Shown here piece by piece: positions 1-64,000 of a stretch of DNA of 64,000 bases (its first letter is position 1; each line of letters opens with the position of its first letter). This DNA comes from Psychrobacter okhotskensis (GTDB taxonomy: Bacteria; Pseudomonadota; Gammaproteobacteria; Pseudomonadales; Moraxellaceae), in NCBI RefSeq assembly GCF_013248965.1, contig NZ_JABRVQ010000008.1, positions 62,001 through 126,000 of the forward strand, read 5' to 3'. A program made the translations under genes and the position numbers. Below the pieces are notes generated by a model that saw only the letters and a program-made list of their open reading frames with translations, was not told the origin of the DNA and made no database searches.

Positions 1-10
1 GGTGGATTGA

Positions 11-1147
11 CTATAGATAGGCCAACTCTTGCATTAGCTTATCATAGGCGAATTTTTCTTGCACATTTTGTTGTAGCGCAATTTTAGTCTGTTGTAGGCT
101 AGTCGCAAAGCCTTCTAAACCAATATCAGTAGGTTGATAAGTGTCTAATGCTACTGAGAGACTGATGTCTTTTTGCAGCTCGCTCAATCCTAAGCAGACA
201 CGGCGGATATCAAGCAGCATTAGCTCAGACAGCTGGATAAACTCTGCGATACTCAGCTGGGTTTGCCAATAATCGCTGGCTGCCACGCTACTGCGTTTGC
301 CACTACGTAACGCTTGCCACGTCGTCAGCCATAACGCACGCTTACTGTACCAAGGTGCTTGCGCCAGCGCTATGGCGGCTAAAGGCGCACCGTTTGCCAA
401 TTGGATAAGCTGCTCAATCGCCGCCGTAGCGACCGCTTCACGATTAACCGTAGACCCAAGCGCTTGGGTCACGTAGTCAACAGCGCTAGCAGGCTCAATA
501 GTTTGCAGAGCTAGCTGCTGAACCCGACTTTTGATAGTGGGTAATAGCTGCGCTGGCGTATCACTGATTAAGAATAAATGGACTTGCGCTTGTGGCTCTT
601 CCAACGTCTTAAGCAGCGCATTGGCAGCAGCAACGGTCATTTGCTCGGCATGATCTAGCACGCAGATGCGCATCCCTTGCCCGCCTTGATAAATAAAAGG
701 CTGCAACGCACGAATATCATCAACTTTTATTTTAAGAGCACTGTTGCTGGCGGTTTTGGCAGATTTTTTGTCCTTAGCGCTACTATTGGCAGTTTCTCTA
801 TTGCTTATATTTTCTGCACTGACTGGCATACTGACGAGAGGAAGCACTTGTAGGCTTGGATGGGTACCGGATCTGAGCCACTGACAGCTCTCGCATTCTG
901 CGCAAGCGCCAGATGGATGAGTATCGCGCTTGCGGCACAATAACCAAGCGACTAAGCGCCATACAAACGCGCGCTTACCCATGCCTTGCATCCCTGCTGC
1001 GAGCAGGGCATGAGGCAAAGACTGCTGCGACGTTGATACCCGATTGGTCAACTGCGACCACAGACTTTGCTGCCACGGCAGTAACGGTGCAAAATAAATG
1101 CCATCTGAGGTATCTAATGCACCTGTATTTTCTGTGAGGTCACTCAT
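11..1147 (-). CDS. holB: DNA polymerase III delta-prime subunit HolB
   Basis: Clamp-loader subunit that helps load the beta sliding clamp at primed sites. The 378-residue protein has the delta-prime hallmarks: an N-terminal segment on bringing DNA-processing complexes together (LPHALLAAGMQGMGKR), a zinc module with four cysteines (CRKRDTHPSGACAECESC), and the AAA+ sensor region LLKTLEEP. The usual SRC motif reads SRV here (TIKSRV), which keeps the arginine finger but not the cysteine. A low-complexity Ser/Lys/Asn insert (around residues 110-135) separates the zinc module from the next strand. It is the last gene of the minus-strand chain, 157 bases downstream of kdsB, and its ribosome site is weak. 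Family assignment is firm; the SRV variant is only an observation. Confidence 0.93.
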   Translation of the reverse strand: MSDLTENTGALDTSDGIYFAPLLPWQQSLWSQLTNRVSTSQQSLPHALLAAGMQGMGKRAFVWRLVAWLLCRKRDTHPSGACAECESCQWLRSGTHPSLQVLPLVSMPVSAENISNRETANSSAKDKKSAKTASNSALKIKVDDIRALQPFIYQGGQGMRICVLDHAEQMTVAAANALLKTLEEPQAQVHLFLISDTPAQLLPTIKSRVQQLALQTIEPASAVDYVTQALGSTVNREAVATAAIEQLIQLANGAPLAAIALAQAPWYSKRALWLTTWQALRSGKRSSVAASDYWQTQLSIAEFIQLSELMLLDIRRVCLGLSELQKDISLSVALDTYQPTDIGLEGFATSLQQTKIALQQNVQEKFAYDKLMQELAYL

Positions 1148-1304
1148 AAATTTTGCTCGATAGCTTTGCTTGATGACTGTGTTTCACGATCATATTCCAC
1201 GGCCGTATTTAACAACTGCGTTTGATGAATTGGTAAATAGCGCGATTAGTAGATAGTGCGATTGCTAGGCGTCACAATAATATTGCTTGGCAAAAATCAT
1301 ATTT

Positions 1305-2129
1305 TTACTTAGGCTGTTTAGCCATAGGATTCTGAAAATCTGCCAAACTCATGCTATTTAAACGGTCTAAATCTTCTTGCGTATCGACACCTGCTGGTAG
1401 CTGACAAGCGGCTGTGGCAATAGCAATATGACCGCCATTCTCTAAAACGCGTAATTGCTCTAAGCTTTCAAGTATTTCAAGCGGTGTTTGCGGCCAATGC
1501 ACAAACTGCTGCAATAGGCTGACGCGATAAGCATATAACCCTAAATGACGATAAGCATTTTTGGGCGGCTGTTTCTGGCTTTCATTAGCCAATAAGACAT
1601 CGCGATCGCAAGGAATCGGTGCTCGACTAAAATATAGCGCTCGCTGCAAATCATTAGCATGCTGACTGACAACCTTTACCACTGATGGACGCATAAAAGT
1701 CTCGTGGTCATCAATAGGCTCACATAAAGTAGCCATCACGCTGTCATTGTCTGCTACCAACAGCGCCTTCACCTGCTCTAATAATAGCGGCGGTACCAAC
1801 GGTTCATCACCTTGCATATTGACCACAATATCATGCTCAGCCCAGCCTTTAATCGCAGCAACTTCTGCCAAACGGTCAGTCCCTGAAGCGTGCTCTGCGC
1901 TGGTCATCACCACATCAAAACCTGCATCCATACATACTTTGGCAATACGCTCATCATCGGTCGCAATACACATATCATCAGCGAAGTGGGCTGCCTGCGC
2001 CTTTTCGGCGACCCACAGAATCATCGGCTTACCATGAATGTTTAATAATGGCTTACCGGGTAATCGCGTACTCTTAAAACGAGCAGGAACGACAATATGC
2101 GTTTTGGCGGGCGTAATGATGGGCGACAT
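1305..2129 (-). CDS. kdsB: CMP-KDO synthetase (3-deoxy-manno-octulosonate cytidylyltransferase)
   Basis: Activates KDO with CTP to give CMP-KDO, the sugar donor for the LPS inner core, in the cytoplasm. The N-terminal nucleotide-binding signature [16 protein letters not shown] is present, followed by VNMQGDEPL, the metal/nucleotide-binding region, and the [10 protein letters not shown] block typical of KdsB. The length of 274 residues is slightly above the usual 250 because of a C-terminal tail. The ATG has a TAGGAA ribosome site. It lies 36 bases downstream of lpxK, so the two are probably co-transcribed and act in the same LPS pathway. Confidence 0.96.
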
Positions 2130-2165
2130 AGTTTATTCCTACAAAAATCATTTGAATTTTAGGCT

Positions 2166-3359
2166 TTACGGCTTTTCACTATTACAGATATCAATATTTA
2201 AAACGGTTAATTGCTGCTGTAAATTATCATAACAACTACCCGATAGTACTGCAGTCACCGGCAATACCCAAAGTCTACTTATGAGAGCTTTATACTCAGC
2301 ACTTAGTGGTTGCTCAGCAGTTAGTTGCAATAGTAAGGCTCTTAGTTTTACCGCATCTTTAGTGGTTACCACGATGGGATATTGGCGATATTGCAGCAGC
2401 TCAGCCATACTAAACTCATAATGGTCAGGATAAGGGTGACCAATGACCTCAAAACCAAGCGCGTGTAAAGTATCAAAAAACCGCTGCGGATAGCCAATAC
2501 CGCTTACAGCGTGGACTTTGCTGCCCTTTTCAGGTGCTTTGTTATTTACTTCAAAGCCAGTTAATTGAAAATCACCAACTTGCGAATCAGAGGGTTGCGA
2601 ATCAGTTATTTGCAAACTCGTCATCTTAGCGTCAGCCAATACCGGTTGCCATAATAGTTGCATGTCGTCTGCTTGCAGGTGCATAGACAGATGCTCAGCT
2701 TGTGACTGTTGCTCGGTGTTTTTACTATGAGGCGCTGCACTATTATTTGGCCCTTCATGATAAATAACAGTAGCACCTTCTAACCGTGACATTGGCTCAC
2801 GTAAAAACCCGGTTGGCAATAACTGCTCATTACCAAAGCCCCGTGCTGCATCAACCACAATCCATTCAATGTCACGTTGCAACGCATAATGCTGCAAACC
2901 ATCATCAGCAATGATTAATTGCAGGTCTGGATGAGCAGCCAATAAAGTAGTAATCGCTTGCTTACGATTGGGGCAGACCGCCATTGGTACACCCGTCATA
3001 TTGACAATTAAACAAGGCTCATCCCCTACTATGCTCGGTAGACTGGCAGCATCGACCAAGGCTGGCATCTGACTGCTATCGCCACCGTAACCACGACTGA
3101 TTACCCCTACTTTAATACCTTGAGCTTGTAGATAATCGACCAGAGCAATAATTAATGGCGTCTTGCCACTGCCACCCACGCTGATATTGCCAATCACCAT
3201 CACAGGAACTGGAGCGCGGTAACTGGATAGTAATCCAAGCTTATAAGCTTGATGGCGCAGCATAGTAATGAGCCCATACAACCAGCTAATCGGCAATAAT
3301 AGCCATAACCAAGCGGCTTGACGTTGCCATGCACGCGTCACTATCGTCTCAATGCTCAT
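2166..3359 (-). CDS. lpxK: Tetraacyldisaccharide 4'-kinase LpxK
   Basis: Phosphorylates the 4' position of the lipid A disaccharide at the inner membrane. The N-terminus carries one hydrophobic anchor (residues about 15-33), then a Walker A motif GNISVGGSGKTP and the later ADDGLQHYAL block that is diagnostic for LpxK. At 397 residues it is longer than the usual 320-340. The extra length is a poorly conserved stretch at about residues 195-270 rich in Ser, Gln and Asp, with a repeating ITDSQPSDSQ/VGDFQLTGF pattern. The gene lies between msbA (80 bases upstream) and kdsB, a common lipid A arrangement. Confidence 0.95.
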   Translation of the reverse strand: MSIETIVTRAWQRQAAWLWLLLPISWLYGLITMLRHQAYKLGLLSSYRAPVPVMVIGNISVGGSGKTPLIIALVDYLQAQGIKVGVISRGYGGDSSQMPALVDAASLPSIVGDEPCLIVNMTGVPMAVCPNRKQAITTLLAAHPDLQLIIADDGLQHYALQRDIEWIVVDAARGFGNEQLLPTGFLREPMSRLEGATVIYHEGPNNSAAPHSKNTEQQSQAEHLSMHLQADDMQLLWQPVLADAKMTSLQITDSQPSDSQVGDFQLTGFEVNNKAPEKGSKVHAVSGIGYPQRFFDTLHALGFEVIGHPYPDHYEFSMAELLQYRQYPIVVTTKDAVKLRALLLQLTAEQPLSAEYKALISRLWVLPVTAVLSGSCYDNLQQQLTVLNIDICNSEKP

Positions 3360-3439
3360 TCGTATTGGTCACTTTTCCATTAGCCTAATGCTCGTTTAGC
3401 AGCCTCATCGTTCAAACCTTAGTAAAACCCTTCACACTC

Positions 3440-5227
3440 TTACTCAAAATCGCGCTCATACATTTGTGCGTAATGACCTTGCAATCTTATCAATTCGTCG
3501 TGTGTCCCTAACTCAACGATCTGACCGCCATCCATCACTGCAATACGATCAGCCGACTCAATAGTGGTTAATCGATGGGCAATAACTAGCGTGGTACGGT
3601 CTTTCATCACGTTATCGAGCGCTTGCTGAATGTAATACTCAGATTCGTTATCCAAAGCGCTGGTTGCTTCATCCAATATTAAAATCGGCGCGTCTTTTAA
3701 TAGCGCACGGGCAATCGATAAACGTTGACGTTGACCGCCAGATAACTGCAGACCTTCAGCACCAATCTCACTTTGATAACCATTTGGCATCTTCACAATA
3801 AAGTCATGGGCAAAGGCATCTTTTGCGGCCCGCTCAACTTGAGCTTGGGTTTTATTGGCCAAGCCACCATAGGCAATATTATTAAATACTGTGGTATTAA
3901 ATAGCACCACTTGCTGATTGACCATGGCAATCTGGGCGCGCAAGCTCTCTAAGGTAATATCTTCTATCGGCATACCATCTAAGGTAATTTGCCCAGAAGA
4001 AGTCGATAAGGTACGCGTTAGTAAGTTCACTAAGGACGACTTACCCGCGCCACTTCGTCCTACAAGTGCAACCGTTTCACCTGCTCGGATATCCAACGTA
4101 AAGTCACGTAGGGCCACCGTCGAGTCAGGATAAACCAAGCTGACATTATCTAAGCGAATCTCACCAGATAGTGCTGGGTTTAACACGCCAGTATCTTCTT
4201 CTTCTGGCTCATCCAGTAAAGCAAAGATAGACACCCCTGCTGCGATACCCTTTTGCAATTTCTGATTGACATCAGTTAGTGAACGTACCGGCTTACTCAA
4301 TAACCCAGCGGCGGCAATGTAAGAAATGAACTCACCAGCTGAAATATTATCTATCACCGCAGGACGCAGCGCGAGCCACACCACGACCGACATGGCTATT
4401 GCCATCAGAAGCTGTACCGCTGGTGTGTTAATACTGTTAGTGATGACAACTTTCATGCCTTGGCGTAAGTTCTTTTTTGAAGTCAGATCAAACCGCTTGG
4501 ATTCGTACGCTTGTCCACCGTAGTTTTTGACCACTTGATAGCCACCGATGACTTCATTGGTGATATGACTGACATCACCCATCGTCTGTTGAATACCTTT
4601 AGAAAGCTTAAGATATCGCTTGGAGGCGATACGAATCAGCCACAATATAGGAGGAAGCACAACAAACAAAATCAAGGTTAAACGCCAATTACTGTATAGC
4701 AAAAAGCCAATCAATCCTATGACCGTCAAACCATCGCGCAATACCGTTTTCATCGAATCAGTGCTGGCAGCGGTGACCTGCTCAACATCAAAGATGAGCT
4801 TTGACGAGATGGTGCCAGCTGGGTTGGCCAGATAAAACGAGCTTGGCAAGCGCAGCAATTTATTAAAGACTTCCACTCGCAGCTCATATACCAAATTACG
4901 AGAGACCAAAGCAGAGTAATAATTACCTAAAAAGCTACCCACACCGCGTACAAAGAACAGTCCGATGATCAATAGGGGAAATAAGGCTTTCTTGCTTTGA
5001 TCTCCTTGAGTAATAGCGTCAGTAATGTACTGTAGAAGTTTGGCAACCCATATCTCTGTCGTAGCATTGATGGCAAAGCCCAAAACTGTTAGTAACAGCG
5101 CCCACCAATAGGGTTTTAGATAACTGAGTAGACGCAATAATGTTTTGCGCTTAGGCGTGTTGGCTGGCGACACTAATGTGCTCTTAGTAGAAGTTTTTGT
5201 AGAGTCAGGTTGATAAGCTTGGCTCAT
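3440..5227 (-). CDS. msbA: Lipid A/phospholipid flippase, ABC transporter MsbA
   Basis: Half-size ABC exporter that flips lipid A-core across the inner membrane. The N-terminal half (to about residue 330) holds six predicted membrane helices. The C-terminal nucleotide-binding domain shows Walker A GRSGAGKSS, signature LSGGQRQR, Walker B ILILDEATSALD and the switch His in IAHRLTT. The length of 595 residues matches the family (about 580). The location directly upstream of lpxK supports MsbA over a generic multidrug exporter. The ATG is preceded by GAGGC. Confidence 0.95.
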   Translation of the reverse strand: MSQAYQPDSTKTSTKSTLVSPANTPKRKTLLRLLSYLKPYWWALLLTVLGFAINATTEIWVAKLLQYITDAITQGDQSKKALFPLLIIGLFFVRGVGSFLGNYYSALVSRNLVYELRVEVFNKLLRLPSSFYLANPAGTISSKLIFDVEQVTAASTDSMKTVLRDGLTVIGLIGFLLYSNWRLTLILFVVLPPILWLIRIASKRYLKLSKGIQQTMGDVSHITNEVIGGYQVVKNYGGQAYESKRFDLTSKKNLRQGMKVVITNSINTPAVQLLMAIAMSVVVWLALRPAVIDNISAGEFISYIAAAGLLSKPVRSLTDVNQKLQKGIAAGVSIFALLDEPEEEDTGVLNPALSGEIRLDNVSLVYPDSTVALRDFTLDIRAGETVALVGRSGAGKSSLVNLLTRTLSTSSGQITLDGMPIEDITLESLRAQIAMVNQQVVLFNTTVFNNIAYGGLANKTQAQVERAAKDAFAHDFIVKMPNGYQSEIGAEGLQLSGGQRQRLSIARALLKDAPILILDEATSALDNESEYYIQQALDNVMKDRTTLVIAHRLTTIESADRIAVMDGGQIVELGTHDELIRLQGHYAQMYERDFE

Positions 5228-5402
5228 AAAAGCCTCAATTTGGGTGTTATGACATGAATGGACTGTGCTGATGGCACAATTTTATAGGATTTTGATGTTA
5301 TACAACAGCGGTGCAAAGCTGACATTTTTTAAATCGTACAATTAGAAATTATGGTGCAAAAACACCCAAAGGCTATTGTGGTAAAAGCTATTGCGATAAA
5401 AG

Positions 5403-5834
5403 TTATTGTGGCAAAGGCTGACCGAGTGGTACGACGGTACTAATATTTAGGTTTAAAAAACCCAGCTTACCGGCAATATCCATGACCCGCACCACTGATT
5501 GATGGGTAGCATTGGCATCCGCTGCAATAACAAATAGCATGTCACGATTACTGCCCGCCTCTTGCTGTAACATACTGGTCAACTCAGCCTCATTGCTGCT
5601 GGCAAGAGTAATACCATTAACCAAATAACTGCCATCCTCTTGTACCGCCACCTCGATACTGTTTTTCTCTTCTGTCAGTGCCACACCTTCTGCTTCGGGC
5701 AGAATGATATTTAAGCGACTAAAATGATTAAACGACGTCGCCAGTAGCAAGAACACAATTAAGAATAATAAGCAGTCAATCATTGGCGTTAGATTAATTT
5801 CGAGCGGCTCAACCGTTGGTTTTCTAAAGCGCAT
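5403..5834 (-). CDS. exbD: Biopolymer transport protein ExbD/TolR
   Basis: Inner-membrane component of a proton-driven energiser that works with ExbB. The 143-residue protein has one N-terminal membrane helix carrying the conserved proton-pathway Asp in the LTPMIDCLLFLIVF segment, then a periplasmic domain. An AAAGAGAG ribosome site precedes the ATG. It follows exbB by 81 bases. No tonB or tol-pal gene is present, so whether the pair energises TonB receptors or another partner cannot be told. In gammaproteobacteria this exbBD pair is often found next to msbA-lpxK. Confidence 0.93.
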   Translation of the reverse strand: MRFRKPTVEPLEINLTPMIDCLLFLIVFLLLATSFNHFSRLNIILPEAEGVALTEEKNSIEVAVQEDGSYLVNGITLASSNEAELTSMLQQEAGSNRDMLFVIAADANATHQSVVRVMDIAGKLGFLNLNISTVVPLGQPLPQ

Positions 5835-5871
5835 ATCACTCTCTTTAATTGACTTAATACTTATTTTCTTA

Positions 5872-5887
5872 ATGAACGACTGTTCAT
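5872..5887. promoter_or_regulatory. Palindrome ATGAAC-gact-GTTCAT between exbB and exbD
   Basis: A 16-base perfect dyad with 6-base arms lies in the exbB-exbD gap. Its core GAACGACTGTT recurs at 34855-34865 upstream of the TetR gene. It may be an operator, but nothing else here proves binding. Confidence 0.3.
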
Positions 5888-5915
5888 ATTATTGCGAATA
5901 CGACTCATACCATTG

Positions 5916-6656
5916 TTAATACGATGACGTTGCTGCCGTACTATTATCTAAACTTAGCGCATCCACTACATGCTTATTGTCTTCATTTTCGGCAGGTGAT
6001 GCACCCTGTATTGGCTTCTTCAAATGAGTATTATGAGTATTTTCAAGCAATTGATAATCATACAACTCTTGAATCATCAGACCTGCTTGGGTCTCAAACT
6101 GGGCGTTGATATCAATGATACGACGCTGAAAATAACGATAGGCAACCAACGCTGGTATAGCTACAATCATGCCCGCTGCTGTAGTGATTAGTGCTTGGGA
6201 CACGCCAGCGGCGAGCATCGTTGGGTCTTGCATCGCGCCATCAGTAATCGCTAAGAACGACGAGATAATCCCCAATACCGTCCCCAATAATCCGAGTAGC
6301 GGCGCAATCGCTCCTATGGTACCGAGCATATTGATGTTCTTTTCTAACTGATGTACCTGCACACTGGCACGATTCTGCATATGCATGGTCATCGAGTCCA
6401 AACCATACTGACGATAGAGCAAACCAGTGGCTAAAATATCACCCAAGGGTGTCTTTTCTTTAACATTCATCAACTGGGTACGGCCAATATCGCCGTTTTC
6501 GCGTAGGCGGGTGATTAGCTGTTCGCGCAATCTGCCCGGTACAATTTTATTAAACTGTAAGGTATGGCTACGCTCGATGATGATGACTAATGCCAGTATT
6601 GAACACACTACAATCGGCGTCATTAACCAACCGCCCGCCTTTACCAACTCCCACAT
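5916..6656 (-). CDS. exbB: MotA/TolQ/ExbB proton channel family protein
   Basis: Proton-channel partner of ExbD. The 246-residue protein has an N-terminal membrane helix (residues about 10-30) and two further helices around residues 105-140 and 155-175. The family-typical stretch APLLGLLGTVLGII and the TTAAGMIVAIPALVAYRYF block are present. The C-terminal tail, about 45 residues rich in Asn, Ser and Asp, is hydrophilic and likely cytoplasmic. The gene sits between parB and exbD on the minus strand with an AGAGAG ribosome site. Confidence 0.94.
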   Translation of the reverse strand: MWELVKAGGWLMTPIVVCSILALVIIIERSHTLQFNKIVPGRLREQLITRLRENGDIGRTQLMNVKEKTPLGDILATGLLYRQYGLDSMTMHMQNRASVQVHQLEKNINMLGTIGAIAPLLGLLGTVLGIISSFLAITDGAMQDPTMLAAGVSQALITTAAGMIVAIPALVAYRYFQRRIIDINAQFETQAGLMIQELYDYQLLENTHNTHLKKPIQGASPAENEDNKHVVDALSLDNSTAATSSY

Positions 6657-6747
6657 ACTGACTCTCTTCTATATACTTACAAAATGGTTGTTACAAGGAT
6701 AGCTCTATATCTAAGCATTTAAGCCGTAGTCGCACTTATGCAGCGTC

Positions 6748-7893
6748 TTAAGCTTGCGCTTCTATATGCTTTATCAAGGCGGCTAACTGATCTTGGCTAT
6801 GGAAGAATATCTCGACACTTCCTTGCCCATCTTTTTTATGTTTCAATTTGACTTCAGCACCTAGCATGTCGGTCAAACGCTGTGTCAAACGCTCTGCATC
6901 ACGAGAGTGAGATTGCTCGGTACGACTGACTTTAGGTGCAGGCTGTAAGATCGATTTGACCAGTTTTTCAGCTTCTCGCACCGTCATGCCGCCATCAATG
7001 ATTTTTTGCGCAATGATAGGCTGTTGTTCTGAGGATAATGCCAAAAGCGTGCGCGCATGCCCCATATCTAGGGCGCTGTTGGCTAAATGGTCTTTTACCG
7101 TATCGTGCAGCTGATTCAAACGCAGCAGGTTCGATACCGTCGTGCGGGCTTTGCCAACGACTTCGGCAATCATCGCATGACTCATGCCAAATTCTGTATG
7201 AAAGCGCTGTAGTGCAGCGGCTTGCTCAATCACTGATAAATCTTCACGTTGGATATTTTCAATCAATGCCAGCGCAATGGCCAGCTCATCTGATAGGGCA
7301 CGCTCAATGGCAGGAATGACAGACTTGCCCGCCATTTTTGCTGCACGCCAGCGCCGCTCACCTGCGATGATTTCGTGGGTGACGAATGCCTCGCTTTTGT
7401 CTTCGTTGGCTAATAGTGGACGGATAACAATGGGCTGCATCACGCCATGCTGCTCGATAGAAGAGGCCAATTCCATTAGGGCAGTCTCGCTCATATCACG
7501 GCGCGGTTGATATTTACCCGCTTGTAGACGTGCCACATCGATTTGCACCAAGCTGATTTGGTCTTCTGCGCCATTATTGTCTGTGCTAGCTGCACGAGAC
7601 TTATTGGCAGGTATTTTGCTTGCCGTACGCGGCGAGCGGGCGGTACGACTACCATCAGTTGCGACAGACGCTGTAGTTTTTGCAGCCGGTTTTGCACTGG
7701 CTTTGGCGCGAGCAGTTTTGGCAGGCGCACTGGCTTCTTCGCTATCAGCTTCTAGCGCTTCAGCTGGCACAGTGTTGTCACGCGCAGCCATATCATCTTG
7801 CAAGGCAGAGGCGGTAATTTGCTTTTCTTTTTTGATTGACCCTAACAAGGCATCCAAGCCTCGATTAGCAGCCAATCCTCTTTTCTTCGCCAT
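6748..7893 (-). CDS. parB: Chromosome partitioning protein ParB
   Basis: Binds parS centromere sites near the origin and works with ParA in segregation. The 381-residue protein has the N-terminal ParB/Srx CTP-binding domain with the arginine box GERRWRAAKMAG, a central helix-turn-helix (FGMSHAMIAEVVGKARTTVSNLLRL) and a C-terminal dimerisation domain. It is longer than typical chromosomal ParB (about 290) because of an N-terminal Ala/Thr/Ser/Lys-rich low-complexity region to about residue 110. The AGAGGATAGG ribosome site supports this start, so the extension is probably translated. No full 16-base parS site was found in the window. Confidence 0.95.
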   Translation of the reverse strand: MAKKRGLAANRGLDALLGSIKKEKQITASALQDDMAARDNTVPAEALEADSEEASAPAKTARAKASAKPAAKTTASVATDGSRTARSPRTASKIPANKSRAASTDNNGAEDQISLVQIDVARLQAGKYQPRRDMSETALMELASSIEQHGVMQPIVIRPLLANEDKSEAFVTHEIIAGERRWRAAKMAGKSVIPAIERALSDELAIALALIENIQREDLSVIEQAAALQRFHTEFGMSHAMIAEVVGKARTTVSNLLRLNQLHDTVKDHLANSALDMGHARTLLALSSEQQPIIAQKIIDGGMTVREAEKLVKSILQPAPKVSRTEQSHSRDAERLTQRLTDMLGAEVKLKHKKDGQGSVEIFFHSQDQLAALIKHIEAQA

Positions 7894-8155
7894 GATTACC
7901 TATCCTCTAACGCTAAAATAAAAGCCAAATAATTGTTACTGCGGCTTACTCATTGCTACAGCCTGCCCACTATAAATCACTACAGACTCAACCCCGCTGA
8001 CCATACTAATGTATCGCTAGCACTCAGTTGTCTTGTATTGATATTATTTTGGACTGACGATAATAAATACGATGTTTAATACTATTTTCTGTTTGGTCAT
8101 TTTCCATTATGACTAGTTTTTGGTGCTTATACACACAAAACTATTGGCTTTTTTA

Positions 8156-8929
8156 TTACTGTTTCATCACTTCAGCAGCCAATTTTTGATAAGCACGCGC
8201 CCCTTTTGACCAGCGCTCGTACGCGATAACTGGCAAGCCATGTGCGGGTGCTTCTGCCAAGCGGATGTTTCTTGGAATATGTGTCTTGTACATGATATCG
8301 CCAAAGTGCGCTTCTAATTCAGCAGAGACATCGCGAGCCAATGTATTGCGCGCATCGAATAACGTTCTGACGACGCCGCGAATATATAGCTTCGGATTGA
8401 GCTCTGTTAGACGTTCAATCGTTTGCGACAAGTCCGCTAAGCCTTCTAATGCATAATACTCACACTGCATAGGAATAATAACCCCGTCGGTGGCGACCAA
8501 GGCATTAATCGTCAGCAAGTTTAAGCTTGGGGCGCAATCTATAATCACATAATCATAAGCAGGTTTGTTAGCCGCGATCTGATCATTGACCAACGCTGCC
8601 ATCGCTGTCTTAAACAGCTCATGACTGTTGGTTTTACTCATTAAGGTGATATCCATACCAGCCAAATCACGATTGGCCCCGATCACATCGAACCCTGCTG
8701 GACTGGTCACAATAGCATCAGACAGCGAAACACCATCCAGCAACACATCGGCGATGGTCAACTCTAATTCGTTTTTGTCCACCCCAGTACCACTAGTTGC
8801 ATTGCCTTGTGGGTCTAAGTCAATCAGCAGTACATGCTTGCGCTTAGCAGCCAAGCTGGCGGTCAAATTTACCGCCGTTGTGGTTTTACCCACGCCGCCT
8901 TTTTGATTCGCAATTGCTATGATTTCCAT
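8156..8929 (-). CDS. parA: Chromosome partitioning ATPase ParA
   Basis: Walker-type ATPase that moves ParB-parS complexes over the nucleoid. The deviant Walker A motif KGGVGKTTT is at the N-terminus, with Walker A' LIDLDPQGNAT and Walker B YVIIDCAPSLN. The chosen start is the ATG giving MEIIAIANQKGG (257 residues). A TTG four codons upstream would lengthen it, but the GAGTGAG ribosome site fits the ATG and the family's N-terminus. It lies between rsmG and parB, the classic origin-proximal order. Confidence 0.96.
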   Translation of the reverse strand: MEIIAIANQKGGVGKTTTAVNLTASLAAKRKHVLLIDLDPQGNATSGTGVDKNELELTIADVLLDGVSLSDAIVTSPAGFDVIGANRDLAGMDITLMSKTNSHELFKTAMAALVNDQIAANKPAYDYVIIDCAPSLNLLTINALVATDGVIIPMQCEYYALEGLADLSQTIERLTELNPKLYIRGVVRTLFDARNTLARDVSAELEAHFGDIMYKTHIPRNIRLAEAPAHGLPVIAYERWSKGARAYQKLAAEVMKQ

Positions 8930-9188
8930 ACACTCACTCAATTTAATTAGGGTCTTTACTGTATTTTACCGACTGTCTGTACTATGTATCTGTGACTGCC
9001 TACTTTTAATAATTGCCTGTTATTAATAGTCATTTTAGCAATCGCAATCTTTGGCGTTCAGCTTCTTATCACTATAATACACATGATACTTATAATATAA
9101 ATGGCTCGCTTTGCATAAGGCTTTTTAGATATTATGCTATTTAAATATCAAGGTAAACGATGTTTCACGACTACAAGGTGCTCATAGC

Positions 9189-9905
9189 TTAGACATTTTT
9201 AGCAGACAATTCAATTAAATGACGACTGTCATGCAGACGTGGCACGTTAAGCTTAATGGTCTTAATATGCCAGTCGTTATCTAGCGCTTGTAACTCTTCA
9301 TCACTTGGCGCTTTACCCTTCATCGCACATAAATAACCATTATCCGCCAGTCTTGGCTGCGCGGCCTCAACAAAATCGATTAGACTGGCAAAGGCTCTAG
9401 AGGTGACCACGTCATAGCTGGCCTCATGCGCTTCAATACGAGAGGCGATAGGCTGCATATTGCTCAAGCCCAGCTCGCTACTGATTTGCTTAATAAAACG
9501 AATCTTTTTTTGATTGCTATCAAGCGCCGTACACTGCCGCTCAGGCTGACAAATCGCAATTATTACGGCGGGCAAGCCAGCCCCTGTACCGATATCTAGC
9601 AGTGACCCCGACGGCAAATGCGTTATAATAGCCAAGCAATCAATCACATGCTTAATCAGCGCCTCTTCTGGATCGGTGATAGCGGTCAGATTATACGCTT
9701 TATTCCACAATAAAAGCTGGTCTAAGTACAATAATAACGTGCGCTGCTGCGTCTCACTTAACGGTAGACTTAGCTCATTAATCGCTTGTGCCAAGGTATT
9801 AGCTAGCGCTGGCAATTGCGCGCCAAGCTTTACAAAGCCAGTCGGGTCGATATGGATATTACCCATGTTGGCAGGCGATGAAGTTTTTTTAGCGGAAGCT
9901 GACAT
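9189..9905 (-). CDS. rsmG: 16S rRNA (guanine-527-N7)-methyltransferase RsmG (GidB)
   Basis: Methylates N7 of G527 in 16S rRNA using S-adenosylmethionine. The SAM-binding motif LLDIGTGAGLPAVIIAI is present, followed by FIKQISSELGL and the VVTSRAFASL motif of the family. The 238-residue length includes about 25 extra N-terminal residues; an in-frame ATG at about 9866 (MGNIHIDP) is an alternative start because no clear ribosome site precedes the first ATG. It heads the rsmG-parA-parB group. Confidence 0.94.
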   Translation of the reverse strand: MSASAKKTSSPANMGNIHIDPTGFVKLGAQLPALANTLAQAINELSLPLSETQQRTLLLYLDQLLLWNKAYNLTAITDPEEALIKHVIDCLAIITHLPSGSLLDIGTGAGLPAVIIAICQPERQCTALDSNQKKIRFIKQISSELGLSNMQPIASRIEAHEASYDVVTSRAFASLIDFVEAAQPRLADNGYLCAMKGKAPSDEELQALDNDWHIKTIKLNVPRLHDSRHLIELSAKNV

Positions 9906-10283
9906 ACAACGAGTTATCCAGTTTTGACATGTGAACCGTCTATTTTATCATGCAGTCTGCCTATTGAATAGTTGCAGATTGCGCCAATGTGAGACATCTT
10001 ATACTATCTGCGAGGCTATTGAGGCGTTATTCTGCTTTGATGGCATTAAACTGACCCTCTATCTGTTGCTCTTTTATTGATTATTTTCAGTGACGCATCC
10101 AATTATGATACAAATCTGCGTTTAATGACTTATTTAAAACACCGCCATATCTTGTAAGATGTCTTATTACCAATTAAAAAATTACTCATTAAAAATTAAG
10201 CATAAAGAAACTGTGTAAAAAAATTAATACCTACTCTACCCTTTAAAAACAATTCATTTTTTAAGACGACACACCATACGCCT
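9906..10283. other. Divergent intergenic region between rsmG and the Lon-like protease
   Basis: This AT-rich stretch must hold promoters for both divergent genes. Nothing that codes, no strong hairpin and no complete DnaA box or parS site was seen. Confidence 0.6.
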
Positions 10284-13160
10284 ATGACCGAACAGAAACA
10301 TGCCCCTATGTCCAAAACATCAAATGACGCTAATATAAAAGACACGACTAATATGGTAACACCCATTGCTGAATTGACCGACCAAACGACAGACGGCACG
10401 CAAACAACACTAGATACGCCGCATCCCCTCTTTACTGAGGTAAAACAGCACTGCCTTGTCAGCGCTGAGCAATTAAAGCGCTATAGCAATGCCGATGAGC
10501 TGCCGACGGACACACGTACCGCGCCAGATTTGGACGTGGGCTTTGGTCAACAGCGTGCGTTAAAAGCGTTGCAGACGGCTTTGGATATCAAAGCCAGTGG
10601 CTATCATGTGTTTGCGGCTGGTGAAAATGGCTTGGGCAAACGCACCGTTATCAGCCGCTTACTGACCCGTATCGCTGCCGATGCGCCGACCCCTGATGAC
10701 TGGGTTTATGTACATAATTTCACCGATCCACGCACACCGCTCGCCTTGCGCCTTCCTGCTGGTCAAGCCTCGCTACTGCAGCAGCAAGTTAATAGTCTAT
10801 GGCAACAGGCCAAAAAACGCCTGAGCCAGCGCTTTCGTAGCGACCAGTATCAAAGCAAGATTGAAGCCATCAAAAACGACACGCATCAAAAAGAAAGTCA
10901 GGCTTATGATGTGCTCAATGCTGAGGGTAAGCAATATGATTTGGCATTGACGTTTCGCTCCTTTGATAACAAAGCCGTGTTTGTCCATCCAAGCCAACTG
11001 ACAACAGAAACCGATCAAGTCGCGACTGAAAACAATAATGCGGATAATAAAGATGCCAAAACATCTATCAACAGTCAAAACACATCAGTAATCGGAGAAA
11101 GTAAGAAAACGACTATTTCTAGCAAAGATGCTACTGACGGTAACGACAACGAATATGGCAATAGTGAATACGAAGCTGAGCTAAGTAACTTCGTGCAAAA
11201 GAACCATATGCAAAAACGCTTGAGTCAGCTGACCATCGCCTTAGAGCAGTTAGAAGACGAAGCCAATGACGCCATAGAAGCATTACATCGCAATATTGCA
11301 CGTCGTGCACTGCAACCTTTGTTTACCCCTATTTATGAGCAGTTTGCCAGTCATCCGCTGGTCGTTGATTATCTCAAAGCGGTATTTGCCGACATGGTTA
11401 CGCATGTCGAGCGCATCGTCAATGGCGATGATGAAGAGTTTGTGACGGCAGTTCTGGCGACGACTCCGAGCCGTTACGCGGTCAATGTCATTGTCAGTCA
11501 CACGCCAGACAGCGGCGCACCCGTTGTCTTTGAAGATTTGCCGACGCATTTGAACTTATTGGGTCATGTTGAGCAAATCACCCAACTGGGCACGGTGACC
11601 ACCGATGTCAGTATGATTCGAGCGGGCGCCCTGCATCGTGCCAATGGCGGCTATTTATTGTTAGAAGCCAGTCATTTACTTGAGCATCCTTATGCATGGC
11701 AGGGTCTTAAGCGCGCACTACAATCGCGTAAAATCAAACTCTCAAGTCTTGAGCAGATGCTAACCTTAACAGGAAGCTTATCATTAGCACCTGCGCCCAT
11801 TGACCTTGATATTAAGGTGATTTTGCTTGGCGAAGCAGACTTGTATTATGAGCTATTAGAGCTTGAGCCTGAGTTTGATGCGGTATTTAAAGTACGTGCT
11901 GACTTTCATGATGATGTGCCTCGCAGCAGTGAGCACGAATTGGCACTGGTCGCAAAAATGGCCGACATTATTGATTATGCCGACCTCTACCCGTTTGATC
12001 GTAGTGCACAAGCCGCCCTACTCGAGCATTTAAGCCTGCAAGCAGAAGACCAAGATCGCTTAAGTTTGCACAGTGATTTACTGATTAAGCTATTGCATGA
12101 GTCCAACCGTCATGCACGTTTGAGCGGTAACAACATTGTCAATGCTCATCATGTCACGCAAGCCATCGATGATATGGACGAGCGCTCAGGATACCTGCGT
12201 GACCTCTATTGGGATGAGCTCAAAAACGGTCAACAGCTTATCCAAACCACAGGCAGCGCTGTCGGACAAGTCAATGCGCTGACAGTGGTCAGCTATGCCG
12301 ATAGTGAGTTTGGCATGCCCGCCCGCCTGACTGCCGTTATTCAACCAAATATCGGTACGGGTGAGATTCTCGACATTGAGCGCGACGTGGATTTGGGTGG
12401 TAGCTTACACGCCAAAGGCATGCTGATTATGACCAGCTATTTGCGCGCGTTATTTAGCCAACATCATGCGCTCAACTTTAGTGCCTCACTTGCTTTTGAG
12501 CAAAGCTACGCGCATATCGATGGCGATAGTGCCACCGTTAGCGAAGGCTGTGCGCTATTGTCCGCTTTAGCAAATGTGCCGATTGATCAGTCATTTGCCA
12601 TTACTGGCTCTATGAACCAATTGGGCGAAGTGCAAGCGGTTGGTGGCATCAATTCCAAAATTGCCGGATTCTTTGATGCATGCCGCGAGCAAGAATTGAC
12701 TGGGCAGCAAGGCGTGGTCATTCCGATGGCCAATGTTAAACAGCTTATGCTGCGCGACGATATCATTGCCGCTGTCAAAGCAGGCGAATTTCATATTTAT
12801 GGTGTGCATACTCTAAGTGAAGCACTGACGTTAATGACTGGTCTACCTATCGATACCGTGAATAAAAAAGGTCGCTATCGTAAAGAGACATTGTTTGGCA
12901 AAGTCCTAAGCCGTTTGATGTTATGGGATGAAAATCAAGATAACAATGACGATGACATTGACGAAAAAAAATCCAAAAAGAAAGATAAAAAGCAGCAGAA
13001 AGCAAAACGTCAGAAAAAAGCAGACAAGAGAAAAAAACAGAAACGTAAAAACAAGAAAGACAATAATGAAGCTGTGATGGATGACGATTCTAGTATCAAT
13101 CAAAGCATCGATCAGAGTGTGGATACTAATGATACCAAAATGTCCATTAATGCCATATAG
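10284..13160 (+). CDS. Lon-like ATP-dependent protease (AAA_32 / Lon C-terminal domain)
   Basis: Predicted cytoplasmic ATP-fuelled serine protease of the LonB/YcbZ type. A Walker A motif GENGLGKRT lies at residues 113-121. The C-terminal protease domain has the Ser-Lys dyad: Ser749 in DGDSAT and Lys792 in GGINSKI, 43 residues apart as in Lon proteases. An acidic/Asn-rich low-complexity insert sits at about residues 240-300. After about residue 905 the protein ends in a very Lys-rich tail of roughly 40 residues, then an acidic Ser/Asp segment. At 958 residues it exceeds the usual 580-820. The start has no clear ribosome site; ATG at 10308 is an alternative. Family assignment is firm; substrates are unknown. 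Confidence 0.9.
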   Translation: MTEQKHAPMSKTSNDANIKDTTNMVTPIAELTDQTTDGTQTTLDTPHPLFTEVKQHCLVSAEQLKRYSNADELPTDTRTAPDLDVGFGQQRALKALQTALDIKASGYHVFAAGENGLGKRTVISRLLTRIAADAPTPDDWVYVHNFTDPRTPLALRLPAGQASLLQQQVNSLWQQAKKRLSQRFRSDQYQSKIEAIKNDTHQKESQAYDVLNAEGKQYDLALTFRSFDNKAVFVHPSQLTTETDQVATENNNADNKDAKTSINSQNTSVIGESKKTTISSKDATDGNDNEYGNSEYEAELSNFVQKNHMQKRLSQLTIALEQLEDEANDAIEALHRNIARRALQPLFTPIYEQFASHPLVVDYLKAVFADMVTHVERIVNGDDEEFVTAVLATTPSRYAVNVIVSHTPDSGAPVVFEDLPTHLNLLGHVEQITQLGTVTTDVSMIRAGALHRANGGYLLLEASHLLEHPYAWQGLKRALQSRKIKLSSLEQMLTLTGSLSLAPAPIDLDIKVILLGEADLYYELLELEPEFDAVFKVRADFHDDVPRSSEHELALVAKMADIIDYADLYPFDRSAQAALLEHLSLQAEDQDRLSLHSDLLIKLLHESNRHARLSGNNIVNAHHVTQAIDDMDERSGYLRDLYWDELKNGQQLIQTTGSAVGQVNALTVVSYADSEFGMPARLTAVIQPNIGTGEILDIERDVDLGGSLHAKGMLIMTSYLRALFSQHHALNFSASLAFEQSYAHIDGDSATVSEGCALLSALANVPIDQSFAITGSMNQLGEVQAVGGINSKIAGFFDACREQELTGQQGVVIPMANVKQLMLRDDIIAAVKAGEFHIYGVHTLSEALTLMTGLPIDTVNKKGRYRKETLFGKVLSRLMLWDENQDNNDDDIDEKKSKKKDKKQQKAKRQKKADKRKKQKRKNKKDNNEAVMDDDSSINQSIDQSVDTNDTKMSINAI

Positions 13161-13325
13161 GCTGATGTATAGCGAAATTTAGCCATTTAAAACCACTTAA
13201 TGAATCAATAGGCTAATTGATAGGATGCCCTAGACGCTACGATGCTTTTCTGCGATGATAAACGGCTAGTGACTCGATAAAGATACCTAAAAACTGACTC
13301 GTGACTTCATAAAGGTTATCGCTTA

Positions 13326-14447
13326 ATGACTGTACATCCTGCTAATGCCGACCTACTCCAAACTCAAACAGATGCTATTGAGCAAGCCAATAGCGTAGCG
13401 GCTGCGGGCAACAATGTCTCAGAAGACAGCAGCGATAATCGCCACGGTGCAGCAACGACGGCGCGGCAGTGGCAAGTGTTATCACAACTACAGCGCAATC
13501 GCTGGGTGGGTACCACGCATATTTATGAGCAGTTGATGATGGCAGGCTTTGATATTAGCCTGCGCACGGTACAGCGCGACCTAAATGCGCTGGCGAAACG
13601 TTTCCCTATCGAAAAAAACAATGCCAATCCGCAAGGCTGGCGCTGGCGTGATGATGCACCATTACAAAGCTTACCGCACATGAATCTCTCACAAGCGGTT
13701 GCCTTTAATATGGTTGAGGCCAATCTGACCCAGCTATTACCGCCTGTTATTTTAGATGAGTTATTTCCGTGGTTTGACCTAGCACGGCGGCAGCTAAAAA
13801 ACAGCAAAGTCACCCATTCATGGATAGACAGAGTGCGCATCGAGCCTGCCACTCAGCCATTAATCGCCCCACATATTGACTTGGATAGCAAAGACAATAT
13901 TTACCACGCGCTGTTTTATCAATTACAAATTAAAGCCTGCTATACCCGTAGCAATAAATCGCAAGCCGGTGAATACATCCTAAATCCCATCGCTATCATT
14001 CAACGCGGCGTCATCATTTACCTACTGGCAACTCGCACGGATGATCCAGAGACTGTCATTCGCACATTTGCCTTGCATCGATTTGCCAGCGTCGAGATTT
14101 TAGAAAGTGCCGCAAAGACTCCCGATAATTTTCACCTTGACAGTTATTTGGACGCCGGTGGTATGGGCTTTAGCCATCCATTATTTCGTGAGCTGTCCGA
14201 TCATGGCAAAAATATGCCTATTGAGCTACAATTCACCAAACAAGCGGGCAAGAGCCTAACTGAAAGCAAGCTTAGCGATGATCAAACGGTTACCTTGAAT
14301 GACGATGACACACTGACCATTCAGGCAACGGTGAATTTGACCTCCCAGCTGGTCTGGTGGTTGCGCGGTTTTGGCAATGGTCTCTTAAATGCCAAACCTG
14401 AGCTGCTATATCAAGCTGTCTTGGATAAAGCCTTGGATAATCAATGA
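13326..14447 (+). CDS. WYL-domain transcriptional regulator with N-terminal HTH
   Basis: The 373-residue protein has a DeoR-like winged helix at about residues 47-95 (QLMMAGFDISLRTVQRDLNAL) and a WYL ligand-sensing domain around residues 200-275 (YILNPIAIIQRGVIIYLLATR). WYL proteins often sense nucleic-acid-related ligands and regulate DNA-damage or defence genes; which genes this one controls is not visible. The first 45 residues look disordered. It lies 165 bases after the protease gene and 116 bases before the TerD-family gene, on the same strand, and could regulate either. Confidence 0.88.
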   Translation: MTVHPANADLLQTQTDAIEQANSVAAAGNNVSEDSSDNRHGAATTARQWQVLSQLQRNRWVGTTHIYEQLMMAGFDISLRTVQRDLNALAKRFPIEKNNANPQGWRWRDDAPLQSLPHMNLSQAVAFNMVEANLTQLLPPVILDELFPWFDLARRQLKNSKVTHSWIDRVRIEPATQPLIAPHIDLDSKDNIYHALFYQLQIKACYTRSNKSQAGEYILNPIAIIQRGVIIYLLATRTDDPETVIRTFALHRFASVEILESAAKTPDNFHLDSYLDAGGMGFSHPLFRELSDHGKNMPIELQFTKQAGKSLTESKLSDDQTVTLNDDDTLTIQATVNLTSQLVWWLRGFGNGLLNAKPELLYQAVLDKALDNQ

Positions 14448-14563
14448 CGCGGATAAAGCACACTTTTTAATTTGAACCTTCTTTATTTTGAGTTCTCTTT
14501 ATCCGGAGCAATACTCAGTTAATATCAAATCATTTAAATCATCAAAAAATAACAAGGAATATT

Positions 14564-15211
14564 ATGTCGACCACTGCCCCGTCACCACTACTATCAGACA
14601 GTTTAAAAGGATTAGGTTTGGATGCGGGCACGTTATTTTTTGCGCTCAACTACGAGTTTACCAAGACTGAACCCAAAGGTATGTTGAAGCGTTTTAAAAA
14701 GAATGAAGGGGCGATTGATATCGACTTAGCGTGCGCCTTGTATGACGATAACTGTACTATTAGCGATATCGTCTGGTTCAAACAGCTACGCGATAAGGCC
14801 GAATCAGTACGCCATCAAGGGGACAGTCTGAACGGCAAAGACCGTGGCGACCAAGCAATGTACCTAGCCCCACTTGACCAAGAGCAAATCAGACTCTACT
14901 TGGACAAGATTCCAGCACATATCACCCATATTGCCTTGCTTGCTAACTCTTACCACGGTCATGCTTTTTTTCGAGTCAAAAAAGGTGAGATTCATTTAAG
15001 TGATGATGAAGGCAACCGCTGTTTTGAGGTTAATCTAAAGCAACTGCCGCGAGATTGCTCTACGCTTTGGGTCGCCCATTTGCGCCGAGAAGTAGATGAT
15101 TGGCATCTGACATTGCAAAACCTACCGCTTGCCGCCGAAGACTTAGCCACAGCAGCGCAGCAAGTCGCTCATGAATTGGCACGTGCGCTGCCTATTCCAC
15201 AAGGCGTGTAA
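14564..15211 (+). CDS. TerD-family (tellurium resistance/stress) protein
   Basis: The 215-residue product has the TerD domain pattern: DIDLACALYDDN near residue 50, a HQGDSLNGKDRGDQ block resembling the Ca2+-binding HTGDN/GDDE loop, and then a KIPAHITHIALLANSY strand where TerD proteins have KVPxxVxKIVFVV. An AAGGAATATT ribosome site precedes the ATG. Unlike canonical ter loci it stands alone, with no TerB, TerC or TerZ neighbours. Its job is unknown; membrane or stress-related roles are known for the family. A strong terminator follows. Confidence 0.75.
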   Translation: MSTTAPSPLLSDSLKGLGLDAGTLFFALNYEFTKTEPKGMLKRFKKNEGAIDIDLACALYDDNCTISDIVWFKQLRDKAESVRHQGDSLNGKDRGDQAMYLAPLDQEQIRLYLDKIPAHITHIALLANSYHGHAFFRVKKGEIHLSDDEGNRCFEVNLKQLPRDCSTLWVAHLRREVDDWHLTLQNLPLAAEDLATAAQQVAHELARALPIPQGV

Positions 15212-15248
15212 CATCAAATCAGGTATAATGGACACAATCTCATGTGAT

Positions 15249-15289
15249 AAAAAAGGGTGCGACGTTCTCTAAACGTTGCACCCTTTTTG
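15249..15289. terminator. Bidirectional intrinsic terminator between TerD-like and K+ channel genes
   Basis: A 12-base-pair stem (GGGTGCGACGTT and AACGTTGCACCC, one mismatch/wobble) with a 5-base loop spans 15255-15283. It is flanked by A6 on the left and T5 on the right, so it can serve both convergent genes. Confidence 0.9.
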
Positions 15290-15366
15290 TAAACTCTGAT
15301 TTTTGCAAATTCAAAATAATTACTACGAATATAGTGAGTGAAAAGTAATATCAATATATCACGCAC

Positions 15367-15434
15367 TGCTGATATCCATTTTTCTTACTTGCTATGCCTG
15401 CGCAGACAGAGGCTACAAAAAATTGATATCAGCA
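15367..15434. repeat. 68-bp palindromic-ended dispersed repeat, copy 1
   Basis: It starts with TGCTGATATC and ends with the reverse complement GATATCAGCA, with an inner GCCTGCGCAGACAGAGGC hairpin. It matches copy 2 at 47339-47406 in inverted orientation at 65 of 68 bases. Weaker similarity extends on both sides, roughly 15335-15470, up to the stop codon of the K+ channel gene. Confidence 0.85.
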
Positions 15435-15471
15435 ATACCGTCACATTTTTAAGATATCCTAACTATATTAC

Positions 15472-16455
15472 TTACAAAGCCTCACCGCAATGCGGACAAA
15501 AATTCTTTTGCCGCTCATCGACTTCATTTTCACGGCGTTCCAGTTCTTTTTCGCGCAATACCTGTAGTACGATGTTTTGCGCCTGCTCCTTATCTAGCCC
15601 AAGCTCACGACGTATTTTCTCTACCATCATCTGGTTCTGTATCAAATCAAAATCGCTATCGACCAGTTGCTCACGAAAGTGCTGCTCTAGCTCTTCACGG
15701 CGCTGGTTCAGCTCATTTGCCAAACCCGTGGCTAGAATACCTGCAGGCAATGCGGCCAGACCGACACCCAGTATCGTAATGATCGCGCCCAATATTTTAC
15801 CGGCATTGGTAATAGGTGTCACATCACCATAACCCACTGTCGTCAGCGTCACTACCGCCCACCACATGGCTTTAGGGATAGACTCAAACTCTTCTGGCTG
15901 GGCATGGTTCTCCACCAGATAAATACCACTAGAAGCGGTCACAATCATGATAATTAGAATAAAAATAACGGCTTGAAATGAGCCTTTCTCTTTACTGATT
16001 ACCACCAATAAAATACGCATCGACGCAAAATAACGCGTTAGTTTAAGAATACGGAAGAGGCGCAAAATACGTAAGAAGCGTAAATCAATTGTGACAAAGA
16101 AGTTCAAGAACGCCGGCACAATAGCAACCAAATCAATCAATGCCGAGGGGCTTTTTAACCATTGCCAACGCTGACGCCAAGTGGTGTGATCGGGCTTCGC
16201 TTCGGCAACACTCCACAAACGTAGCAGATACTCAATAGAGAACACTACGATGGAGAAGTTTTCAAACCATGTAAAATAATCTTGATAAGGGTAGTACCAA
16301 CTGTCTACAGACTCCGCAATCACGGCTGCCACGTTGGTCATGATTAGAAATATCAGAAAATAATCGACGTAGCGGCTAAAAAGCGTGTCATGCTCATCAT
16401 TTTGCAAAATGTTATAAACGAAAGTACGCAAGCGCCGTATATGTTGGAATTGCAT
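15472..16455 (-). CDS. Voltage-gated-type potassium channel (Kv family, six membrane helices)
   Basis: Predicted inner-membrane K+ channel subunit of 327 residues. S1-S3 fall at about residues 28-115. The S4 voltage-sensor helix RFLRILRLFRILKLTR (residues 126-141) carries Arg/Lys at every third position. The pore helix and selectivity filter TVGYGD are at 206-211, followed by S6. The cytoplasmic tail (about residues 240-315) is charged and likely coiled coil, and ends in a CPHCG knuckle (Cys320, Cys323). An AGGGACC ribosome site precedes the ATG. The next gene upstream on this strand encodes a small protein that also has Cys pairs. Confidence 0.93.
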   Translation of the reverse strand: MQFQHIRRLRTFVYNILQNDEHDTLFSRYVDYFLIFLIMTNVAAVIAESVDSWYYPYQDYFTWFENFSIVVFSIEYLLRLWSVAEAKPDHTTWRQRWQWLKSPSALIDLVAIVPAFLNFFVTIDLRFLRILRLFRILKLTRYFASMRILLVVISKEKGSFQAVIFILIIMIVTASSGIYLVENHAQPEEFESIPKAMWWAVVTLTTVGYGDVTPITNAGKILGAIITILGVGLAALPAGILATGLANELNQRREELEQHFREQLVDSDFDLIQNQMMVEKIRRELGLDKEQAQNIVLQVLREKELERRENEVDERQKNFCPHCGEAL

Positions 16456-16552
16456 GCGGTCCCTATACGGTGTAACACCGATCTTATGATAATGAAATAA
16501 AAGTATTAAAGCCTGATTATCGCGCTAAATGACATAATGAAAAGCAGTATCA

Positions 16553-16780
16553 TTATACAAAATTTACGTAATAAATGTAGACGCAAGCCAGCAACATTAA
16601 CCCCGTCGCAAGAAAGGTGTATTGTAAAAATCGCTCATCGGCACGTAATTGACGACTGAGATTTTGAGCAGGCAATAAAAAAAGGCCGCATTCTGGGCAA
16701 CAAGAATCCACTTGGTTTAATAAAGTCATTGAACGTGCTTGTCCGCAGCGCAACGGCGAGTTACTACAGTAGCCCAGCAT
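16553..16780 (-). CDS. Small zinc-ribbon-like membrane protein, unknown function
   Basis: A 75-residue protein with Cys5, Cys12 and a CCPEC cluster (Cys27, 28, 31) suggesting a metal knuckle, then one membrane helix at about residues 53-72 and a short tail. The AGGGTGTATT ribosome site directly before the ATG supports translation. It lies 97 bases upstream of the K+ channel gene on the same strand and may be co-transcribed. I do not recognise a named family. Confidence 0.65.
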   Translation of the reverse strand: MLGYCSNSPLRCGQARSMTLLNQVDSCCPECGLFLLPAQNLSRQLRADERFLQYTFLATGLMLLACVYIYYVNFV

Positions 16781-16924
16781 AATACACCCTATCCGTCGTT
16801 GTTAATTGTCCCTTTATATTAATTTATACCAGCCGTATAAAAACTGACTACTAACTTACAGTAACGAGAACTGTTTAACAAATATGTTTTGATGAACCTG
16901 TCATTTACACCATAACTTTTTATT

Positions 16925-16949
16925 CCCTTAAAATTATTAAGGGTTTTTT
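16925..16949 (+). terminator. Terminator-like hairpin upstream of ompW
   Basis: CCCTTAA (16925-16931) pairs with TTAAGGG (16937-16943) and is followed by a T6 tract. No plus-strand gene lies upstream, so it could end a small RNA or act as a leader attenuator. Confidence 0.55.
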
Positions 16950-16951
16950 AG

Positions 16952-16980
16952 TTAAAACCTTACTGTTAAAATGGTTTTAA
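16952..16980. promoter_or_regulatory. Inverted repeat TTAAAACC...GGTTTTAA before ompW
   Basis: Eight-base perfect arms with a 13-base spacer lie just upstream of the probable ompW promoter and could be an operator. Confidence 0.3.
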
Positions 16981-17102
16981 TGCTACAATAGCGTTACAAT
17001 GTTACAAGGCAATCTATAATGATAACATTGTGTATCAGCACTTAATGCCATCCCTCATTAAATGCTTATCGATAACCTATTATTGCGTTGAGGAATCAAA
17101 CG

Positions 17103-17735
17103 ATGAAACTACAATCCCTAGTTTTAGCTGCTACAACTTTTTTAGCCATGACCACTGCTTTTGCCGTACCTGCGGGCACATGGTCCGTGGCTGCTGGCGC
17201 TCATATGGTCGACCCTAAAAGCAATAACGGCACACTTGCAGATGGTACACTTTCTGTAGAAGTTGATGATGATATCCGTCCAACTATCAGCGGTGAGTAC
17301 TTCTTTGCTGATAACGTCGGTGTCGAACTGCTAGCGGCGATTCCATTTCATCACGACATCACTCTAACCGATGCTGATGGCAATAAAATTGATGCAAAAA
17401 CTCAGCATCTCCCACCTACTTTATCTATACAATATCATTTCGATGGCTATGACCTACCAATGAATATCAAGCCATTTGTTGGTGTGGGGGTCAACTATAC
17501 AACTTTCTTTAAAGAAAGAATTTACCTTGGTAATGGTAACGATTTAGAGCTTGATGATAGCGTCGGCGTAGCCGGTCATGTCGGTCTTGACATACCTTTT
17601 GCTCCGACTGAAGCCTTCCGTATTGATGCACGCTATATGGATATCAAAACAGATGCTAGCCTAAATGGTAATGACATCGGCGAGGTCGACATCAGTCCTT
17701 GGGTATATGGCGTCGCTTTCGTTAAACAGTTTTAA
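17103..17735 (+). CDS. ompW: OmpW-family outer-membrane beta-barrel protein
   Basis: Eight-stranded outer-membrane channel protein for small hydrophobic compounds. A signal peptide (MKLQSLVLAATTFLAMTTAFA) is followed by alternating strands. The OmpW block LPPTLSIQYHF, then IKPFVGVGVNYTTFF, is clear, and the last residue is a barrel-terminal Phe (GVAFVKQF). The 210-residue length fits the family. The start used has AGGA eight bases upstream; a TTG five codons earlier is in frame but overlaps that ribosome site. Confidence 0.92.
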   Translation: MKLQSLVLAATTFLAMTTAFAVPAGTWSVAAGAHMVDPKSNNGTLADGTLSVEVDDDIRPTISGEYFFADNVGVELLAAIPFHHDITLTDADGNKIDAKTQHLPPTLSIQYHFDGYDLPMNIKPFVGVGVNYTTFFKERIYLGNGNDLELDDSVGVAGHVGLDIPFAPTEAFRIDARYMDIKTDASLNGNDIGEVDISPWVYGVAFVKQF

Positions 17736-17761
17736 TTTATAGTCAAAATATCGCCAATAAA

Positions 17762-17788
17762 AAAGCCAGATTAATCGCTGGTTTTTTT
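17762..17788 (+). terminator. Terminator downstream of ompW
   Basis: A short CCAG/CTGG stem extended by flanking A/T pairing (AAAAGCCAG...CTGGTTTTTTT) follows the ompW stop by about 30 bases. Confidence 0.65.
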
Positions 17789-17807
17789 ATGCTTAAAATT
17801 TAAGCAC

Positions 17808-17837
17808 AAAAAAAGACCATCCGTAGACAGTCTTTTT
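17808..17837. terminator. Terminator for the aceE-aceF unit
   Basis: AAAAAAAGAC pairs with GTCTTTTT around a 12-base loop, just left of the aceF stop, so it can end the minus-strand aceF transcript. Confidence 0.6.
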
Positions 17838-17868
17838 ATTGTTTATACAGGTTAAAAACCAAAAATCT

Positions 17869-19638
17869 CTACAGTAAAATACGGCGTGGATCAGCAAGCA
17901 AGGTCGCAATATATCGGGTGAATACTGCCGCATCTGCACCATTAATCACGCGGTGATCATAAGATAAAGATAATGGCAGCATGAGGCGTGGCTCAAAGCT
18001 CTGGCTACTCTCATTCCAACGTGGCTGCATACTGGCTTCAGACACACCCAAGATACCTACTTGTGGCCAATTTACCAATGGTGTAAATGCCGTCCCACCT
18101 AAATTACCTTGGCTTGATATGGTAAAGCTTGCGCCTTGTAAATCTTTGGTGCTCAGTTTTTTATCACGGGCTTTGACTGCCAGCTCGCCAATCTCAATCG
18201 CGATTTGTTTAAGACCCTTGTCTTGCACATTTTTGATGACAGGTACGATAAGCCCGTCATCAGTTGCCACTGCAATACCCATATTGACGCTTTTGCGTAA
18301 GATAATTTGGCTATTGTCATCGCTTAAGTGACTATTGAAGCGAGGATGCTGGGTCAAGGCATAGGCGGTTGCTTTTACCACAAATGCCAAGATAGTAAAG
18401 CCGATACCTTCCGCCTTCATACCGCCTTTTAGCTCACCGCGTAGCTTTTCTGTCTCAGTGATATCGGACAAGTCAAACTGTGTCACTTGCGGTAGATAGG
18501 TATTGTAATTGAGCTGCGGTATCGAGACTTTTTGTAGACGGCTCAGATCCTGCACTTCTGTCTCGCCCCAGATTTCTGCATTACTCATATCAGGTAAGCT
18601 TGGTAGGCTTGCTCTGGACGCAGTGCCACTACTAGCAGGTGCAGCTTGCTTATTGGTCAGGCTTTGCTTCACATGGGCAAATAAGTCTTCTTTTAAGATA
18701 CGTTCATTAATTGCAGAACCCGTCACTTGACTGATATCTACACCTAGCTGCCTTGCCAACTTACGCACGGCAGGACCAGCATAAACATCGACCAACTTCT
18801 CATTCACCTGAGTTTCAGTCAGCTTGTTGTCCGCTGATTGAGTCGGTGTACTGGTTGACGTCTCTTTTACAGATGCTTGCTTTGGCTCAGCCGCCGCCTG
18901 CTTTTGGTCATTTGAGCTGGTTTGTTTGTCGGTTTTTGACTCAGTTTTTGATTCATTTGCTGATTTATTGGCACTATCCGCCTCTGAGCCACTACTAATG
19001 ATGACGATAAAATCTTGACCATTGGCAACCATATCACCAGCTTCGACCAGTATTTTCTCAATTTTCCCTGCTTCTGGTGCCGGTACTTCAACCGATGCCT
19101 TATCAGACTCAATCAGCAAAATAGATTGGTCAGCGCTAACCATGTCACCGACACTCACCATGATCTCAGAAACTTGCGCTTCATCCACACCTAAATCAGG
19201 CAGTGCATGAGTGGTCGCTTTCCCTGAGCTTGGCGCAGAGTCAGCAGCGCTATCGGAGACAGAAGATGCTTGCTCGTCTGCCTGTGCTTTTTCTTTATCG
19301 TCGTTTTCGGCATCTACACTATCCGCACTTGCCGCATTATTTTCAGGAGCTTGCTGATCGTCTGCCTCAGCATCATTGCTCTCATTACCGCTGTCTTCAC
19401 TATCAGTGCCAGTATCACTATCTAACTCAATCAGTACCATGCCTTCACTGACTTGATCGCCAACTGCAACGCTGATTTTAGTGACTTTACCAGCGGCAGA
19501 GCTAGGCACTTCGACTGAGGCTTTGTCAGATTCTAATAAAATAATGTTGTCGTCTTTTTCGATGACGTCGCCAACTTCTACCATAATTTCGCTGACTTCG
19601 GCGCTATCAACACCCAAATCGGGGGCTTTAATGTCCAT
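17869..19638 (-). CDS. aceF: Pyruvate dehydrogenase E2, dihydrolipoamide acetyltransferase
   Basis: Core of the pyruvate dehydrogenase complex; transfers acetyl groups from lipoyl-lysine to CoA. Two lipoyl domains occur, each with the ESDKASVEV modification site (first Lys at residue 39, second near 180). They are joined by long Asp/Glu/Ala/Ser- and Lys/Thr-rich linkers. An E3-binding domain (AGPAVRKLARQLGVDISQV) follows near residue 290, then the catalytic domain ending in SYDHRVINGADAA with its active-site His. The length of 589 residues fits a two-lipoyl-domain E2. It starts 25 bases after aceE. Confidence 0.97.
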   Translation of the reverse strand: MDIKAPDLGVDSAEVSEIMVEVGDVIEKDDNIILLESDKASVEVPSSAAGKVTKISVAVGDQVSEGMVLIELDSDTGTDSEDSGNESNDAEADDQQAPENNAASADSVDAENDDKEKAQADEQASSVSDSAADSAPSSGKATTHALPDLGVDEAQVSEIMVSVGDMVSADQSILLIESDKASVEVPAPEAGKIEKILVEAGDMVANGQDFIVIISSGSEADSANKSANESKTESKTDKQTSSNDQKQAAAEPKQASVKETSTSTPTQSADNKLTETQVNEKLVDVYAGPAVRKLARQLGVDISQVTGSAINERILKEDLFAHVKQSLTNKQAAPASSGTASRASLPSLPDMSNAEIWGETEVQDLSRLQKVSIPQLNYNTYLPQVTQFDLSDITETEKLRGELKGGMKAEGIGFTILAFVVKATAYALTQHPRFNSHLSDDNSQIILRKSVNMGIAVATDDGLIVPVIKNVQDKGLKQIAIEIGELAVKARDKKLSTKDLQGASFTISSQGNLGGTAFTPLVNWPQVGILGVSEASMQPRWNESSQSFEPRLMLPLSLSYDHRVINGADAAVFTRYIATLLADPRRILL

Positions 19639-19663
19639 GATTTATCTCCTTGTCTTATGGTTA

Positions 19664-22477
19664 TTATTCTTTGACATCACCATCATTGAGTAAAGTCGCA
19701 TCGGCTTGATCTTCAGAACGGCCTTCACTACTGATTTCGTCATCCTCTTCCCCAACGAACTCAGGAACAGGATGCGGGTTGACCTTATCAGGCGCTGGCG
19801 CATCTGGGAAATGATCATAATGAGGCTGTTGCTGCCATGCAGGTGGATGATCTACATCGATACCGAAGCTAGAAATGGCATCTTTGACCAAGCGCATTTC
19901 GACTTCACCTTCATCAGCCAAGCGTTTTAGCGTCGCTACCACAATGTGAGCGGCATCGACGTTAAAGAAGCTGCGCAATTTCTCACGTGAGTCTGAACGA
20001 CCATAACCATCTGTTCCTAGCGTGGTATAAGGACGACTGTCAGGTAACCAACCACGAATCTGCTCCGAATAGTTACGCATATAGTCCGTCGCTGCCACTA
20101 CGATACCTTCGTGCTGGGCCAATTGCTCAGTGACCCAAGGCACCTTTTCTTCATCCATTGGATGCAAGCGATTATAATCATCACAAGCCATACCATCACG
20201 AGTTAGCTCGTTAAAGCTGGTCACACTCCAGACGTTGGAGGTGATATTAAACTCATCTTTTAGAATCTGTGCTGCTTTTTGCACTTCACGTAAGATAACG
20301 CCCGAACCCAAGAGCTGAACCTGACTTGAGCCATTATCTTCTAGCAAATACATACCGCGTTTGATACCTTCTTCCACCCCTTCTGGCATGGCAGGCTGCT
20401 CATAGTTTTCGTTCATAAGCGTCAAGTAATAATAGACGCGCTCGCCTTCTGCGTACATGCGGCGCAAGCCATCATGCATGATAACGGCCAGCTCATAACC
20501 AAAGCAGGGGTCATAGCTGACGCAGTTTGGTACGACGTTGAACAATATCTGCGAATGACCGTCTTGATGCTGCAAGCCTTCGCCATTCAGTGTCGTACGA
20601 CCAGCGGTCGCACCCAACAAGAAGCCTTGTGCTTGGCAATCCCCTGCCGCCCAAGCCAAATCGCCCACACGTTGGAAACCAAACATAGAATAATAGATAT
20701 ATAGCGGAATCATCGGTAAGGCGTTGATCGAATAACTGGTCGCGAGCGCAATCCAAGCACTCATCGCCCCAGCTTCGTTGATGCCTTCTTCTAGCATGTG
20801 ACCGTCTTTGGCTTCTTTATAGCCCATCAATGCTTCGCTATCTTCTGGCGTATAGGTTTGACCGATAGCAGAATAAATACCCAATTGACGGAACATACCT
20901 TCTAGACCAAAAGTACGTGCTTCGTCAGGGACAATGGGTACTACTCGATCTTGGATGTCTTTGTTTTTTAGCATGGCTGCCAGCAGGCGTACGAACACCA
21001 TCGTCGTCGATTGCTCTTTGCCATTACTACCTTTTAATACGCGGTCAAAAATGGACAACTCAGGGATATTTAAGGGGATATGCCCACTGCGGCGATTGGG
21101 TAAATGACCGCCCAAGGCTTCGCGGCGTCCTTTTAGATATTTCATCTCTGCTGAGTTTTCTTCTGGACGATAAAACGGTAGCGTCTCTAACTGCTCATCC
21201 GTAAACGGCAAATCAAAGCGGTCACGAAAATACATCAAGCCATCTTGATCCAGCTTTTTGATCTGATGCGATTTGTTGACCGCTTGTGCTTGATCTGATA
21301 AGCCATAGCCTTTTACAGTTTTGGCTAAAATTACCGTTGGCTGACCCTTGGTTTTCATCGCTTCACTAAAGGCAGCATAGACCTTCACTGGGTCATGCCC
21401 ACCACGGTTTAGGCGTGCAATATCATCATCAGACAACGACTTGCCGACTTCTTCTAACTCAGGATATTTACCAAAAAACTCCGTGCGCACAAACTCAGGA
21501 TCGCGGGCTTCATACAGCTGATACTCCCCATCAACCACTTCTTCCATGCGATATTTGAGCGCGCCAGAGTCATCATTGGCTAGCAAGGTATCCCAGTTGC
21601 CACCCCAAACGACTTTGATGACTCGCCAACCAGCACCGCGGAACACAGATTCTAACTCTTGAATAATCTTGCCATTACCACGCACTGGCCCATCTAGACG
21701 CTGCAAGTTACAGTTGACCACCCAAATGAGGTTATCAAGTTTTTCGCGACCGGCAAGAGAGATAGCCCCTAAGCTTTCTGGCTCATCTGTCTCGCCATCG
21801 CCTAAGAAAGTCCAGATTTTACGACCTTCATCTTCGAGCAAGCCGCGATTGATCAGATAGTTATGCACGTGCGCATGGTAGATCGACATGATCGGGCCAA
21901 GTCCCATTGATACCGTAGGGAACTGCCAATAGTCTGGCATCAAATAAGGATGCGGATAGCTTGATAAACCTTTGCCACCGACTTCACGACGGAAGTTCTC
22001 AAGCTGATCCTCTGTCAAGCGACCTTCTAAAAATGAGCGAGCATAAATACCGGGTGCAGAGTGACCTTGGTAGTAGATCATATCACCACCGAAGTGATCG
22101 CTTGCTGCCCGAAAAAAATGGTTAAAGCCAGTCTCATATAGCGTGGCACTAGAGGCAAATGTCGCTAAGTGACCACCCAAGTCGTCGTCATTCTTATTAG
22201 CGCGCATGACCATTGCCAAAGCATTGTAGCGAATCAAGGCGCGAATTTTACGCTCCATACCCAAGTCACCTGGGTACATTGGCTCGTCTTCGACGGCAAT
22301 ACTATTGATATAAGCCGTATCTAGTCGATTGAATGGCAGTCCTTCTTGTACCGCCATATTGTATAACGCTTTTAGCAAAAATTGAGCGCGATCCTTGTCC
22401 GCATGTTTGATGACAGACTCAAAGGCGTCCAGCCACTCTTGGGTTTCGGTGCTATCAGCATCCTTATAATAATTCAT
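19664..22477 (-). CDS. aceE: Pyruvate dehydrogenase E1 component (homodimeric)
   Basis: Thiamine-diphosphate enzyme that decarboxylates pyruvate and acetylates the E2 lipoyl group. The ThDP-binding GDGETDEPES...NLIWVVNCNLQRLDG block and the SHQIKKLDQ and GRTTLNGEGLQHQDGHS segments are typical of AceE. The start chosen is the ATG giving MNYYKDADSTETQEW, 937 residues, because AAGGA lies eight bases upstream and the N-terminus then aligns with E. coli AceE. A longer frame would begin nine codons earlier. Confidence 0.97.
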   Translation of the reverse strand: MNYYKDADSTETQEWLDAFESVIKHADKDRAQFLLKALYNMAVQEGLPFNRLDTAYINSIAVEDEPMYPGDLGMERKIRALIRYNALAMVMRANKNDDDLGGHLATFASSATLYETGFNHFFRAASDHFGGDMIYYQGHSAPGIYARSFLEGRLTEDQLENFRREVGGKGLSSYPHPYLMPDYWQFPTVSMGLGPIMSIYHAHVHNYLINRGLLEDEGRKIWTFLGDGETDEPESLGAISLAGREKLDNLIWVVNCNLQRLDGPVRGNGKIIQELESVFRGAGWRVIKVVWGGNWDTLLANDDSGALKYRMEEVVDGEYQLYEARDPEFVRTEFFGKYPELEEVGKSLSDDDIARLNRGGHDPVKVYAAFSEAMKTKGQPTVILAKTVKGYGLSDQAQAVNKSHQIKKLDQDGLMYFRDRFDLPFTDEQLETLPFYRPEENSAEMKYLKGRREALGGHLPNRRSGHIPLNIPELSIFDRVLKGSNGKEQSTTMVFVRLLAAMLKNKDIQDRVVPIVPDEARTFGLEGMFRQLGIYSAIGQTYTPEDSEALMGYKEAKDGHMLEEGINEAGAMSAWIALATSYSINALPMIPLYIYYSMFGFQRVGDLAWAAGDCQAQGFLLGATAGRTTLNGEGLQHQDGHSQILFNVVPNCVSYDPCFGYELAVIMHDGLRRMYAEGERVYYYLTLMNENYEQPAMPEGVEEGIKRGMYLLEDNGSSQVQLLGSGVILREVQKAAQILKDEFNITSNVWSVTSFNELTRDGMACDDYNRLHPMDEEKVPWVTEQLAQHEGIVVAATDYMRNYSEQIRGWLPDSRPYTTLGTDGYGRSDSREKLRSFFNVDAAHIVVATLKRLADEGEVEMRLVKDAISSFGIDVDHPPAWQQQPHYDHFPDAPAPDKVNPHPVPEFVGEEDDEISSEGRSEDQADATLLNDGDVKE

Positions 22478-23032
22478 TCTTGTTAATCCTTTTATATCAG
22501 TCATACCTACCTAATGGCAGGGCTTCATTGAAAAATGCATGATGAGAGATTGGTTTACTTATGACATCCTTGCTACGTCCAAGCATTCCATTGTTTTGTG
22601 CGATGATATACTGCTCGATTATAAAAATAGTATTACTTTTATCAACGAATGCGTTAAATCAACACATCCGCTAAGTCGTTATAATGCTATGACTATCTAT
22701 TCAATCATTAATTACTATGACATTCCATTATAAGCGTTTACGCGCTAGTTGTTTATGGCTGTAGAGAAATGAAGAAATCGCAAGTATTTTCTAAATAAAT
22801 AATGATTAGTTTTTTTAAAAATGACAATAGTAATAACTTGACTCTTCACGTGAGAGATGGTTGTTTTTAACTAAATGATTAGCTTATGCTCTCTGTCATA
22901 TTAAATCGACCATTGGTAACTTTATACTGGATTTATGACAAATTGCTTATTAGTATCCCATACTAGTATATTTGTATAAATATGGTTAACCATCATATTA
23001 ATTGAGCAACCTTGATTCTTAGGAATAGTGAC
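22478..23032. other. Divergent, AT-rich intergenic region between aceE and the DUF11 cluster
   Basis: It is noticeably AT-rich and likely holds both promoters. A perfect 12-base dyad ATGGTTAACCAT lies at 22982-22993, and a TTCACGTGAGA sequence resembling the parS core lies near 22845. A 64-codon open frame at 22539-22733 shows no protein-like features. Confidence 0.55.
22982..22993. promoter_or_regulatory. Palindrome ATGGTTAACCAT upstream of the surface cluster
   Basis: A perfect 12-base dyad about 40 bases before the start of the first cluster gene; possible operator. Confidence 0.3.
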
Positions 23033-24661
23033 ATGTATAAAGCTAAAACATCCTCGAATATAACGAACGCTTTTTCTTTTAGTAAGTATCAATCTCAAAT
23101 ACTGAATTTTATAGGCTTTATCATATTGTCACTGATAAGCACCTCATCGTTTGCATTTTTAGCAAACCCGGGAGCTAATTGCACGGGAATTACAGGCGCT
23201 TCTCAAGGCAGTTTAACTAGTGCAGATTATACTAAAATCTTATCTTCGTTAGATAGTTTTGTTGATGTGGAAGGTAATGCAGCGGGCAGCATTCCCTTAC
23301 AAGTAAAAATGTCTATAGTAGAATCTAGTGCGAACACAGTAGCTAGAACACTGAGGTCTTCCACAATATCTGACAAAACTATTATTAATGTAACTCGTGA
23401 TTTCCCAAATGCAGCAGCATCTACCGACATCACTTTTGAGTTTCGTAATAGCATTACTCTACAACCGATTTTTCTTCGTAATGTTGCATTGAGTGCTTTT
23501 GATATAGATTATTCAAATACTTATAATACTAGGTTTTATGATTTGATTAGATTTACTGGTATCAATTCAGCTAAGGCAACAATACCTAGCGTACAACAAA
23601 CTGTAGAAGAATCTTTCCTTAATACTAATCAAGAAAGTCTATTTACACGTATTGACTTCAACTGTCCTGCCAACAGTTTAGATAAGAGATGTCAAGGATC
23701 TGTACAATTTCCTGAACCAGTAAGATCTGTGACGATGACTTATACTAATACTGGTTTTAGTAGCACAACAACTACTTCTCTTCAAGAAATAGATTTCAGT
23801 ATAGATAATTACTGCTACGTTCCACAATACATTTTTTCTGGTACGGTATTTGATGATAACGGTGGTATCCCTGCAGGTAGTGCTGATAAAGATAACGCTG
23901 ATATAATGACCCCTAGTAGTGTTTATGCCAATAGATCTAACTACTTCAATGGTCTCTTTAATCCGTCACAAGAGCTGGGTATTAGTGGCAGTACGGTCAG
24001 ACTAGTGAATTGTGCAAAAACTAATACTACTTACGCACAATCAGTTATAGGTAGTGGTGCGACTATCGGTCAGTATCAGTTCAGTGTGCCCATCTCTACC
24101 TTCGACGGTATTACCAACCTATGTATAGTAGAAGAGCGTGCTCCTACTATTTTTCCTTTTTATCCTATTCGAACTACGACTGATAATCTTAATACTGGAT
24201 TTGCAGCCACAAAATATAACTATCCTAATAACAACTTTGGTAGAGTCATCCCTGCTAATGCGGCTTTGGTACTTGAAAAAGAACAAGCACCAAATAATTG
24301 CAATATTACTTCGCTAACAGACTCTTCGCTTAAATACAGTAAATCCCCATTATCGAGTTCAGGTGACAACCCTGATATACGTCCAGGTCAGTGTATTGCT
24401 TACAGAATAACCGCTACCAATCGTGCCAACATGCCCATTGATAATTTTATTATGCAAGACGCTCTACAAAAAAAAGATGCGAATAATGCGACTGTGACCT
24501 CAGTCTTAACCAGTCCTGCCCGTGAAGCAAATGTGTTTAATGATGGTCTGAGTAACGGACAAAATGGGACAATCAAAACCATATCCCAAACGTTGCCAAA
24601 GAGAGACAAACGCTTATTTTATTTCAACACCAAATACGGTAGTACTGTGAATGCTCAGTAG
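23033..24661 (+). CDS. Secreted SdrD-B/DUF11-like surface protein
   Basis: No named family is certain. The start has AGGA eight bases upstream of the ATG (MYKAKTS). The N-terminus has a hydrophobic export signal (FIGFIILSLISTSSFAF) after about 27 polar residues, unusually long for a signal peptide. The middle region includes YIFSGTVFDDNGG...LGISGSTVRLVNC, which resembles the SdrD B/Cna-B-type fold, and a C-terminal DUF11-like module GQCIAYRITATNRANMPIDNF. About ten Cys residues suggest disulfides. The protein ends abruptly with no anchor, and its codon use looks more AT-rich than the housekeeping genes. It is first in the five-gene cluster and has its own terminator. Confidence 0.7.
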   Translation: MYKAKTSSNITNAFSFSKYQSQILNFIGFIILSLISTSSFAFLANPGANCTGITGASQGSLTSADYTKILSSLDSFVDVEGNAAGSIPLQVKMSIVESSANTVARTLRSSTISDKTIINVTRDFPNAAASTDITFEFRNSITLQPIFLRNVALSAFDIDYSNTYNTRFYDLIRFTGINSAKATIPSVQQTVEESFLNTNQESLFTRIDFNCPANSLDKRCQGSVQFPEPVRSVTMTYTNTGFSSTTTTSLQEIDFSIDNYCYVPQYIFSGTVFDDNGGIPAGSADKDNADIMTPSSVYANRSNYFNGLFNPSQELGISGSTVRLVNCAKTNTTYAQSVIGSGATIGQYQFSVPISTFDGITNLCIVEERAPTIFPFYPIRTTTDNLNTGFAATKYNYPNNNFGRVIPANAALVLEKEQAPNNCNITSLTDSSLKYSKSPLSSSGDNPDIRPGQCIAYRITATNRANMPIDNFIMQDALQKKDANNATVTSVLTSPAREANVFNDGLSNGQNGTIKTISQTLPKRDKRLFYFNTKYGSTVNAQ

Positions 24662-24711
24662 CTAATTTCTCTTGTAATTTTAGTAGCTTAATGCAATCAA
24701 CATCTTAATAC

Positions 24712-24743
24712 AAAAAGCCCTATCTCCTCAGATGGGGCTTTTA
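24712..24743 (+). terminator. Terminator after the first surface-cluster gene
   Basis: AAAAGCCC-TATCT / AGATG-GGGCTTTT with a 4-base loop and a T tract forms a strong intrinsic terminator about 50 bases after the stop codon, so the next genes need their own promoter. Confidence 0.85.
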
Positions 24744-24933
24744 CCGTTCGGTAACCTCGAAATACAATTTGTCGTCTTTATGGTGACTCTTTGTCTATTA
24801 ATTGTAAAAATACCTTAAAGACAGCTTCATACCTCTATCAGTAATGCCTATTCATAACAAACAGCAAAAAAGTGAACTGGATTTAGTCAAATTAATAGCG
24901 CACTGATAATAATGATTACAGCAAGGACATAAA

Positions 24934-25398
24934 ATGAAATTTTTAAATACTTTACGTGCCACCCTGTTTATTACCACAATTTCTTTAGGCTTACTAAACA
25001 CAGCATATGCTGAAGAAGCATTAAAAATGGAGTTAACTGCTAATAAAGCCGTCAAAAATGCAGATGGCAAGATCAGTTATGTAGCAGCCAGCACTGCTCC
25101 AACAGGCACTATTATTCAGTACAAAGCGACTTATACCAATACCATTGATCAAAACATAAATGATATCGCAGTTACTTTACCTATTCCTGCAAACATGACG
25201 TTCAACGGCGAGGTTTCACCTGCTAGCGCACAAGCCAGTACTGATGGCAAGAACTATGCTGACATGCCTCTGATGCGCAAAGTGGATGGCAAGGTAGTAA
25301 AAGTACCATTTTCTGAATACCGGAGCCTTCGTTGGAATATCAAACTATTACCAGCCAAAAAGTCTGCCACCGTATCCCTCAATACGATAGTCAACTAG
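24934..25398 (+). CDS. Small exported DUF11-like protein
   Basis: The 154-residue product has a clear signal peptide ending at AYA-EEA and then a single beta-sandwich module. The motif GTIIQYKATYTNTIDQNINDIAVTLPIPANMTF is the DUF11/TIGR01451 pattern of a strand, then Tyr-x-Asn, then an interface sequence. AAGGACATAAA serves as the ribosome site. It sits 44 bases before the next gene and is probably co-transcribed with it. Function unknown; it could be a subunit or chaperone-like partner of the larger DUF11 proteins beside it. Confidence 0.7.
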   Translation: MKFLNTLRATLFITTISLGLLNTAYAEEALKMELTANKAVKNADGKISYVAASTAPTGTIIQYKATYTNTIDQNINDIAVTLPIPANMTFNGEVSPASAQASTDGKNYADMPLMRKVDGKVVKVPFSEYRSLRWNIKLLPAKKSATVSLNTIVN

Positions 25399-25442
25399 TC
25401 CCTACCTGATATTTTTATCAAACCCCCTTGGAGATTTACCGC

Positions 25443-27518
25443 ATGAAATCTAATTTATTCAAATACTCAGTGTTGACTGTCGGTGTCGTTGCCGCTATGG
25501 GCGTGGCTCATGCTGCTCAACAACCTACTGGTGGTACTAGTAATGGCTCTTTCAGTGTAGCTAACCAAGCGTCAGCGTCTTATACCATTGCTGGTAATGA
25601 GAATGCTCCACAGTTAGCGACTTCAAACATCGTCACCATTTCAGTTAGTGAGCAAAGTTCATTTACCTTACTTACAGATAACGTAAATCAGACAATTAAC
25701 CCTAAAGCGAACTCAACCGTTAATTTTACGCATACTCTTACTAACAGTGGTAACGTCGATGATACTTACACTTTAAGACTTACTAATGCTACTAGCGGAG
25801 ATGATTTTGACTACAGCGGCTATAGCGTTACTTACTTATTAAATAACACTGGTACAGCTATCACTGTTCCTATTACTAATGGCGTGGGTACTATCTCTCT
25901 ACCAGCCAAATCGGCTGCTAATATCACTATCGTAGCGACTGCTAATACAGCACGTAATATCGATAAAAACGGTATCCTAACCGTCAGTGCCGAAAGTACT
26001 TATTTAAAGGGCAAAAACGCAGGAACGCCCTCTGCTTATACAGCGTCTAATGTGGATAATGCAAAAACGGTTGCCCCTCTTTATGCCATTACAAAATCCG
26101 CAACGACAAATCTCGGTACTAAAAACCTAGATCTTAATAATCTTAATGCCTTCGTTGATTACACTATTACAATCAAAAACGAAGGTAACCTTGATGGTAA
26201 GGCAATCAGTATCTCAGATGATCTACCATCAGGTTTAGTAGCAATAGCGTCGACAGAAGCTAACTATACAGCTCCTACTGTTACTGCATCTAATGGTAGT
26301 ACAGCAGGTACAGCCAAACTATCAGCTGCTAACAAAACAATAACTGTAGATAGTCAAAACATCAAAGTCGGCGAAACCATCACCGTCACTTTCCGTGCTA
26401 AAAAAGCTGCTAATGCTACCTCAGCAAGTAGCTTTGTAAACTATGCCGTAGTCAAAGACGACACTGCTAACGATAATAATGCGACTACTCCTGACATTAC
26501 TGATAGATCTGATGATGGGACTGAAACTACCTACGAAAATAAAGTTACAGGTGCTTATCTAGGTAAAGATGACAATACTAAAGCGACGGTCACGACAACT
26601 AACCAGACTCGTGCGATTGCTATCACGACAGGTGCGAATAAAGAAGTCGCGTTAAACACTAGTGGTGCTGCTGTCGGAAATACTTATAGCTATACTATTA
26701 CCAACAATGGTACTGACGTTACAGAAGCAGCCACTGCAGGTTCAGTATTATTCTCTGTAAATCCAACCGCTACTGGTACTGCTGGCGTTACTAATAACCC
26801 TAACATTGAGATTGCTCGGGTATTCGTAGATGCTAACGGCGATGGTATCTTTACTGCAGGTGAGACTGTTTTGACCGGTACTCAGATTGGTACGACAGGA
26901 GAGTATACCTATGATCTAAACGCTGCAAAAACCACTGGTTTTGCTCCTGGTGCGGCTAACGCTATTAAAATCGGTGTAGAAGTGGTGACTACTGGTTCTA
27001 ATAGTAATGCTGGTGGCGTAGGTACTAGTGACATAGGTAAATATGAAACTATGACGTTGACTATCGTACCAAAAACTGAGGTCAATGGTACTGCTATTCC
27101 TACTAGCACTACTGAGAACCCATTGTCTACAACTTCTAAAACGACGATGCAAGGTATCAATCTTGTCAAATATCAAATAGCGGCAGATTGTACTACTGCC
27201 ATACCTGCTAATAATGCGACTGACTGGTCGACAGCTACTGCTACCGCTACGGCTGGTCAGTGTATCTTCTATAAGATAGAGGCTGTAAATACTTTTACTA
27301 CAACTGAAATCAGCACTGTAGCCATTACCGATACAATTAGTACTAAGGCGGTCTACCAAACCAACTTCGTTGCCTCACCAACGACGGGTACTAATGGTAC
27401 TAGTACTAATGCTACTACCGGCGTTACTACTGTTCGAGGTAATTTTGCGACTTTAGCATCAGGTGCTACTGCAACCGTTAGATTCTCTGTGAAGCCTTCA
27501 CAGTCAGGTACTAATTAA
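25443..27518 (+). CDS. Exported multi-domain DUF11 repeat protein, Thr/Asn-rich
   Basis: The 691-residue protein has a signal peptide (MKSNLFKYSVLTVGVVAAMGVAHA) and several tandem beta-sandwich modules of the DUF11/TIGR01451 type. One is FVDYTITIKNEGNLDGKAISISDDLPSGL; another is the C-terminal GQCIFYKIEAVNTFTTTEISTVAITDTI. That last module resembles the C-terminal one of the first cluster gene. Composition is rich in Thr, Ala and Asn with few Cys, as in extracellular stalk proteins. There is no lipobox, LPXTG or membrane anchor. The start has GGAG eight bases upstream; a TTG-started frame begins five codons earlier. Confidence 0.72.
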   Translation: MKSNLFKYSVLTVGVVAAMGVAHAAQQPTGGTSNGSFSVANQASASYTIAGNENAPQLATSNIVTISVSEQSSFTLLTDNVNQTINPKANSTVNFTHTLTNSGNVDDTYTLRLTNATSGDDFDYSGYSVTYLLNNTGTAITVPITNGVGTISLPAKSAANITIVATANTARNIDKNGILTVSAESTYLKGKNAGTPSAYTASNVDNAKTVAPLYAITKSATTNLGTKNLDLNNLNAFVDYTITIKNEGNLDGKAISISDDLPSGLVAIASTEANYTAPTVTASNGSTAGTAKLSAANKTITVDSQNIKVGETITVTFRAKKAANATSASSFVNYAVVKDDTANDNNATTPDITDRSDDGTETTYENKVTGAYLGKDDNTKATVTTTNQTRAIAITTGANKEVALNTSGAAVGNTYSYTITNNGTDVTEAATAGSVLFSVNPTATGTAGVTNNPNIEIARVFVDANGDGIFTAGETVLTGTQIGTTGEYTYDLNAAKTTGFAPGAANAIKIGVEVVTTGSNSNAGGVGTSDIGKYETMTLTIVPKTEVNGTAIPTSTTENPLSTTSKTTMQGINLVKYQIAADCTTAIPANNATDWSTATATATAGQCIFYKIEAVNTFTTTEISTVAITDTISTKAVYQTNFVASPTTGTNGTSTNATTGVTTVRGNFATLASGATATVRFSVKPSQSGTN

Positions 27519-27550
27519 TCACCTATTATTAGATATTCTATTGTCTTAAA

Positions 27551-27636
27551 GTCTATAAGCTTCATAAGACGCTTATAGACCCCTCTAGCTTGGGAATACA
27601 TTTTTTATATTACACAAGCTAGAGGTTCAATTTTTT
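27551..27636 (+). terminator. Double hairpin between the DUF11 repeat gene and the giant barrel gene
   Basis: Hairpin 1 is GTCTATAAGC (27551-27560) with GCTTATAGAC (27571-27580), a perfect 10-base stem. Hairpin 2 is CCTCTAGCTTG (27582-27592) with CAAGCTAGAGG (27615-27625), a perfect 11-base stem with a 22-base loop, followed by TTCAATTTTTT. It can act as terminator or partial attenuator before the 5.3-kb gene. Confidence 0.75.
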
Positions 27637-27670
27637 ATTTCACATTGATGTTTTATTGGATAAGCGACTT

Positions 27671-30600
27671 ATGACCCGATCTACAATGACACCGTCTAAT
27701 CGTACCGCATTGTGCACAGCAAAGATTTCTGCGCTGTCAGTGGCAATGTTGCTTATGCAATCAAATATGGCGTTTGCCGCAGTCAATCCACTTGTGCAAA
27801 TCATTGATAATTTAGCAAACGTCGATTATGACGTAGAAGCTGTTAAGCAGCATGGCACTTCAAACCAAGTACAAGTAAAAGTCTCTGCCCTTCCTGAATA
27901 TGGTATTGGCTTAACTAAACAGCCTGTACAGACAGTCATGCCTAACGCTTTAGTTAGTTGGGTCAATGTTCTAAGCAATACCAGCTATAGTAATCAAACG
28001 GTTGAGTTGACGCTAGATGTAGCACCAACGCTATCTAACATCAAAATCTATCAAGATTTGAATAAAAATGGCATCATTGATGGCTCTGACAGCGAAGTTA
28101 TCTTTAATAACTTAAGTGCTCAAATCAAGCTTGGCTATAGCGAAAGCATCCAACTTATCGTACAAGCTTTGTCAGATCCTAACGGCAAAACTGACGATAC
28201 TGCCGAGATTCAACTTGGTGCGATTGTCCTAGAAGACCCTTCTATAACGGCTATTGTTACTGACAAACTCGTTATCGTTGAGCCTGAGATCAATTTCACC
28301 ACACCTAAATTCGATGATAATAAAACCACCTCTCAAATCGATGAAAATGTCTATATCGATGCCAACTACGCGCAATGTAATGTTCAGCTAGATAAGCCCG
28401 ATCAAGTATGGGTGACGATTACTTCTTTATTGACCGGTGATAAGTACTCTCTAAAAGGCATTGAAACTGGTAACAGCACAGGCAAATATCAGCTATCAGC
28501 GCCAACCCAAAGTAACGCCAACCCTATTGATGACAAGATCATCCAAACGTTGGCAAATGACACGTTGACTGCTAGCCTAGATGCTTGTATCGCGCCTTCT
28601 GTCGGTACTGCCGCTGAGCAACTGCCAAGCGAAGGTGACTTCACAGTAAGTATCGACGACTTAGAGACACAAATCAATATCGTTGATGACAACCCAAGCT
28701 TAGTCGTGACCAAAGAAAGTAACGTTAAAACAGCTGATCTTGGTGATTATGTTAGCTATACCATTAATATTACCAACAGCGGCAACTCCACCGCTTATGA
28801 CGTACAACTAAAAGACGCCCTACCACGTGGTTTTGACTACGTCGATGGTAGTGTACGTGTTGGTAAAACTGCAGATATCGATATCAATCAGACACAAACT
28901 ACAGAGTTTAAGGCTGAGGGTAAATATCAGGTTTTAAATTTAGGTAACATGGCGGTTGGCGAAAGTAAAAAAATGACTTATCGCGTGCTAGTAGGTGCTT
29001 CAGCATTAGGTGGTGACGGTATCAACCGTGCAACTGCCGTTGCGAGCAATGAACAAGGTCAAAGCTTAATATCTAGAGAAGCACAGTGGAAAATTGAGGT
29101 TGAGCGCGGCGTCATGAATACCGATGGCATCATCGTCGGTAAGGTATACCACGATATCAACCGTGATGGCATCCAACAAAAAGATGATGGCGAGCTGGGT
29201 GTTGCTGGCGTGCGCATCTATATGGAAAACGGTAACTTTATCGTTACTGACCCTGAAGGTAAGTATAACTTTTATGGCATTAGCGCCAAAACTCACGTAT
29301 TAAAAGTTGACCGCACGACCATTCCTAACGCGACCGAAATGGTTATCCAAAGCAACCGTAACGCGGGTGATGCTGGCAGTCGTTTTGTTGACCTAAAGTA
29401 TGGTGAGCTACATCGTGCTGATTTCGCTATTGTCGGCGGTATGGGCGATAGCACTGAGCGCTTGAACGCAGAGCTGGTTGCTCGTAGCAAATCAGTGAGC
29501 GCTAAGAATGATACGCTTGAACAAGCGGTTAAATCTGAGCTGACCTTAGAGCCTGACTACAATCGTGACTACAATGATAATGTAGATGCCAACGGCTGTA
29601 ACATCAATGGGGATTTAGATCTGGGTAGTAACTGTGATTCGGCTATCGTCAATGAGATGGTCAATCTAGCCACTAACGTGAATATGGAAGTGACTACTAT
29701 TGCGCCTCCTGTTGAAAAAGTGCTAGAAGAATATCTAAAAGAAGTCGCTAATAATAATGTGACCTTTATTAACATGAGCTCAGGTCAACAGCTCAATTCT
29801 TATAAACAATTGGTACAAGTACAAGCGCCACTGGGTAGCAATTTCACGCTATACGCCAATGGCACAGCCGTGTCAGAAGAGAAAATTGGTAAAACAGCGA
29901 AGCAAGAAAAGCAAAATGTGACGGCGTTTGATTATTATGGCGTTGAGCTTAAACGTGGTCGTAACATCCTACATGCTGTAGCGACTGATATTAATGGAAA
30001 AATCATCTCTGAGCAGACGCTCGATGTCTTTACACCAGACAAACTCCAATCTATAGACTATCGCACTCAAGCGCAGTTGGTTGCCGCAGATGGTGTTAGC
30101 GACTATCAAGTGGTTATCAGCTTAAAGGATCGGGATGGTCGTCCTTATATCGCCTCAACACCAATCACTATCGATACCAATATTGGTCGTATTAATCTCA
30201 GCGACACCAGCAAAGATCAAGCCGGCACTCAAGTTATCGTCTCTGGTGGCGAGTTATTGATACCTGTTACTGCCCCAAGTGCGCCAGGCAAAGGTGAACT
30301 AGTCATTGATACTGGTAGCAGCAAGCAATTAGTTCCGCTACAGTTCACCGCTAAACTACGTCCATTGATTGCTGTGGGTATTGTCGAAGGGGCTATATCG
30401 CTTAAAGACTTTGATGGCAGCAATATTACCGATGCTCAAGGGGCTTTTGAGCAAGAATTGAATGAGATTGCTGGCGGTGACGATTATTCAGCCACTGGTC
30501 GTGCTGCGATGTTCCTCAAAGGAAAAGTACGCGGCGACTATCTGCTTACGCTTGCGTATGATAGTGATAAAAAAGGCGAGCGTTTGTTCCGTGATATCGA

Positions 30601-32983
30601 TCCGGGCGAATACTATCCTGTCTATGGCGATTCATCAGCCAAAGGCTTCGATGCGCAGTCTACTAGCAAGCTTTACGTGCGCCTTGATAAAGGTCGCTCG
30701 TTCGCTATGTATGGTGATTTAAAAACGCAAATTGATAACGATGAAGGTATCAAGCTTGGTCAATACAACCGTACATTAACTGGTCTAAAAGCTCAATTTG
30801 AAGATAGCAACACTCGTGTTACTGCCTTTTTAGCAGAGACCAGTACTAGCCAACGTGTAAATGAGACTCGCGGTTTGGGCATTTCAGGCCCATATCCATT
30901 GGCTGAGAACTTCGATGCGGTATTAGAAAACTCTGAAACGGTTGAAGTTATTACTCGTGACGCTAACAACCCTGGGCTTATTATCAATCGTGAGACGCTT
31001 ACTCGCTTTGCTGACTATGAGATTGACCCTATCAGCCGTAGCTTATTCTTGACGGCACCGATTGCTAGTCAAGATATCGAAGGCAACCCTATCTATATCC
31101 GTGTCACTGTAGAAGTTGATGAAGGTGGTGAAGATTATTTGGTCGGTGGTATTGCAGCCAAGCAACAACTGACTGCTAAAGTCGCTGTCGGTGGCAGCTA
31201 TGTCAATAGTGATGACCCACTAAATAAAGAAGAGCTCGCGAGTGTTAACAGCGTTATCAAGTTCAACGATAAGCTAAAACTGGTCGCAGAATACGCCAGA
31301 AACAAAGCAGAAAATCCAAACTTTCAACCAAGTAACCAGATTAATGCGGATCTCTTAGAAGGCCGCGATGCCAAAGGTGATGCGCTACGTATAGAATTAG
31401 ATTACGACAATAAATTAAGCACCCGTGCCAAAGCTTATTATAATGATGCTGAAGAAGGTTTTGTCACTGGCGCATCGCCGCTAACTGCGGGTCGTACTGA
31501 ATCTGGCGTAGAAGTCACTCACACTCTGAATGATAAAAAGACAGCGCTTAAACTTGAAGGCGTACGTACAGAAGATCATACAACAGAGGCCAGTCGCGAA
31601 GGTGTAGAAGCAAGCATTGAGCAGCGTCTCAGTCAAAATATCGTTGGTGAAATTGGGGTGCGCTACTACAAACAAGATGCGACCGCCGCCTCACGCAATA
31701 CCCAAGCAGCCACTGATGTGCTAGATGTTACTGATGATACAATATTCAATGATGACATCATTAATCAATCAGCGCTTAATGGCGTCAGTAACGCTGACAA
31801 AGACATCGAAGGCACCACTGCCCGCGCCCGTCTGACAGCGCGTTTGCCAAAACTAAATAACTCTTTGGTATTTGCCGAATATGAGCAAGATATTGACAAT
31901 AGCGAGCGTAATGCAACCTCTATCGGTGGCGAGACACCACTAGGTAGCTTAGGTCGCTTATATGCGCGTCATGACTTAATTAATAGCTTATCAGGTAGCT
32001 ACGGTTTAGATGATACCGAAGAACGTCAGCGTACCGTCGTAGGCTTCGATGCTACTTATATGAAAGACGGTAAAGTTTACAGCGAATACCGTATGCGTGA
32101 TGCGATCAGTGCCCGCGAAGCAGAAGCCGCTATCGGTCTAAAAAACAAATGGTATGTGCAAGAAGGTCTGACCTTAAGCACACTATTTGAGCGTGTCGAG
32201 TCTCTAGAAGGTGATGAAGACAGTACCGCAACTGCAGCGGGCGTCGGTGTTGAATACCTAGCCAAAGAAAACTACAAAGCTTCAGGGCGTCTAGAAAAAC
32301 GCTGGGGCGACACCAGTGATACCCTACTCGGTAGCGCTGGCATTGCTTATCGTTACACCGATGACATTACTCTATTAGCAAAAGATATCTACTCGCAAGT
32401 GGATTATGACGATGGTCATCGCACTATCAATCGTTTCCAGCTTGGTGCCGCTTACCGTGATTATGATAGCAATCAGCTCGATATGCTTGCCAAGCTTGAG
32501 TACCGTTTAGATGATAACGCTACCGGTAACGATCCCTATCAAAAAGATGCGATTGTCTGGTCATGGAGCGGCAACTATCATCCGACGCGCCCATTAACGT
32601 TATCAGGTCGCTATGCGGGTAAATATACAGAATATGATGCTGATAATATCGTAAGCGATAACACGGCTCACGCGGTCTATGCACGCGGCTTATATGACAT
32701 TAGCGAGCGTTGGGATATTGGTCTACAAGCAGGTACTTACTGGAATAAACAAGCGGATGACTTGGCTTATCTGGTTGGTGCAGAAGTTGGCTACAGCCCG
32801 ATGACCAACCTGTGGTTATCACTCGGCTACAACTTTATGGGCTTTGAAGATGAAGACATCGCTTATGATGACAGCACGCAAGAAGGCGCTTATTTTAGAC
32901 TACGCTTCAAATTTGATGAAGATTTATTCAAACGTGAAGATCCACGCAAAAATAAACGTTTAACCAGCGATTCTACGTTATAA
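27671..32983 (+). CDS. Giant DUF11/SdrD-B/outer-membrane beta-barrel protein
   Basis: A 1770-residue exported protein. After the signal sequence (to about residue 37) come a first Ig-like region (about 50-185) and a DUF11 module near 344-480 (YVSYTINITNSGNSTAYDVQLKDALPRGF). Next is an SdrD-B-like domain near 484-570 (GKVYHDINRDGIQQKDDGELG...GVRIYMENGNF) and an Ig-like (Big-type) region near 793-890. From about residue 895 to the end, alternating polar/hydrophobic strands with aromatic girdles (YPVYGDSSAKGF, GRSFAMYGDL) indicate an outer-membrane barrel; AYFRLRFKFDEDLF is the likely last strand, followed by a 15-residue polar tail. The ATG at 27671 was chosen over a TTG five codons upstream. 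Function is unknown; a platform for the neighbouring DUF11 proteins is an inference. Confidence 0.75.
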   Translation: MTRSTMTPSNRTALCTAKISALSVAMLLMQSNMAFAAVNPLVQIIDNLANVDYDVEAVKQHGTSNQVQVKVSALPEYGIGLTKQPVQTVMPNALVSWVNVLSNTSYSNQTVELTLDVAPTLSNIKIYQDLNKNGIIDGSDSEVIFNNLSAQIKLGYSESIQLIVQALSDPNGKTDDTAEIQLGAIVLEDPSITAIVTDKLVIVEPEINFTTPKFDDNKTTSQIDENVYIDANYAQCNVQLDKPDQVWVTITSLLTGDKYSLKGIETGNSTGKYQLSAPTQSNANPIDDKIIQTLANDTLTASLDACIAPSVGTAAEQLPSEGDFTVSIDDLETQINIVDDNPSLVVTKESNVKTADLGDYVSYTINITNSGNSTAYDVQLKDALPRGFDYVDGSVRVGKTADIDINQTQTTEFKAEGKYQVLNLGNMAVGESKKMTYRVLVGASALGGDGINRATAVASNEQGQSLISREAQWKIEVERGVMNTDGIIVGKVYHDINRDGIQQKDDGELGVAGVRIYMENGNFIVTDPEGKYNFYGISAKTHVLKVDRTTIPNATEMVIQSNRNAGDAGSRFVDLKYGELHRADFAIVGGMGDSTERLNAELVARSKSVSAKNDTLEQAVKSELTLEPDYNRDYNDNVDANGCNINGDLDLGSNCDSAIVNEMVNLATNVNMEVTTIAPPVEKVLEEYLKEVANNNVTFINMSSGQQLNSYKQLVQVQAPLGSNFTLYANGTAVSEEKIGKTAKQEKQNVTAFDYYGVELKRGRNILHAVATDINGKIISEQTLDVFTPDKLQSIDYRTQAQLVAADGVSDYQVVISLKDRDGRPYIASTPITIDTNIGRINLSDTSKDQAGTQVIVSGGELLIPVTAPSAPGKGELVIDTGSSKQLVPLQFTAKLRPLIAVGIVEGAISLKDFDGSNITDAQGAFEQELNEIAGGDDYSATGRAAMFLKGKVRGDYLLTLAYDSDKKGERLFRDIDPGEYYPVYGDSSAKGFDAQSTSKLYVRLDKGRSFAMYGDLKTQIDNDEGIKLGQYNRTLTGLKAQFEDSNTRVTAFLAETSTSQRVNETRGLGISGPYPLAENFDAVLENSETVEVITRDANNPGLIINRETLTRFADYEIDPISRSLFLTAPIASQDIEGNPIYIRVTVEVDEGGEDYLVGGIAAKQQLTAKVAVGGSYVNSDDPLNKEELASVNSVIKFNDKLKLVAEYARNKAENPNFQPSNQINADLLEGRDAKGDALRIELDYDNKLSTRAKAYYNDAEEGFVTGASPLTAGRTESGVEVTHTLNDKKTALKLEGVRTEDHTTEASREGVEASIEQRLSQNIVGEIGVRYYKQDATAASRNTQAATDVLDVTDDTIFNDDIINQSALNGVSNADKDIEGTTARARLTARLPKLNNSLVFAEYEQDIDNSERNATSIGGETPLGSLGRLYARHDLINSLSGSYGLDDTEERQRTVVGFDATYMKDGKVYSEYRMRDAISAREAEAAIGLKNKWYVQEGLTLSTLFERVESLEGDEDSTATAAGVGVEYLAKENYKASGRLEKRWGDTSDTLLGSAGIAYRYTDDITLLAKDIYSQVDYDDGHRTINRFQLGAAYRDYDSNQLDMLAKLEYRLDDNATGNDPYQKDAIVWSWSGNYHPTRPLTLSGRYAGKYTEYDADNIVSDNTAHAVYARGLYDISERWDIGLQAGTYWNKQADDLAYLVGAEVGYSPMTNLWLSLGYNFMGFEDEDIAYDDSTQEGAYFRLRFKFDEDLFKREDPRKNKRLTSDSTL

Positions 32984-33085
32984 TTTGCTCGCCGATTTAC
33001 AGTCCTTTATCGATTAAGGGCTTATAAAGTCAGTGCTAATAAAAACCAATATCCACACTCATTACCTTAATACAAGGTTCGCATT

Positions 33086-33862
33086 ATGTTGTACTCTGCG
33101 ATCAAAGCTGTAACCAATAAACAGCCTATCTATACTACGCTCGCAGCAGTCTTGCTCCTGACGACTGCTTCATCAGCGCTGGCAGTAGCCAACGAGGCTC
33201 CAGCTATTACTGTACAAGCTTCTAACTATTGCCATAGTGACTTGCAGACACAACCCTCTGCTTATAAATACCAAAGTACGCAGCAACGAGCGCTGAGTTG
33301 CCTGTTGACGCAACTACAAGCTTATCAGCAAAAAGACATGACAGCGCAGCAGCAGTATCTAGCGTATAAAGCGCAAGCGTGGATTAACTATGCTATTCAT
33401 CAAGACAGTATTAATAGCCGCTCACCGGCTGGTACATACGCAGCGCAGTCGGCAGAGACGATATTGCAAGCGCTAAAAAATGATACCGCACAAGACATAA
33501 GCCTATATCAGGATATCCCGTCTGACTCTGCTTTGATGCGTCCTGATCTTTGGGCAACTTTGAGTGCTTTAAAAGACAGCGACGGTATTGGTACTGCGCC
33601 ACGTGAAATGGCATTTAGTGAAGTGGCTTTAATATGGGCGGCGACCAATCAATGTGAGCGTGGTTCAAGAGAGTCAGGCAGTCACTTCCGCATGGCAGAT
33701 CGTTGGCTAGAGCAAGCGCGTGAGGCCTATGTGAACGCCCATGATTCGCAAGCTAACGTCGCCTTAGAGAATCTGATCGTGCGTTATTACAAGCAATATG
33801 CCCCTTTGGATCCGAGTGAGGATGTTTGCCAAGGGCAAAAACTGTTTTCTATCGCTCAATAA
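33086..33862 (+). CDS. Exported alpha-helical protein, last gene of the surface cluster
   Basis: The 258-residue product has a signal peptide ending near residue 33 (ASSALA) and a mature part rich in Gln and Ala, with helix-forming stretches such as LLTQLQAYQQKDMTAQQQYLAYKAQAWINYAIHQ described here only in outline. Four Cys residues in the mature part could form disulfides. It resembles helical repeat (TPR-like) periplasmic proteins but no repeat register is certain. It starts 102 bases after the giant gene with an AAGG ribosome site and ends before a bidirectional terminator. I do not recognise a named family. Confidence 0.6.
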   Translation: MLYSAIKAVTNKQPIYTTLAAVLLLTTASSALAVANEAPAITVQASNYCHSDLQTQPSAYKYQSTQQRALSCLLTQLQAYQQKDMTAQQQYLAYKAQAWINYAIHQDSINSRSPAGTYAAQSAETILQALKNDTAQDISLYQDIPSDSALMRPDLWATLSALKDSDGIGTAPREMAFSEVALIWAATNQCERGSRESGSHFRMADRWLEQAREAYVNAHDSQANVALENLIVRYYKQYAPLDPSEDVCQGQKLFSIAQ

Positions 33863-34000
33863 CCTATCAATCGCAAAAATGAGCAAGGTGTTTTTGGCAC
33901 CAAATGTCGCTCATCTTAGATATTTTCTGACAGCTACTTGTCAATATTTTCGTTATTATTGAACCTAGGCAAACAAAAGGCCGTTACAAAAATAGAAATT

Positions 34001-34033
34001 AAAAAAGCCGACTCATAAATAGTCGGCTTTTTT
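34001..34033. terminator. Bidirectional terminator between surface cluster and TetR gene
   Basis: AAAAAAGCCGACT (34001-34013) pairs exactly with AGTCGGCTTTTTT (34021-34033) around a 7-base loop. It serves both convergent genes. Confidence 0.93.
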
Positions 34034-34088
34034 GTATTAAAATTTCAGTTAACTTTTATAATATCATCCACGTTTAGCACAAAATAAA

Positions 34089-34781
34089 TTAGCGGTTTTT
34101 ACGTGGTAGCTTTTCTGGTAAATAACAGCGCAGATAAGCAATTGACGCAGTATTTGCTTCTTGCAGATACTTCTCTGTAATGCTCTCATGACGGCGGTAA
34201 GAAACCGTAAAGATAGCGTTAATAATACTATAGGTGACCAAAAGCACATCTTGAATGTCTTCAAATTTTGGCACTTCATAGCGCTCTGCCAGACGCTTGT
34301 ATACCAGCTCAACCACTTGATGATCCATATCTTCACCGAAACTATCACCTTCAAAATCAGGTGTGTTCGTACCATAGATCAATTTTGCTTTGGTCTCATC
34401 TTCATGGAAGATATGCACGCAGCGATCGATAAGCGCCGTTAAATATCCCTGCCATCTGTCGTAATCAACTATTTCGACGGTTGTCAAAATCTCTAAAATC
34501 TCGATAGCATTCAAAAAGCGCAACGCTAAAAATATCGCTTCGATATTAGGAAAGAAGTGATAAGCAGATGCTCTTGGAATGCCAGCTTCTTCGCAAACAG
34601 CAGCCAAGGTAATATCATTGATAGACTGGGTTTCACTCAGTTTTTTGGCACCCATCAGTAGCTTTTGACGGCGGGCGCGACCTTGCTGACTGGTAAATTT
34701 AAATTTATTAGGTACTAGCTTCTTTGCCAGTTCAGAATCTACCAGTACATCTTCAATTTTGTCGTCTCTATTTTCACTCAT
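34089..34781 (-). CDS. TetR/AcrR-family transcriptional regulator
   Basis: The N-terminal HTH is clear: TLAAVCEEAGIPRASAYHFFPNIEAIFLAL. The ligand-binding half is helical and divergent. The ATG giving MSENRDDK (230 residues) is chosen because it begins the polar N-terminus; a longer frame starts 16 codons upstream. The first 45 residues before the HTH are longer than usual. Upstream are two dyads (34855-34869 and 34874-34895) that could be self-operators. Targets are not known; the convergent surface cluster and downstream genes are candidates. Confidence 0.85.
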   Translation of the reverse strand: MSENRDDKIEDVLVDSELAKKLVPNKFKFTSQQGRARRQKLLMGAKKLSETQSINDITLAAVCEEAGIPRASAYHFFPNIEAIFLALRFLNAIEILEILTTVEIVDYDRWQGYLTALIDRCVHIFHEDETKAKLIYGTNTPDFEGDSFGEDMDHQVVELVYKRLAERYEVPKFEDIQDVLLVTYSIINAIFTVSYRRHESITEKYLQEANTASIAYLRCYLPEKLPRKNR

Positions 34782-34854
34782 TGTAAGTCTCTTAATGTTG
34801 TGCCCTATCTTTATAAATATGGTCTTCATTGGACAGTATTCATTCTAAATTTAA

Positions 34855-34895
34855 GAACGACTGTTTATTAGTTGGTAATACGGGCTAATATTACC
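34855..34895. promoter_or_regulatory. Candidate operator region upstream of the TetR gene
   Basis: It contains GAACGACTGTTTAT, nearly the dyad found between exbB and exbD, and GGTAAT (34874) facing ATTACC (34890-34895). Such dyads 75-115 bases before a TetR start are typical of self-regulation. Confidence 0.35.
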
Positions 34896-34996
34896 GCTCT
34901 ATGCTCAATGAGGAGGCATCATAAACGCTTGTACACTATCAAGCAAGGGACATGCATGGGTTAAAAAATAATGTATCGATTAACAGTATATTAGGG

Positions 34997-36025
34997 TTAA
35001 TCATGAAGTTTTATTTTCGCCCTTATAATACCATGATCGATGACTCTATCGGCATAATCCCACTTTAAATGGTCATTAAAATAGTCAACTCGCTCAACCT
35101 GACCAAGTGCAAACCTGCTATCAGGCAAAAATTCTTCTGAAACGAACAGCTGATCAATTACTTCTGGCATACCCTGATAGATGTGGGTATATGCCACATC
35201 TTTCATCCAACCATAACGCGCTTGGATACGAGCGGCGTCAAATAAGGCAACATCACGCATGCTTTTATCGTAGTTGACTTCGCCAGTCTCCGTCATCAAT
35301 TGCGTGGTCACACTACCAGTGACGTCATTCATATCACCAAGTAAAATTAAGGGCTCGCGAGTATGCTTTAAACGTTCAATGATAAACATACGAATGGATG
35401 CCGCTTCTGCCGCCCGCATGCACAAGCTACGAAGCTTGGCACGAATGCGAATATTGGGGTCATCCATATCTTCTAACAAATTGCCGGCTTCATCTCGTAA
35501 GAAAAAAGCGCGCTTACTTTTAAGGTGAGCTGTAACAATAGTAATGGGCTGCCCGAATGCATCTACTCGCAATACCAAGGGTGGACGGTTAAAACGCTCA
35601 TAAGGACCAATATCAGGAATATCAATCACTGCTTTTGGCGCTACTTGTTCTAACAAAGTGGTTTCTAACTGCTCAAAGCGACTAATAATCCCTACAGCTG
35701 GTGTGTTTTGTGCACCTCTGCCCTGCGTGTAAGCGCTCGCACTATCGTTGCTTGCTAGCGGAATAACCACATGTTCGGGCTTAAATCCTAACGATACTGC
35801 CAATGCCTCTAGCGCCTCGCTGTCCCATACTTCTTGTACGGCAATAATGTCGGCATGGGCTTTTGCTAATAAGTCGCTGATGCCACGCAATTTACTTTCA
35901 TACTCTTTATTACTGTACGGCTCAGCATTTTCATAATACATGCGATTAGGATTGGCAAAATTTAGCAAATTGGCAGTAGCGATATAAAACTGTTTATCGC
36001 TACCTTTATTGGCAGAGTAACTCAT
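34997..36025 (-). CDS. Endonuclease/exonuclease/phosphatase-fold hydrolase
   Basis: A 342-residue protein of the metal-dependent DNase I/inositol-phosphatase superfamily. The N-terminal IATANLLNFANP, the metal-binding Glu in ADIIAVQEVWD, the ITIVTAHLKSKR block, the LILLGDMNDVTG motif and the closing DYADRVIDHGIIRAKI are the expected active-site segments. The start chosen has AGGAG four bases before the ATG; the longer frame to 36106 lacks that support. No signal peptide, so probably cytoplasmic. Substrate cannot be deduced. Confidence 0.85.
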   Translation of the reverse strand: MSYSANKGSDKQFYIATANLLNFANPNRMYYENAEPYSNKEYESKLRGISDLLAKAHADIIAVQEVWDSEALEALAVSLGFKPEHVVIPLASNDSASAYTQGRGAQNTPAVGIISRFEQLETTLLEQVAPKAVIDIPDIGPYERFNRPPLVLRVDAFGQPITIVTAHLKSKRAFFLRDEAGNLLEDMDDPNIRIRAKLRSLCMRAAEAASIRMFIIERLKHTREPLILLGDMNDVTGSVTTQLMTETGEVNYDKSMRDVALFDAARIQARYGWMKDVAYTHIYQGMPEVIDQLFVSEEFLPDSRFALGQVERVDYFNDHLKWDYADRVIDHGIIRAKIKLHD

Positions 36026-36239
36026 AAAACTCCTAGTGCTATTTGGATAGTATGCATTATTATGAATAAACAACGCAAGCTGTTCATAATAATAGACCGC
36101 CTCCACTAAATCTGTAGTGTTTCGTATTGTTTTATCCTACTATTTCATAGCTAGAAAAACTGGGTTCATTGATAATGTAGAGAACGCTTGCTCTATTAAC
36201 GCGCACTCTATCAAAGCCCTTGTACTAAATATTGGTTGA

Positions 36240-37571
36240 TCATACTCGTTTATGAGCCAGTACAAAGGCGGCGCTGCCAATCATAGAAGCGATGACACAC
36301 AATACTAACAGCTGCACGTATTTGTGCTCTGCGCCAAACACTGGCGCCATCACTGCAATATAGCCACCGTTTTCTAACATATAAATAATACCTGCCATGA
36401 GCGCTGATACAAAGCTGACTACAATGGCCCAAGGTTTGACTTCCCAACTTGACCAAATGCTAAAAAATACGACAGGTGCTAAAAACAGGGAAGCGGTACC
36501 ACTAATAGCGACCGCATCGAATAGGTCTTTGCTGCCAGTTGCAATGAAGGCCAAGCCTGCCAGCAAAAACCCTAGCATAATCAGCCTGCCATTTTTTACA
36601 GTTGGTTTGACAAGTTTCATATCAATGGCTATCAATTTTGCGGCACTGGCGTAGGTAGAATCTAAGGTCGATATCGCTGAAATAATCAGCGCGAAGCTAA
36701 ACAACATCATTACCGCTGGTGAAAATAGAGTGTTCAGCGTTTGCGTCACTTCAGTGGCCCCGCCCGCGTTGTTCAGCTGTGCAAACACACCTAGCAAACC
36801 AAATAACAAGATGCAAGCCATCGAAATAGGCGCGGCATAGTAAAATGACTTTTTAGTAGTCGCTCTATCTGCTAAAAATCCTCGGTCAGTCATGACAGGA
36901 TCATGAGCGGGATAGCTCCATATTTGGATAAATGCAACTATCATTAATATCCATCCCTTGTTGTCAGCGGAATTGGAGGAGCTAATGATGGCATTAAAAG
37001 AAAACAAGGGATGTGCAAACATGGCAACCGCTAAAACAATAATGGCGAAGATCGTAAATAGCGCTTGAGCCACATCTGTCTTCAGCGCAGTGTGTAGCCC
37101 ACCAATTGAAGAATAAATTAAGGTAGCGACCGCTATAATCAGTATTAAATAATTCTCATTAAAGCCCACGAACAAGGTTGTGATAAACCCAAACACCAGT
37201 AAGTTGCTAAATACCTCGCTCACTAATCGAAAACCAATCACTGCATTATAAAGATGCTCACCAGTTGCCCCAAACTTGACTTGCATGAACGTCTGTATGT
37301 TATTAAAACCATGTTTGAATCGTAAGCTATCAACAATATGTGCGCCAGTGATAAAACTAAAATAGTACATCCCATAAGCCAAAGTACCAGCGATACCGTA
37401 GAAAAAACCTAAAACGGCCGCATTCATGAGCGACCGTGCAAATATCCAAGTAGTAACCTGAGACAATATCAATGTCCAAAGACTGGGTGGCTGACCTTGT
37501 AAAGACTTGCCTTGATAAAATCTGGCGATATCAGGGGCAAGTTCATACGTTTCAGAAGAAGAGTCAGTCAT
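36240..37571 (-). CDS. Sodium:solute symporter family protein (SSS)
   Basis: The 443-residue protein has about eleven to twelve hydrophobic helices. It begins with a 30-residue cytoplasmic segment, then ILSQVTTWIFARSLMNAA and FGFITTLFVGFNEN, and includes the SSS-like block SALIISAISTLDSTYASAAKLIAIDM in outline (Ser/Thr of the Na2 site). It is shorter than the typical 480-550. The substrate is not evident. It lies between the hydrolase and a glycine-zipper protein on the same strand, with a terminator upstream separating it from the latter. Confidence 0.82.
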   Translation of the reverse strand: MTDSSSETYELAPDIARFYQGKSLQGQPPSLWTLILSQVTTWIFARSLMNAAVLGFFYGIAGTLAYGMYYFSFITGAHIVDSLRFKHGFNNIQTFMQVKFGATGEHLYNAVIGFRLVSEVFSNLLVFGFITTLFVGFNENYLILIIAVATLIYSSIGGLHTALKTDVAQALFTIFAIIVLAVAMFAHPLFSFNAIISSSNSADNKGWILMIVAFIQIWSYPAHDPVMTDRGFLADRATTKKSFYYAAPISMACILLFGLLGVFAQLNNAGGATEVTQTLNTLFSPAVMMLFSFALIISAISTLDSTYASAAKLIAIDMKLVKPTVKNGRLIMLGFLLAGLAFIATGSKDLFDAVAISGTASLFLAPVVFFSIWSSWEVKPWAIVVSFVSALMAGIIYMLENGGYIAVMAPVFGAEHKYVQLLVLCVIASMIGSAAFVLAHKRV

Positions 37572-37634
37572 GGTCGCTCTATGGGTTATTGAGACATCGT
37601 TAAGATTACCACAACTATCAAAGGTGCAACATGT

Positions 37635-37669
37635 AAAAAAGCCTCTAGAGCATACTCTAGAAGCTTTTA
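37635..37669 (-). terminator. Terminator after the glycine-zipper gene
   Basis: On the minus strand a stem of AAGCTTCTAGAG/CTCTAGAGGCTT type with a 4-5 base loop is followed by T6. It separates the glycine-zipper gene from the symporter gene. Confidence 0.8.
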
Positions 37670-37810
37670 TATAACTGCAATTATCAAGGGTAAGAACTCG
37701 GCTATAAAAATACTGTATCGTTAATCAGTCATACTATCGATGATACTGACTAAGCTATCAATACAAATGATGGTACTGATTAAGATGCCGAAATTCTCTA
37801 TTTTCCAATA

Positions 37811-38323
37811 TTACGATACACGATTCCATGCATCACGTGATGCTCTGCGCGCATCTTCCCATTCCATACGTGACTCACCTTTTACTTCATGCCATGAGCG
37901 TTCTAGATCTGCTTCATGATCTTCAAATCGAGCATCTGCAGGATAACGGGCACGGTTGGCGTAACCGACTGCGTAGGCAGGATGTAAATCACGGTCAAAA
38001 TCATGGCCTTCTTTATAATAGTCTGCATTCGCATACTCTGCGCGCCAGTAAGCTTCTTCGCGCGTTGGGTCAATAGCTTCAGCGGCCGCATGACCTGCAC
38101 CGCCACCGACGATAGCGCCAATAGCACCACCAATGAGTGTGCCGAGTGGTCCTGCCATCGTACCGATAGCCGCACCTGCTGCTGCGCCGCCTATGCCGCC
38201 TATGCCTGTACCTACTGGATGTGATCCTGGCTCACCAGTGATGATGTCAGCATTTAGGTCATGCTTAGTCTCTTTAGACATGTGCTTTACTTCACTACGA
38301 TCAATACCGTCATGGTTACTCAT
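37811..38323 (-). CDS. Glycine-zipper protein of unknown function
   Basis: A 170-residue protein. The central region (about residues 40-85: GIGGIGGAAAGAAIGTMAGP, then TLIGGAIGAIVGGGAG) has Gly/Ala every third or fourth residue, typical of glycine zippers that pack as membrane helices. The rest is charged and aromatic: EAYWRAEYANADYYKEGHDFDRD, with acidic and Tyr/Arg residues and no signal peptide. An AAGGAAAATATT ribosome site precedes the ATG. Similar small proteins accompany stress responses, but no function is established here. Confidence 0.72.
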   Translation of the reverse strand: MSNHDGIDRSEVKHMSKETKHDLNADIITGEPGSHPVGTGIGGIGGAAAGAAIGTMAGPLGTLIGGAIGAIVGGGAGHAAAEAIDPTREEAYWRAEYANADYYKEGHDFDRDLHPAYAVGYANRARYPADARFEDHEADLERSWHEVKGESRMEWEDARRASRDAWNRVS

Positions 38324-38592
38324 AATATTTTCCTTAAATTATTTGTTATATATTAGATTTATGATTGAAAGTTAGCAGTGTTGCTCCATTCATCTAAAGT
38401 ATAGAAACTTAAGGACAAAGACAGATAGGCAGATTATGTAAACTGTGTCCAAATCTCGATTGTCTTGCGTTACAGCCTGTATCTTTATGACGATTGTGTA
38501 CACTGGCCTAGGCATTTCAGTAATTTTAAACAAACTTATTAATAAAACAGACTGAATGCAAGAATTGAATCGACGCTTTATTGCCGCTCTTT

Positions 38593-40197
38593 TTAGACCT
38601 TCATTAATGCTCTTTCAAGCGCTTGTTGCCATTTGTGCAGGTGTTGCTCGCGCTCGTCAGCAGACATGCTTGGCTCAAAAATGCGATCGACTTGCCAAGA
38701 TGCTTTCATAGTGGCCGCATCGTATAACCCCGTTTTTAGACCAGCAAGCAGCGCAGCACCTTTGGCAGTAATTTCTGTATCTCTAGGACGCAGTACGGGG
38801 ACGCCCAATAAGTCTGCCTGAAACTGCATGAGCAAATCATTATTGGCAGCGCCGCCATCGACCCTCAATTCGGTTAAAGGGTGCGGGCTGTCTTTTTGCA
38901 TAGCGATTAAGACATCATAGGTTTGATAGGCGACCGCTTCTAACGCCGCTCGGGCGATATGCGCTTTGGTCGTGCCGCGACTCATACCTGTAATACTTGC
39001 ACTGATGTCCGAGCGCCAATATGGTGCGCCAAGTCCCGTAAATGCAGGGAGCAATACCACGCCTTCGCTACTATCAACCTGCCGCGCTAAGTCTTCGACT
39101 TCACCGCTCTGTTGAATCATTCCCAGATTATCACGCAGCCACTGGACGATTGCCCCTGCCATAAATACGCTACCCTCTAGCGCGTAGGTGACTTCTTTTT
39201 TGGGCGGCTGTAGCATACGCTTGCCAGACTGCACGATTTGATCAAAGGATAAATTGTCTGGGCGCAGTGTTGCCGATTTGCGTTGCCACGCTATCGTCGT
39301 CAACAGCTGATGATCGCTAAGTTTGGGCTGTTGACCGATATTCATCAGCATAAAACAGCCCGTCCCATAGGTATTTTTGGCCATACCAGCATCGAGGCAG
39401 CCTTGGCCAAAAAGTGCCGCTTGCTGATCGCCTAATACCGCCTGAATAGGAATCTGCTTGGCAAACAAGCCTTTTTTAGTCTTACCAAAATCCCCATCAG
39501 AGGGCAAAACTTTAGGTAAGATATTCATCGGAATAGCAAAGCGGGCGCACAGCTCCTCTGACCATTCCAGCTTATGAATATCGTATAACAGCGTGCGAGA
39601 AGCATTGGTAATATCGATGACATGCTCGCCGCCTGTCAATTTATAGATAAGCCAACTATCAATAGTGCCAACAGCTATCTCACCCTTGCTCGCACGCACG
39701 CTAAGCTTTGGATGGTTTTCCAGCAACCATGCGATTTTACTGGCGCTAAAATAAGCATCTAAACGTAACCCGGTGATACGTTGCACTCGATGTGCCATAT
39801 CATCACCGTCATCCGTCTCATCGCTATGAACACCAGTACTCGCACTTTCAGCTGCAAGGGTTTTGCAATAGTTTGCGGTACGGCGATCTTGCCAAATAAT
39901 CGCAGGCGCTAAGGGTTTGCCCGTTTTTTTGTCCCACATGACAATAGATTCACGCTGATTGGTGATGGCGATACTAGTCACATCGGTAGCGAGCAGCCCT
40001 GCTTGGTTAATGACGTCATGCGCACAGCTAATCTGAGTTTGCCAAATCTGCTGGGCATCTTGCTCCACAAAACCAGCTTTGGGTGTCTGTAATGTGGTTG
40101 GCTGTTGCGCCATTTTTATCGGTCGGGCATGATCGTCGTATAGTATCGCGCGACTCGAAGTGGTGCCTTGATCTAAAGCCAAAATATATCCTGCCAT
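38593..40197 (-). CDS. glpK: Glycerol kinase GlpK
   Basis: Phosphorylates glycerol to glycerol-3-phosphate with ATP. The FGGY-family motifs are present: LALDQGTTSSRAILYD at the N-terminus, ITNQRES, GDQQAALFGQG, GTGCFMLMN and the C-terminal LRVDGGAANNDLLMQFQADLL. At 534 residues it is about 30 longer than E. coli GlpK. The extra length is an acidic insert near residue 115 (DETDDGDD) and a 25-residue insert before YALEGSVFMAGA. The ATG has GGA eight bases upstream; a GTG one codon earlier is possible. No glpF or glpD is adjacent. Confidence 0.95.
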   Translation of the reverse strand: MAGYILALDQGTTSSRAILYDDHARPIKMAQQPTTLQTPKAGFVEQDAQQIWQTQISCAHDVINQAGLLATDVTSIAITNQRESIVMWDKKTGKPLAPAIIWQDRRTANYCKTLAAESASTGVHSDETDDGDDMAHRVQRITGLRLDAYFSASKIAWLLENHPKLSVRASKGEIAVGTIDSWLIYKLTGGEHVIDITNASRTLLYDIHKLEWSEELCARFAIPMNILPKVLPSDGDFGKTKKGLFAKQIPIQAVLGDQQAALFGQGCLDAGMAKNTYGTGCFMLMNIGQQPKLSDHQLLTTIAWQRKSATLRPDNLSFDQIVQSGKRMLQPPKKEVTYALEGSVFMAGAIVQWLRDNLGMIQQSGEVEDLARQVDSSEGVVLLPAFTGLGAPYWRSDISASITGMSRGTTKAHIARAALEAVAYQTYDVLIAMQKDSPHPLTELRVDGGAANNDLLMQFQADLLGVPVLRPRDTEITAKGAALLAGLKTGLYDAATMKASWQVDRIFEPSMSADEREQHLHKWQQALERALMKV

Positions 40198-40823
40198 CAC
40201 TCATATCCTTTACTGGTCTTATTTATTCTATGGTTGATAGTTTATATCACTCTCATATTTTTATAGTCAGCGGTTTCTTTTTATTTTCAGCGGCTTCTAT
40301 AACTAAATTAACGCGCTTAATTAAGCACCGATTCATCGGGTTAATAGTCAAAACATGGCGCTCATTATGATTCGTCAGCAATAAAATCGAAATATCAAAG
40401 TACAAAAAATCCCTGCAATATCAAGGCACTCACAGCTCAAAAACTCAGTATATGATGACGACAATGTTCTTGTTGGGAAATAAATAATAACGCTATGATA
40501 AAAGTCGAAATCATTTCTTTATCACATCAGCACTGATTATACAATAGACGACGGCAAGATACTGAGGCTTGACCCGTCACGGTTGTGGCTCTAAAGTGTG
40601 CTTCGTATTACGTACAACAATATTTCAGTTATTATTTATCCTCATCTTTTTTCTCGTATTTTATTCATGTTTTTTGCTTAAAATTTATTCGAGCGCTATT
40701 AATTTGCTGGCTGCCGGATAGTTTATAATAGCGTAACGACGCTATTGTGTGATCGATCAAAATGCTGAATATAGCGCGTTGTTTTAAAAAACTTTGCATT
40801 CTAATTAATGGCTTATGTGACTT
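40198..40823. other. Divergent intergenic region between glpK and the TolC-like gene
   Basis: 626 bases without a recognisable gene. It holds the promoter and dyad at 40724-40746 close to the TolC side. The central part is AT-rich and gave no repeat or RNA structure I could support. Confidence 0.6.
40724..40746 (+). promoter_or_regulatory. TATAAT box overlapped by dyad AATAGCG-taacga-CGCTATT
   Basis: TATAAT lies at 40724-40729, 95 bases before the TolC-like ATG. The 7-base-arm dyad at 40727-40746 overlaps it, so a repressor bound there would block the promoter. No clear -35 box was seen. Confidence 0.4.
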
Positions 40824-42533
40824 ATGAAATTTGCATTATCAACTCTGTCTACTGCTGTGATTACGGTTATGCTCATGGGGATGTCCGTCGCCACCTCAGT
40901 AAGCGCTAACGTGGATGACGTTGAGCCACAGAATGACGTGCCAGCAGTCACGGTAACCCAAATCGTTGACGCTGACAATCCATTGCAGACTGGCCATACG
41001 GCAGCCGTCCAGACCAGTACCATCGCGCCAGCAGATAATAAATCTGTAGTCAATAACACTGCGACGACTATTCATAACCAAAGCATTGAGCAGAAAAGCA
41101 ATTTAACCACGCTGATAGATCCCATCACGCACAAAGCGGTTGATAATAGCTACCCTTTAGAAGTCTCTAGCTTTTTAAGTCTTGAGCAGGCGCAAAACAT
41201 CTTATTACAAGTCTCGCCAAAGCTTGCGGCCAATGAAGCCGCTATTGCTGCCAGTCAATTTCAAACTGATGCCCTCAAGACCATGGACAACCCATTGGTG
41301 TTCGCCCGCGTATCTGCCAGTGCCTACCATGTAGAAGAAGACATTGATTTATCATCGCTCAAAAACGGCATCGTCAATGAGATCAATAATGGCGTCGATG
41401 ACGTTATCCCCGCTCCGCCAACCACAGATTTGCCAAATTTTGGTGAATTGGTCGGTGAACGCCTCCCAAATTCTTATGATTTTAATCGTTCAGGCTCAAC
41501 GACGGGCGCAGGTATTGGCGTTGTTTGGCCTATTTATACTGCTGGGCGGACAACAGCGTTAACAGGCGCGTCCGATGCCCGCACCCAAGAAGCGGTCGCA
41601 GATAGCCTACTCGATAAGAACGAGCTTTATAACACCTTGATTGAGCGCTATTTTAAGGCGCAGCTCGCCATCATTGCCGCCTACTTGCGTGAAGACGCTT
41701 ATGATACCTTGCAGCAGACCGACCATATGGCGCAGCGCCTGTTTGAAGAAGGTTTTATCTCACGTGTGGATCGCCTAGAAGCGCAGTCTGCCTTAGCCGA
41801 TGCCAAAAGCGAATCGGTCAATGCCAATAACGATGCTCGCCTTGCGATGATTGCTTTGCAGCGGTTATTGCGTACCGACTATCGTATCAAACCGACGACG
41901 CCTTTGTTTGTTTCCAGTCGCCCCCTACCTGATGTGAGCTACTTCCAAGACTTGGCACTTAGCAATCATCCGGGGTTACAAAAAGTCGCCGCCAAACGCG
42001 CACAGGCTCAGCAACTGCATGCGCTATCAGATACCGGTTACAAGCCGACCGTCATGCTATACGGCTACGGACAAGTCGAAAAAGATCCCAGTTGGGTCGC
42101 TGGTATTTCTGCCACTTGGAAGCTATGGGGCGGACTCGATAAAACAGCATCATTGGCATCAAGCAATGCACAAATACGCCAAGCAGATCTTTCTGAAATT
42201 GAAGTCAGTGACAATCTACTACTGCTGGTCGAAAAAAACTGGCACGATGTCAATAATGCCCAGTCACGTTATCAGGCATTACAGAGCAATGTTGACTTGG
42301 CAGCAGAAGTATTGCGCTTGCGTCAGTTAGGTCTTCAAGAAGGCGTAAATACAACGGTTGACGTGGTGCAGGCACAAACCCAGTCTCTCAAAGCACGAAC
42401 TGAACAAGCTCAGGCAGCCAACAGTTATGTGCAAGCGCTTGCTGCCCTTATGCAAAGTTGCGGGACGCCACTGGCCTTTAACGCCTATCTTAATGCAGCA
42501 GATATTCAGTTACCTACCTTATATAGTGAATAA
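40824..42533 (+). CDS. TolC-family outer-membrane efflux protein
   Basis: Outer-membrane channel component of a tripartite exporter. A signal peptide (MKFALSTLSTAVITVMLMGMSVATSVSA) is followed by about 80 Thr/Asp/Val-rich residues that look disordered, then the helical TolC repeats. LSLEQAQNILLQVSPKLAANEAAIAASQFQ and later YKPTVMLYGYGQVEKDPSWVAGISATWKLW mark the two halves, and the C-terminal repeat holds LRQLGLQEGVNTTVDVVQAQTQSL. The length of 569 residues is above the usual 450-490. It starts a plus-strand set with YihY, HlyD-like and ABC-2 genes. Confidence 0.87.
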   Translation: MKFALSTLSTAVITVMLMGMSVATSVSANVDDVEPQNDVPAVTVTQIVDADNPLQTGHTAAVQTSTIAPADNKSVVNNTATTIHNQSIEQKSNLTTLIDPITHKAVDNSYPLEVSSFLSLEQAQNILLQVSPKLAANEAAIAASQFQTDALKTMDNPLVFARVSASAYHVEEDIDLSSLKNGIVNEINNGVDDVIPAPPTTDLPNFGELVGERLPNSYDFNRSGSTTGAGIGVVWPIYTAGRTTALTGASDARTQEAVADSLLDKNELYNTLIERYFKAQLAIIAAYLREDAYDTLQQTDHMAQRLFEEGFISRVDRLEAQSALADAKSESVNANNDARLAMIALQRLLRTDYRIKPTTPLFVSSRPLPDVSYFQDLALSNHPGLQKVAAKRAQAQQLHALSDTGYKPTVMLYGYGQVEKDPSWVAGISATWKLWGGLDKTASLASSNAQIRQADLSEIEVSDNLLLLVEKNWHDVNNAQSRYQALQSNVDLAAEVLRLRQLGLQEGVNTTVDVVQAQTQSLKARTEQAQAANSYVQALAALMQSCGTPLAFNAYLNAADIQLPTLYSE

Positions 42534-42663
42534 TAATCTCGTGTGATGAGTAATAGAGCGTTTTGATAAGCGCTTATGCTGATGATGATTAAATGGCTAA
42601 TGGCTATATTGTTACTGACCTTACGATACTACTAACCCTAGCTCTACTGTGAATAAGCGTTTT

Positions 42664-43527
42664 ATGAAAAAACTGACTTTTAAAGTAACCCATTGGCTAC
42701 CGCACTTGCTTCAAACATGGCGTATAGCAAACAATTCTAATGTTTGGGCACATTGCGCGAACGTAGGATTTTTTGGTTTTTTATCTATTTTTCCAGCAAT
42801 GGCCGTGTTTGTACTGCTTTATGGTCTCGCTTTTTCACCTGTTGAGATGCAAGAGCAGATTTCACTTTTACGTCCGTTTATCCCTGAGTCTGTCTATGAG
42901 ATTCTTAATTCACGCTTAAGCGAGCTGGCTTCGAACACCGCATCCAAACTGACTTTTGGTTTGATTGTATCGACGCTACTAGCCCTGTATGCAGGCTCCA
43001 AAGGCATAAAATCCTTAATTATCCTGGTTAATATTGCCTTTCATATCACTCAAGAGCGCAGCTTTATACAGGGCACCATTCGAGCACTTAGTTTAACCTT
43101 TGCTGCCGTTGTGGTCTTGATTATAGCCATCTCCTCTATCGCTATTATTCCTTTGGCGGCGGCTTATTTTCCTTTTCCGCAAATCGCTAAGACCATTGCG
43201 CTTTGGAGTAGATGGCCGATATTGGCTAGTATTATATTCTTAAGCTTCTTAAGCTTATATCGTTTTGCGCCAAACCGTGACGCCGTAGCGCTAAAAAATC
43301 TAGTGCCAGGCGCTGCCTTAGCTACCGTTCTCTGGATTCTATTGTCTGTGTTATTTTCGATTTATGTGCAAAACTTTAATAACTATAGCGCTGAATTTGG
43401 TGCACTTTCAGCAGCGGTAGTCATTATGCTGTGGCTTTATTACTCAGCATTTATTGTCGCTTTTGGTGCTATTTTTAATTTTGAAACCATAGAAAACGCC
43501 AAGCCTTATGCTATTCGAGTGTACTAG
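42664..43527 (+). CDS. YihY/BrkB-family inner-membrane protein
   Basis: The 287-residue protein has five or six predicted membrane helices. The family pattern is visible in AHCANVGFFGFLSIFPAMAVFVLLYGLAF near the N-terminus, SLYRFAPNRDAV, and LVPGAALATVLWILLSVLFSIYVQNF, followed by FGALSAAVVIMLWLYYSAFIVAFGA. The ATG at 42664 is preferred; a GTG five codons earlier is in frame but neither has a strong ribosome site. YihY proteins were once called ribonuclease BN in error; their role, perhaps in lipid or export handling, is not settled. Confidence 0.85.
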   Translation: MKKLTFKVTHWLPHLLQTWRIANNSNVWAHCANVGFFGFLSIFPAMAVFVLLYGLAFSPVEMQEQISLLRPFIPESVYEILNSRLSELASNTASKLTFGLIVSTLLALYAGSKGIKSLIILVNIAFHITQERSFIQGTIRALSLTFAAVVVLIIAISSIAIIPLAAAYFPFPQIAKTIALWSRWPILASIIFLSFLSLYRFAPNRDAVALKNLVPGAALATVLWILLSVLFSIYVQNFNNYSAEFGALSAAVVIMLWLYYSAFIVAFGAIFNFETIENAKPYAIRVY

Positions 43528-43590
43528 GTCAAAACGACTTTACCCTACCCTTTTCACTCTCAACTTTATTGCTTTAGGAATCTCACTGTC

Positions 43591-44790
43591 ATGACTGAAT
43601 TTCCAAACGAATCAGACGACTCACGCAAATCAACTGGCTCGACTGATGAGTCAACGCTGTCTCATAATGATCAGCCGTCAGTCGATTCTGCAGAAGACAT
43701 ACCTGACGTGGAACCAGAACAGGCAACGCCTACTTATCGTGATAATCCTAAATCTGATAAGTCGGCCATGATAAAAAAGGCGTTGCTTGCCTTATTCGTG
43801 CTGATTGCCTTAGGCGTTATCGCTTATGGTTTGTATAAAAGCAACCAAAGCAGCGAACCTGACATCATTACCCTACAAGGGCAAATGCAAATGCAGCAAA
43901 CCTCCATCGCTGCAAAAGTACCAGGGCGTATCGCTCAGATTATGGTCACTGAAGGGGATGAGGTGACGGTTGGCCAGCAATTGATTGAGATGGATTCGCC
44001 TGAGATTAATGCAAAGATTAATCAGGCTGAGGCTGGTAAGCAGATGGCACAAAGTCAGCTGGACAAAGCCGAAAATGGCGCACGTCCGCAAGAGATTGCC
44101 CAAGCAAAGGCGGCGTGGCAAGCCAATAAAGCGGCCTCTGATTTGGCAGAAAATACCTATCAGCGTGTCAATCGCCTTTATGAAGAAGGTCTCATGGCAA
44201 GACAGAAGCGCGATGAAGCTTATGCCCAGTATCTTGCAACCCAAGATCAAACCGAGGCCGCACGTTTGCAGTACGACTTGGCAATGGAAGGTGCGCGCAG
44301 TGAAGACAAATCTGCCGCTAGCGCCCAAGTGGCGCAAGTCGATGCTCAGTTAGACGAGGCACTGGCTGCAAAAAAAGAAGCCAACTTAAAAAGCCCGATT
44401 GCTGGTATCGTGGATAACGTAATAGTCAGTGCCGGTGAAGTTATTGGTCAAGGTGTACCGCTATTAACGTTGGTCAATACCAACGATCAATGGGTGGTAC
44501 TGAATGTCACTGAAACCTATTTGAACCAGTTTGCCATTGGTCAGCAATTTACCGGTACTATTCCCGCATTATCATCAGCGGACAAGCCTTACAGCAAACA
44601 GTTTACTGTCTATGCAACGTCTACATTGTCTGACTTTGCAACGTGGCGACCCACCAATAATGATGATGGCTTTGATGTACGTACCTTTGAGGTCAAGGCG
44701 CGACCGAGCGAACCTGATGCGCGGATTCGTTCGGGAATGAGTGTCATCGTCCGTATCAATCCAACCGCTGCCAATCAGAGCCAAGAGTAA
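43591..44790 (+). CDS. HlyD/EmrA-type membrane-fusion protein
   Basis: Periplasmic adaptor linking an inner-membrane pump to a TolC channel. About 60 acidic/polar N-terminal residues precede one membrane helix (KKALLALFVLIALGVIAYGLY, near residues 62-80). Then come the lipoyl half-motif IAAKVPGRIAQIMVTEGDEVTVGQQL, a helical hairpin with Ala/Gln/Lys repeats, and the second half KSPIAGIVDNVIVSAGEVIGQGVPLL. The 399-residue length is typical. The ATG has AGGAATCT upstream, and the stop is only three bases from the next gene. Confidence 0.9.
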   Translation: MTEFPNESDDSRKSTGSTDESTLSHNDQPSVDSAEDIPDVEPEQATPTYRDNPKSDKSAMIKKALLALFVLIALGVIAYGLYKSNQSSEPDIITLQGQMQMQQTSIAAKVPGRIAQIMVTEGDEVTVGQQLIEMDSPEINAKINQAEAGKQMAQSQLDKAENGARPQEIAQAKAAWQANKAASDLAENTYQRVNRLYEEGLMARQKRDEAYAQYLATQDQTEAARLQYDLAMEGARSEDKSAASAQVAQVDAQLDEALAAKKEANLKSPIAGIVDNVIVSAGEVIGQGVPLLTLVNTNDQWVVLNVTETYLNQFAIGQQFTGTIPALSSADKPYSKQFTVYATSTLSDFATWRPTNNDDGFDVRTFEVKARPSEPDARIRSGMSVIVRINPTAANQSQE

Positions 44791-44793
44791 GCC

Positions 44794-46104
44794 ATGCGTA
44801 AAGCTCAGCTCAGGGATGCTTTTGTACGTAGTGCCGTGTACGAGCGGCGATTTTTAGCCAAAAATCCTTGGGATTTTGCCATGGTGATTTGGATACCCTT
44901 GGTCACGGTGCTGCTGATTTGGTGGATTTTTTCGCAAACGCAAATTACCAACTTGCCGATTGGGGTAATTGATCAAGACAATAGCCCGATTGCCAATACC
45001 GCTGTGCGCTACCTTGAGGCCAGTCCTGATATCACTGTCAGACAACTTTATCACTCGCCCGCCGCTGCTGAAGCGGCAATCCTGCAACGAGATATTTATG
45101 CAGTCGTGATTATCCCTGAGGATTTTTCGCGTAATATTTTGTCTAGCAAACCAGCACCGCTGATTTTACAAGTAAATGCCCAGTATGGTACACACTCGGG
45201 TATCATTCAAAAAAGCGTTCAGTCTGTCGCTGGTACCTTATCTGCTGGCGTTGAGATACAGCGGTTGGTTAAACAAGGCATGGCACCCTCGCAAGCGGCG
45301 ATTGCTTACTCACCAATCAGTATTCAGCGCATCAGTTTGTTTAATGCGGCAACCGATTATCAGCAGTTCTTAGCCTCCACCGTGATTCCTGCGCTGCTTC
45401 ATATTTTGGCGATGGTTATTGGCGCAACGACGATTGGACGCGAGTTGCGGGATAGACGCATCGGACGCTGGTACACTTTTATTGATACCGGTCGACCCGA
45501 TTTGACGGCACTCGTAGACAGTGACACAGTCTCTACACTAGACCATAAGCAAAGCCGTAGCGATGCAACCAAACCATTAGCAGCGATCAAAAAAACTCAG
45601 CAAGTGAGTATTGCCGTCCTAGTATTTGGCTTATTAGGCAAATATTTTTGGCCGATGTTGGCTTACAGTATTTGGTCCGCATTGGCGCTATGGCTCGCCA
45701 CGCCGCAACAAGCGGTCGCTCTCGCTTCAATTATTGTCACTTATATCGGTCTAGTATTACTGATGATGCTGTCGTTTTGGCTGGGAGCCATATTTACCTT
45801 AGGCTCATTTTCGTTGCGCATGGGCTTGTCATCTACCGGCTTTATTTCGGCACCTTCTTACGCTTTTGCAGGCGTCACTTTTCCTTATATCGCCATTAGT
45901 GATAGCGCCCAACACTGGTCAAATGCCCTACCGCTCACCCATTATTTAAAACTACATATCGCCCAATTACAGATGAACGCCCCTGTTGCCATATCGCTGC
46001 CAATCATTTACGGACTAACGCTAGCGACCATTATTGCTATGGTTCTGACTGCTGTGTTAAGCAAACGCGCACTGGCACATCCTGAACGTTGGGGAGCACG
46101 CTAA
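44794..46104 (+). CDS. ABC-2 type permease subunit (first of pair)
   Basis: The 436-residue protein has an N-terminal membrane helix (MVIWIPLVTVLLIWWIF), a large periplasmic domain containing LPIGVIDQDNSPIANTAVRYL and the conserved NAQYGTHSGI, and a C-terminal cluster of about five helices. This is the YhhJ/YbhR ABC-2 permease layout. An insert of about 40 residues between helices 2 and 3 contains DLTALVDSD and KQSRSDATKP. The stop codon overlaps the next start (TAATG), indicating translational coupling. Confidence 0.87.
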   Translation: MRKAQLRDAFVRSAVYERRFLAKNPWDFAMVIWIPLVTVLLIWWIFSQTQITNLPIGVIDQDNSPIANTAVRYLEASPDITVRQLYHSPAAAEAAILQRDIYAVVIIPEDFSRNILSSKPAPLILQVNAQYGTHSGIIQKSVQSVAGTLSAGVEIQRLVKQGMAPSQAAIAYSPISIQRISLFNAATDYQQFLASTVIPALLHILAMVIGATTIGRELRDRRIGRWYTFIDTGRPDLTALVDSDTVSTLDHKQSRSDATKPLAAIKKTQQVSIAVLVFGLLGKYFWPMLAYSIWSALALWLATPQQAVALASIIVTYIGLVLLMMLSFWLGAIFTLGSFSLRMGLSSTGFISAPSYAFAGVTFPYIAISDSAQHWSNALPLTHYLKLHIAQLQMNAPVAISLPIIYGLTLATIIAMVLTAVLSKRALAHPERWGAR

Positions 46105-47300
46105 TGTCATCATTACCGAAAAACAAGCCACTAAAGACGCCTGCGCAATCAGCCACGTTGTCATCGTCACAGAGCTTCTTGGGCAGTTTTTTACAGACTC
46201 TCAAAGACATCTTTACCGATAAAGGCGTGGTTTTGATGTTGATTATCGCCCCTATTATTTATGGCTTCTTTTATCCATGGCCGTATTCCACTGAAGTAGT
46301 CAATCACGTACCCGTTGGTATTATCGATAAAGACAATAGCAACTTATCTCGGACAATTGTCCGTTATGCGAGTGCCAGCCCGCAATTAAATACCCAGCGC
46401 TTTGTCAATGAGCAAGATGCCATTGAGGCCATATGGTCGGATCAAATCGCCGGTTACATGGTTATCCCCAGTGGCCTTGAACAGCAAGTGCTATCGGGTA
46501 AAGCGGCTAGCGTGAGCGTACTGGGTAATGGTGGTTATTTTATTTTAAATAAAAACGTACAGTTAGGATTTTTAAAAGCGGTCAGTACAGTATCCGCTGG
46601 CATTGAAGTGAAAAAAAACGTGGCAAAAGGGGCGTATTCGCCTACCGCTGCCAAAAACACCCAAGCCGTACCGCTACAGATTATTCCTTTATATAACCAA
46701 ACCGAAGGTTATGGTGCTTACGTAGTGCCAGCGGTATCCATTATTATCTTGCAGCAGACGTTACTCATGGCCACTGCGATGCTGATCGGTACTTGGTATG
46801 AGCAGCGCCGCCACAGGACTACGATACGCGGCTGGCTTGGACGTATTGCTGCGCTCAGCACGCTAAGCTTTATCATCGGCTGCTTTTATTATGGCTGGGC
46901 GTTTGAGCTACATCATTATGCACGCGGACAAAACATGGCTGGCAGTTTGTTATTCTTGCTATTATTTTGTCCGACCGTCGCGACGCTTGGCTGCTTGCTC
47001 GGACTATGGTTCCGGCAACGTGAGCGCAGTTTGCAAATTTTAATCTTTAGCTCGCTACCGTTATTTTTTATCAGTGGCTATCCTTGGCCTGCCGACCAAC
47101 TACCAGAAATACTGCAGTTTGTACGTTGGTTGATACCGACTACCCCCGCTATCAATACCTCTGTGCAGCTTAATCAAATGGGCGCGAGTATCGCTCAAGT
47201 CGCTATGAGCTTTTATGCGCTGGCAGGCTTGTGGGCATTTTACTTTGCATTACTGCTGCTATTTCGCTGGCGCACCTCACAAAAAATAAGTGCCTTATAG
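46104..47300 (+). CDS. ABC-2 type permease subunit (second of pair)
   Basis: The 398-residue product repeats the same layout: an N-terminal helix (VVLMLIIAPIIYGFFYPWPY), a periplasmic domain with VPVGIIDKDNSNLSRTIVRY, and five C-terminal helices. The chosen ATG overlaps the previous stop and has a GGGGAG ribosome site. It ends the plus-strand set. No ATP-binding subunit is encoded in the set or anywhere in this window, so the energy source is not visible. YhhJ/RbbA-type systems keep the ATPase in a separate gene, but here none is near. Confidence 0.87.
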   Translation: MSSLPKNKPLKTPAQSATLSSSQSFLGSFLQTLKDIFTDKGVVLMLIIAPIIYGFFYPWPYSTEVVNHVPVGIIDKDNSNLSRTIVRYASASPQLNTQRFVNEQDAIEAIWSDQIAGYMVIPSGLEQQVLSGKAASVSVLGNGGYFILNKNVQLGFLKAVSTVSAGIEVKKNVAKGAYSPTAAKNTQAVPLQIIPLYNQTEGYGAYVVPAVSIIILQQTLLMATAMLIGTWYEQRRHRTTIRGWLGRIAALSTLSFIIGCFYYGWAFELHHYARGQNMAGSLLFLLLFCPTVATLGCLLGLWFRQRERSLQILIFSSLPLFFISGYPWPADQLPEILQFVRWLIPTTPAINTSVQLNQMGASIAQVAMSFYALAGLWAFYFALLLLFRWRTSQKISAL

Positions 47301-47338
47301 CTTTATACAGTCAAAATATCCTAAAAACACAACGGTAT

Positions 47339-47406
47339 TGCTGATATCAATTTTTTGCAGCCTCTGTCTGCGCAGGCACAGCAAGCAAGAAAAATGGATA
47401 TCAGCA
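47339..47406. repeat. 68-bp palindromic-ended dispersed repeat, copy 2
   Basis: Inverted copy of the element at 15367-15434, differing at three bases (all A/G in one orientation). Similarity extends left almost to the stop codon of the ABC-2 gene at 47300. On the right it abuts a partial copy of the TAGGGCGTGTC element. Confidence 0.85.
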
Positions 47407-47420
47407 ATGCATCATGTATC

Positions 47421-47501
47421 GATATTATCTGCACTATTTTCCTTGTTTGACTGCAACTTACCTCATTTTTATCACCATTTCTAAAATGAGGACACGCCCT
47501 A
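47421..47501. repeat. Partial copy of the TAGGGCGTGTC miniature element
   Basis: Read on the minus strand it starts TAGGGCGTGTCCTCATTT and follows the left half of the complete element at 56263-56426 for about 80 bases, to AGATAATATC. The right half is missing and is replaced by the 68-bp repeat. Confidence 0.75.
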
Positions 47502-47511
47502 ACACATAAAA

Positions 47512-47540
47512 AAAGCGCCTACATTATAGTTAGGCGCTTT
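47512..47540. terminator. Bidirectional terminator between ABC-2 and sthA genes
   Basis: AAAGCGCCTA pairs with TAGGCGCTTT around a 9-base loop, with A7 before it. It lies 30 bases from the sthA stop codon and ends that minus-strand gene; it may also stop the ABC-2 transcript. Confidence 0.88.
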
Positions 47541-47570
47541 CTTACTTATGAACTCAGTCTTTATTACCAC

Positions 47571-49214
47571 TTAGAAAACGCGGTTAAGACCATTGAGTGC
47601 CGCGACGCGATAAGCCTCTGCCATCGTTGGATAGTTAAAGGTCGTATTAACGAAATACTCAAGAGTATTATTACATTTCATGACCGCCTGCCCAATATGG
47701 ATAATCTCTGAGGCATGGTTGCCGTAGCAATGAATCCCCAATATCTCAAGGGTCTCACGGTGGAATAGTATCTTTAATACGCCTGTGCGCTCACCGATGA
47801 TCTGAGCACGGGCTAGATGCTTAAAGAAAGCCTGTCCTACTTCATAAGGGACTTGCTCATCCGTTAGCTCCTGCTCGGTCTTACCGATACTAGAGATTTC
47901 TGGAATGGTATAAATACCAGTAGGGACGCTCGAGACTGGCTCTGCGTCACTATCACCAACCATAAAGGCTGCCGCACAGCGACCTTGGTCATAAGCGGCA
48001 GAAGCCAGAGATGGCCAGCCAATCACATCGCCAGCCGCATAGATATTTTCGATATCAGTACGGTAGGTATCATCCACTTTTAGCTGACCACGACTATTGG
48101 CTTCTAAGCCGATAGCTTCTAAGTTTAAGCCTTCCGTATTCCCTGAGCGACCATTGGACCAAAGGATCGCATCAGACTTGATTTTCTTACCACTTTTTAA
48201 GTGCAAAATGACACAATCATCGTGAGTTTCAAGATGATCGATCTCTTCGTTGTTGCGAATCAGAACGCCAAATTGTCTAAAGTCATGCGCTAGCGCATCA
48301 CTGATTTCACTGTCTAAGTAGCTGAGTAGCTTGCTCTGATTGTTGATCAAGTCGACTTTATAGCCCAGACCAGTAAAGATAGAGGCGTACTCACAGCCAA
48401 TGACCCCAGCACCATAGATGATGATTTTTTTGACCACATAATCCATTTGCAGGATTTTATCTGAGTCAAAAACGCGTGGATGATTGAAGTCTAAAATCTC
48501 TGGCCGATAAGGACGGCTACCGACCGTAATAATGGCTTTATTAAAAGTAACGGTTTCAAAGACATTTTCGTCGAGTTCGACACGGATGGTATGCGCGTCG
48601 GTAAAGCTTGCCCAGCCATGAATCACTTCAATCTGATTGCGCTCATAAAAGCGGGTATGGGTACTGACTTGATTGCGTATCACTTTGCGGGCGTTGGCGA
48701 GCACCTTATTTAGCGGTACTTGATGATACTCCATCGCTTTGGTAAACATCGGATCACGGCGAAAGTTAATCAAGTTAAATACCGATTGGCGTAAGGCTTT
48801 ACTCGGAATCGTGCCGACATGAGTAGAGTTGCCCCCGACTTGCTCACGTGGATCGATGACTACAACTTTTTTGCCTGATTTAGCAAGCTTCATGGCAGCC
48901 GCTTCACCAGCGGGACCTGCGCCCAATACCACCGCATCATATTCAAACTGATGCTTATCACCCTTGATACGCTCAGAGTCTTTGGTAAAGCCTGACTTTA
49001 CATCAATACGAGTATCATCTAGCGGGTTGACTAAGTCAGGATGGTGCATGATGTCATCGTTGACTTGCTCATGCGTTTGTTCGATTTTTTCTTTTTTGTT
49101 TTGCCCTTCTGTGCGTTCAGGCGTCGGCGCTGTGCCGCTCTCTTTATTAGACACTTCAGTATGAATGTCTTCACCGATATCATTGGTAGCGTCGTTTGGT
49201 TTTTTGCTTCCCAT
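47571..49214 (-). CDS. sthA: Soluble pyridine nucleotide transhydrogenase SthA, extended N-terminus
   Basis: FAD enzyme that transfers hydride between NADPH and NAD+. From residue 90 the protein matches SthA throughout: [49 protein letters not shown] in outline, [15 protein letters not shown] and the C-terminal [11 protein letters not shown]. Position 130 is Ser where E. coli SthA has the single Cys of the ancestral redox pair. About 88 extra N-terminal residues are charged and disordered-looking (Glu, Lys, Asp, Thr rich). An AGAGGACACG ribosome site before the first ATG supports translation of the extension. The length is 547 against 466 in E. coli. Confidence 0.93.
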
Positions 49215-49292
49215 CGTGTCCTCTTTATTTCTTTATTTATCTGTCTTTAGGCTATGAGTGAATCACTGCTTAGATGAGCCATGGTCATGCTG

Positions 49293-49700
49293 CTAAGGAG
49301 TGCCCACCATACGTTGTGATAGGATGTTTTGCAATGTCCAATGCCCTGTCAAGCTTTGCTTGCCTTCATCTATTTGTGGACGCACGCTAATCACATACTC
49401 AGTGCCAAGGCTTGGTTTAAAATCATCGATCCAATCATAAGGAATCTGAAACACGCTACCATCTTTGCTCGATTTAGCCAGCAGGCACTGCATCGGTAAG
49501 GCCGAAGCACATGCCACACGATTTGGCATCACGGTAAGCGTTTGCGCTTCACCTAACACGATAGTTGGAATATAACGTGGCTCAGGTACCGGCTCGCGTG
49601 CAAATGGTGACGTCTGACAAGCACTAAGCAAAGTAGCCGCGCTTAACAACAGGCTAGTAAGTAATAAAGGTGTCTTTCTAGACTTATAAGGTGAACTCAT
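49293..49700 (-). CDS. Small predicted lipoprotein
   Basis: The 135-residue product has a basic N-terminus, a hydrophobic stretch and a lipobox LLSAC with Cys at about residue 28, so it is probably a lipid-anchored envelope protein. The mature part has two further Cys residues (VACASALPMQCLL) and short strands such as TEYVISVRPQIDEG. I recognise no family. It lies 78 bases upstream of sthA on the same strand and 117 bases after ppsR. Confidence 0.72.
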   Translation of the reverse strand: MSSPYKSRKTPLLLTSLLLSAATLLSACQTSPFAREPVPEPRYIPTIVLGEAQTLTVMPNRVACASALPMQCLLAKSSKDGSVFQIPYDWIDDFKPSLGTEYVISVRPQIDEGKQSLTGHWTLQNILSQRMVGTP

Positions 49701-49817
49701 AATATTCTCTATATGATAAAGGCATGGTTTTAAGTGAAATGGTTTTAAATGAGACTGTCATATATAAAGTGGTACAAATTTTTTTGGTCAACGCTGACGT
49801 ATGACCAGCCGCTAGCG

Positions 49818-50714
49818 TTAGCCAATACGGCGTTTAAGACCCGTCATCTGTAAGATACGCGTGGCAATCTCTTCCACCGACATCTCTGAGACATCTAGGC
49901 TCGGAATACCGTGAGTAATATAAATCCCTTGTATCGCCCGTTGCTCTTGCTGGCACTGCTGATAGCTTGAGTAACGACTACCAGCACGGCGCTCTTGACG
50001 AATTTTGACCAAACGATCGGTATCAATAAGCAGACCGAACAATTTGTCTTTGTGCTCACGCAATGCTTTTGGCAATTGGTTGTCGTACAAGTCATCTTCG
50101 GTCAACGGATAATTGGCCGCACGGATACCGAATTGTAAGGCTAAGTATAATGACGTTGGGGTTTTACCCGAGCGTGACACGCCCACCAAAATGATGTCAG
50201 CAGCATTATAATGACGCGTACGTGCGCCATCATCATTATCCAAGGCAAAATGAACCGCGTCGATACGTTCTTTATAAGTCTCAGAGTCGACATCATCGTG
50301 TGCATGACCTGAATGTCCGTCTGGCTCTACCCCAGTCTCTTCAGCGACACGCCCAATCAAACCCTCATACATGTCTAGATTACAGCTGGTTGCTGAGTTA
50401 ATTTTTTCGCGAATCTCAGGGCTGACAATGGTATCGAACACCAAAGGCAGCACACCATCGCGCTGATAAGCCATGTTGATTTGCTCAACGGCATCTTCAG
50501 CCCGCTCCAAGCTATCAACATAGGGCAGCACGCGGGTCTCAAAAGGCACTGAGGCAAACTGACTTAAAATAGCGCGTCCAAGGGTCTCAGCCGTAATAGC
50601 CGTACCATCAGAGATAAAAAACGCACTTCTTATGGTTTGTGAATTGTCTAAGTTTAACGCATCATGATTTTGAATCGTGGGCTTATCTTGTTCGGATAGA
50701 TTGCTTGAGTACAT
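49818..50714 (-). CDS. ppsR: PEP synthase regulatory protein (bifunctional kinase/pyrophosphorylase, PSRP)
   Basis: Switches PpsA off by ADP-dependent phosphorylation of an active-site Thr and back on by Pi-dependent dephosphorylation. The DUF299 features are present: AFFISDGTAITAETLGRAILSQF at the N-terminus, the P-loop-like GVSRSGKTPTSLYLA motif and the LFGLLIDTDRLVKIRQERR segment. The 298-residue length is a little above the usual 270-280. The gene is divergent from ppsA across a 600-base gap, the usual arrangement of regulator and target. Confidence 0.95.
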   Translation of the reverse strand: MYSSNLSEQDKPTIQNHDALNLDNSQTIRSAFFISDGTAITAETLGRAILSQFASVPFETRVLPYVDSLERAEDAVEQINMAYQRDGVLPLVFDTIVSPEIREKINSATSCNLDMYEGLIGRVAEETGVEPDGHSGHAHDDVDSETYKERIDAVHFALDNDDGARTRHYNAADIILVGVSRSGKTPTSLYLALQFGIRAANYPLTEDDLYDNQLPKALREHKDKLFGLLIDTDRLVKIRQERRAGSRYSSYQQCQQEQRAIQGIYITHGIPSLDVSEMSVEEIATRILQMTGLKRRIG

Positions 50715-50973
50715 AACTTTAACACCTCTTTAACACCTCGGTTAAAACCCTAATAGTGGCCTAGAGTTAGCTTGTCGCTTTTTGCTCGTCTTTTAATCAA
50801 TATTACTATTTTAATTATTTGTTAGGTTATTTATGCAAGTCATTGCACACTTCATTATACGCATAATAGCGGCTCAATAGAAATCAATGTTGTCGGCAAA
50901 CAGTGACACACCCGCGCCTTTACGGTCTGTATTGCGCTGCATGATTTTATTCATCGACTATATAAAACCTAAC

Positions 50974-51015
50974 TTTATATTTTATGGATTGTGTTTTATA
51001 TTTTATAGATTGTGT
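50974..51015. repeat. 21-bp tandem direct repeat in the ppsR-ppsA region
   Basis: Two adjacent 21-base units (50974-50994 and 50995-51015) of TTTATATTTTATRGATTGTGT type, abbreviated here; they differ at one base (G/A). Confidence 0.8.
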
Positions 51016-51262
51016 CTTATATATAGGTATGAAAAATATAAGTATGAAAACGGTAAAAGCGATTTTGGCCAGCATTTACTCATTTTTAGACATTTAAATA
51101 ACCATAATGACACCCTGCTATGCCAGTAATATTAAAATTTTAGAGGGATCTCAAAAGTAAAATACTCAGGCGGCTGCCATAAATTATGTAGCAATCCCGA
51201 CAATTTGTATCTTTTTGACGAATTTTTTGGTTCAAGGTCTCGAAATTCTTTAAATATAGGGG

Positions 51263-51268
51263 TATAAT
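51263..51268 (+). promoter_or_regulatory. Probable ppsA -10 box (TATAAT)
   Basis: TATAAT lies 47 bases before the ppsA ATG. A clear -35 box at the usual distance is lacking, so an activator may be needed. The ppsA start itself has TGGAG upstream. Confidence 0.45.
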
Positions 51269-51314
51269 CGACCGTTATAATCTTTACTAAATAACCTTAT
51301 TTTCTGGAGTTATC

Positions 51315-53699
51315 ATGGCAGCGCAATCTACAGCACTTGTAATCAATCTTGATCAGCTAGGAAAAGACGACATTGAGATGGTCGGTGGCAAGAATGCCTC
51401 GCTTGGCGAGATGATCAGCCATTTATCTGATTTGGGTGTCAGCGTTCCAGGCGGCTTTGCCACCACATCAAATGCGTTCAATCGCTTTTTGACAGAAACA
51501 GGCTTACTTGACAAAATCAATAGCGAGCTAAAAACATTAGATGTGAATGATGTGAATAAGCTGGCTGCTACGGGTAAAAAAATCCGTACGTGGATTATTG
51601 AGCAAGAGCTGCCAAGCGATCTAGAGCAAGAAGTGCGTCAGTCATTCGAAACCATGAGTGGCGGCGAAGACATCGCCGTTGCTGTACGTTCTTCTGCGAC
51701 TGCCGAAGATTTGCCAGATGCCTCATTTGCCGGTCAGCAAGAGACTTTTTTAAACATTCGCGGCATTGATAACGTCCTAATCGCGATTAAAGAAGTTTTT
51801 GCGTCTCTTTATAACGACCGTGCTATCTCTTATCGCGTGCACAAAGGCTTTGAGCATGAAGGCGTTGCGCTATCTGCTGCTGTACAACGCATGGTACGTT
51901 CAGAAACTGGCGCCGCTGGTGTGATGTTCACCCTAGATACCGAGAGTGGCTTTGATCAAGTCGTCTTTATCACTTCAAGCTATGGCCTAGGTGAAATGGT
52001 CGTACAGGGTGCGGTGAACCCAGATGAATTCTATATCTCTAAGAAATTGCTAGCCAATGGCAAGCCTTCGGTTATTCGCCGTAACCTAGGCAGCAAACAT
52101 AAGAAAATGATCTATGGTGACGAAGGCAGCACGACTAAATCTGTCAAAACCGTCGATGTCGAAAAACAAGATCGTATGCAGTTCTCATTATCTACCGAAG
52201 AGCTGACCTCACTTGCCAAGCAAGCAATGACCATTGAAAAGCATTACGGTCAAGCGATGGATATCGAATGGGCCAAAGATGGCGATACCAATGAAATCTT
52301 TATCGTTCAAGCCCGTCCAGAAACCGTAAAAAGCCGCCAAGACAGCAATGTCATGGAACGCTATATCATCAATACAACTGATGCAAAAATCTTGTGTGAA
52401 GGCCGCTCAATTGGTCAACGCATTGGTGCGGGCAAAGTACGTATCGTTAGCAACTTAAATGAGATGGACAAAGTCCAAGATGGCGATGTCTTAGTTTCAG
52501 ATATGACTGATCCTGATTGGGAACCAGTCATGAAGCGTGCCTCTGCCATCATCACCAACCGTGGTGGTCGTACTTGTCACGCCGCTATTATTGCGCGTGA
52601 GCTTGGTGTTCCAGCTATCGTTGGTTGTGGTAATGCCACTGAACTGTTGGTTGATGGTCAAGACGTCACCGTTTCTTGTGCTGAGGGTGACACCGGCTTT
52701 ATCTACGAGAGTCAGATTGATTTTGAAATACAGACCAACTCTGTTGAATCTATGCCAGAGCTTGCCTTTAAGATTATGATGAACGTTGGTAACCCAGATC
52801 GCGCCTTCTCATTTACCCAAATGCCAAACGAAGGTATTGGTCTTGCACGTCTAGAATTCATCATCAACCGTATGATTGGTGTGCATCCAAAAGCCTTGCT
52901 AAATATGAACAGCTTGCCACGTGAAATATCACAAGCAATCAATGAGCGTATCGCAGGTTATGCCTCACCAGTTGATTTCTATGTTGATAAATTGGTCGAA
53001 GGCATCTCAACGCTAGCTGTAGCATTTATGGATCAGCCCGTTATCGTTCGTATGTCAGATTTTAAGTCAAACGAATACGCTAACTTGTTGGGTGGTAAGT
53101 TATACGAGCCATCAGAAGAAAACCCAATGCTTGGTTTCCGTGGTGCTAGCCGCTACGTCTCTGACAACTTCCGCGATTGCTTTGAGCTTGAGTGTAAAGC
53201 CCTTAAGCGCGTACGTGACGAGATGGGTCTGACCCACGTCGAGATTATGATTCCATTCGTGCGTACCGTTGATGAAGCCGCTCAAGTGATTGAGTTGCTC
53301 GAGAAAAATGGTCTGAAACGTGGTGAAAACGGTCTACGCATTATCATGATGTGTGAGCTACCAACCAACGCGCTATTGGCAGAAGAGTTCTTAGAACACT
53401 TCGATGGTTTCTCAATCGGCTCAAACGATTTGACCCAGTTAACGCTTGGTCTTGACCGTGACTCAGGTATCGTCTCGCATCTATTTGATGAGCGTGACCC
53501 TGCTGTTAAGAAACTACTGTCTATGGCGATTGATGCTTGCCGCAAAGCTGATAAGTATATCGGTATCTGCGGTCAAGGCCCATCAGACCATCCAGATCTT
53601 GCGTTCTGGCTCATGGAGCAAGGTATCAGCTCAGTGTCATTGAACCCTGATTCAGTATTAGATACGTGGTTCTTCTTAGCTGGTGAAGAAGCAAAGTAA
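51315..53699 (+). CDS. ppsA: Phosphoenolpyruvate synthase PpsA
   Basis: Converts pyruvate and ATP to PEP, AMP and phosphate, the first step of gluconeogenesis from three-carbon acids. The ATP-binding N-terminal domain ([32 protein letters not shown]) is followed by the phosphohistidine domain with catalytic His422 in [10 protein letters not shown], then the PEP/pyruvate-binding barrel ending in [12 protein letters not shown]. The length of 794 matches the family (792 in E. coli). Regulation by the divergent ppsR product is expected. Confidence 0.97.
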
Positions 53700-53750
53700 G
53701 CCGTAACTTAAGTCACAGCGGTAATTCACACAGTCATTGAAGATACAACC

Positions 53751-53788
53751 ATTAGGGTCTATTTGAAAAATCTTGAATAGACCCTAAT
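53751..53788. repeat. Perfect inverted repeat after ppsA
   Basis: ATTAGGGTCTATT (53751-53763) and its exact complement AATAGACCCTAAT (53776-53788) flank a 12-base loop. It could end the ppsA transcript, but has no T tract. Its ends resemble the TTAGGGTCT termini of the 63568-63850 element. Confidence 0.75.
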
Positions 53789-53838
53789 ACTATGTCTTAC
53801 AGTAGCGACTTAATATATGACTAACTATGCAGGCAATT

Positions 53839-54825
53839 ATGCAGATTTTCCTAGCTCGAAATAACGTACAAGCCGGTCCATACACTTTGGATCAGCTCAA
53901 TATTATGCTGACATCTGGTGAGGTTTTGCTGGATGATTTGATCTGGCACGACGGCTTAGACCAATGGCAGCGAGTTGGCAATTTAACCAACAACCAACGG
54001 GCGTATCGACCTGCTAATATCAGCAGCCCTGAAGTTAATGACTCTATTATCAATAATGTCACCGTGTTTCCCGAAGATGCTGAAACCAGCAGCGCTAAAG
54101 ACGGAAAAAGCGTGTCATTAGACAGACTATATGGCAAGCCTGAACGTCCAAAAGATAACGCTAAAAATGCGAAAGTAGATATGACAAGCAACCGTCATCA
54201 TACACCGCATAATAACGTGTCCTTAGATAAAACGGCTACCAATAAGAAAAGTACAGCCAAAGACAAAGTCGTTGGCAATGTGGTGCTTGCGCCTATTATG
54301 TCGCGCGTATTGGCGACTGCACTCAATGGCTTATTATACTTATTAGCTATCTTTCCACTGGTGTTGGCATTGACCAAAATGGATGTGGATTATAGCAAAT
54401 TTCAAAATATTCAAGATATGGACACCGCTTATCAATATTCGATGACGCTGATGGAGAGTCTTCCTAGTAGCACATTGATGATATCGCAAGTCATGGTCTT
54501 TGGTTTGTTTGCGCTACAATTGGTATTTATCACTTTGCGTGGTCAATCATTAGGTAAGCTGATTACGGGTATTCGGGTAGTGGATCAGAACACGCACCGC
54601 TTGCCTTCTTTTCTTAAGCTTATCGGTACGCGTACTTTGCTGTTGTTTATCATTTACAACTTATTGTTTTCATTCACCAGCTTCTTAGGCTTTGTGATTG
54701 TTGCCATTCATTATTATATGGCGTCTAAAAGCCCGCAAAACATCGGTTGGCATGATAAGCTTGCCAAGACGTTAGTGGTAAAAGCAGATAGCAGTCAATT
54801 GGTCAAACATCCAAAAGTAAAATAG
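53839..54825 (+). CDS. GYF-like domain plus RDD membrane protein
   Basis: The 328-residue protein has an N-terminal GYF_2-like domain (about residues 1-48: AGPYTLDQLNIMLTSGEVLLDD, WHDGLDQWQRV), a polar linker of about 100 residues, then an RDD domain with about three membrane helices (APIMSRVLATALNGLLYLLAIF, and LVFITLRGQSLGKLITGIRVVDQ in outline). RDD proteins are often transporters or channels of unknown substrate. The ATG at 53839 has AGG eight bases upstream; an ATG four codons earlier is also in frame. Confidence 0.78.
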   Translation: MQIFLARNNVQAGPYTLDQLNIMLTSGEVLLDDLIWHDGLDQWQRVGNLTNNQRAYRPANISSPEVNDSIINNVTVFPEDAETSSAKDGKSVSLDRLYGKPERPKDNAKNAKVDMTSNRHHTPHNNVSLDKTATNKKSTAKDKVVGNVVLAPIMSRVLATALNGLLYLLAIFPLVLALTKMDVDYSKFQNIQDMDTAYQYSMTLMESLPSSTLMISQVMVFGLFALQLVFITLRGQSLGKLITGIRVVDQNTHRLPSFLKLIGTRTLLLFIIYNLLFSFTSFLGFVIVAIHYYMASKSPQNIGWHDKLAKTLVVKADSSQLVKHPKVK

Positions 54826-54863
54826 TCAAAAAATATCACATCTCAAAAATACAGATATCATTA

Positions 54864-54892
54864 GAAAAGCAGCGCTTAGCCGTTGCTTTTTT
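54864..54892 (+). terminator. Terminator after the GYF-RDD gene
   Basis: A GAAAAGCAGCG/CGTTGCTTTT stem with one G-T pair and a T tract lies about 40 bases after the stop. Confidence 0.78.
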
Positions 54893-54922
54893 CGTTTATT
54901 AGCAGTAGTCGCGTATTAACCT

Positions 54923-54951
54923 TTGTTTTCGTGCCTGACTACTGCTATAAT
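54923..54951 (+). promoter_or_regulatory. Probable promoter of the rpsF operon
   Basis: TTGTTT (54923-54928) and TATAAT (54946-54951) are separated by 17 bases, the ideal spacing, about 110 bases before rpsF. Confidence 0.65.
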
Positions 54952-55010
54952 ACGGCGCTTTATAACCTAAGCTTACCCTCTCTCTATGAGACTGAGTTTA
55001 CCTTATAAAT

Positions 55011-55056
55011 CTCCTTGCTATTAACATAGGGTTAATAGCTACTAATCCGTAAGGAG
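55011..55056 (+). ncRNA. S6:S18 ribosomal-protein leader RNA upstream of rpsF
   Basis: CTCCTT (55011-55016) pairs with the Shine-Dalgarno AAGGAG (55051-55056). Inside it a perfect 8-base stem, CTATTAAC (55018-55025) with GTTAATAG (55031-55038), closes a short loop. The bulge between the stems holds CCG at 55047-55049. This matches the published S6:S18 leader, in which the S6-S18 complex binds the CCG bulge and blocks translation. Assignment is by structure reading only. Confidence 0.7.
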
Positions 55057-55061
55057 TCCAA

Positions 55062-55466
55062 ATGAGACATTACGAGCTGGTGTTAATTGTACACCCAGAC
55101 CAAAGCGACCAAGTGGTCGGCATGGTCGAACGCTATATCAAGTTGGTTCAAGACAATGGCGGTGTTATCCATCGTCTTGAAGATTGGGGCCGTCGTCAAT
55201 TGGCTTACCCAATCAACAAGATCCACAAAGCTCATTACGTTCTTTTCAACGTTGAAACTGACGGTGAGACTTTAGCTGAACTTGAAGAATTATTCCGTTA
55301 TAACGACGCGATCATTCGTAGCCTAGTTATGCGCCGTGACGACGCTGTCACTGAAGAGTCGCAGTTAGCCAAGAATGCCGATGAAAAACGCGCACGCAAA
55401 GCAACTACTCGTCGTCCAGACAGTCGTGAAAACGATAATGACGACAACGACAACAGTGAAGACTAA
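55062..55466 (+). CDS. rpsF: Small ribosomal subunit protein bS6
   Basis: Binds 16S rRNA in the platform together with S18. The [26 protein letters not shown]-terminus (outlined) and [22 protein letters not shown] block are diagnostic. A hydrophilic tail of about 25 residues ([18 protein letters not shown]) is rich in Asp and Asn and extends past the core fold. First gene of the rpsF-rpsR-rplI operon, with AAGGAG before the ATG sequestered in the leader hairpin. Confidence 0.98.
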
Positions 55467-55482
55467 TTAAAGGAGAATACTC

Positions 55483-55713
55483 ATGGCACGTTTCTATCGC
55501 CGTCGCAAATTCTGCCGTTTCACTGCTGAAGGCATCACTCACATCGATTATAAAGATGTTGAATTGCTAAAACAGTACATCAGTGATAATGGCAAAATCG
55601 TACCAAGCCGCATTACCGGTACGTCTACTAAATACCAGCGTCAGCTGGCGACTGCTATCAAGCAAGCTCGCTATCTTGCGCTACTTCCGTACACTGACAA
55701 CCATCAGGGTTAA
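55483..55713 (+). CDS. rpsR: Small ribosomal subunit protein bS18
   Basis: A 76-residue basic protein: [18 protein letters not shown], then [26 protein letters not shown] and [18 protein letters not shown], all typical S18. It lies 16 bases after rpsF with an AAAGGAG ribosome site. It pairs with S6 in the ribosome and in the proposed leader feedback. Confidence 0.99.
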
Positions 55714-55733
55714 CCGTTAACTAGGAGTGACTC

Positions 55734-56249
55734 ATGCAAATTATTTTGTTACAGCGTATCGTCAACCTTGGTAAACTCGGTGAAACTGTCGATGTAAAAC
55801 CAGGTTACGGACGTAACTTTCTTATCCCTTTGGGCAAAGCACTACCTGCTACTAAGGCTAACATTGAAAAGTTCGAAGCACGTCGTGCTGAGCTTGAAGC
55901 TGAAGAAGCTAAAGAAGTCGCTATCGCTCAAGAACGTGCTGATGCATTGACTGATGTTAATGTTATCATGCGCGCTAAATCAGGTGACGAAGGCAAGCTA
56001 TTTGGCTCTATCGGTACTCGCGATATTGCTGAAGCATTGACTAACTCAGGTCTAGAAGTAGACCGTGCTGAAATCAAGCTACCTGAAGGCACTTTACGTC
56101 AAATTGGTGAATATAATGTTGATATTCAACTACACCATGACGTTACTGCTAGCATCTTAGTGACCATTCTTTCTGAAGATGGTGATAACGAAGATTCAGC
56201 TGAAGAAGACGAAGCACAAGACGAGAACGAAAACTATTCTGAAGAGTAA
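55734..56249 (+). CDS. rplI: Large ribosomal subunit protein bL9
   Basis: Binds 23S rRNA near the base of the L1 stalk. The N-terminal [30 protein letters not shown] domain (outlined), the long connecting helix and the C-terminal domain [11 protein letters not shown] are present. The 171-residue length exceeds the usual 149 by an acidic tail of about 20 residues ([20 protein letters not shown]). It lies 20 bases after rpsR. Its terminator is displaced by an inserted miniature element. Confidence 0.98.
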
Positions 56250-56262
56250 TCTTCAAAATATC

Positions 56263-56426
56263 TAGGGCGTGTCTTCATTTCAAAAATGGCGATAAAAATG
56301 AGATAAATTGCCGTCAAACAAGAAAAATAGCGTAGATAATATCAGGATATTAACAAGCTATTTGACGATGTTTGGCAAGATTTAGCCCATTTAGATGACT
56401 ATCGAGTAAATTGAAGAGACACCCTA
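56263..56426. mobile_element. Miniature inverted-repeat element (TAGGGCGTGTC type), about 164 bp
   Basis: It begins TAGGGCGTGTCTTCATTT and ends with the imperfect complement AAATTGAAGAGACACCCTA, giving terminal inverted repeats of about 17 bases. It is bounded by TA, a possible target duplication. No open frame. Fragments of the same sequence lie at 47421-47501 (left part) and 60917-60959 (right end). It separates rplI from its terminator. Confidence 0.78.
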
Positions 56427-56436
56427 GTTCAAGTCT

Positions 56437-56473
56437 AAAAAAGAGCCAGCAACTTATGTTGCTGGCTCTTTTT
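56437..56473 (+). terminator. Terminator of the rpsF-rpsR-rplI operon
   Basis: AAAAAAGAGCCAGCAAC pairs exactly with GTTGCTGGCTCTTTTT around loop TTAT. It lies about 190 bases after the rplI stop, beyond the miniature element. Confidence 0.93.
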
Positions 56474-56729
56474 ATGTCCTTTCCTTTGTTTTCTTAATAG
56501 TATAGAGATGAAGCAACCATAACGATGCGATCCTCATACAGCTGATATCTGACTAAAACCCGCATTCAAATCTTCTTTGTCATACCAAAGTCTATGTTGA
56601 TAGTATTCAGCAACAAATAACCTAAAAACATATACTTAACAATAAGATACTCCCTATGAAAGCCTCTTTATTGTCACTGATTAAGTTGATATTATAATTC
56701 TATCTTTTTTATAGATAAGACAGGATCAT

Positions 56730-56954
56730 ATGATAAGCACTAACGATAAGTTACTTTGCACACAAGGTAATGACTTTTATTTAGAAGGTGAAACCTATAC
56801 GGTAGGTCGGATCGTTAATGATAAATACTTTCAATTATTAACGGGTAGCAATGACGATCATTGGTATGCGACTTTAGATGATAAAGGTATTTATGTCAGC
56901 TTCGATTCTATGACTGCTCAAAGCAAAAAAGCTTGGTTCGATAAGATAGCTTAA
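56730..56954 (+). CDS. Small protein of unknown function
   Basis: A 74-residue acidic protein without signal or membrane segment. Alternating hydrophobic residues (FYLEGETYTVGRIVNDKYFQLL, HWYATLDDKGIYVSF) suggest a small beta fold. An AGGATCAT ribosome site precedes the ATG. It has no same-strand neighbour close by. I recognise no family. Confidence 0.6.
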   Translation: MISTNDKLLCTQGNDFYLEGETYTVGRIVNDKYFQLLTGSNDDHWYATLDDKGIYVSFDSMTAQSKKAWFDKIA

Positions 56955-56989
56955 TAAAACGCTCATTTATGAGTACATATCATAGTTCT

Positions 56990-57580
56990 TTACAAGGACT
57001 GGTCATCATATATGGCCAGTTTTTTTGGATGAAAATCTAATCTACTACGTTGCTGATAGCTTACAGGTCGAGACCAATCAGCTGCTATCTTTGGCACACT
57101 CTGTCCAGCTTCAATCATCTTAGCTGCTGTTATCCAGCCAGCATGACCGACAGCTAGTATTGATGTGTTGTCTTGTACGGCTGAAGCTTTATTTAACCAG
57201 CCTTCAACACGGTCAAATAACTCCTGCAAACTTTCCCCATTATCGGGCGCAAAGTCTGCAAAATTATCACACCAGTCATCAATCTCTTGCTTTGCGATTT
57301 GCTCCCAAGGTCGGCCATCCCATTCGCCAAAATCAATCTCAGCAAGCTCAGGCGAGACTTGACAGTGAAAACCTCGTTGCACTAATATCTGCCCAACTTT
57401 CAATGAGCGTTGTAATGGGCTTACCCAAATGACTTTAGGCAACTGATGCAAACGAGTAAAGCGCTGTATTTTATTAGCCAGACGCTTAATTTTGCGTTTA
57501 TCGACATTGATATCCGTCTGTCCGATGCAAAACCCATTAGCTGCAATAGGCTTTGGATGACGCCAGATATAAAGAACCAT
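56990..57580 (-). CDS. cobC: Histidine phosphatase, probable alpha-ribazole phosphatase CobC
   Basis: Removes the 5' phosphate of alpha-ribazole phosphate or cobalamin phosphate. The histidine-phosphatase motif is YIWRHPKPIA at the N-terminus, followed by GQTDINVD, WVSPLQRSLKVGQIL, the acidic EIDFGEWDGRPW block and ILAVGHAGWI with the second active-site His. RHP is usual for CobC-type rather than RHG of general phosphatases. It lies 35 bases after cobS on the same strand, which supports the cobalamin role. Confidence 0.87.
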   Translation of the reverse strand: MVLYIWRHPKPIAANGFCIGQTDINVDKRKIKRLANKIQRFTRLHQLPKVIWVSPLQRSLKVGQILVQRGFHCQVSPELAEIDFGEWDGRPWEQIAKQEIDDWCDNFADFAPDNGESLQELFDRVEGWLNKASAVQDNTSILAVGHAGWITAAKMIEAGQSVPKIAADWSRPVSYQQRSRLDFHPKKLAIYDDQSL

Positions 57581-57615
57581 TGATTGATTAGCCTTTTCTA
57601 AAGATTTCTTTTGAA

Positions 57616-58503
57616 TTATAAAAAAGGTATAGCCGCTGCCAAACCTGCATATATCGCAACTTCGCTAAGCTGTTGTGTCGCCCCTAGTCCATCACCCGTA
57701 TAGCCATCAAGACGCCTACGTAATAAGCGCCGCATATACTCAGTGGCAACTAAAGCCAACACTAAGGCCAATAGCCATTGAGCGATGCCAATCTGCTGTA
57801 TGGCATTAGGAAATATAACCATCATTAAAACGCCTGCCACCAGTAACCAGCCGCTACTGAACAATCCTTGTAACGCTGTCAGCTGCTGCGCCATAGGTTT
57901 GGCCTTGGCATGCTCTATCTCACCGCCATAAGGCAATAGAGCAAGCAGGCTAATACATAGCAAACGTGAAGCCGTATGTCCGATAATCAGTGCGACGATA
58001 GCCACCGATAATGACATGCTGGCTAATAAGGAAATCTTTAGCAGTAATGCTGACACCAAACCTAACACGCCATAGGTGCCCAAGCGCGAGTCTTTCATAA
58101 TAGTCAGCGTGCGCTCGCGAGTCAGACCACCACCCAAACCGTCGCAGCTATCTGCAAGACCATCTTCGTGAAAAGCGCCCGTAAGCTTAATCCCAAAAGC
58201 CGTACTCAGTACTGCAGCAACTAGAGGCGTAAATAAAATACTACCGAGCCAAAACACGCCAGCGCAAAGTAACCCAACCAACAAACCGACTGCGGGGAAA
58301 TGACGGCTGCTCTCGTGTAGCCACTGCGGATTATAGTTTTTGAATGACGGTACAGGCAATCGTGTCAAAAACTGAGTGGCAACCAGTAATAATAGCCATT
58401 CATGCTTTATAAATTGCCCAACACTTAGTTTAGACAATGACTGCTGTGAAGGCTCTGGTTGATTTGATAGCTTTTTTGATTCTTGCTTTAGTGGCTTTGA
58501 CAT
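57616..58503 (-). CDS. cobS: Adenosylcobinamide-GDP ribazoletransferase CobS
   Basis: Inner-membrane enzyme joining adenosylcobinamide-GDP and alpha-ribazole to make cobalamin. The 295-residue protein has several membrane helices and the diagnostic FTRLPVPSF start and FHEDGLADSCDGLGGG motif followed by RERTLTIMKDSRLGTYG. The first 30 residues are polar. The ATG overlaps the cobT stop (TAATG), indicating coupling. Confidence 0.95.
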   Translation of the reverse strand: MSKPLKQESKKLSNQPEPSQQSLSKLSVGQFIKHEWLLLLVATQFLTRLPVPSFKNYNPQWLHESSRHFPAVGLLVGLLCAGVFWLGSILFTPLVAAVLSTAFGIKLTGAFHEDGLADSCDGLGGGLTRERTLTIMKDSRLGTYGVLGLVSALLLKISLLASMSLSVAIVALIIGHTASRLLCISLLALLPYGGEIEHAKAKPMAQQLTALQGLFSSGWLLVAGVLMMVIFPNAIQQIGIAQWLLALVLALVATEYMRRLLRRRLDGYTGDGLGATQQLSEVAIYAGLAAAIPFL

Positions 58504-59570
58504 TAGTTATTTTGCTCACTAATACCCGCCTCACTAAAGCTTGCCATCTCATTGATAATGGCACAAGCTGACTGCAATAGCGGGTATGCAAGCGCGGCCC
58601 CACTACCCTCGCCCAAGCGCATACCCATATTGAGTAATGGCTCAGCATTCAGCAGCTTTAATAAATGCGCATGCCCCGGTTCAACCGAATGATGGGCAAA
58701 GATAGCATATTGAGCAACACCGGGCGCTAGGCGCTCAGCAGCCAACAACGCGCTACTAGCAATGAAACCATCGATTAATAAAATGCGGCGCTCACTGGCG
58801 GCCTGAATCAGCGCCCCTGCCATCATAGCAATCTCAAGCCCGCCTAATGCCGCAAGTATATCAAATGGCGCTTGCACTTCACTGTGCCGCGCTAATACTT
58901 GCGTTAAAATATCTGTCTTATGCTGTAGCCCTGCATCATCAAGACCAGTACCACGACCAATACAATCAGCAATTGCTACATTACCCAATCGTGCCAATAA
59001 AAGACTCGCCGCTGAAGTATTACCGATACCCATCTCACCGACAATTAATAGGTTGCCAACCATATCCTTTACTACGTTCATACCGTTTTCTAGCGCAGCT
59101 AAGCATTCCTGCTCTGTCATGGCAGGTTCTGTTAGCGCATCTCGGCTACCATGACGGACTTTGTAATCGAGCAATTGTGGATGGTCTTTAAAAGGAGAAC
59201 TGGCAAAGTCTGCATCTACACCAGCGTCGACTACCTTTAGCTCGATATTGTGCTGACGCGCCAAAACGTTGATAGCAGCACCGCCCTGCAAAAAGTTATA
59301 AACCATCTGCGCAGTGACCGCACTAGGATACGCGGATGTGCCATGCTTGGTTAGACCGTGATCGGCGGCAAACACTCGAATCTGTGGTTGGGTAATATTC
59401 GGTGTAAGCGTCCCTTGGATCATGCCCAATTGCAGTGCCAGTGTCTCTAAGCGACCCAGTGCGCCAAGTGGTTTGGTTTTTAGATCTATAATTTGTTGTA
59501 GCTGCTGACGTAGGTCATTGTTTTCTATATTGGCAATAGTGGGCGCAGTAAATGTGATCAAGGCAATCAT
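58503..59570 (-). CDS. cobT: Nicotinate-nucleotide:dimethylbenzimidazole phosphoribosyltransferase CobT
   Basis: Makes alpha-ribazole phosphate from dimethylbenzimidazole and nicotinate mononucleotide. Signature segments are KTKPLGALGRLETLALQLG, VFAADHGLTKHGTSAYP, VGEMGIGNTSAASLLL and LGEGSGAALAYPLL, whose Glu is the catalytic base. The 355-residue length is typical. The ATG lies right after TTTAGG; a downstream start is possible. No cobU is present and no cobalamin riboswitch fits in the 109-base gap upstream. Confidence 0.95.
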   Translation of the reverse strand: MIALITFTAPTIANIENNDLRQQLQQIIDLKTKPLGALGRLETLALQLGMIQGTLTPNITQPQIRVFAADHGLTKHGTSAYPSAVTAQMVYNFLQGGAAINVLARQHNIELKVVDAGVDADFASSPFKDHPQLLDYKVRHGSRDALTEPAMTEQECLAALENGMNVVKDMVGNLLIVGEMGIGNTSAASLLLARLGNVAIADCIGRGTGLDDAGLQHKTDILTQVLARHSEVQAPFDILAALGGLEIAMMAGALIQAASERRILLIDGFIASSALLAAERLAPGVAQYAIFAHHSVEPGHAHLLKLLNAEPLLNMGMRLGEGSGAALAYPLLQSACAIINEMASFSEAGISEQNN

Positions 59571-59679
59571 CCTAAAGGTTATAAATGAAACAGGAGACTA
59601 TGGTAGCAGATTATCCAATTTATAATGATATGATTGGCCTAATTGCACAATTCCAACTCGCATAATCGTAGAGTATTTC

Positions 59680-60816
59680 ATGAAAATTTTAATCGCCCCT
59701 GACTCATTTAAAGAAAGCCTAGAAGCATTGGATGTCTGCCACGCTATCCAGTCTGGATTCAGTCAAGTGTTTCCTGACGCTGACTATAAGCTGCTACCCA
59801 TGGCAGATGGCGGTGAAGGAACTTCTGCAGTATTGTCTTATGTACTAGGTGGGCGCTGGAAAAACGTGGTGGTGAACGATCCACTCATGCGACCAATTAC
59901 TGCCAAGTACCTGCTATTAAAAAATGAGACAGCCGTAATTGAAATCGCTCAAGCCTGTGGTCTGCATTTATTAACGACTGAAGAAAGAAATCCATTAATT
60001 ACGAGTAGTTACGGCGTTGGCGAACTTATTGCGGATGCTTTAGATGAAGGCGTTAAACGCATCATTATCGGTCTGGGCGGTAGTGCCACCAACGATGCCG
60101 GTCTTGGTATGTTGATGGCGCTTGGCATGACGTTTCATGATAGTGACGACAATACGTTAGCCCAAGGCGGCGGCGCGCTGGCCAACTTGCAACGATTAGA
60201 TGCGACAAACTTCCATACTAGTGTGCTGGAGACAGTATTTGAAGTAGCCTGTGATGTCACCAACCCTTTATGTGGCGAGTTGGGTGCCAGTGCAATATTT
60301 GGCCCTCAAAAAGGCGCCAGCCCGCAACAAATCAATGATTTGGATAAAGCGCTAACGCATTTTTCGAGTGTATGTGAGCAACATGGCTATCAGAATTACC
60401 AAGACATAGCGGGTGCTGGTGCTGCAGGTGGTCTTGGCTATGCGTTAATGAGCTTTTGCCAAGCTGAGTTAAAATCAGGCTTTGATGCAGTGGCAAAAGT
60501 TACCAACTTATCACAGCATATTGCAAATGCTGATCTGATTATTACTGGCGAAGGTAAGCTTGACGTGCAGTCTGCTATGGGCAAAGTAGCTAGCGGTATT
60601 AGTCAACTCGCCAAGTCTAGTCACAAACCTGTGATTGCTATTTGTGGTAGCGTTGACGGACTCAACCCTGCTCAGACCAGCCAATTCGATGTTGTCATGC
60701 CTAGTATTCAAAAATTAGATTCTATTGATAAGGTATTTAAAAACGCTTATAAAAATATCGAAACGACTGCGGTCAATATTGCCGCAGCGATACGCTTGGG
60801 TCAAAGTATGAAGTAG
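59680..60816 (+). CDS. Glycerate kinase (GarK/GlxK type)
   Basis: Phosphorylates D-glycerate, probably to 2-phosphoglycerate as known for this family. The N-terminus IAPDSFKESLEALDVCHAI, the GGEGTSAVL segment, GLGGSATNDAGLGMLMALG and the C-terminal ADLIITGEGKLDVQSAMGK block are family hallmarks. The 378-residue length fits. It is divergent from the cob genes with a 109-base gap. Which of garK or glxK it matches best cannot be decided from context. Confidence 0.93.
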   Translation: MKILIAPDSFKESLEALDVCHAIQSGFSQVFPDADYKLLPMADGGEGTSAVLSYVLGGRWKNVVVNDPLMRPITAKYLLLKNETAVIEIAQACGLHLLTTEERNPLITSSYGVGELIADALDEGVKRIIIGLGGSATNDAGLGMLMALGMTFHDSDDNTLAQGGGALANLQRLDATNFHTSVLETVFEVACDVTNPLCGELGASAIFGPQKGASPQQINDLDKALTHFSSVCEQHGYQNYQDIAGAGAAGGLGYALMSFCQAELKSGFDAVAKVTNLSQHIANADLIITGEGKLDVQSAMGKVASGISQLAKSSHKPVIAICGSVDGLNPAQTSQFDVVMPSIQKLDSIDKVFKNAYKNIETTAVNIAAAIRLGQSMK

Positions 60817-60916
60817 CTGTTAATACGTCTCAATTACTACTCGATGATAACCGCAAGCAACAATATAAAGCCAATTTCTTGACTATCAATCAATGGGCGC
60901 TACTCATTCCAAAGCG

Positions 60917-60959
60917 CGCCCATTTAGAGCCCTATCGGTTTAATTGAGGACGTGCTCTA
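60917..60959. repeat. Right-end remnant of the TAGGGCGTGTC-type element
   Basis: GCCCATTTAGA...CTATCG...TTAATTGAGGACGTGCTCTA matches the right end of the 56263-56426 element. It supplies the stop codon of the adjacent small membrane protein gene. Confidence 0.6.
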
Positions 60960-61214
60960 ATATCCAACAGCTGACTGCATTGGCATTAGCATAGCGCCTA
61001 TAATCAATAACGGGATGGCGATTAAGGTTTTCAAAAATGGAGACTTGGTCTTTTCCCATCTGGTAAAAACGAAATACAAATTAGCAAAAGGTACAAATAA
61101 GTACATGAGTCCCCAAGCAGTCGACTCTTGAAAGGCAATGATAATCAACTTAATCCCGTAAATTATACATATAATTAAAGCGATAAAAAATAAAGCAATT
61201 CCTACGATTCCCAT
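60957..61214 (-). CDS. Small membrane protein of unknown function
   Basis: An 85-residue protein with two or three hydrophobic segments: IVGIALFFIALIICIIYGIKL, GLMYLFVPFANLYFVF and LIAIPLLIIGAMLM. A GAGGAG ribosome site eight bases before the ATG supports translation. The stop codon and last base or two lie in the end of a miniature-element remnant, so the C-terminus may be altered from an ancestral form. No family recognised. Confidence 0.65.
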   Translation of the reverse strand: MGIVGIALFFIALIICIIYGIKLIIIAFQESTAWGLMYLFVPFANLYFVFTRWEKTKSPFLKTLIAIPLLIIGAMLMPMQSAVGY

Positions 61215-61569
61215 ACTGCACTCCTCAAAGACATCTTTATGTAAAGTAAACTATCAGATTTATTGCTGAAACATAATAACAGCTGACTTAGAGAATGTAT
61301 AATAATATTAGACATATGTGCAACAAATTTAATCGAGCTTACTTATCGATATTACTTTTCACTGACTATATATTCTTTGACTTTGGCGTCGTACAGGTTG
61401 CAAGCATTAAGCACAAAACAATAGATATTAAGAAATCCGCTAAAAAAGCGGCTTATTCATACTACTGAATGTTAGAAAGTACGGTTAACTTTAGCGATCT
61501 GACAAATAAAAAAGGACACAATATTGCTATCATGCCCTCTTTATTCATACCTATATTACAATCAGTCTA
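61215..61569. other. Intergenic region between small membrane protein and RidA genes
   Basis: It is AT-rich and holds the promoter of the small membrane protein gene and a weak hairpin CCGCT/AGCGG at 61437-61451 that could end the RidA transcript. Nothing else was seen. Confidence 0.5.
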
Positions 61570-61911
61570 TTACTCAGCCGCGATGGCTATCATCTCAACC
61601 AGTAGTTCAGGACGCGCCAATGCTGACTCGCCACAAGCACGCGCGGGCGGCTGGATACCCTCAAACCAGTTATCCCATACTTCGTTCATTTCGGCAAAGT
61701 CCGACATGTCTTTTATCCAGACTGTCACTGATAGCAGTTTTGACTTGTCGCTACCCACTTCTTCTAACAACGTTTGGATCTTTTCCAAACAAGTCAAGGT
61801 TTGTGCTTTGATGTCATCTTCCGCATTGCCTACTTGACCACACAAATAAACGGTCTGATTATGAACGACAATTTTACTCATACGCTGATTGCTATGTAGC
61901 TTTTTTATCAT
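61570..61911 (-). CDS. RidA-family protein (YjgF/YER057c/UK114)
   Basis: Predicted deaminase of reactive enamines/imines released by amino-acid enzymes. The 113-residue protein shows YLCGQVGNAEDDIKAQTLTCLEKIQTLL and PPARACGESALARPELLVEMIAIA, where the first Arg is the family's substrate-binding Arg. The ATG giving MIKKLHSNQR has AAGG eight bases upstream; a TTG five codons earlier is in frame. It follows the FAD dehydrogenase by 72 bases on the same strand. Confidence 0.9.
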   Translation of the reverse strand: MIKKLHSNQRMSKIVVHNQTVYLCGQVGNAEDDIKAQTLTCLEKIQTLLEEVGSDKSKLLSVTVWIKDMSDFAEMNEVWDNWFEGIQPPARACGESALARPELLVEMIAIAAE

Positions 61912-61983
61912 ATTGTATACCTTCAATTTATGAATTTAAGTCTTTGTTGAGCTATTCAGATATGCTGTTAATCTGATATGAGC

Positions 61984-63231
61984 TTAGTTAGAAAAACGTT
62001 GAGCGCTAAAGGGCGCTACATCTACCAGTACCGGCTTGTCATGAATCATCTCTTCAACCAAACGACCTGTCATCGGCCCTAATGTAAAGCCTTGATGACT
62101 GTGACCAAACGCAAACCATAGTTTGTCATGCTTGTCTGCAGGCCCAATAACTGGCTTCATATCCGGCATACAAGGACGTGATCCTGCCCACGCTTCGCTC
62201 TCAACCGCATCTTCTAATGGTAAGATTTTGCGAGCAAACTTCAATACCGTTTTTAATTGACCGAAGTTCTTTGGTGCATCCATTGTGGTCATCTCAGCAC
62301 CGGTCGTGATGCGAATCCCTTGCTGCATTGGCCCCATGACAAAGCCTTTATCCATATCAAACATACTGTGATTGATATTGTTTTTATCCGTCACTTTAAA
62401 GTGCTGATGATAGCCACGCATCGGGAACAAGGGTAAATTGTAGCCAAGTGGTTTGATCAAGTCATTAGACCAAGGGCCTGCTGCAATCACCAACTTATCA
62501 CTATAGTAAGTGTCATTATCAGTGATGACTTTCCAACCTTCACCGTCTTGCACGATTTCTTTTACATCACTCTCTTTTATCGTGCCCTGCATGTCTTGGA
62601 AGTTTTTCGCATAGGCTTTTACAAGCGAGCTTGGGTTTGACACTTGCCAAGAGTTTTTCCAATGAATTGCACCAACGAAACCTTCAAAATTGGCGCTAGG
62701 CTCCATGGCTTTTAATGCTTCAACGTCTAATACGTTATGCTCAACGCCTTGGTTACGAGCATCAATAGCAGAGGCAATCGCTTCTTTAAAGGTCTCCTCC
62801 GAGCGATGCAATTGCAACCAACCATCACGAGTAACTAGCTCATCAGCACCAGAGGCGCTAATCATGGTTTGATGCTCGCTGGTGCAATGCTCAATCAACG
62901 TCTGCCACTCTGCTTCTATTTTTTTGACAGAGGCGGGCGTAGAGTATTTCCAGTATTGTAAAAGCGCCTGATGATAACGCAAGATAGCTGGGATACGATA
63001 GCGAATATCCGTCCCTTGGTTGGGTAATACTCTGATCATCTCAGTCAACTGACGCGGAAATGGATGCGTATGAATCGCTTCGCGCTGGATGAGGCCTGCA
63101 TTGCCATATGAGGTCTCTGACCCGGGTAGCTTTTTGTCTAACAACAACACCTGCGAACCGTTCTTTTGTAGATGCCACGCAACTGAGGTGCCAACCATGC
63201 CTGCACCGATAACGATAACTTCATAGCGCAT
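61984..63231 (-). CDS. D-amino-acid dehydrogenase-like FAD oxidoreductase (DadA family)
   Basis: The 415-residue protein has the dinucleotide-binding GAGMVGTSVAWHLQKNG motif, then LLLDKKLPGSETSYGNAGLIQ, and the C-terminal SRPCMPDMKPVIGP...LWFAFGHSHQGFTLGPMTGRLV, typical of the DAO superfamily and of DadA. It would oxidise an amino acid or imino acid, giving an imine that the downstream RidA protein can hydrolyse. Substrate is unproven; 4-hydroxyproline or D-alanine are possibilities in the family. It begins the transcription unit. Confidence 0.9.
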   Translation of the reverse strand: MRYEVIVIGAGMVGTSVAWHLQKNGSQVLLLDKKLPGSETSYGNAGLIQREAIHTHPFPRQLTEMIRVLPNQGTDIRYRIPAILRYHQALLQYWKYSTPASVKKIEAEWQTLIEHCTSEHQTMISASGADELVTRDGWLQLHRSEETFKEAIASAIDARNQGVEHNVLDVEALKAMEPSANFEGFVGAIHWKNSWQVSNPSSLVKAYAKNFQDMQGTIKESDVKEIVQDGEGWKVITDNDTYYSDKLVIAAGPWSNDLIKPLGYNLPLFPMRGYHQHFKVTDKNNINHSMFDMDKGFVMGPMQQGIRITTGAEMTTMDAPKNFGQLKTVLKFARKILPLEDAVESEAWAGSRPCMPDMKPVIGPADKHDKLWFAFGHSHQGFTLGPMTGRLVEEMIHDKPVLVDVAPFSAQRFSN

Positions 63232-64000
63232 AACCTATCCTTTTCTTATGGTATTAATACAGAATGTCAAGTATGAGGACTTCACGAATAAGGTAGTAAT
63301 AGTAACGCATTGAGCTGAATATGAAACCCTTAACTAATAAATATTTTTGCTATTAAATACTTTTGGTTATAGGCATCTGATGAGAGGTAAATTGGTAGGA
63401 ATAATAAGGTCGTTAAATGAACATTTAATATGGAATTAGACTGTCAAACTATGAATTTAGTTAACTAATTGTAAGGCCTACCCTTCTATTAATATTAGAA
63501 GAAAATCTAAATAATTTTGATGTAATAAAACTATCTATGAATAGTACGATGCATACGTCAAATAAATTTAGGGTCTGTTGAACATTCAAATATTAGGACT
63601 GCTGATTGCTAAAATCGTCCCAAACCTTTTATCAAATCAGGCGTAAACCGACGATAATGTCGAGACCTTAGCTAGGTTTACAACAACGTTTGGGGTGATT
63701 TTAGTATCAGCCTTTCAGGGCAGAGCTATTTTTTGCCAATACATGGCGAAATTGTCTAACCTAGAATGACTGGGCGTCAAAAATTTCACTGCGCATTGTC
63801 TAAAAAATAGCCACTGCCAGTTCCACATTTGAATGTTCAACAGACCCTAACCTCATAGCGGATTTATACTGAGTTAACCGTGCAACGAACAGACTATAAT
63901 CTACCTGCAGTAATTATCAGCGACGATATCATGATTGATGTGCTTTCACAGACGATGGGACATTGGATAGTTTAAAAGTTAATTTGAGAAAAAAAGCTAT
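63232..64000. other. Window-end intergenic region
   Basis: It holds the dadA-like promoter, a dyad TTAGTTAACTAA at 63457-63468, the 283-bp mobile element, and 150 bases beyond it. Within those an open frame from GTG at about 63880 (VQRTDYNLPAVII) ends after about 30 codons; it may be a gene remnant. No complete gene was found. Confidence 0.5.
63568..63850. mobile_element. 283-bp MITE-like element with perfect 24-bp terminal inverted repeats
   Basis: The left end (63568-63591) begins TTAGGGTCTGTTGAACATTC and the right end (63827-63850) is its exact complement over 24 bases. A second inverted repeat lies inside: GCTGAT...CTAAAATC near 63601-63627 pairs with GATTTTAG...ATCAGC near 63695-63713. 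The outer TTA/TAA or TA may be target duplication. There is no open frame for a transposase, so movement would need one supplied elsewhere. Confidence 0.88.

Follow-up and report, generated by a model that had tools for sequence, protein, structure and literature searches.

Described systems and how the locus compares

In type IX secretion a very large barrel, SprA, acts as the translocon, with PorE as an OmpA-type partner. The signal of this system (T9SS) is a conserved C-terminal beta-sandwich, according to PMC4804311. Type 11 secretion cargo is known from Psychrobacter and carries an eight-stranded C-terminal barrel domain (PMC12282271). A crystal structure showing an isopeptide bond within the molecule led to the new name CLIPPER for DUF11, which is described as typically a mid-protein stalk repeat (PMC12617251).

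We compared with such systems a locus of five genes, p1 to p5, in the window, a 64,000-nucleotide stretch of a Psychrobacter okhotskensis contig. The locus resembles type IX secretion in its very large predicted outer-membrane barrel (p4), a C-terminal beta-sandwich on varied putative cargo, an OmpA-type partner and the adhesin-like nature of that cargo. It differs in that the module of p1 to p3 is of the DUF11 type, and in that the system is seen in Pseudomonadota and has a cyanobacterial relative. No SprA chain was found by a PDB profile search with p4 (E ≤ 10) or among the 50 Foldseek matches listed for its moderate-quality model, and no model of a T9SS type A or B sorting domain matched p1 to p3 at E ≤ 1. 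We regard type IX secretion as the closest working analogy, with no sequence relation found.

The remaining likenesses are more limited. As in the CLIPPER fibrillar adhesins (PDB 9IFR), whose domain p4 matches, the Lys, Asp and Asn residues are kept in p4 and nearly all p1; unlike in those adhesins, the module here lies at the end of the protein and goes together with a barrel gene. Chaperone-usher pili likewise combine Ig-like subunits and an outer-membrane platform in one operon, but no usher, chaperone or pilin family was matched by p1 to p5 of the window. Type 11 secretion (Slam/DUF560) also pairs an outer-membrane protein with co-encoded surface proteins that it exports, whereas p4 has no DUF560 match and the cargo tail here would be a DUF11 module rather than a barrel domain. 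No barrel family of type 5 or intimin-invasin proteins was matched either, p4 giving just weak matches to Invasin_D3, which is Ig-like. None of SprA, usher, Slam, autotransporter, TpsB or inverse autotransporter is among the matches of p1 to p5 at E ≤ 1. No test places the cluster in a known secretion family, and a literature search, mostly without subscription papers and preprints, found no description of this gene set.

A conserved five-gene unit

An earlier note on this DNA had claimed a cluster of five exported surface proteins, and five same-strand ORFs are indeed present, flanked by opposite-strand genes whose sequences read as aceE and tetR (Table 1). Judged by eye, all five N-termini carry export signals, as had been said. 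The DUF11/SdrD_B modules ascribed to four of the proteins were also recovered: DUF11 scores above the Pfam cutoff in p3 (E 2.9e-6) and p4 and below it in p1 and p2 (NCBIfam DUF11 repeat, E 3.5e-4 and 1.5e-3), and SdrD_B matches p4. A Pfam scan did not find SdrD_B in p1, and a family scan gave no DUF11 match in p5. Promoter scanning returned 32 sites where 28.5 were expected, which is not above chance.

Table 1. Features of the p1 to p5 locus (window positions)
Feature	Position	Strand	Basis or remark
p1, putative exported adhesin	23033..24661	+	542 aa from ATG 23033 (likely start); 549 aa from TTG 23012
p1 N-terminal strand-rich domain, differs between strains	23297..23854	+	model strands 89-274; alignment
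p1 middle module, SdrD_B-like by eye, YIFSGTVFDDNGG	23990..24295	+	alignment, model; no Pfam match
C-terminal module (CTD) of p1	24353..24646	+	profile E 3.9e-19
p2, signal peptide and lone CTD-type module, conserved	24934..25398	+	ORF, 154 aa
CTD of p2	25060..25377	+	profile E 1.7e-6
p3, exported DUF11 protein, hypervariable	25428..27518	+	ORF, 696 aa; internal ATG 25443
Internal DUF11 module of p3	26139..26483	+	Pfam, family search
CTD of p3	27183..27503	+	profile E 4.7e-19
p4, predicted giant outer-membrane protein	27656..32983	+	ORF, 1775 aa; Pfam, family search, model
DUF11 module of p4, predicted periplasmic	28700..29050	+	Pfam E 6.5e-14, above cutoff
SdrD_B module of p4	29141..29335	+	Pfam E 4.4e-7, above cutoff
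Two Ig-like modules of p4 (Big_1/Invasin_D3 type)	29804..30349	+	family matches, model, Foldseek
Predicted barrel region of p4, 41 strands	30668..32908	+	model
p5, exported protein without OmpA domain	33086..33862	+	ORF, 258 aa
Terminator-like 13-pair hairpin separating p5 from convergent tetR	34001..34033	.	scan weak: 11 vs 8.8 expected

The source genome, a 3.38-Mb assembly, holds a single p4 copy, whose closest relatives are from Psychrobacter. Of 199 family genomes, 94 have a p4 match; for the genus, the number counted from the listing is 58 of 66, including three (G096, G148, G192) that are weak or broken. The idea that the five genes belong together held up in related genomes, where they were mostly not found apart: the nearest two same-strand genes upstream of p4 are p2 and p3 in 65 of 70 named Moraxellaceae loci, a count that excludes two broken assemblies (L149, L157) and seven loci with less than 3.5 kb upstream. 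The five exceptions are four loci without p3 (L113, L119, L131, L143) and one in which p3 is split into two ORFs (L174). Full-length p4 is present in 77 of the 79 named loci, and p5 lies downstream of p4 in 70 of 77. Genes were labelled by profile at E < 1e-4; the p3 profile also matches other DUF11 proteins, and p3 is therefore a label for DUF11 proteins of this type.

Most Psychrobacter loci are flanked by aceE and tetR/endonuclease; the flanks differ in Alkanindiges and Acinetobacter, which argues that the gene order is maintained for its own sake. Additional p2-p3 cassettes stand upstream of the single p4 in four loci (L116, L117, L120, L140). The five genes are a conserved unit.

A common C-terminal module

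The earlier note had remarked on a likeness between the C-termini of p1 and p3. This likeness is real and wider than claimed: one profile detects the C-terminal module of p1, p2 and p3 alike, and this common DUF11-type module (CTD) is a new observation. The profile (A2, consensus PG.C..Y.I.A.N.G ... V.I.D ... F.V.I) was grown from p1, p3 and neighbouring tails, using the first 60 of 64 selected tails, and a CTD was called terminal if it ended at most 15 residues from the C-terminus.

In the 79 named loci a terminal CTD is found in 224 of 230 complete p1 to p3 ORFs (p1 48/50, p2 77/78, p3 99/102) and in one of the remaining 662 complete ORFs. That one is a p4 (1/84), a fragment in the broken assembly L149; p5 (0/72), aceE/tetR/endonuclease (0/117) and other genes (0/389) have none, nor do any of the 506 ORFs outside p1 to p5. 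The labels of p1 to p3 are not independent of the CTD, since the label profiles include it, whereas its terminal position is. Terminal CTDs on p1 to p3 in the named loci exceed chance. The pooled set gives similar counts (p2 118/119, p3 146/150, p1 72/74, p4 1/125, p5 0/106, aceE/tetR/endonuclease 0/187, others 2/495, both of these being DUF11 genes beside p4 in L075), but it contains overlaps (L036-L075 and L096-L174, with many shared genomes), and the named set was therefore used alone.

Tagged proteins encoded away from p4

The CTD is not confined to the neighbourhood of p4. From the family search we fetched 18 loci with strong CTD matches distant from p4, and 11 of these (L211-L217, L220-L223) are clearly unlinked, that is, more than 100 kb from p4 on the same contig or on a separate contig with its own context. 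In 10 of the 11 the ORF stops 1 to 8 residues past the module; in the exception, L221, our script found no match in the 4622-aa ORF, though the family search puts one at its end. Five further loci (L218, L219, L224, L225, L226) stop 0 to 9 residues past the CTD and may, given contig breaks, belong to a p4 locus, and L227 and L228 are extended p4 loci. One unlinked tagged protein is 3677 aa long with 16 SpaA_3 repeats. Eight Psychrobacter genomes share the same unlinked gene with the same two neighbours (L211-L217, L220), the gene being apparently broken in L217 and L220. The source genome itself encodes a 341-aa tagged protein on a separate contig (C11).

CTD and p4 also occur together across genomes. 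Within the family, 89 genomes match p4 strongly (G039, G084, G096, G148 and G192 excluded); 88 of them have a CTD match at E ≤ 1e-8 and 83 of 89 at 1e-13, while no p4-negative genome has one at E ≤ 1e-8 (best 1.8e-8, G067). The remaining strong-p4 genome, G072, is 59% complete, is absent from the CTD listing and may not have been sampled. This co-occurrence is partly circular, because p4 itself has a CTD-like DUF11 module, which scores 1.2e-11 with the CTD profile; that linked genes are gained and lost together also weighs against reading much into it.

Among 339 genomes of the class, 24 besides the source have a CTD match at E ≤ 1e-13 and all 24 have p4, two p4-negative genomes falling just above this E value (G534, 4.5e-13; G251, 9.2e-13). 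Without the 15 donors of A2 rows, nine of nine CTD-matched class genomes, some sharing a genus with a donor, are p4-positive, against 54 of 369 overall. The latter figure, and the 61 of 398 phylum genomes, are matches to the p4 profile A1 and overstate the spread of the barrel, as some are limited to the Ig-like part (G258, G207 and nine f215 genomes). Profile A1 was built from 34 of 40 fetched p4 plus the window p4, leaving out near-identical ones and the longer L075.

The position of the module bears on whether it is simply the last repeat of a stalk without any sorting role, the cluster then being surface or S-layer-like proteins together with a large porin. DUF11 is a common stalk repeat, and p3 and longer relatives have internal copies, as that explanation would have it. 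We nevertheless consider it very unlikely, because the module sits at the extreme end in the 224 p1 to p3 ORFs and the 10 clearly unlinked loci counted above. In the nine held-out p4 genomes 9 of 11 top CTD matches finish within 7 residues of the stop, those of L241 and L242 being internal, as opposed to 2 of 19 matches in 17 p4-negative control genomes (L256, L261), these controls being hand-picked rather than random and weaker in score than the p4-positive matches. Taken together, the common CTD, its presence on unlinked proteins and the predicted periplasmic N-terminal half of p4 point to a relation of sorting or export.

Variable and constant proteins

Pairwise identities were taken from 55 Psychrobacter loci, of which 44 were complete and 38 remained after dereplication (30 to 38 per gene). 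Median identity is 0.35 for p1, 0.34 for p3, 0.53 for p5 and 0.70 for p2; the comparison genes tetR, endonuclease and aceE stand at 0.85, 0.86 and 0.95. For p4 the median is 0.77, rising from 0.62 in the first 560 residues through 0.77 (560-920) to 0.85 (920 to the end). In other words, p1 and p3 are hypervariable and p4 is conserved, which suggests selection on what the cell displays outside.

Alignment shows several unrelated N-terminal domains of p1 joined to a more constant middle and tail. In the AF2 model of the window p1 (pLDDT 82, pTM 0.68) an N-terminal domain rich in strands is followed by the middle and the terminal module; a PDB profile search with p1 (A3) returned one match at chance level. 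SpaA_3 stalk modules occur in three of four other p1 scanned. With its exchangeable N-terminal domains and the SpaA_3 modules of its relatives, p1 looks like an adhesin.

Isopeptide bonds are predicted in the modules of p4 and p1. The p4 module matches 9IFR in sequence (E 3.7e-4), and its triad K353/D387/N457, aligned with that of 9IFR, is kept in 41 of 41 aligned p4; counted on our alignment, the 9IFR Asp falls one residue off the number given in the published account. In p1 the triad is Lys423/Asp483/Asn539 (numbered from TTG 23012), kept at 72/75, 72/75 and 74/75, duplicates included. The window p3 module has, by eye, no Asn at the triad place, and for the CTD profile the best PDB match was again 9IFR, at E 0.058.

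With p4 controlled for, the identities of p1 and p3 are correlated (partial Mantel r 0.25, p 0.0005). Such a correlation beyond p4 relatedness is what one might expect if p4 were an usher-like assembler, with p3 and p2 polymerising via their Ig-like modules, p4 serving as assembly and exit platform and p1 forming the tip. The small one-module p2, the repeated p2-p3 cassettes and the exchanged N-terminal domain of p1 would fit as well. However, no usher or pilus-chaperone family was matched, and large single-chain proteins, such as that of 3677 aa, bear the same tag; we therefore think an assembler of this kind quite unlikely.

The p4 protein and its OmpA connection

The end of p4 had been called barrel-like at the outset, and the p4 model and weak family matches agree. 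Residues 1005-1751 contain 41 predicted strands, 37 of them 8 residues or longer, and short helices in between, in a model of moderate confidence (pLDDT 66, pTM 0.43, model residues 311-415 poor; p4 residue = model residue + 589). The C-terminal part gives weak Pfam matches to outer-membrane families (DUF2490 in 17 of 35 rows, Phenol_MetA_deg in 17 of 35, OMP_b-brl in 2 of 35). The terminal strand is aromatic (GAYFRLRFKF) and resembles an outer-membrane beta-signal. Hydrophobicity alternation is significant (p < 0.05) in just 4 of 56 model strands. No barrel is named among the 50 Foldseek matches listed, where GH2 enzymes and tandem Ig domains predominate, and searching the PDB with the p4 profile (A1) found one weak match, a beta-galactosidase over the Ig-like part. 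We regard the C-terminal region as a candidate outer-membrane beta-barrel.

OmpA domains bind peptidoglycan. Of 10 scanned distant p4, 8 have such a domain after DUF11 and before the barrel (L175 and L186 do not), and this part of p4 is thus most likely periplasmic. A crude OmpA motif pattern of our own found none in p4-size ORFs, although Pfam then detected the domain. Among p5 relatives, seven of nine scanned have a C-terminal OmpA domain, including one Psychrobacter lineage (L127); it is absent from L062 and L146, and Pfam finds no PF00691 (OmpA) domain in the window p5. In most relatives scanned, in other words, the domain sits in either p5 or p4. From the lengths of p5 across loci, loss of the OmpA domain in most Psychrobacter is the simplest reading.

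The earlier note had p4 anchoring or displaying the DUF11 proteins. Co-occurrence, gene order, the strand-rich, barrel-like p4 model and the adhesin-like p1 speak for such a connection; the part that was not supported is that the DUF11 proteins are just passive stalks on a barrel, which they probably are not. An explanation close to that idea makes p4 an anchor only, p1 and p3 being exported otherwise and binding p4 through their C-terminal modules to form an adhesive layer or stalk. It would account for the conserved order and the common module; DUF11 modules are known as stalk modules (PMC12617251), and in type IX systems CTD proteins of type B are anchored by associating with PorP-like proteins (PMC9143113). 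Yet a barrel of about 40 strands seems far larger than an anchor would need, and a further export route common to all clients would be required, none being recognised among the neighbours. We judge anchorage alone to be rather unlikely.

A hypothesis for tag-directed display

The pattern is one of machinery (p2, p4, p5) together with variable clients (p1, p3 and unlinked proteins) that have a common C-terminal address. We hypothesize that p4 serves CTD-tagged fibrillar adhesins as a translocon or display platform in the outer membrane, working in a type IX-like way but unrelated to type IX by the tests made, a proposal that we consider evenly poised between right and wrong. Hypothetically, p1 and p3 would reach the periplasm via the general export route, and their C-terminal DUF11-type module would then act as an address tag. 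p4 would form a very wide outer-membrane barrel, its N-terminal half (DUF11, SdrD_B and Ig-like modules) lying in the periplasm, where it would receive or guide the tagged proteins before their passage outward through p4. p5, or the OmpA domain fused into p4 in relatives, would tie the machine to peptidoglycan, a role, together with a way of working for the OmpA-less p5, that we infer. Being a tag module alone with machinery-like conservation, p2 might be an accessory: a tag-like cap, an adaptor or a chaperone. The products would be adhesins or fibres in which covalently stabilised Ig/prealbumin-type modules make up the stalk and the N-terminal domain can be exchanged, some clients being encoded elsewhere in the genome.

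More tentatively, and with doubt outweighing confidence, we propose that this is a separate, undescribed outer-membrane protein secretion system of diderms: a peptidoglycan-tethered translocon of about 40 strands whose cargo, folded or large isopeptide-stabilised adhesins, would be recognised by a DUF11-type C-terminal tag. Such a system would have arisen without a common origin with type IX and would be found across many Pseudomonadota as well as in at least one cyanobacterium. If right, the hypothesis would provide DUF11/SpaA-type adhesins in Gram-negative bacteria with a way to the surface. It would also offer a C-terminal tag that can be read in genome sequences to list clients, and a second instance in which a huge barrel goes with a C-terminal beta-sandwich signal.

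Distant relatives and plasmids

Beyond the named loci, we looked at 20 distant loci from 19 genomes. A p2 profile match stands beside the p4 relative in 14 of the 20, and at least one CTD-ending ORF is present in 17; none was found in L177 (a short contig), L178 (whose p4 ORF is unresolved in the ORF list) and L179, so that L178 and L179 have p4 relatives without a tagged neighbour. Some of the relatives are on plasmids. On a Paracoccaceae plasmid the two neighbours of the p4 relative gave no match to the CTD profile or to that of p2. The Acinetobacter haemolyticus plasmid CP085288 carries p2, p4, OmpA and tagged DUF11 genes. Plasmid pA of Kovacikia minuta (Cyanobacteriota) has a p3-like ORF (by eye), a CTD-ending p2-like ORF and p4 in two ORFs.

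Variant loci and unlinked genes

The cyanobacterial plasmid of Kovacikia minuta (NZ_CP083583.1) carries p3-like and p2-like genes together with a p4 that is divided into two genes, one for the modules and one for the barrel. This division suggests that the two halves of p4, the giant predicted outer-membrane protein, may function as separate chains. In Acinetobacter haemolyticus the system resides on a 302-kb mobilizable plasmid, flanked by arsenic-resistance genes on one side and a transposase on the other; there, the annotation splits the p3 region into several short ORFs.

At four Psychrobacter loci (L113, L119, L131 and L143), p4 and the exported p5 are retained with neither p1 nor p3 adjoining; L113 lacks p2 as well. 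Such loci possibly reflect decay, or reliance on unlinked clients (CTD-tagged proteins encoded away from p4) alone.

A p1-like gene is conserved, unlinked, in Psychrobacter (L211-L217, L220), between genes of ~412-415 aa and ~463-467 aa. Its N-terminal domain is of a type of its own, and the single copy scanned (L211) had no match in Pfam or NCBIfam. The unlinked L210 protein, the second of its kind in the window's own genome, has a body rich in Thr/Val. An open frame of 11,777 aa in genome G309 contains a CTD-like DUF11 match and a stretch resembling the p4 barrel.

Coordinates of the features discussed
Feature	Coordinates	Description
Site in open frame, G309	C2:458974-462381	frame of 11,777 aa; CTD-like DUF11 match
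L210, source genome (G000)	C11:29223-29513	in a 341-aa protein that ends in a p2-like CTD
L264, A. haemolyticus plasmid	CP085288.1:184546-208467
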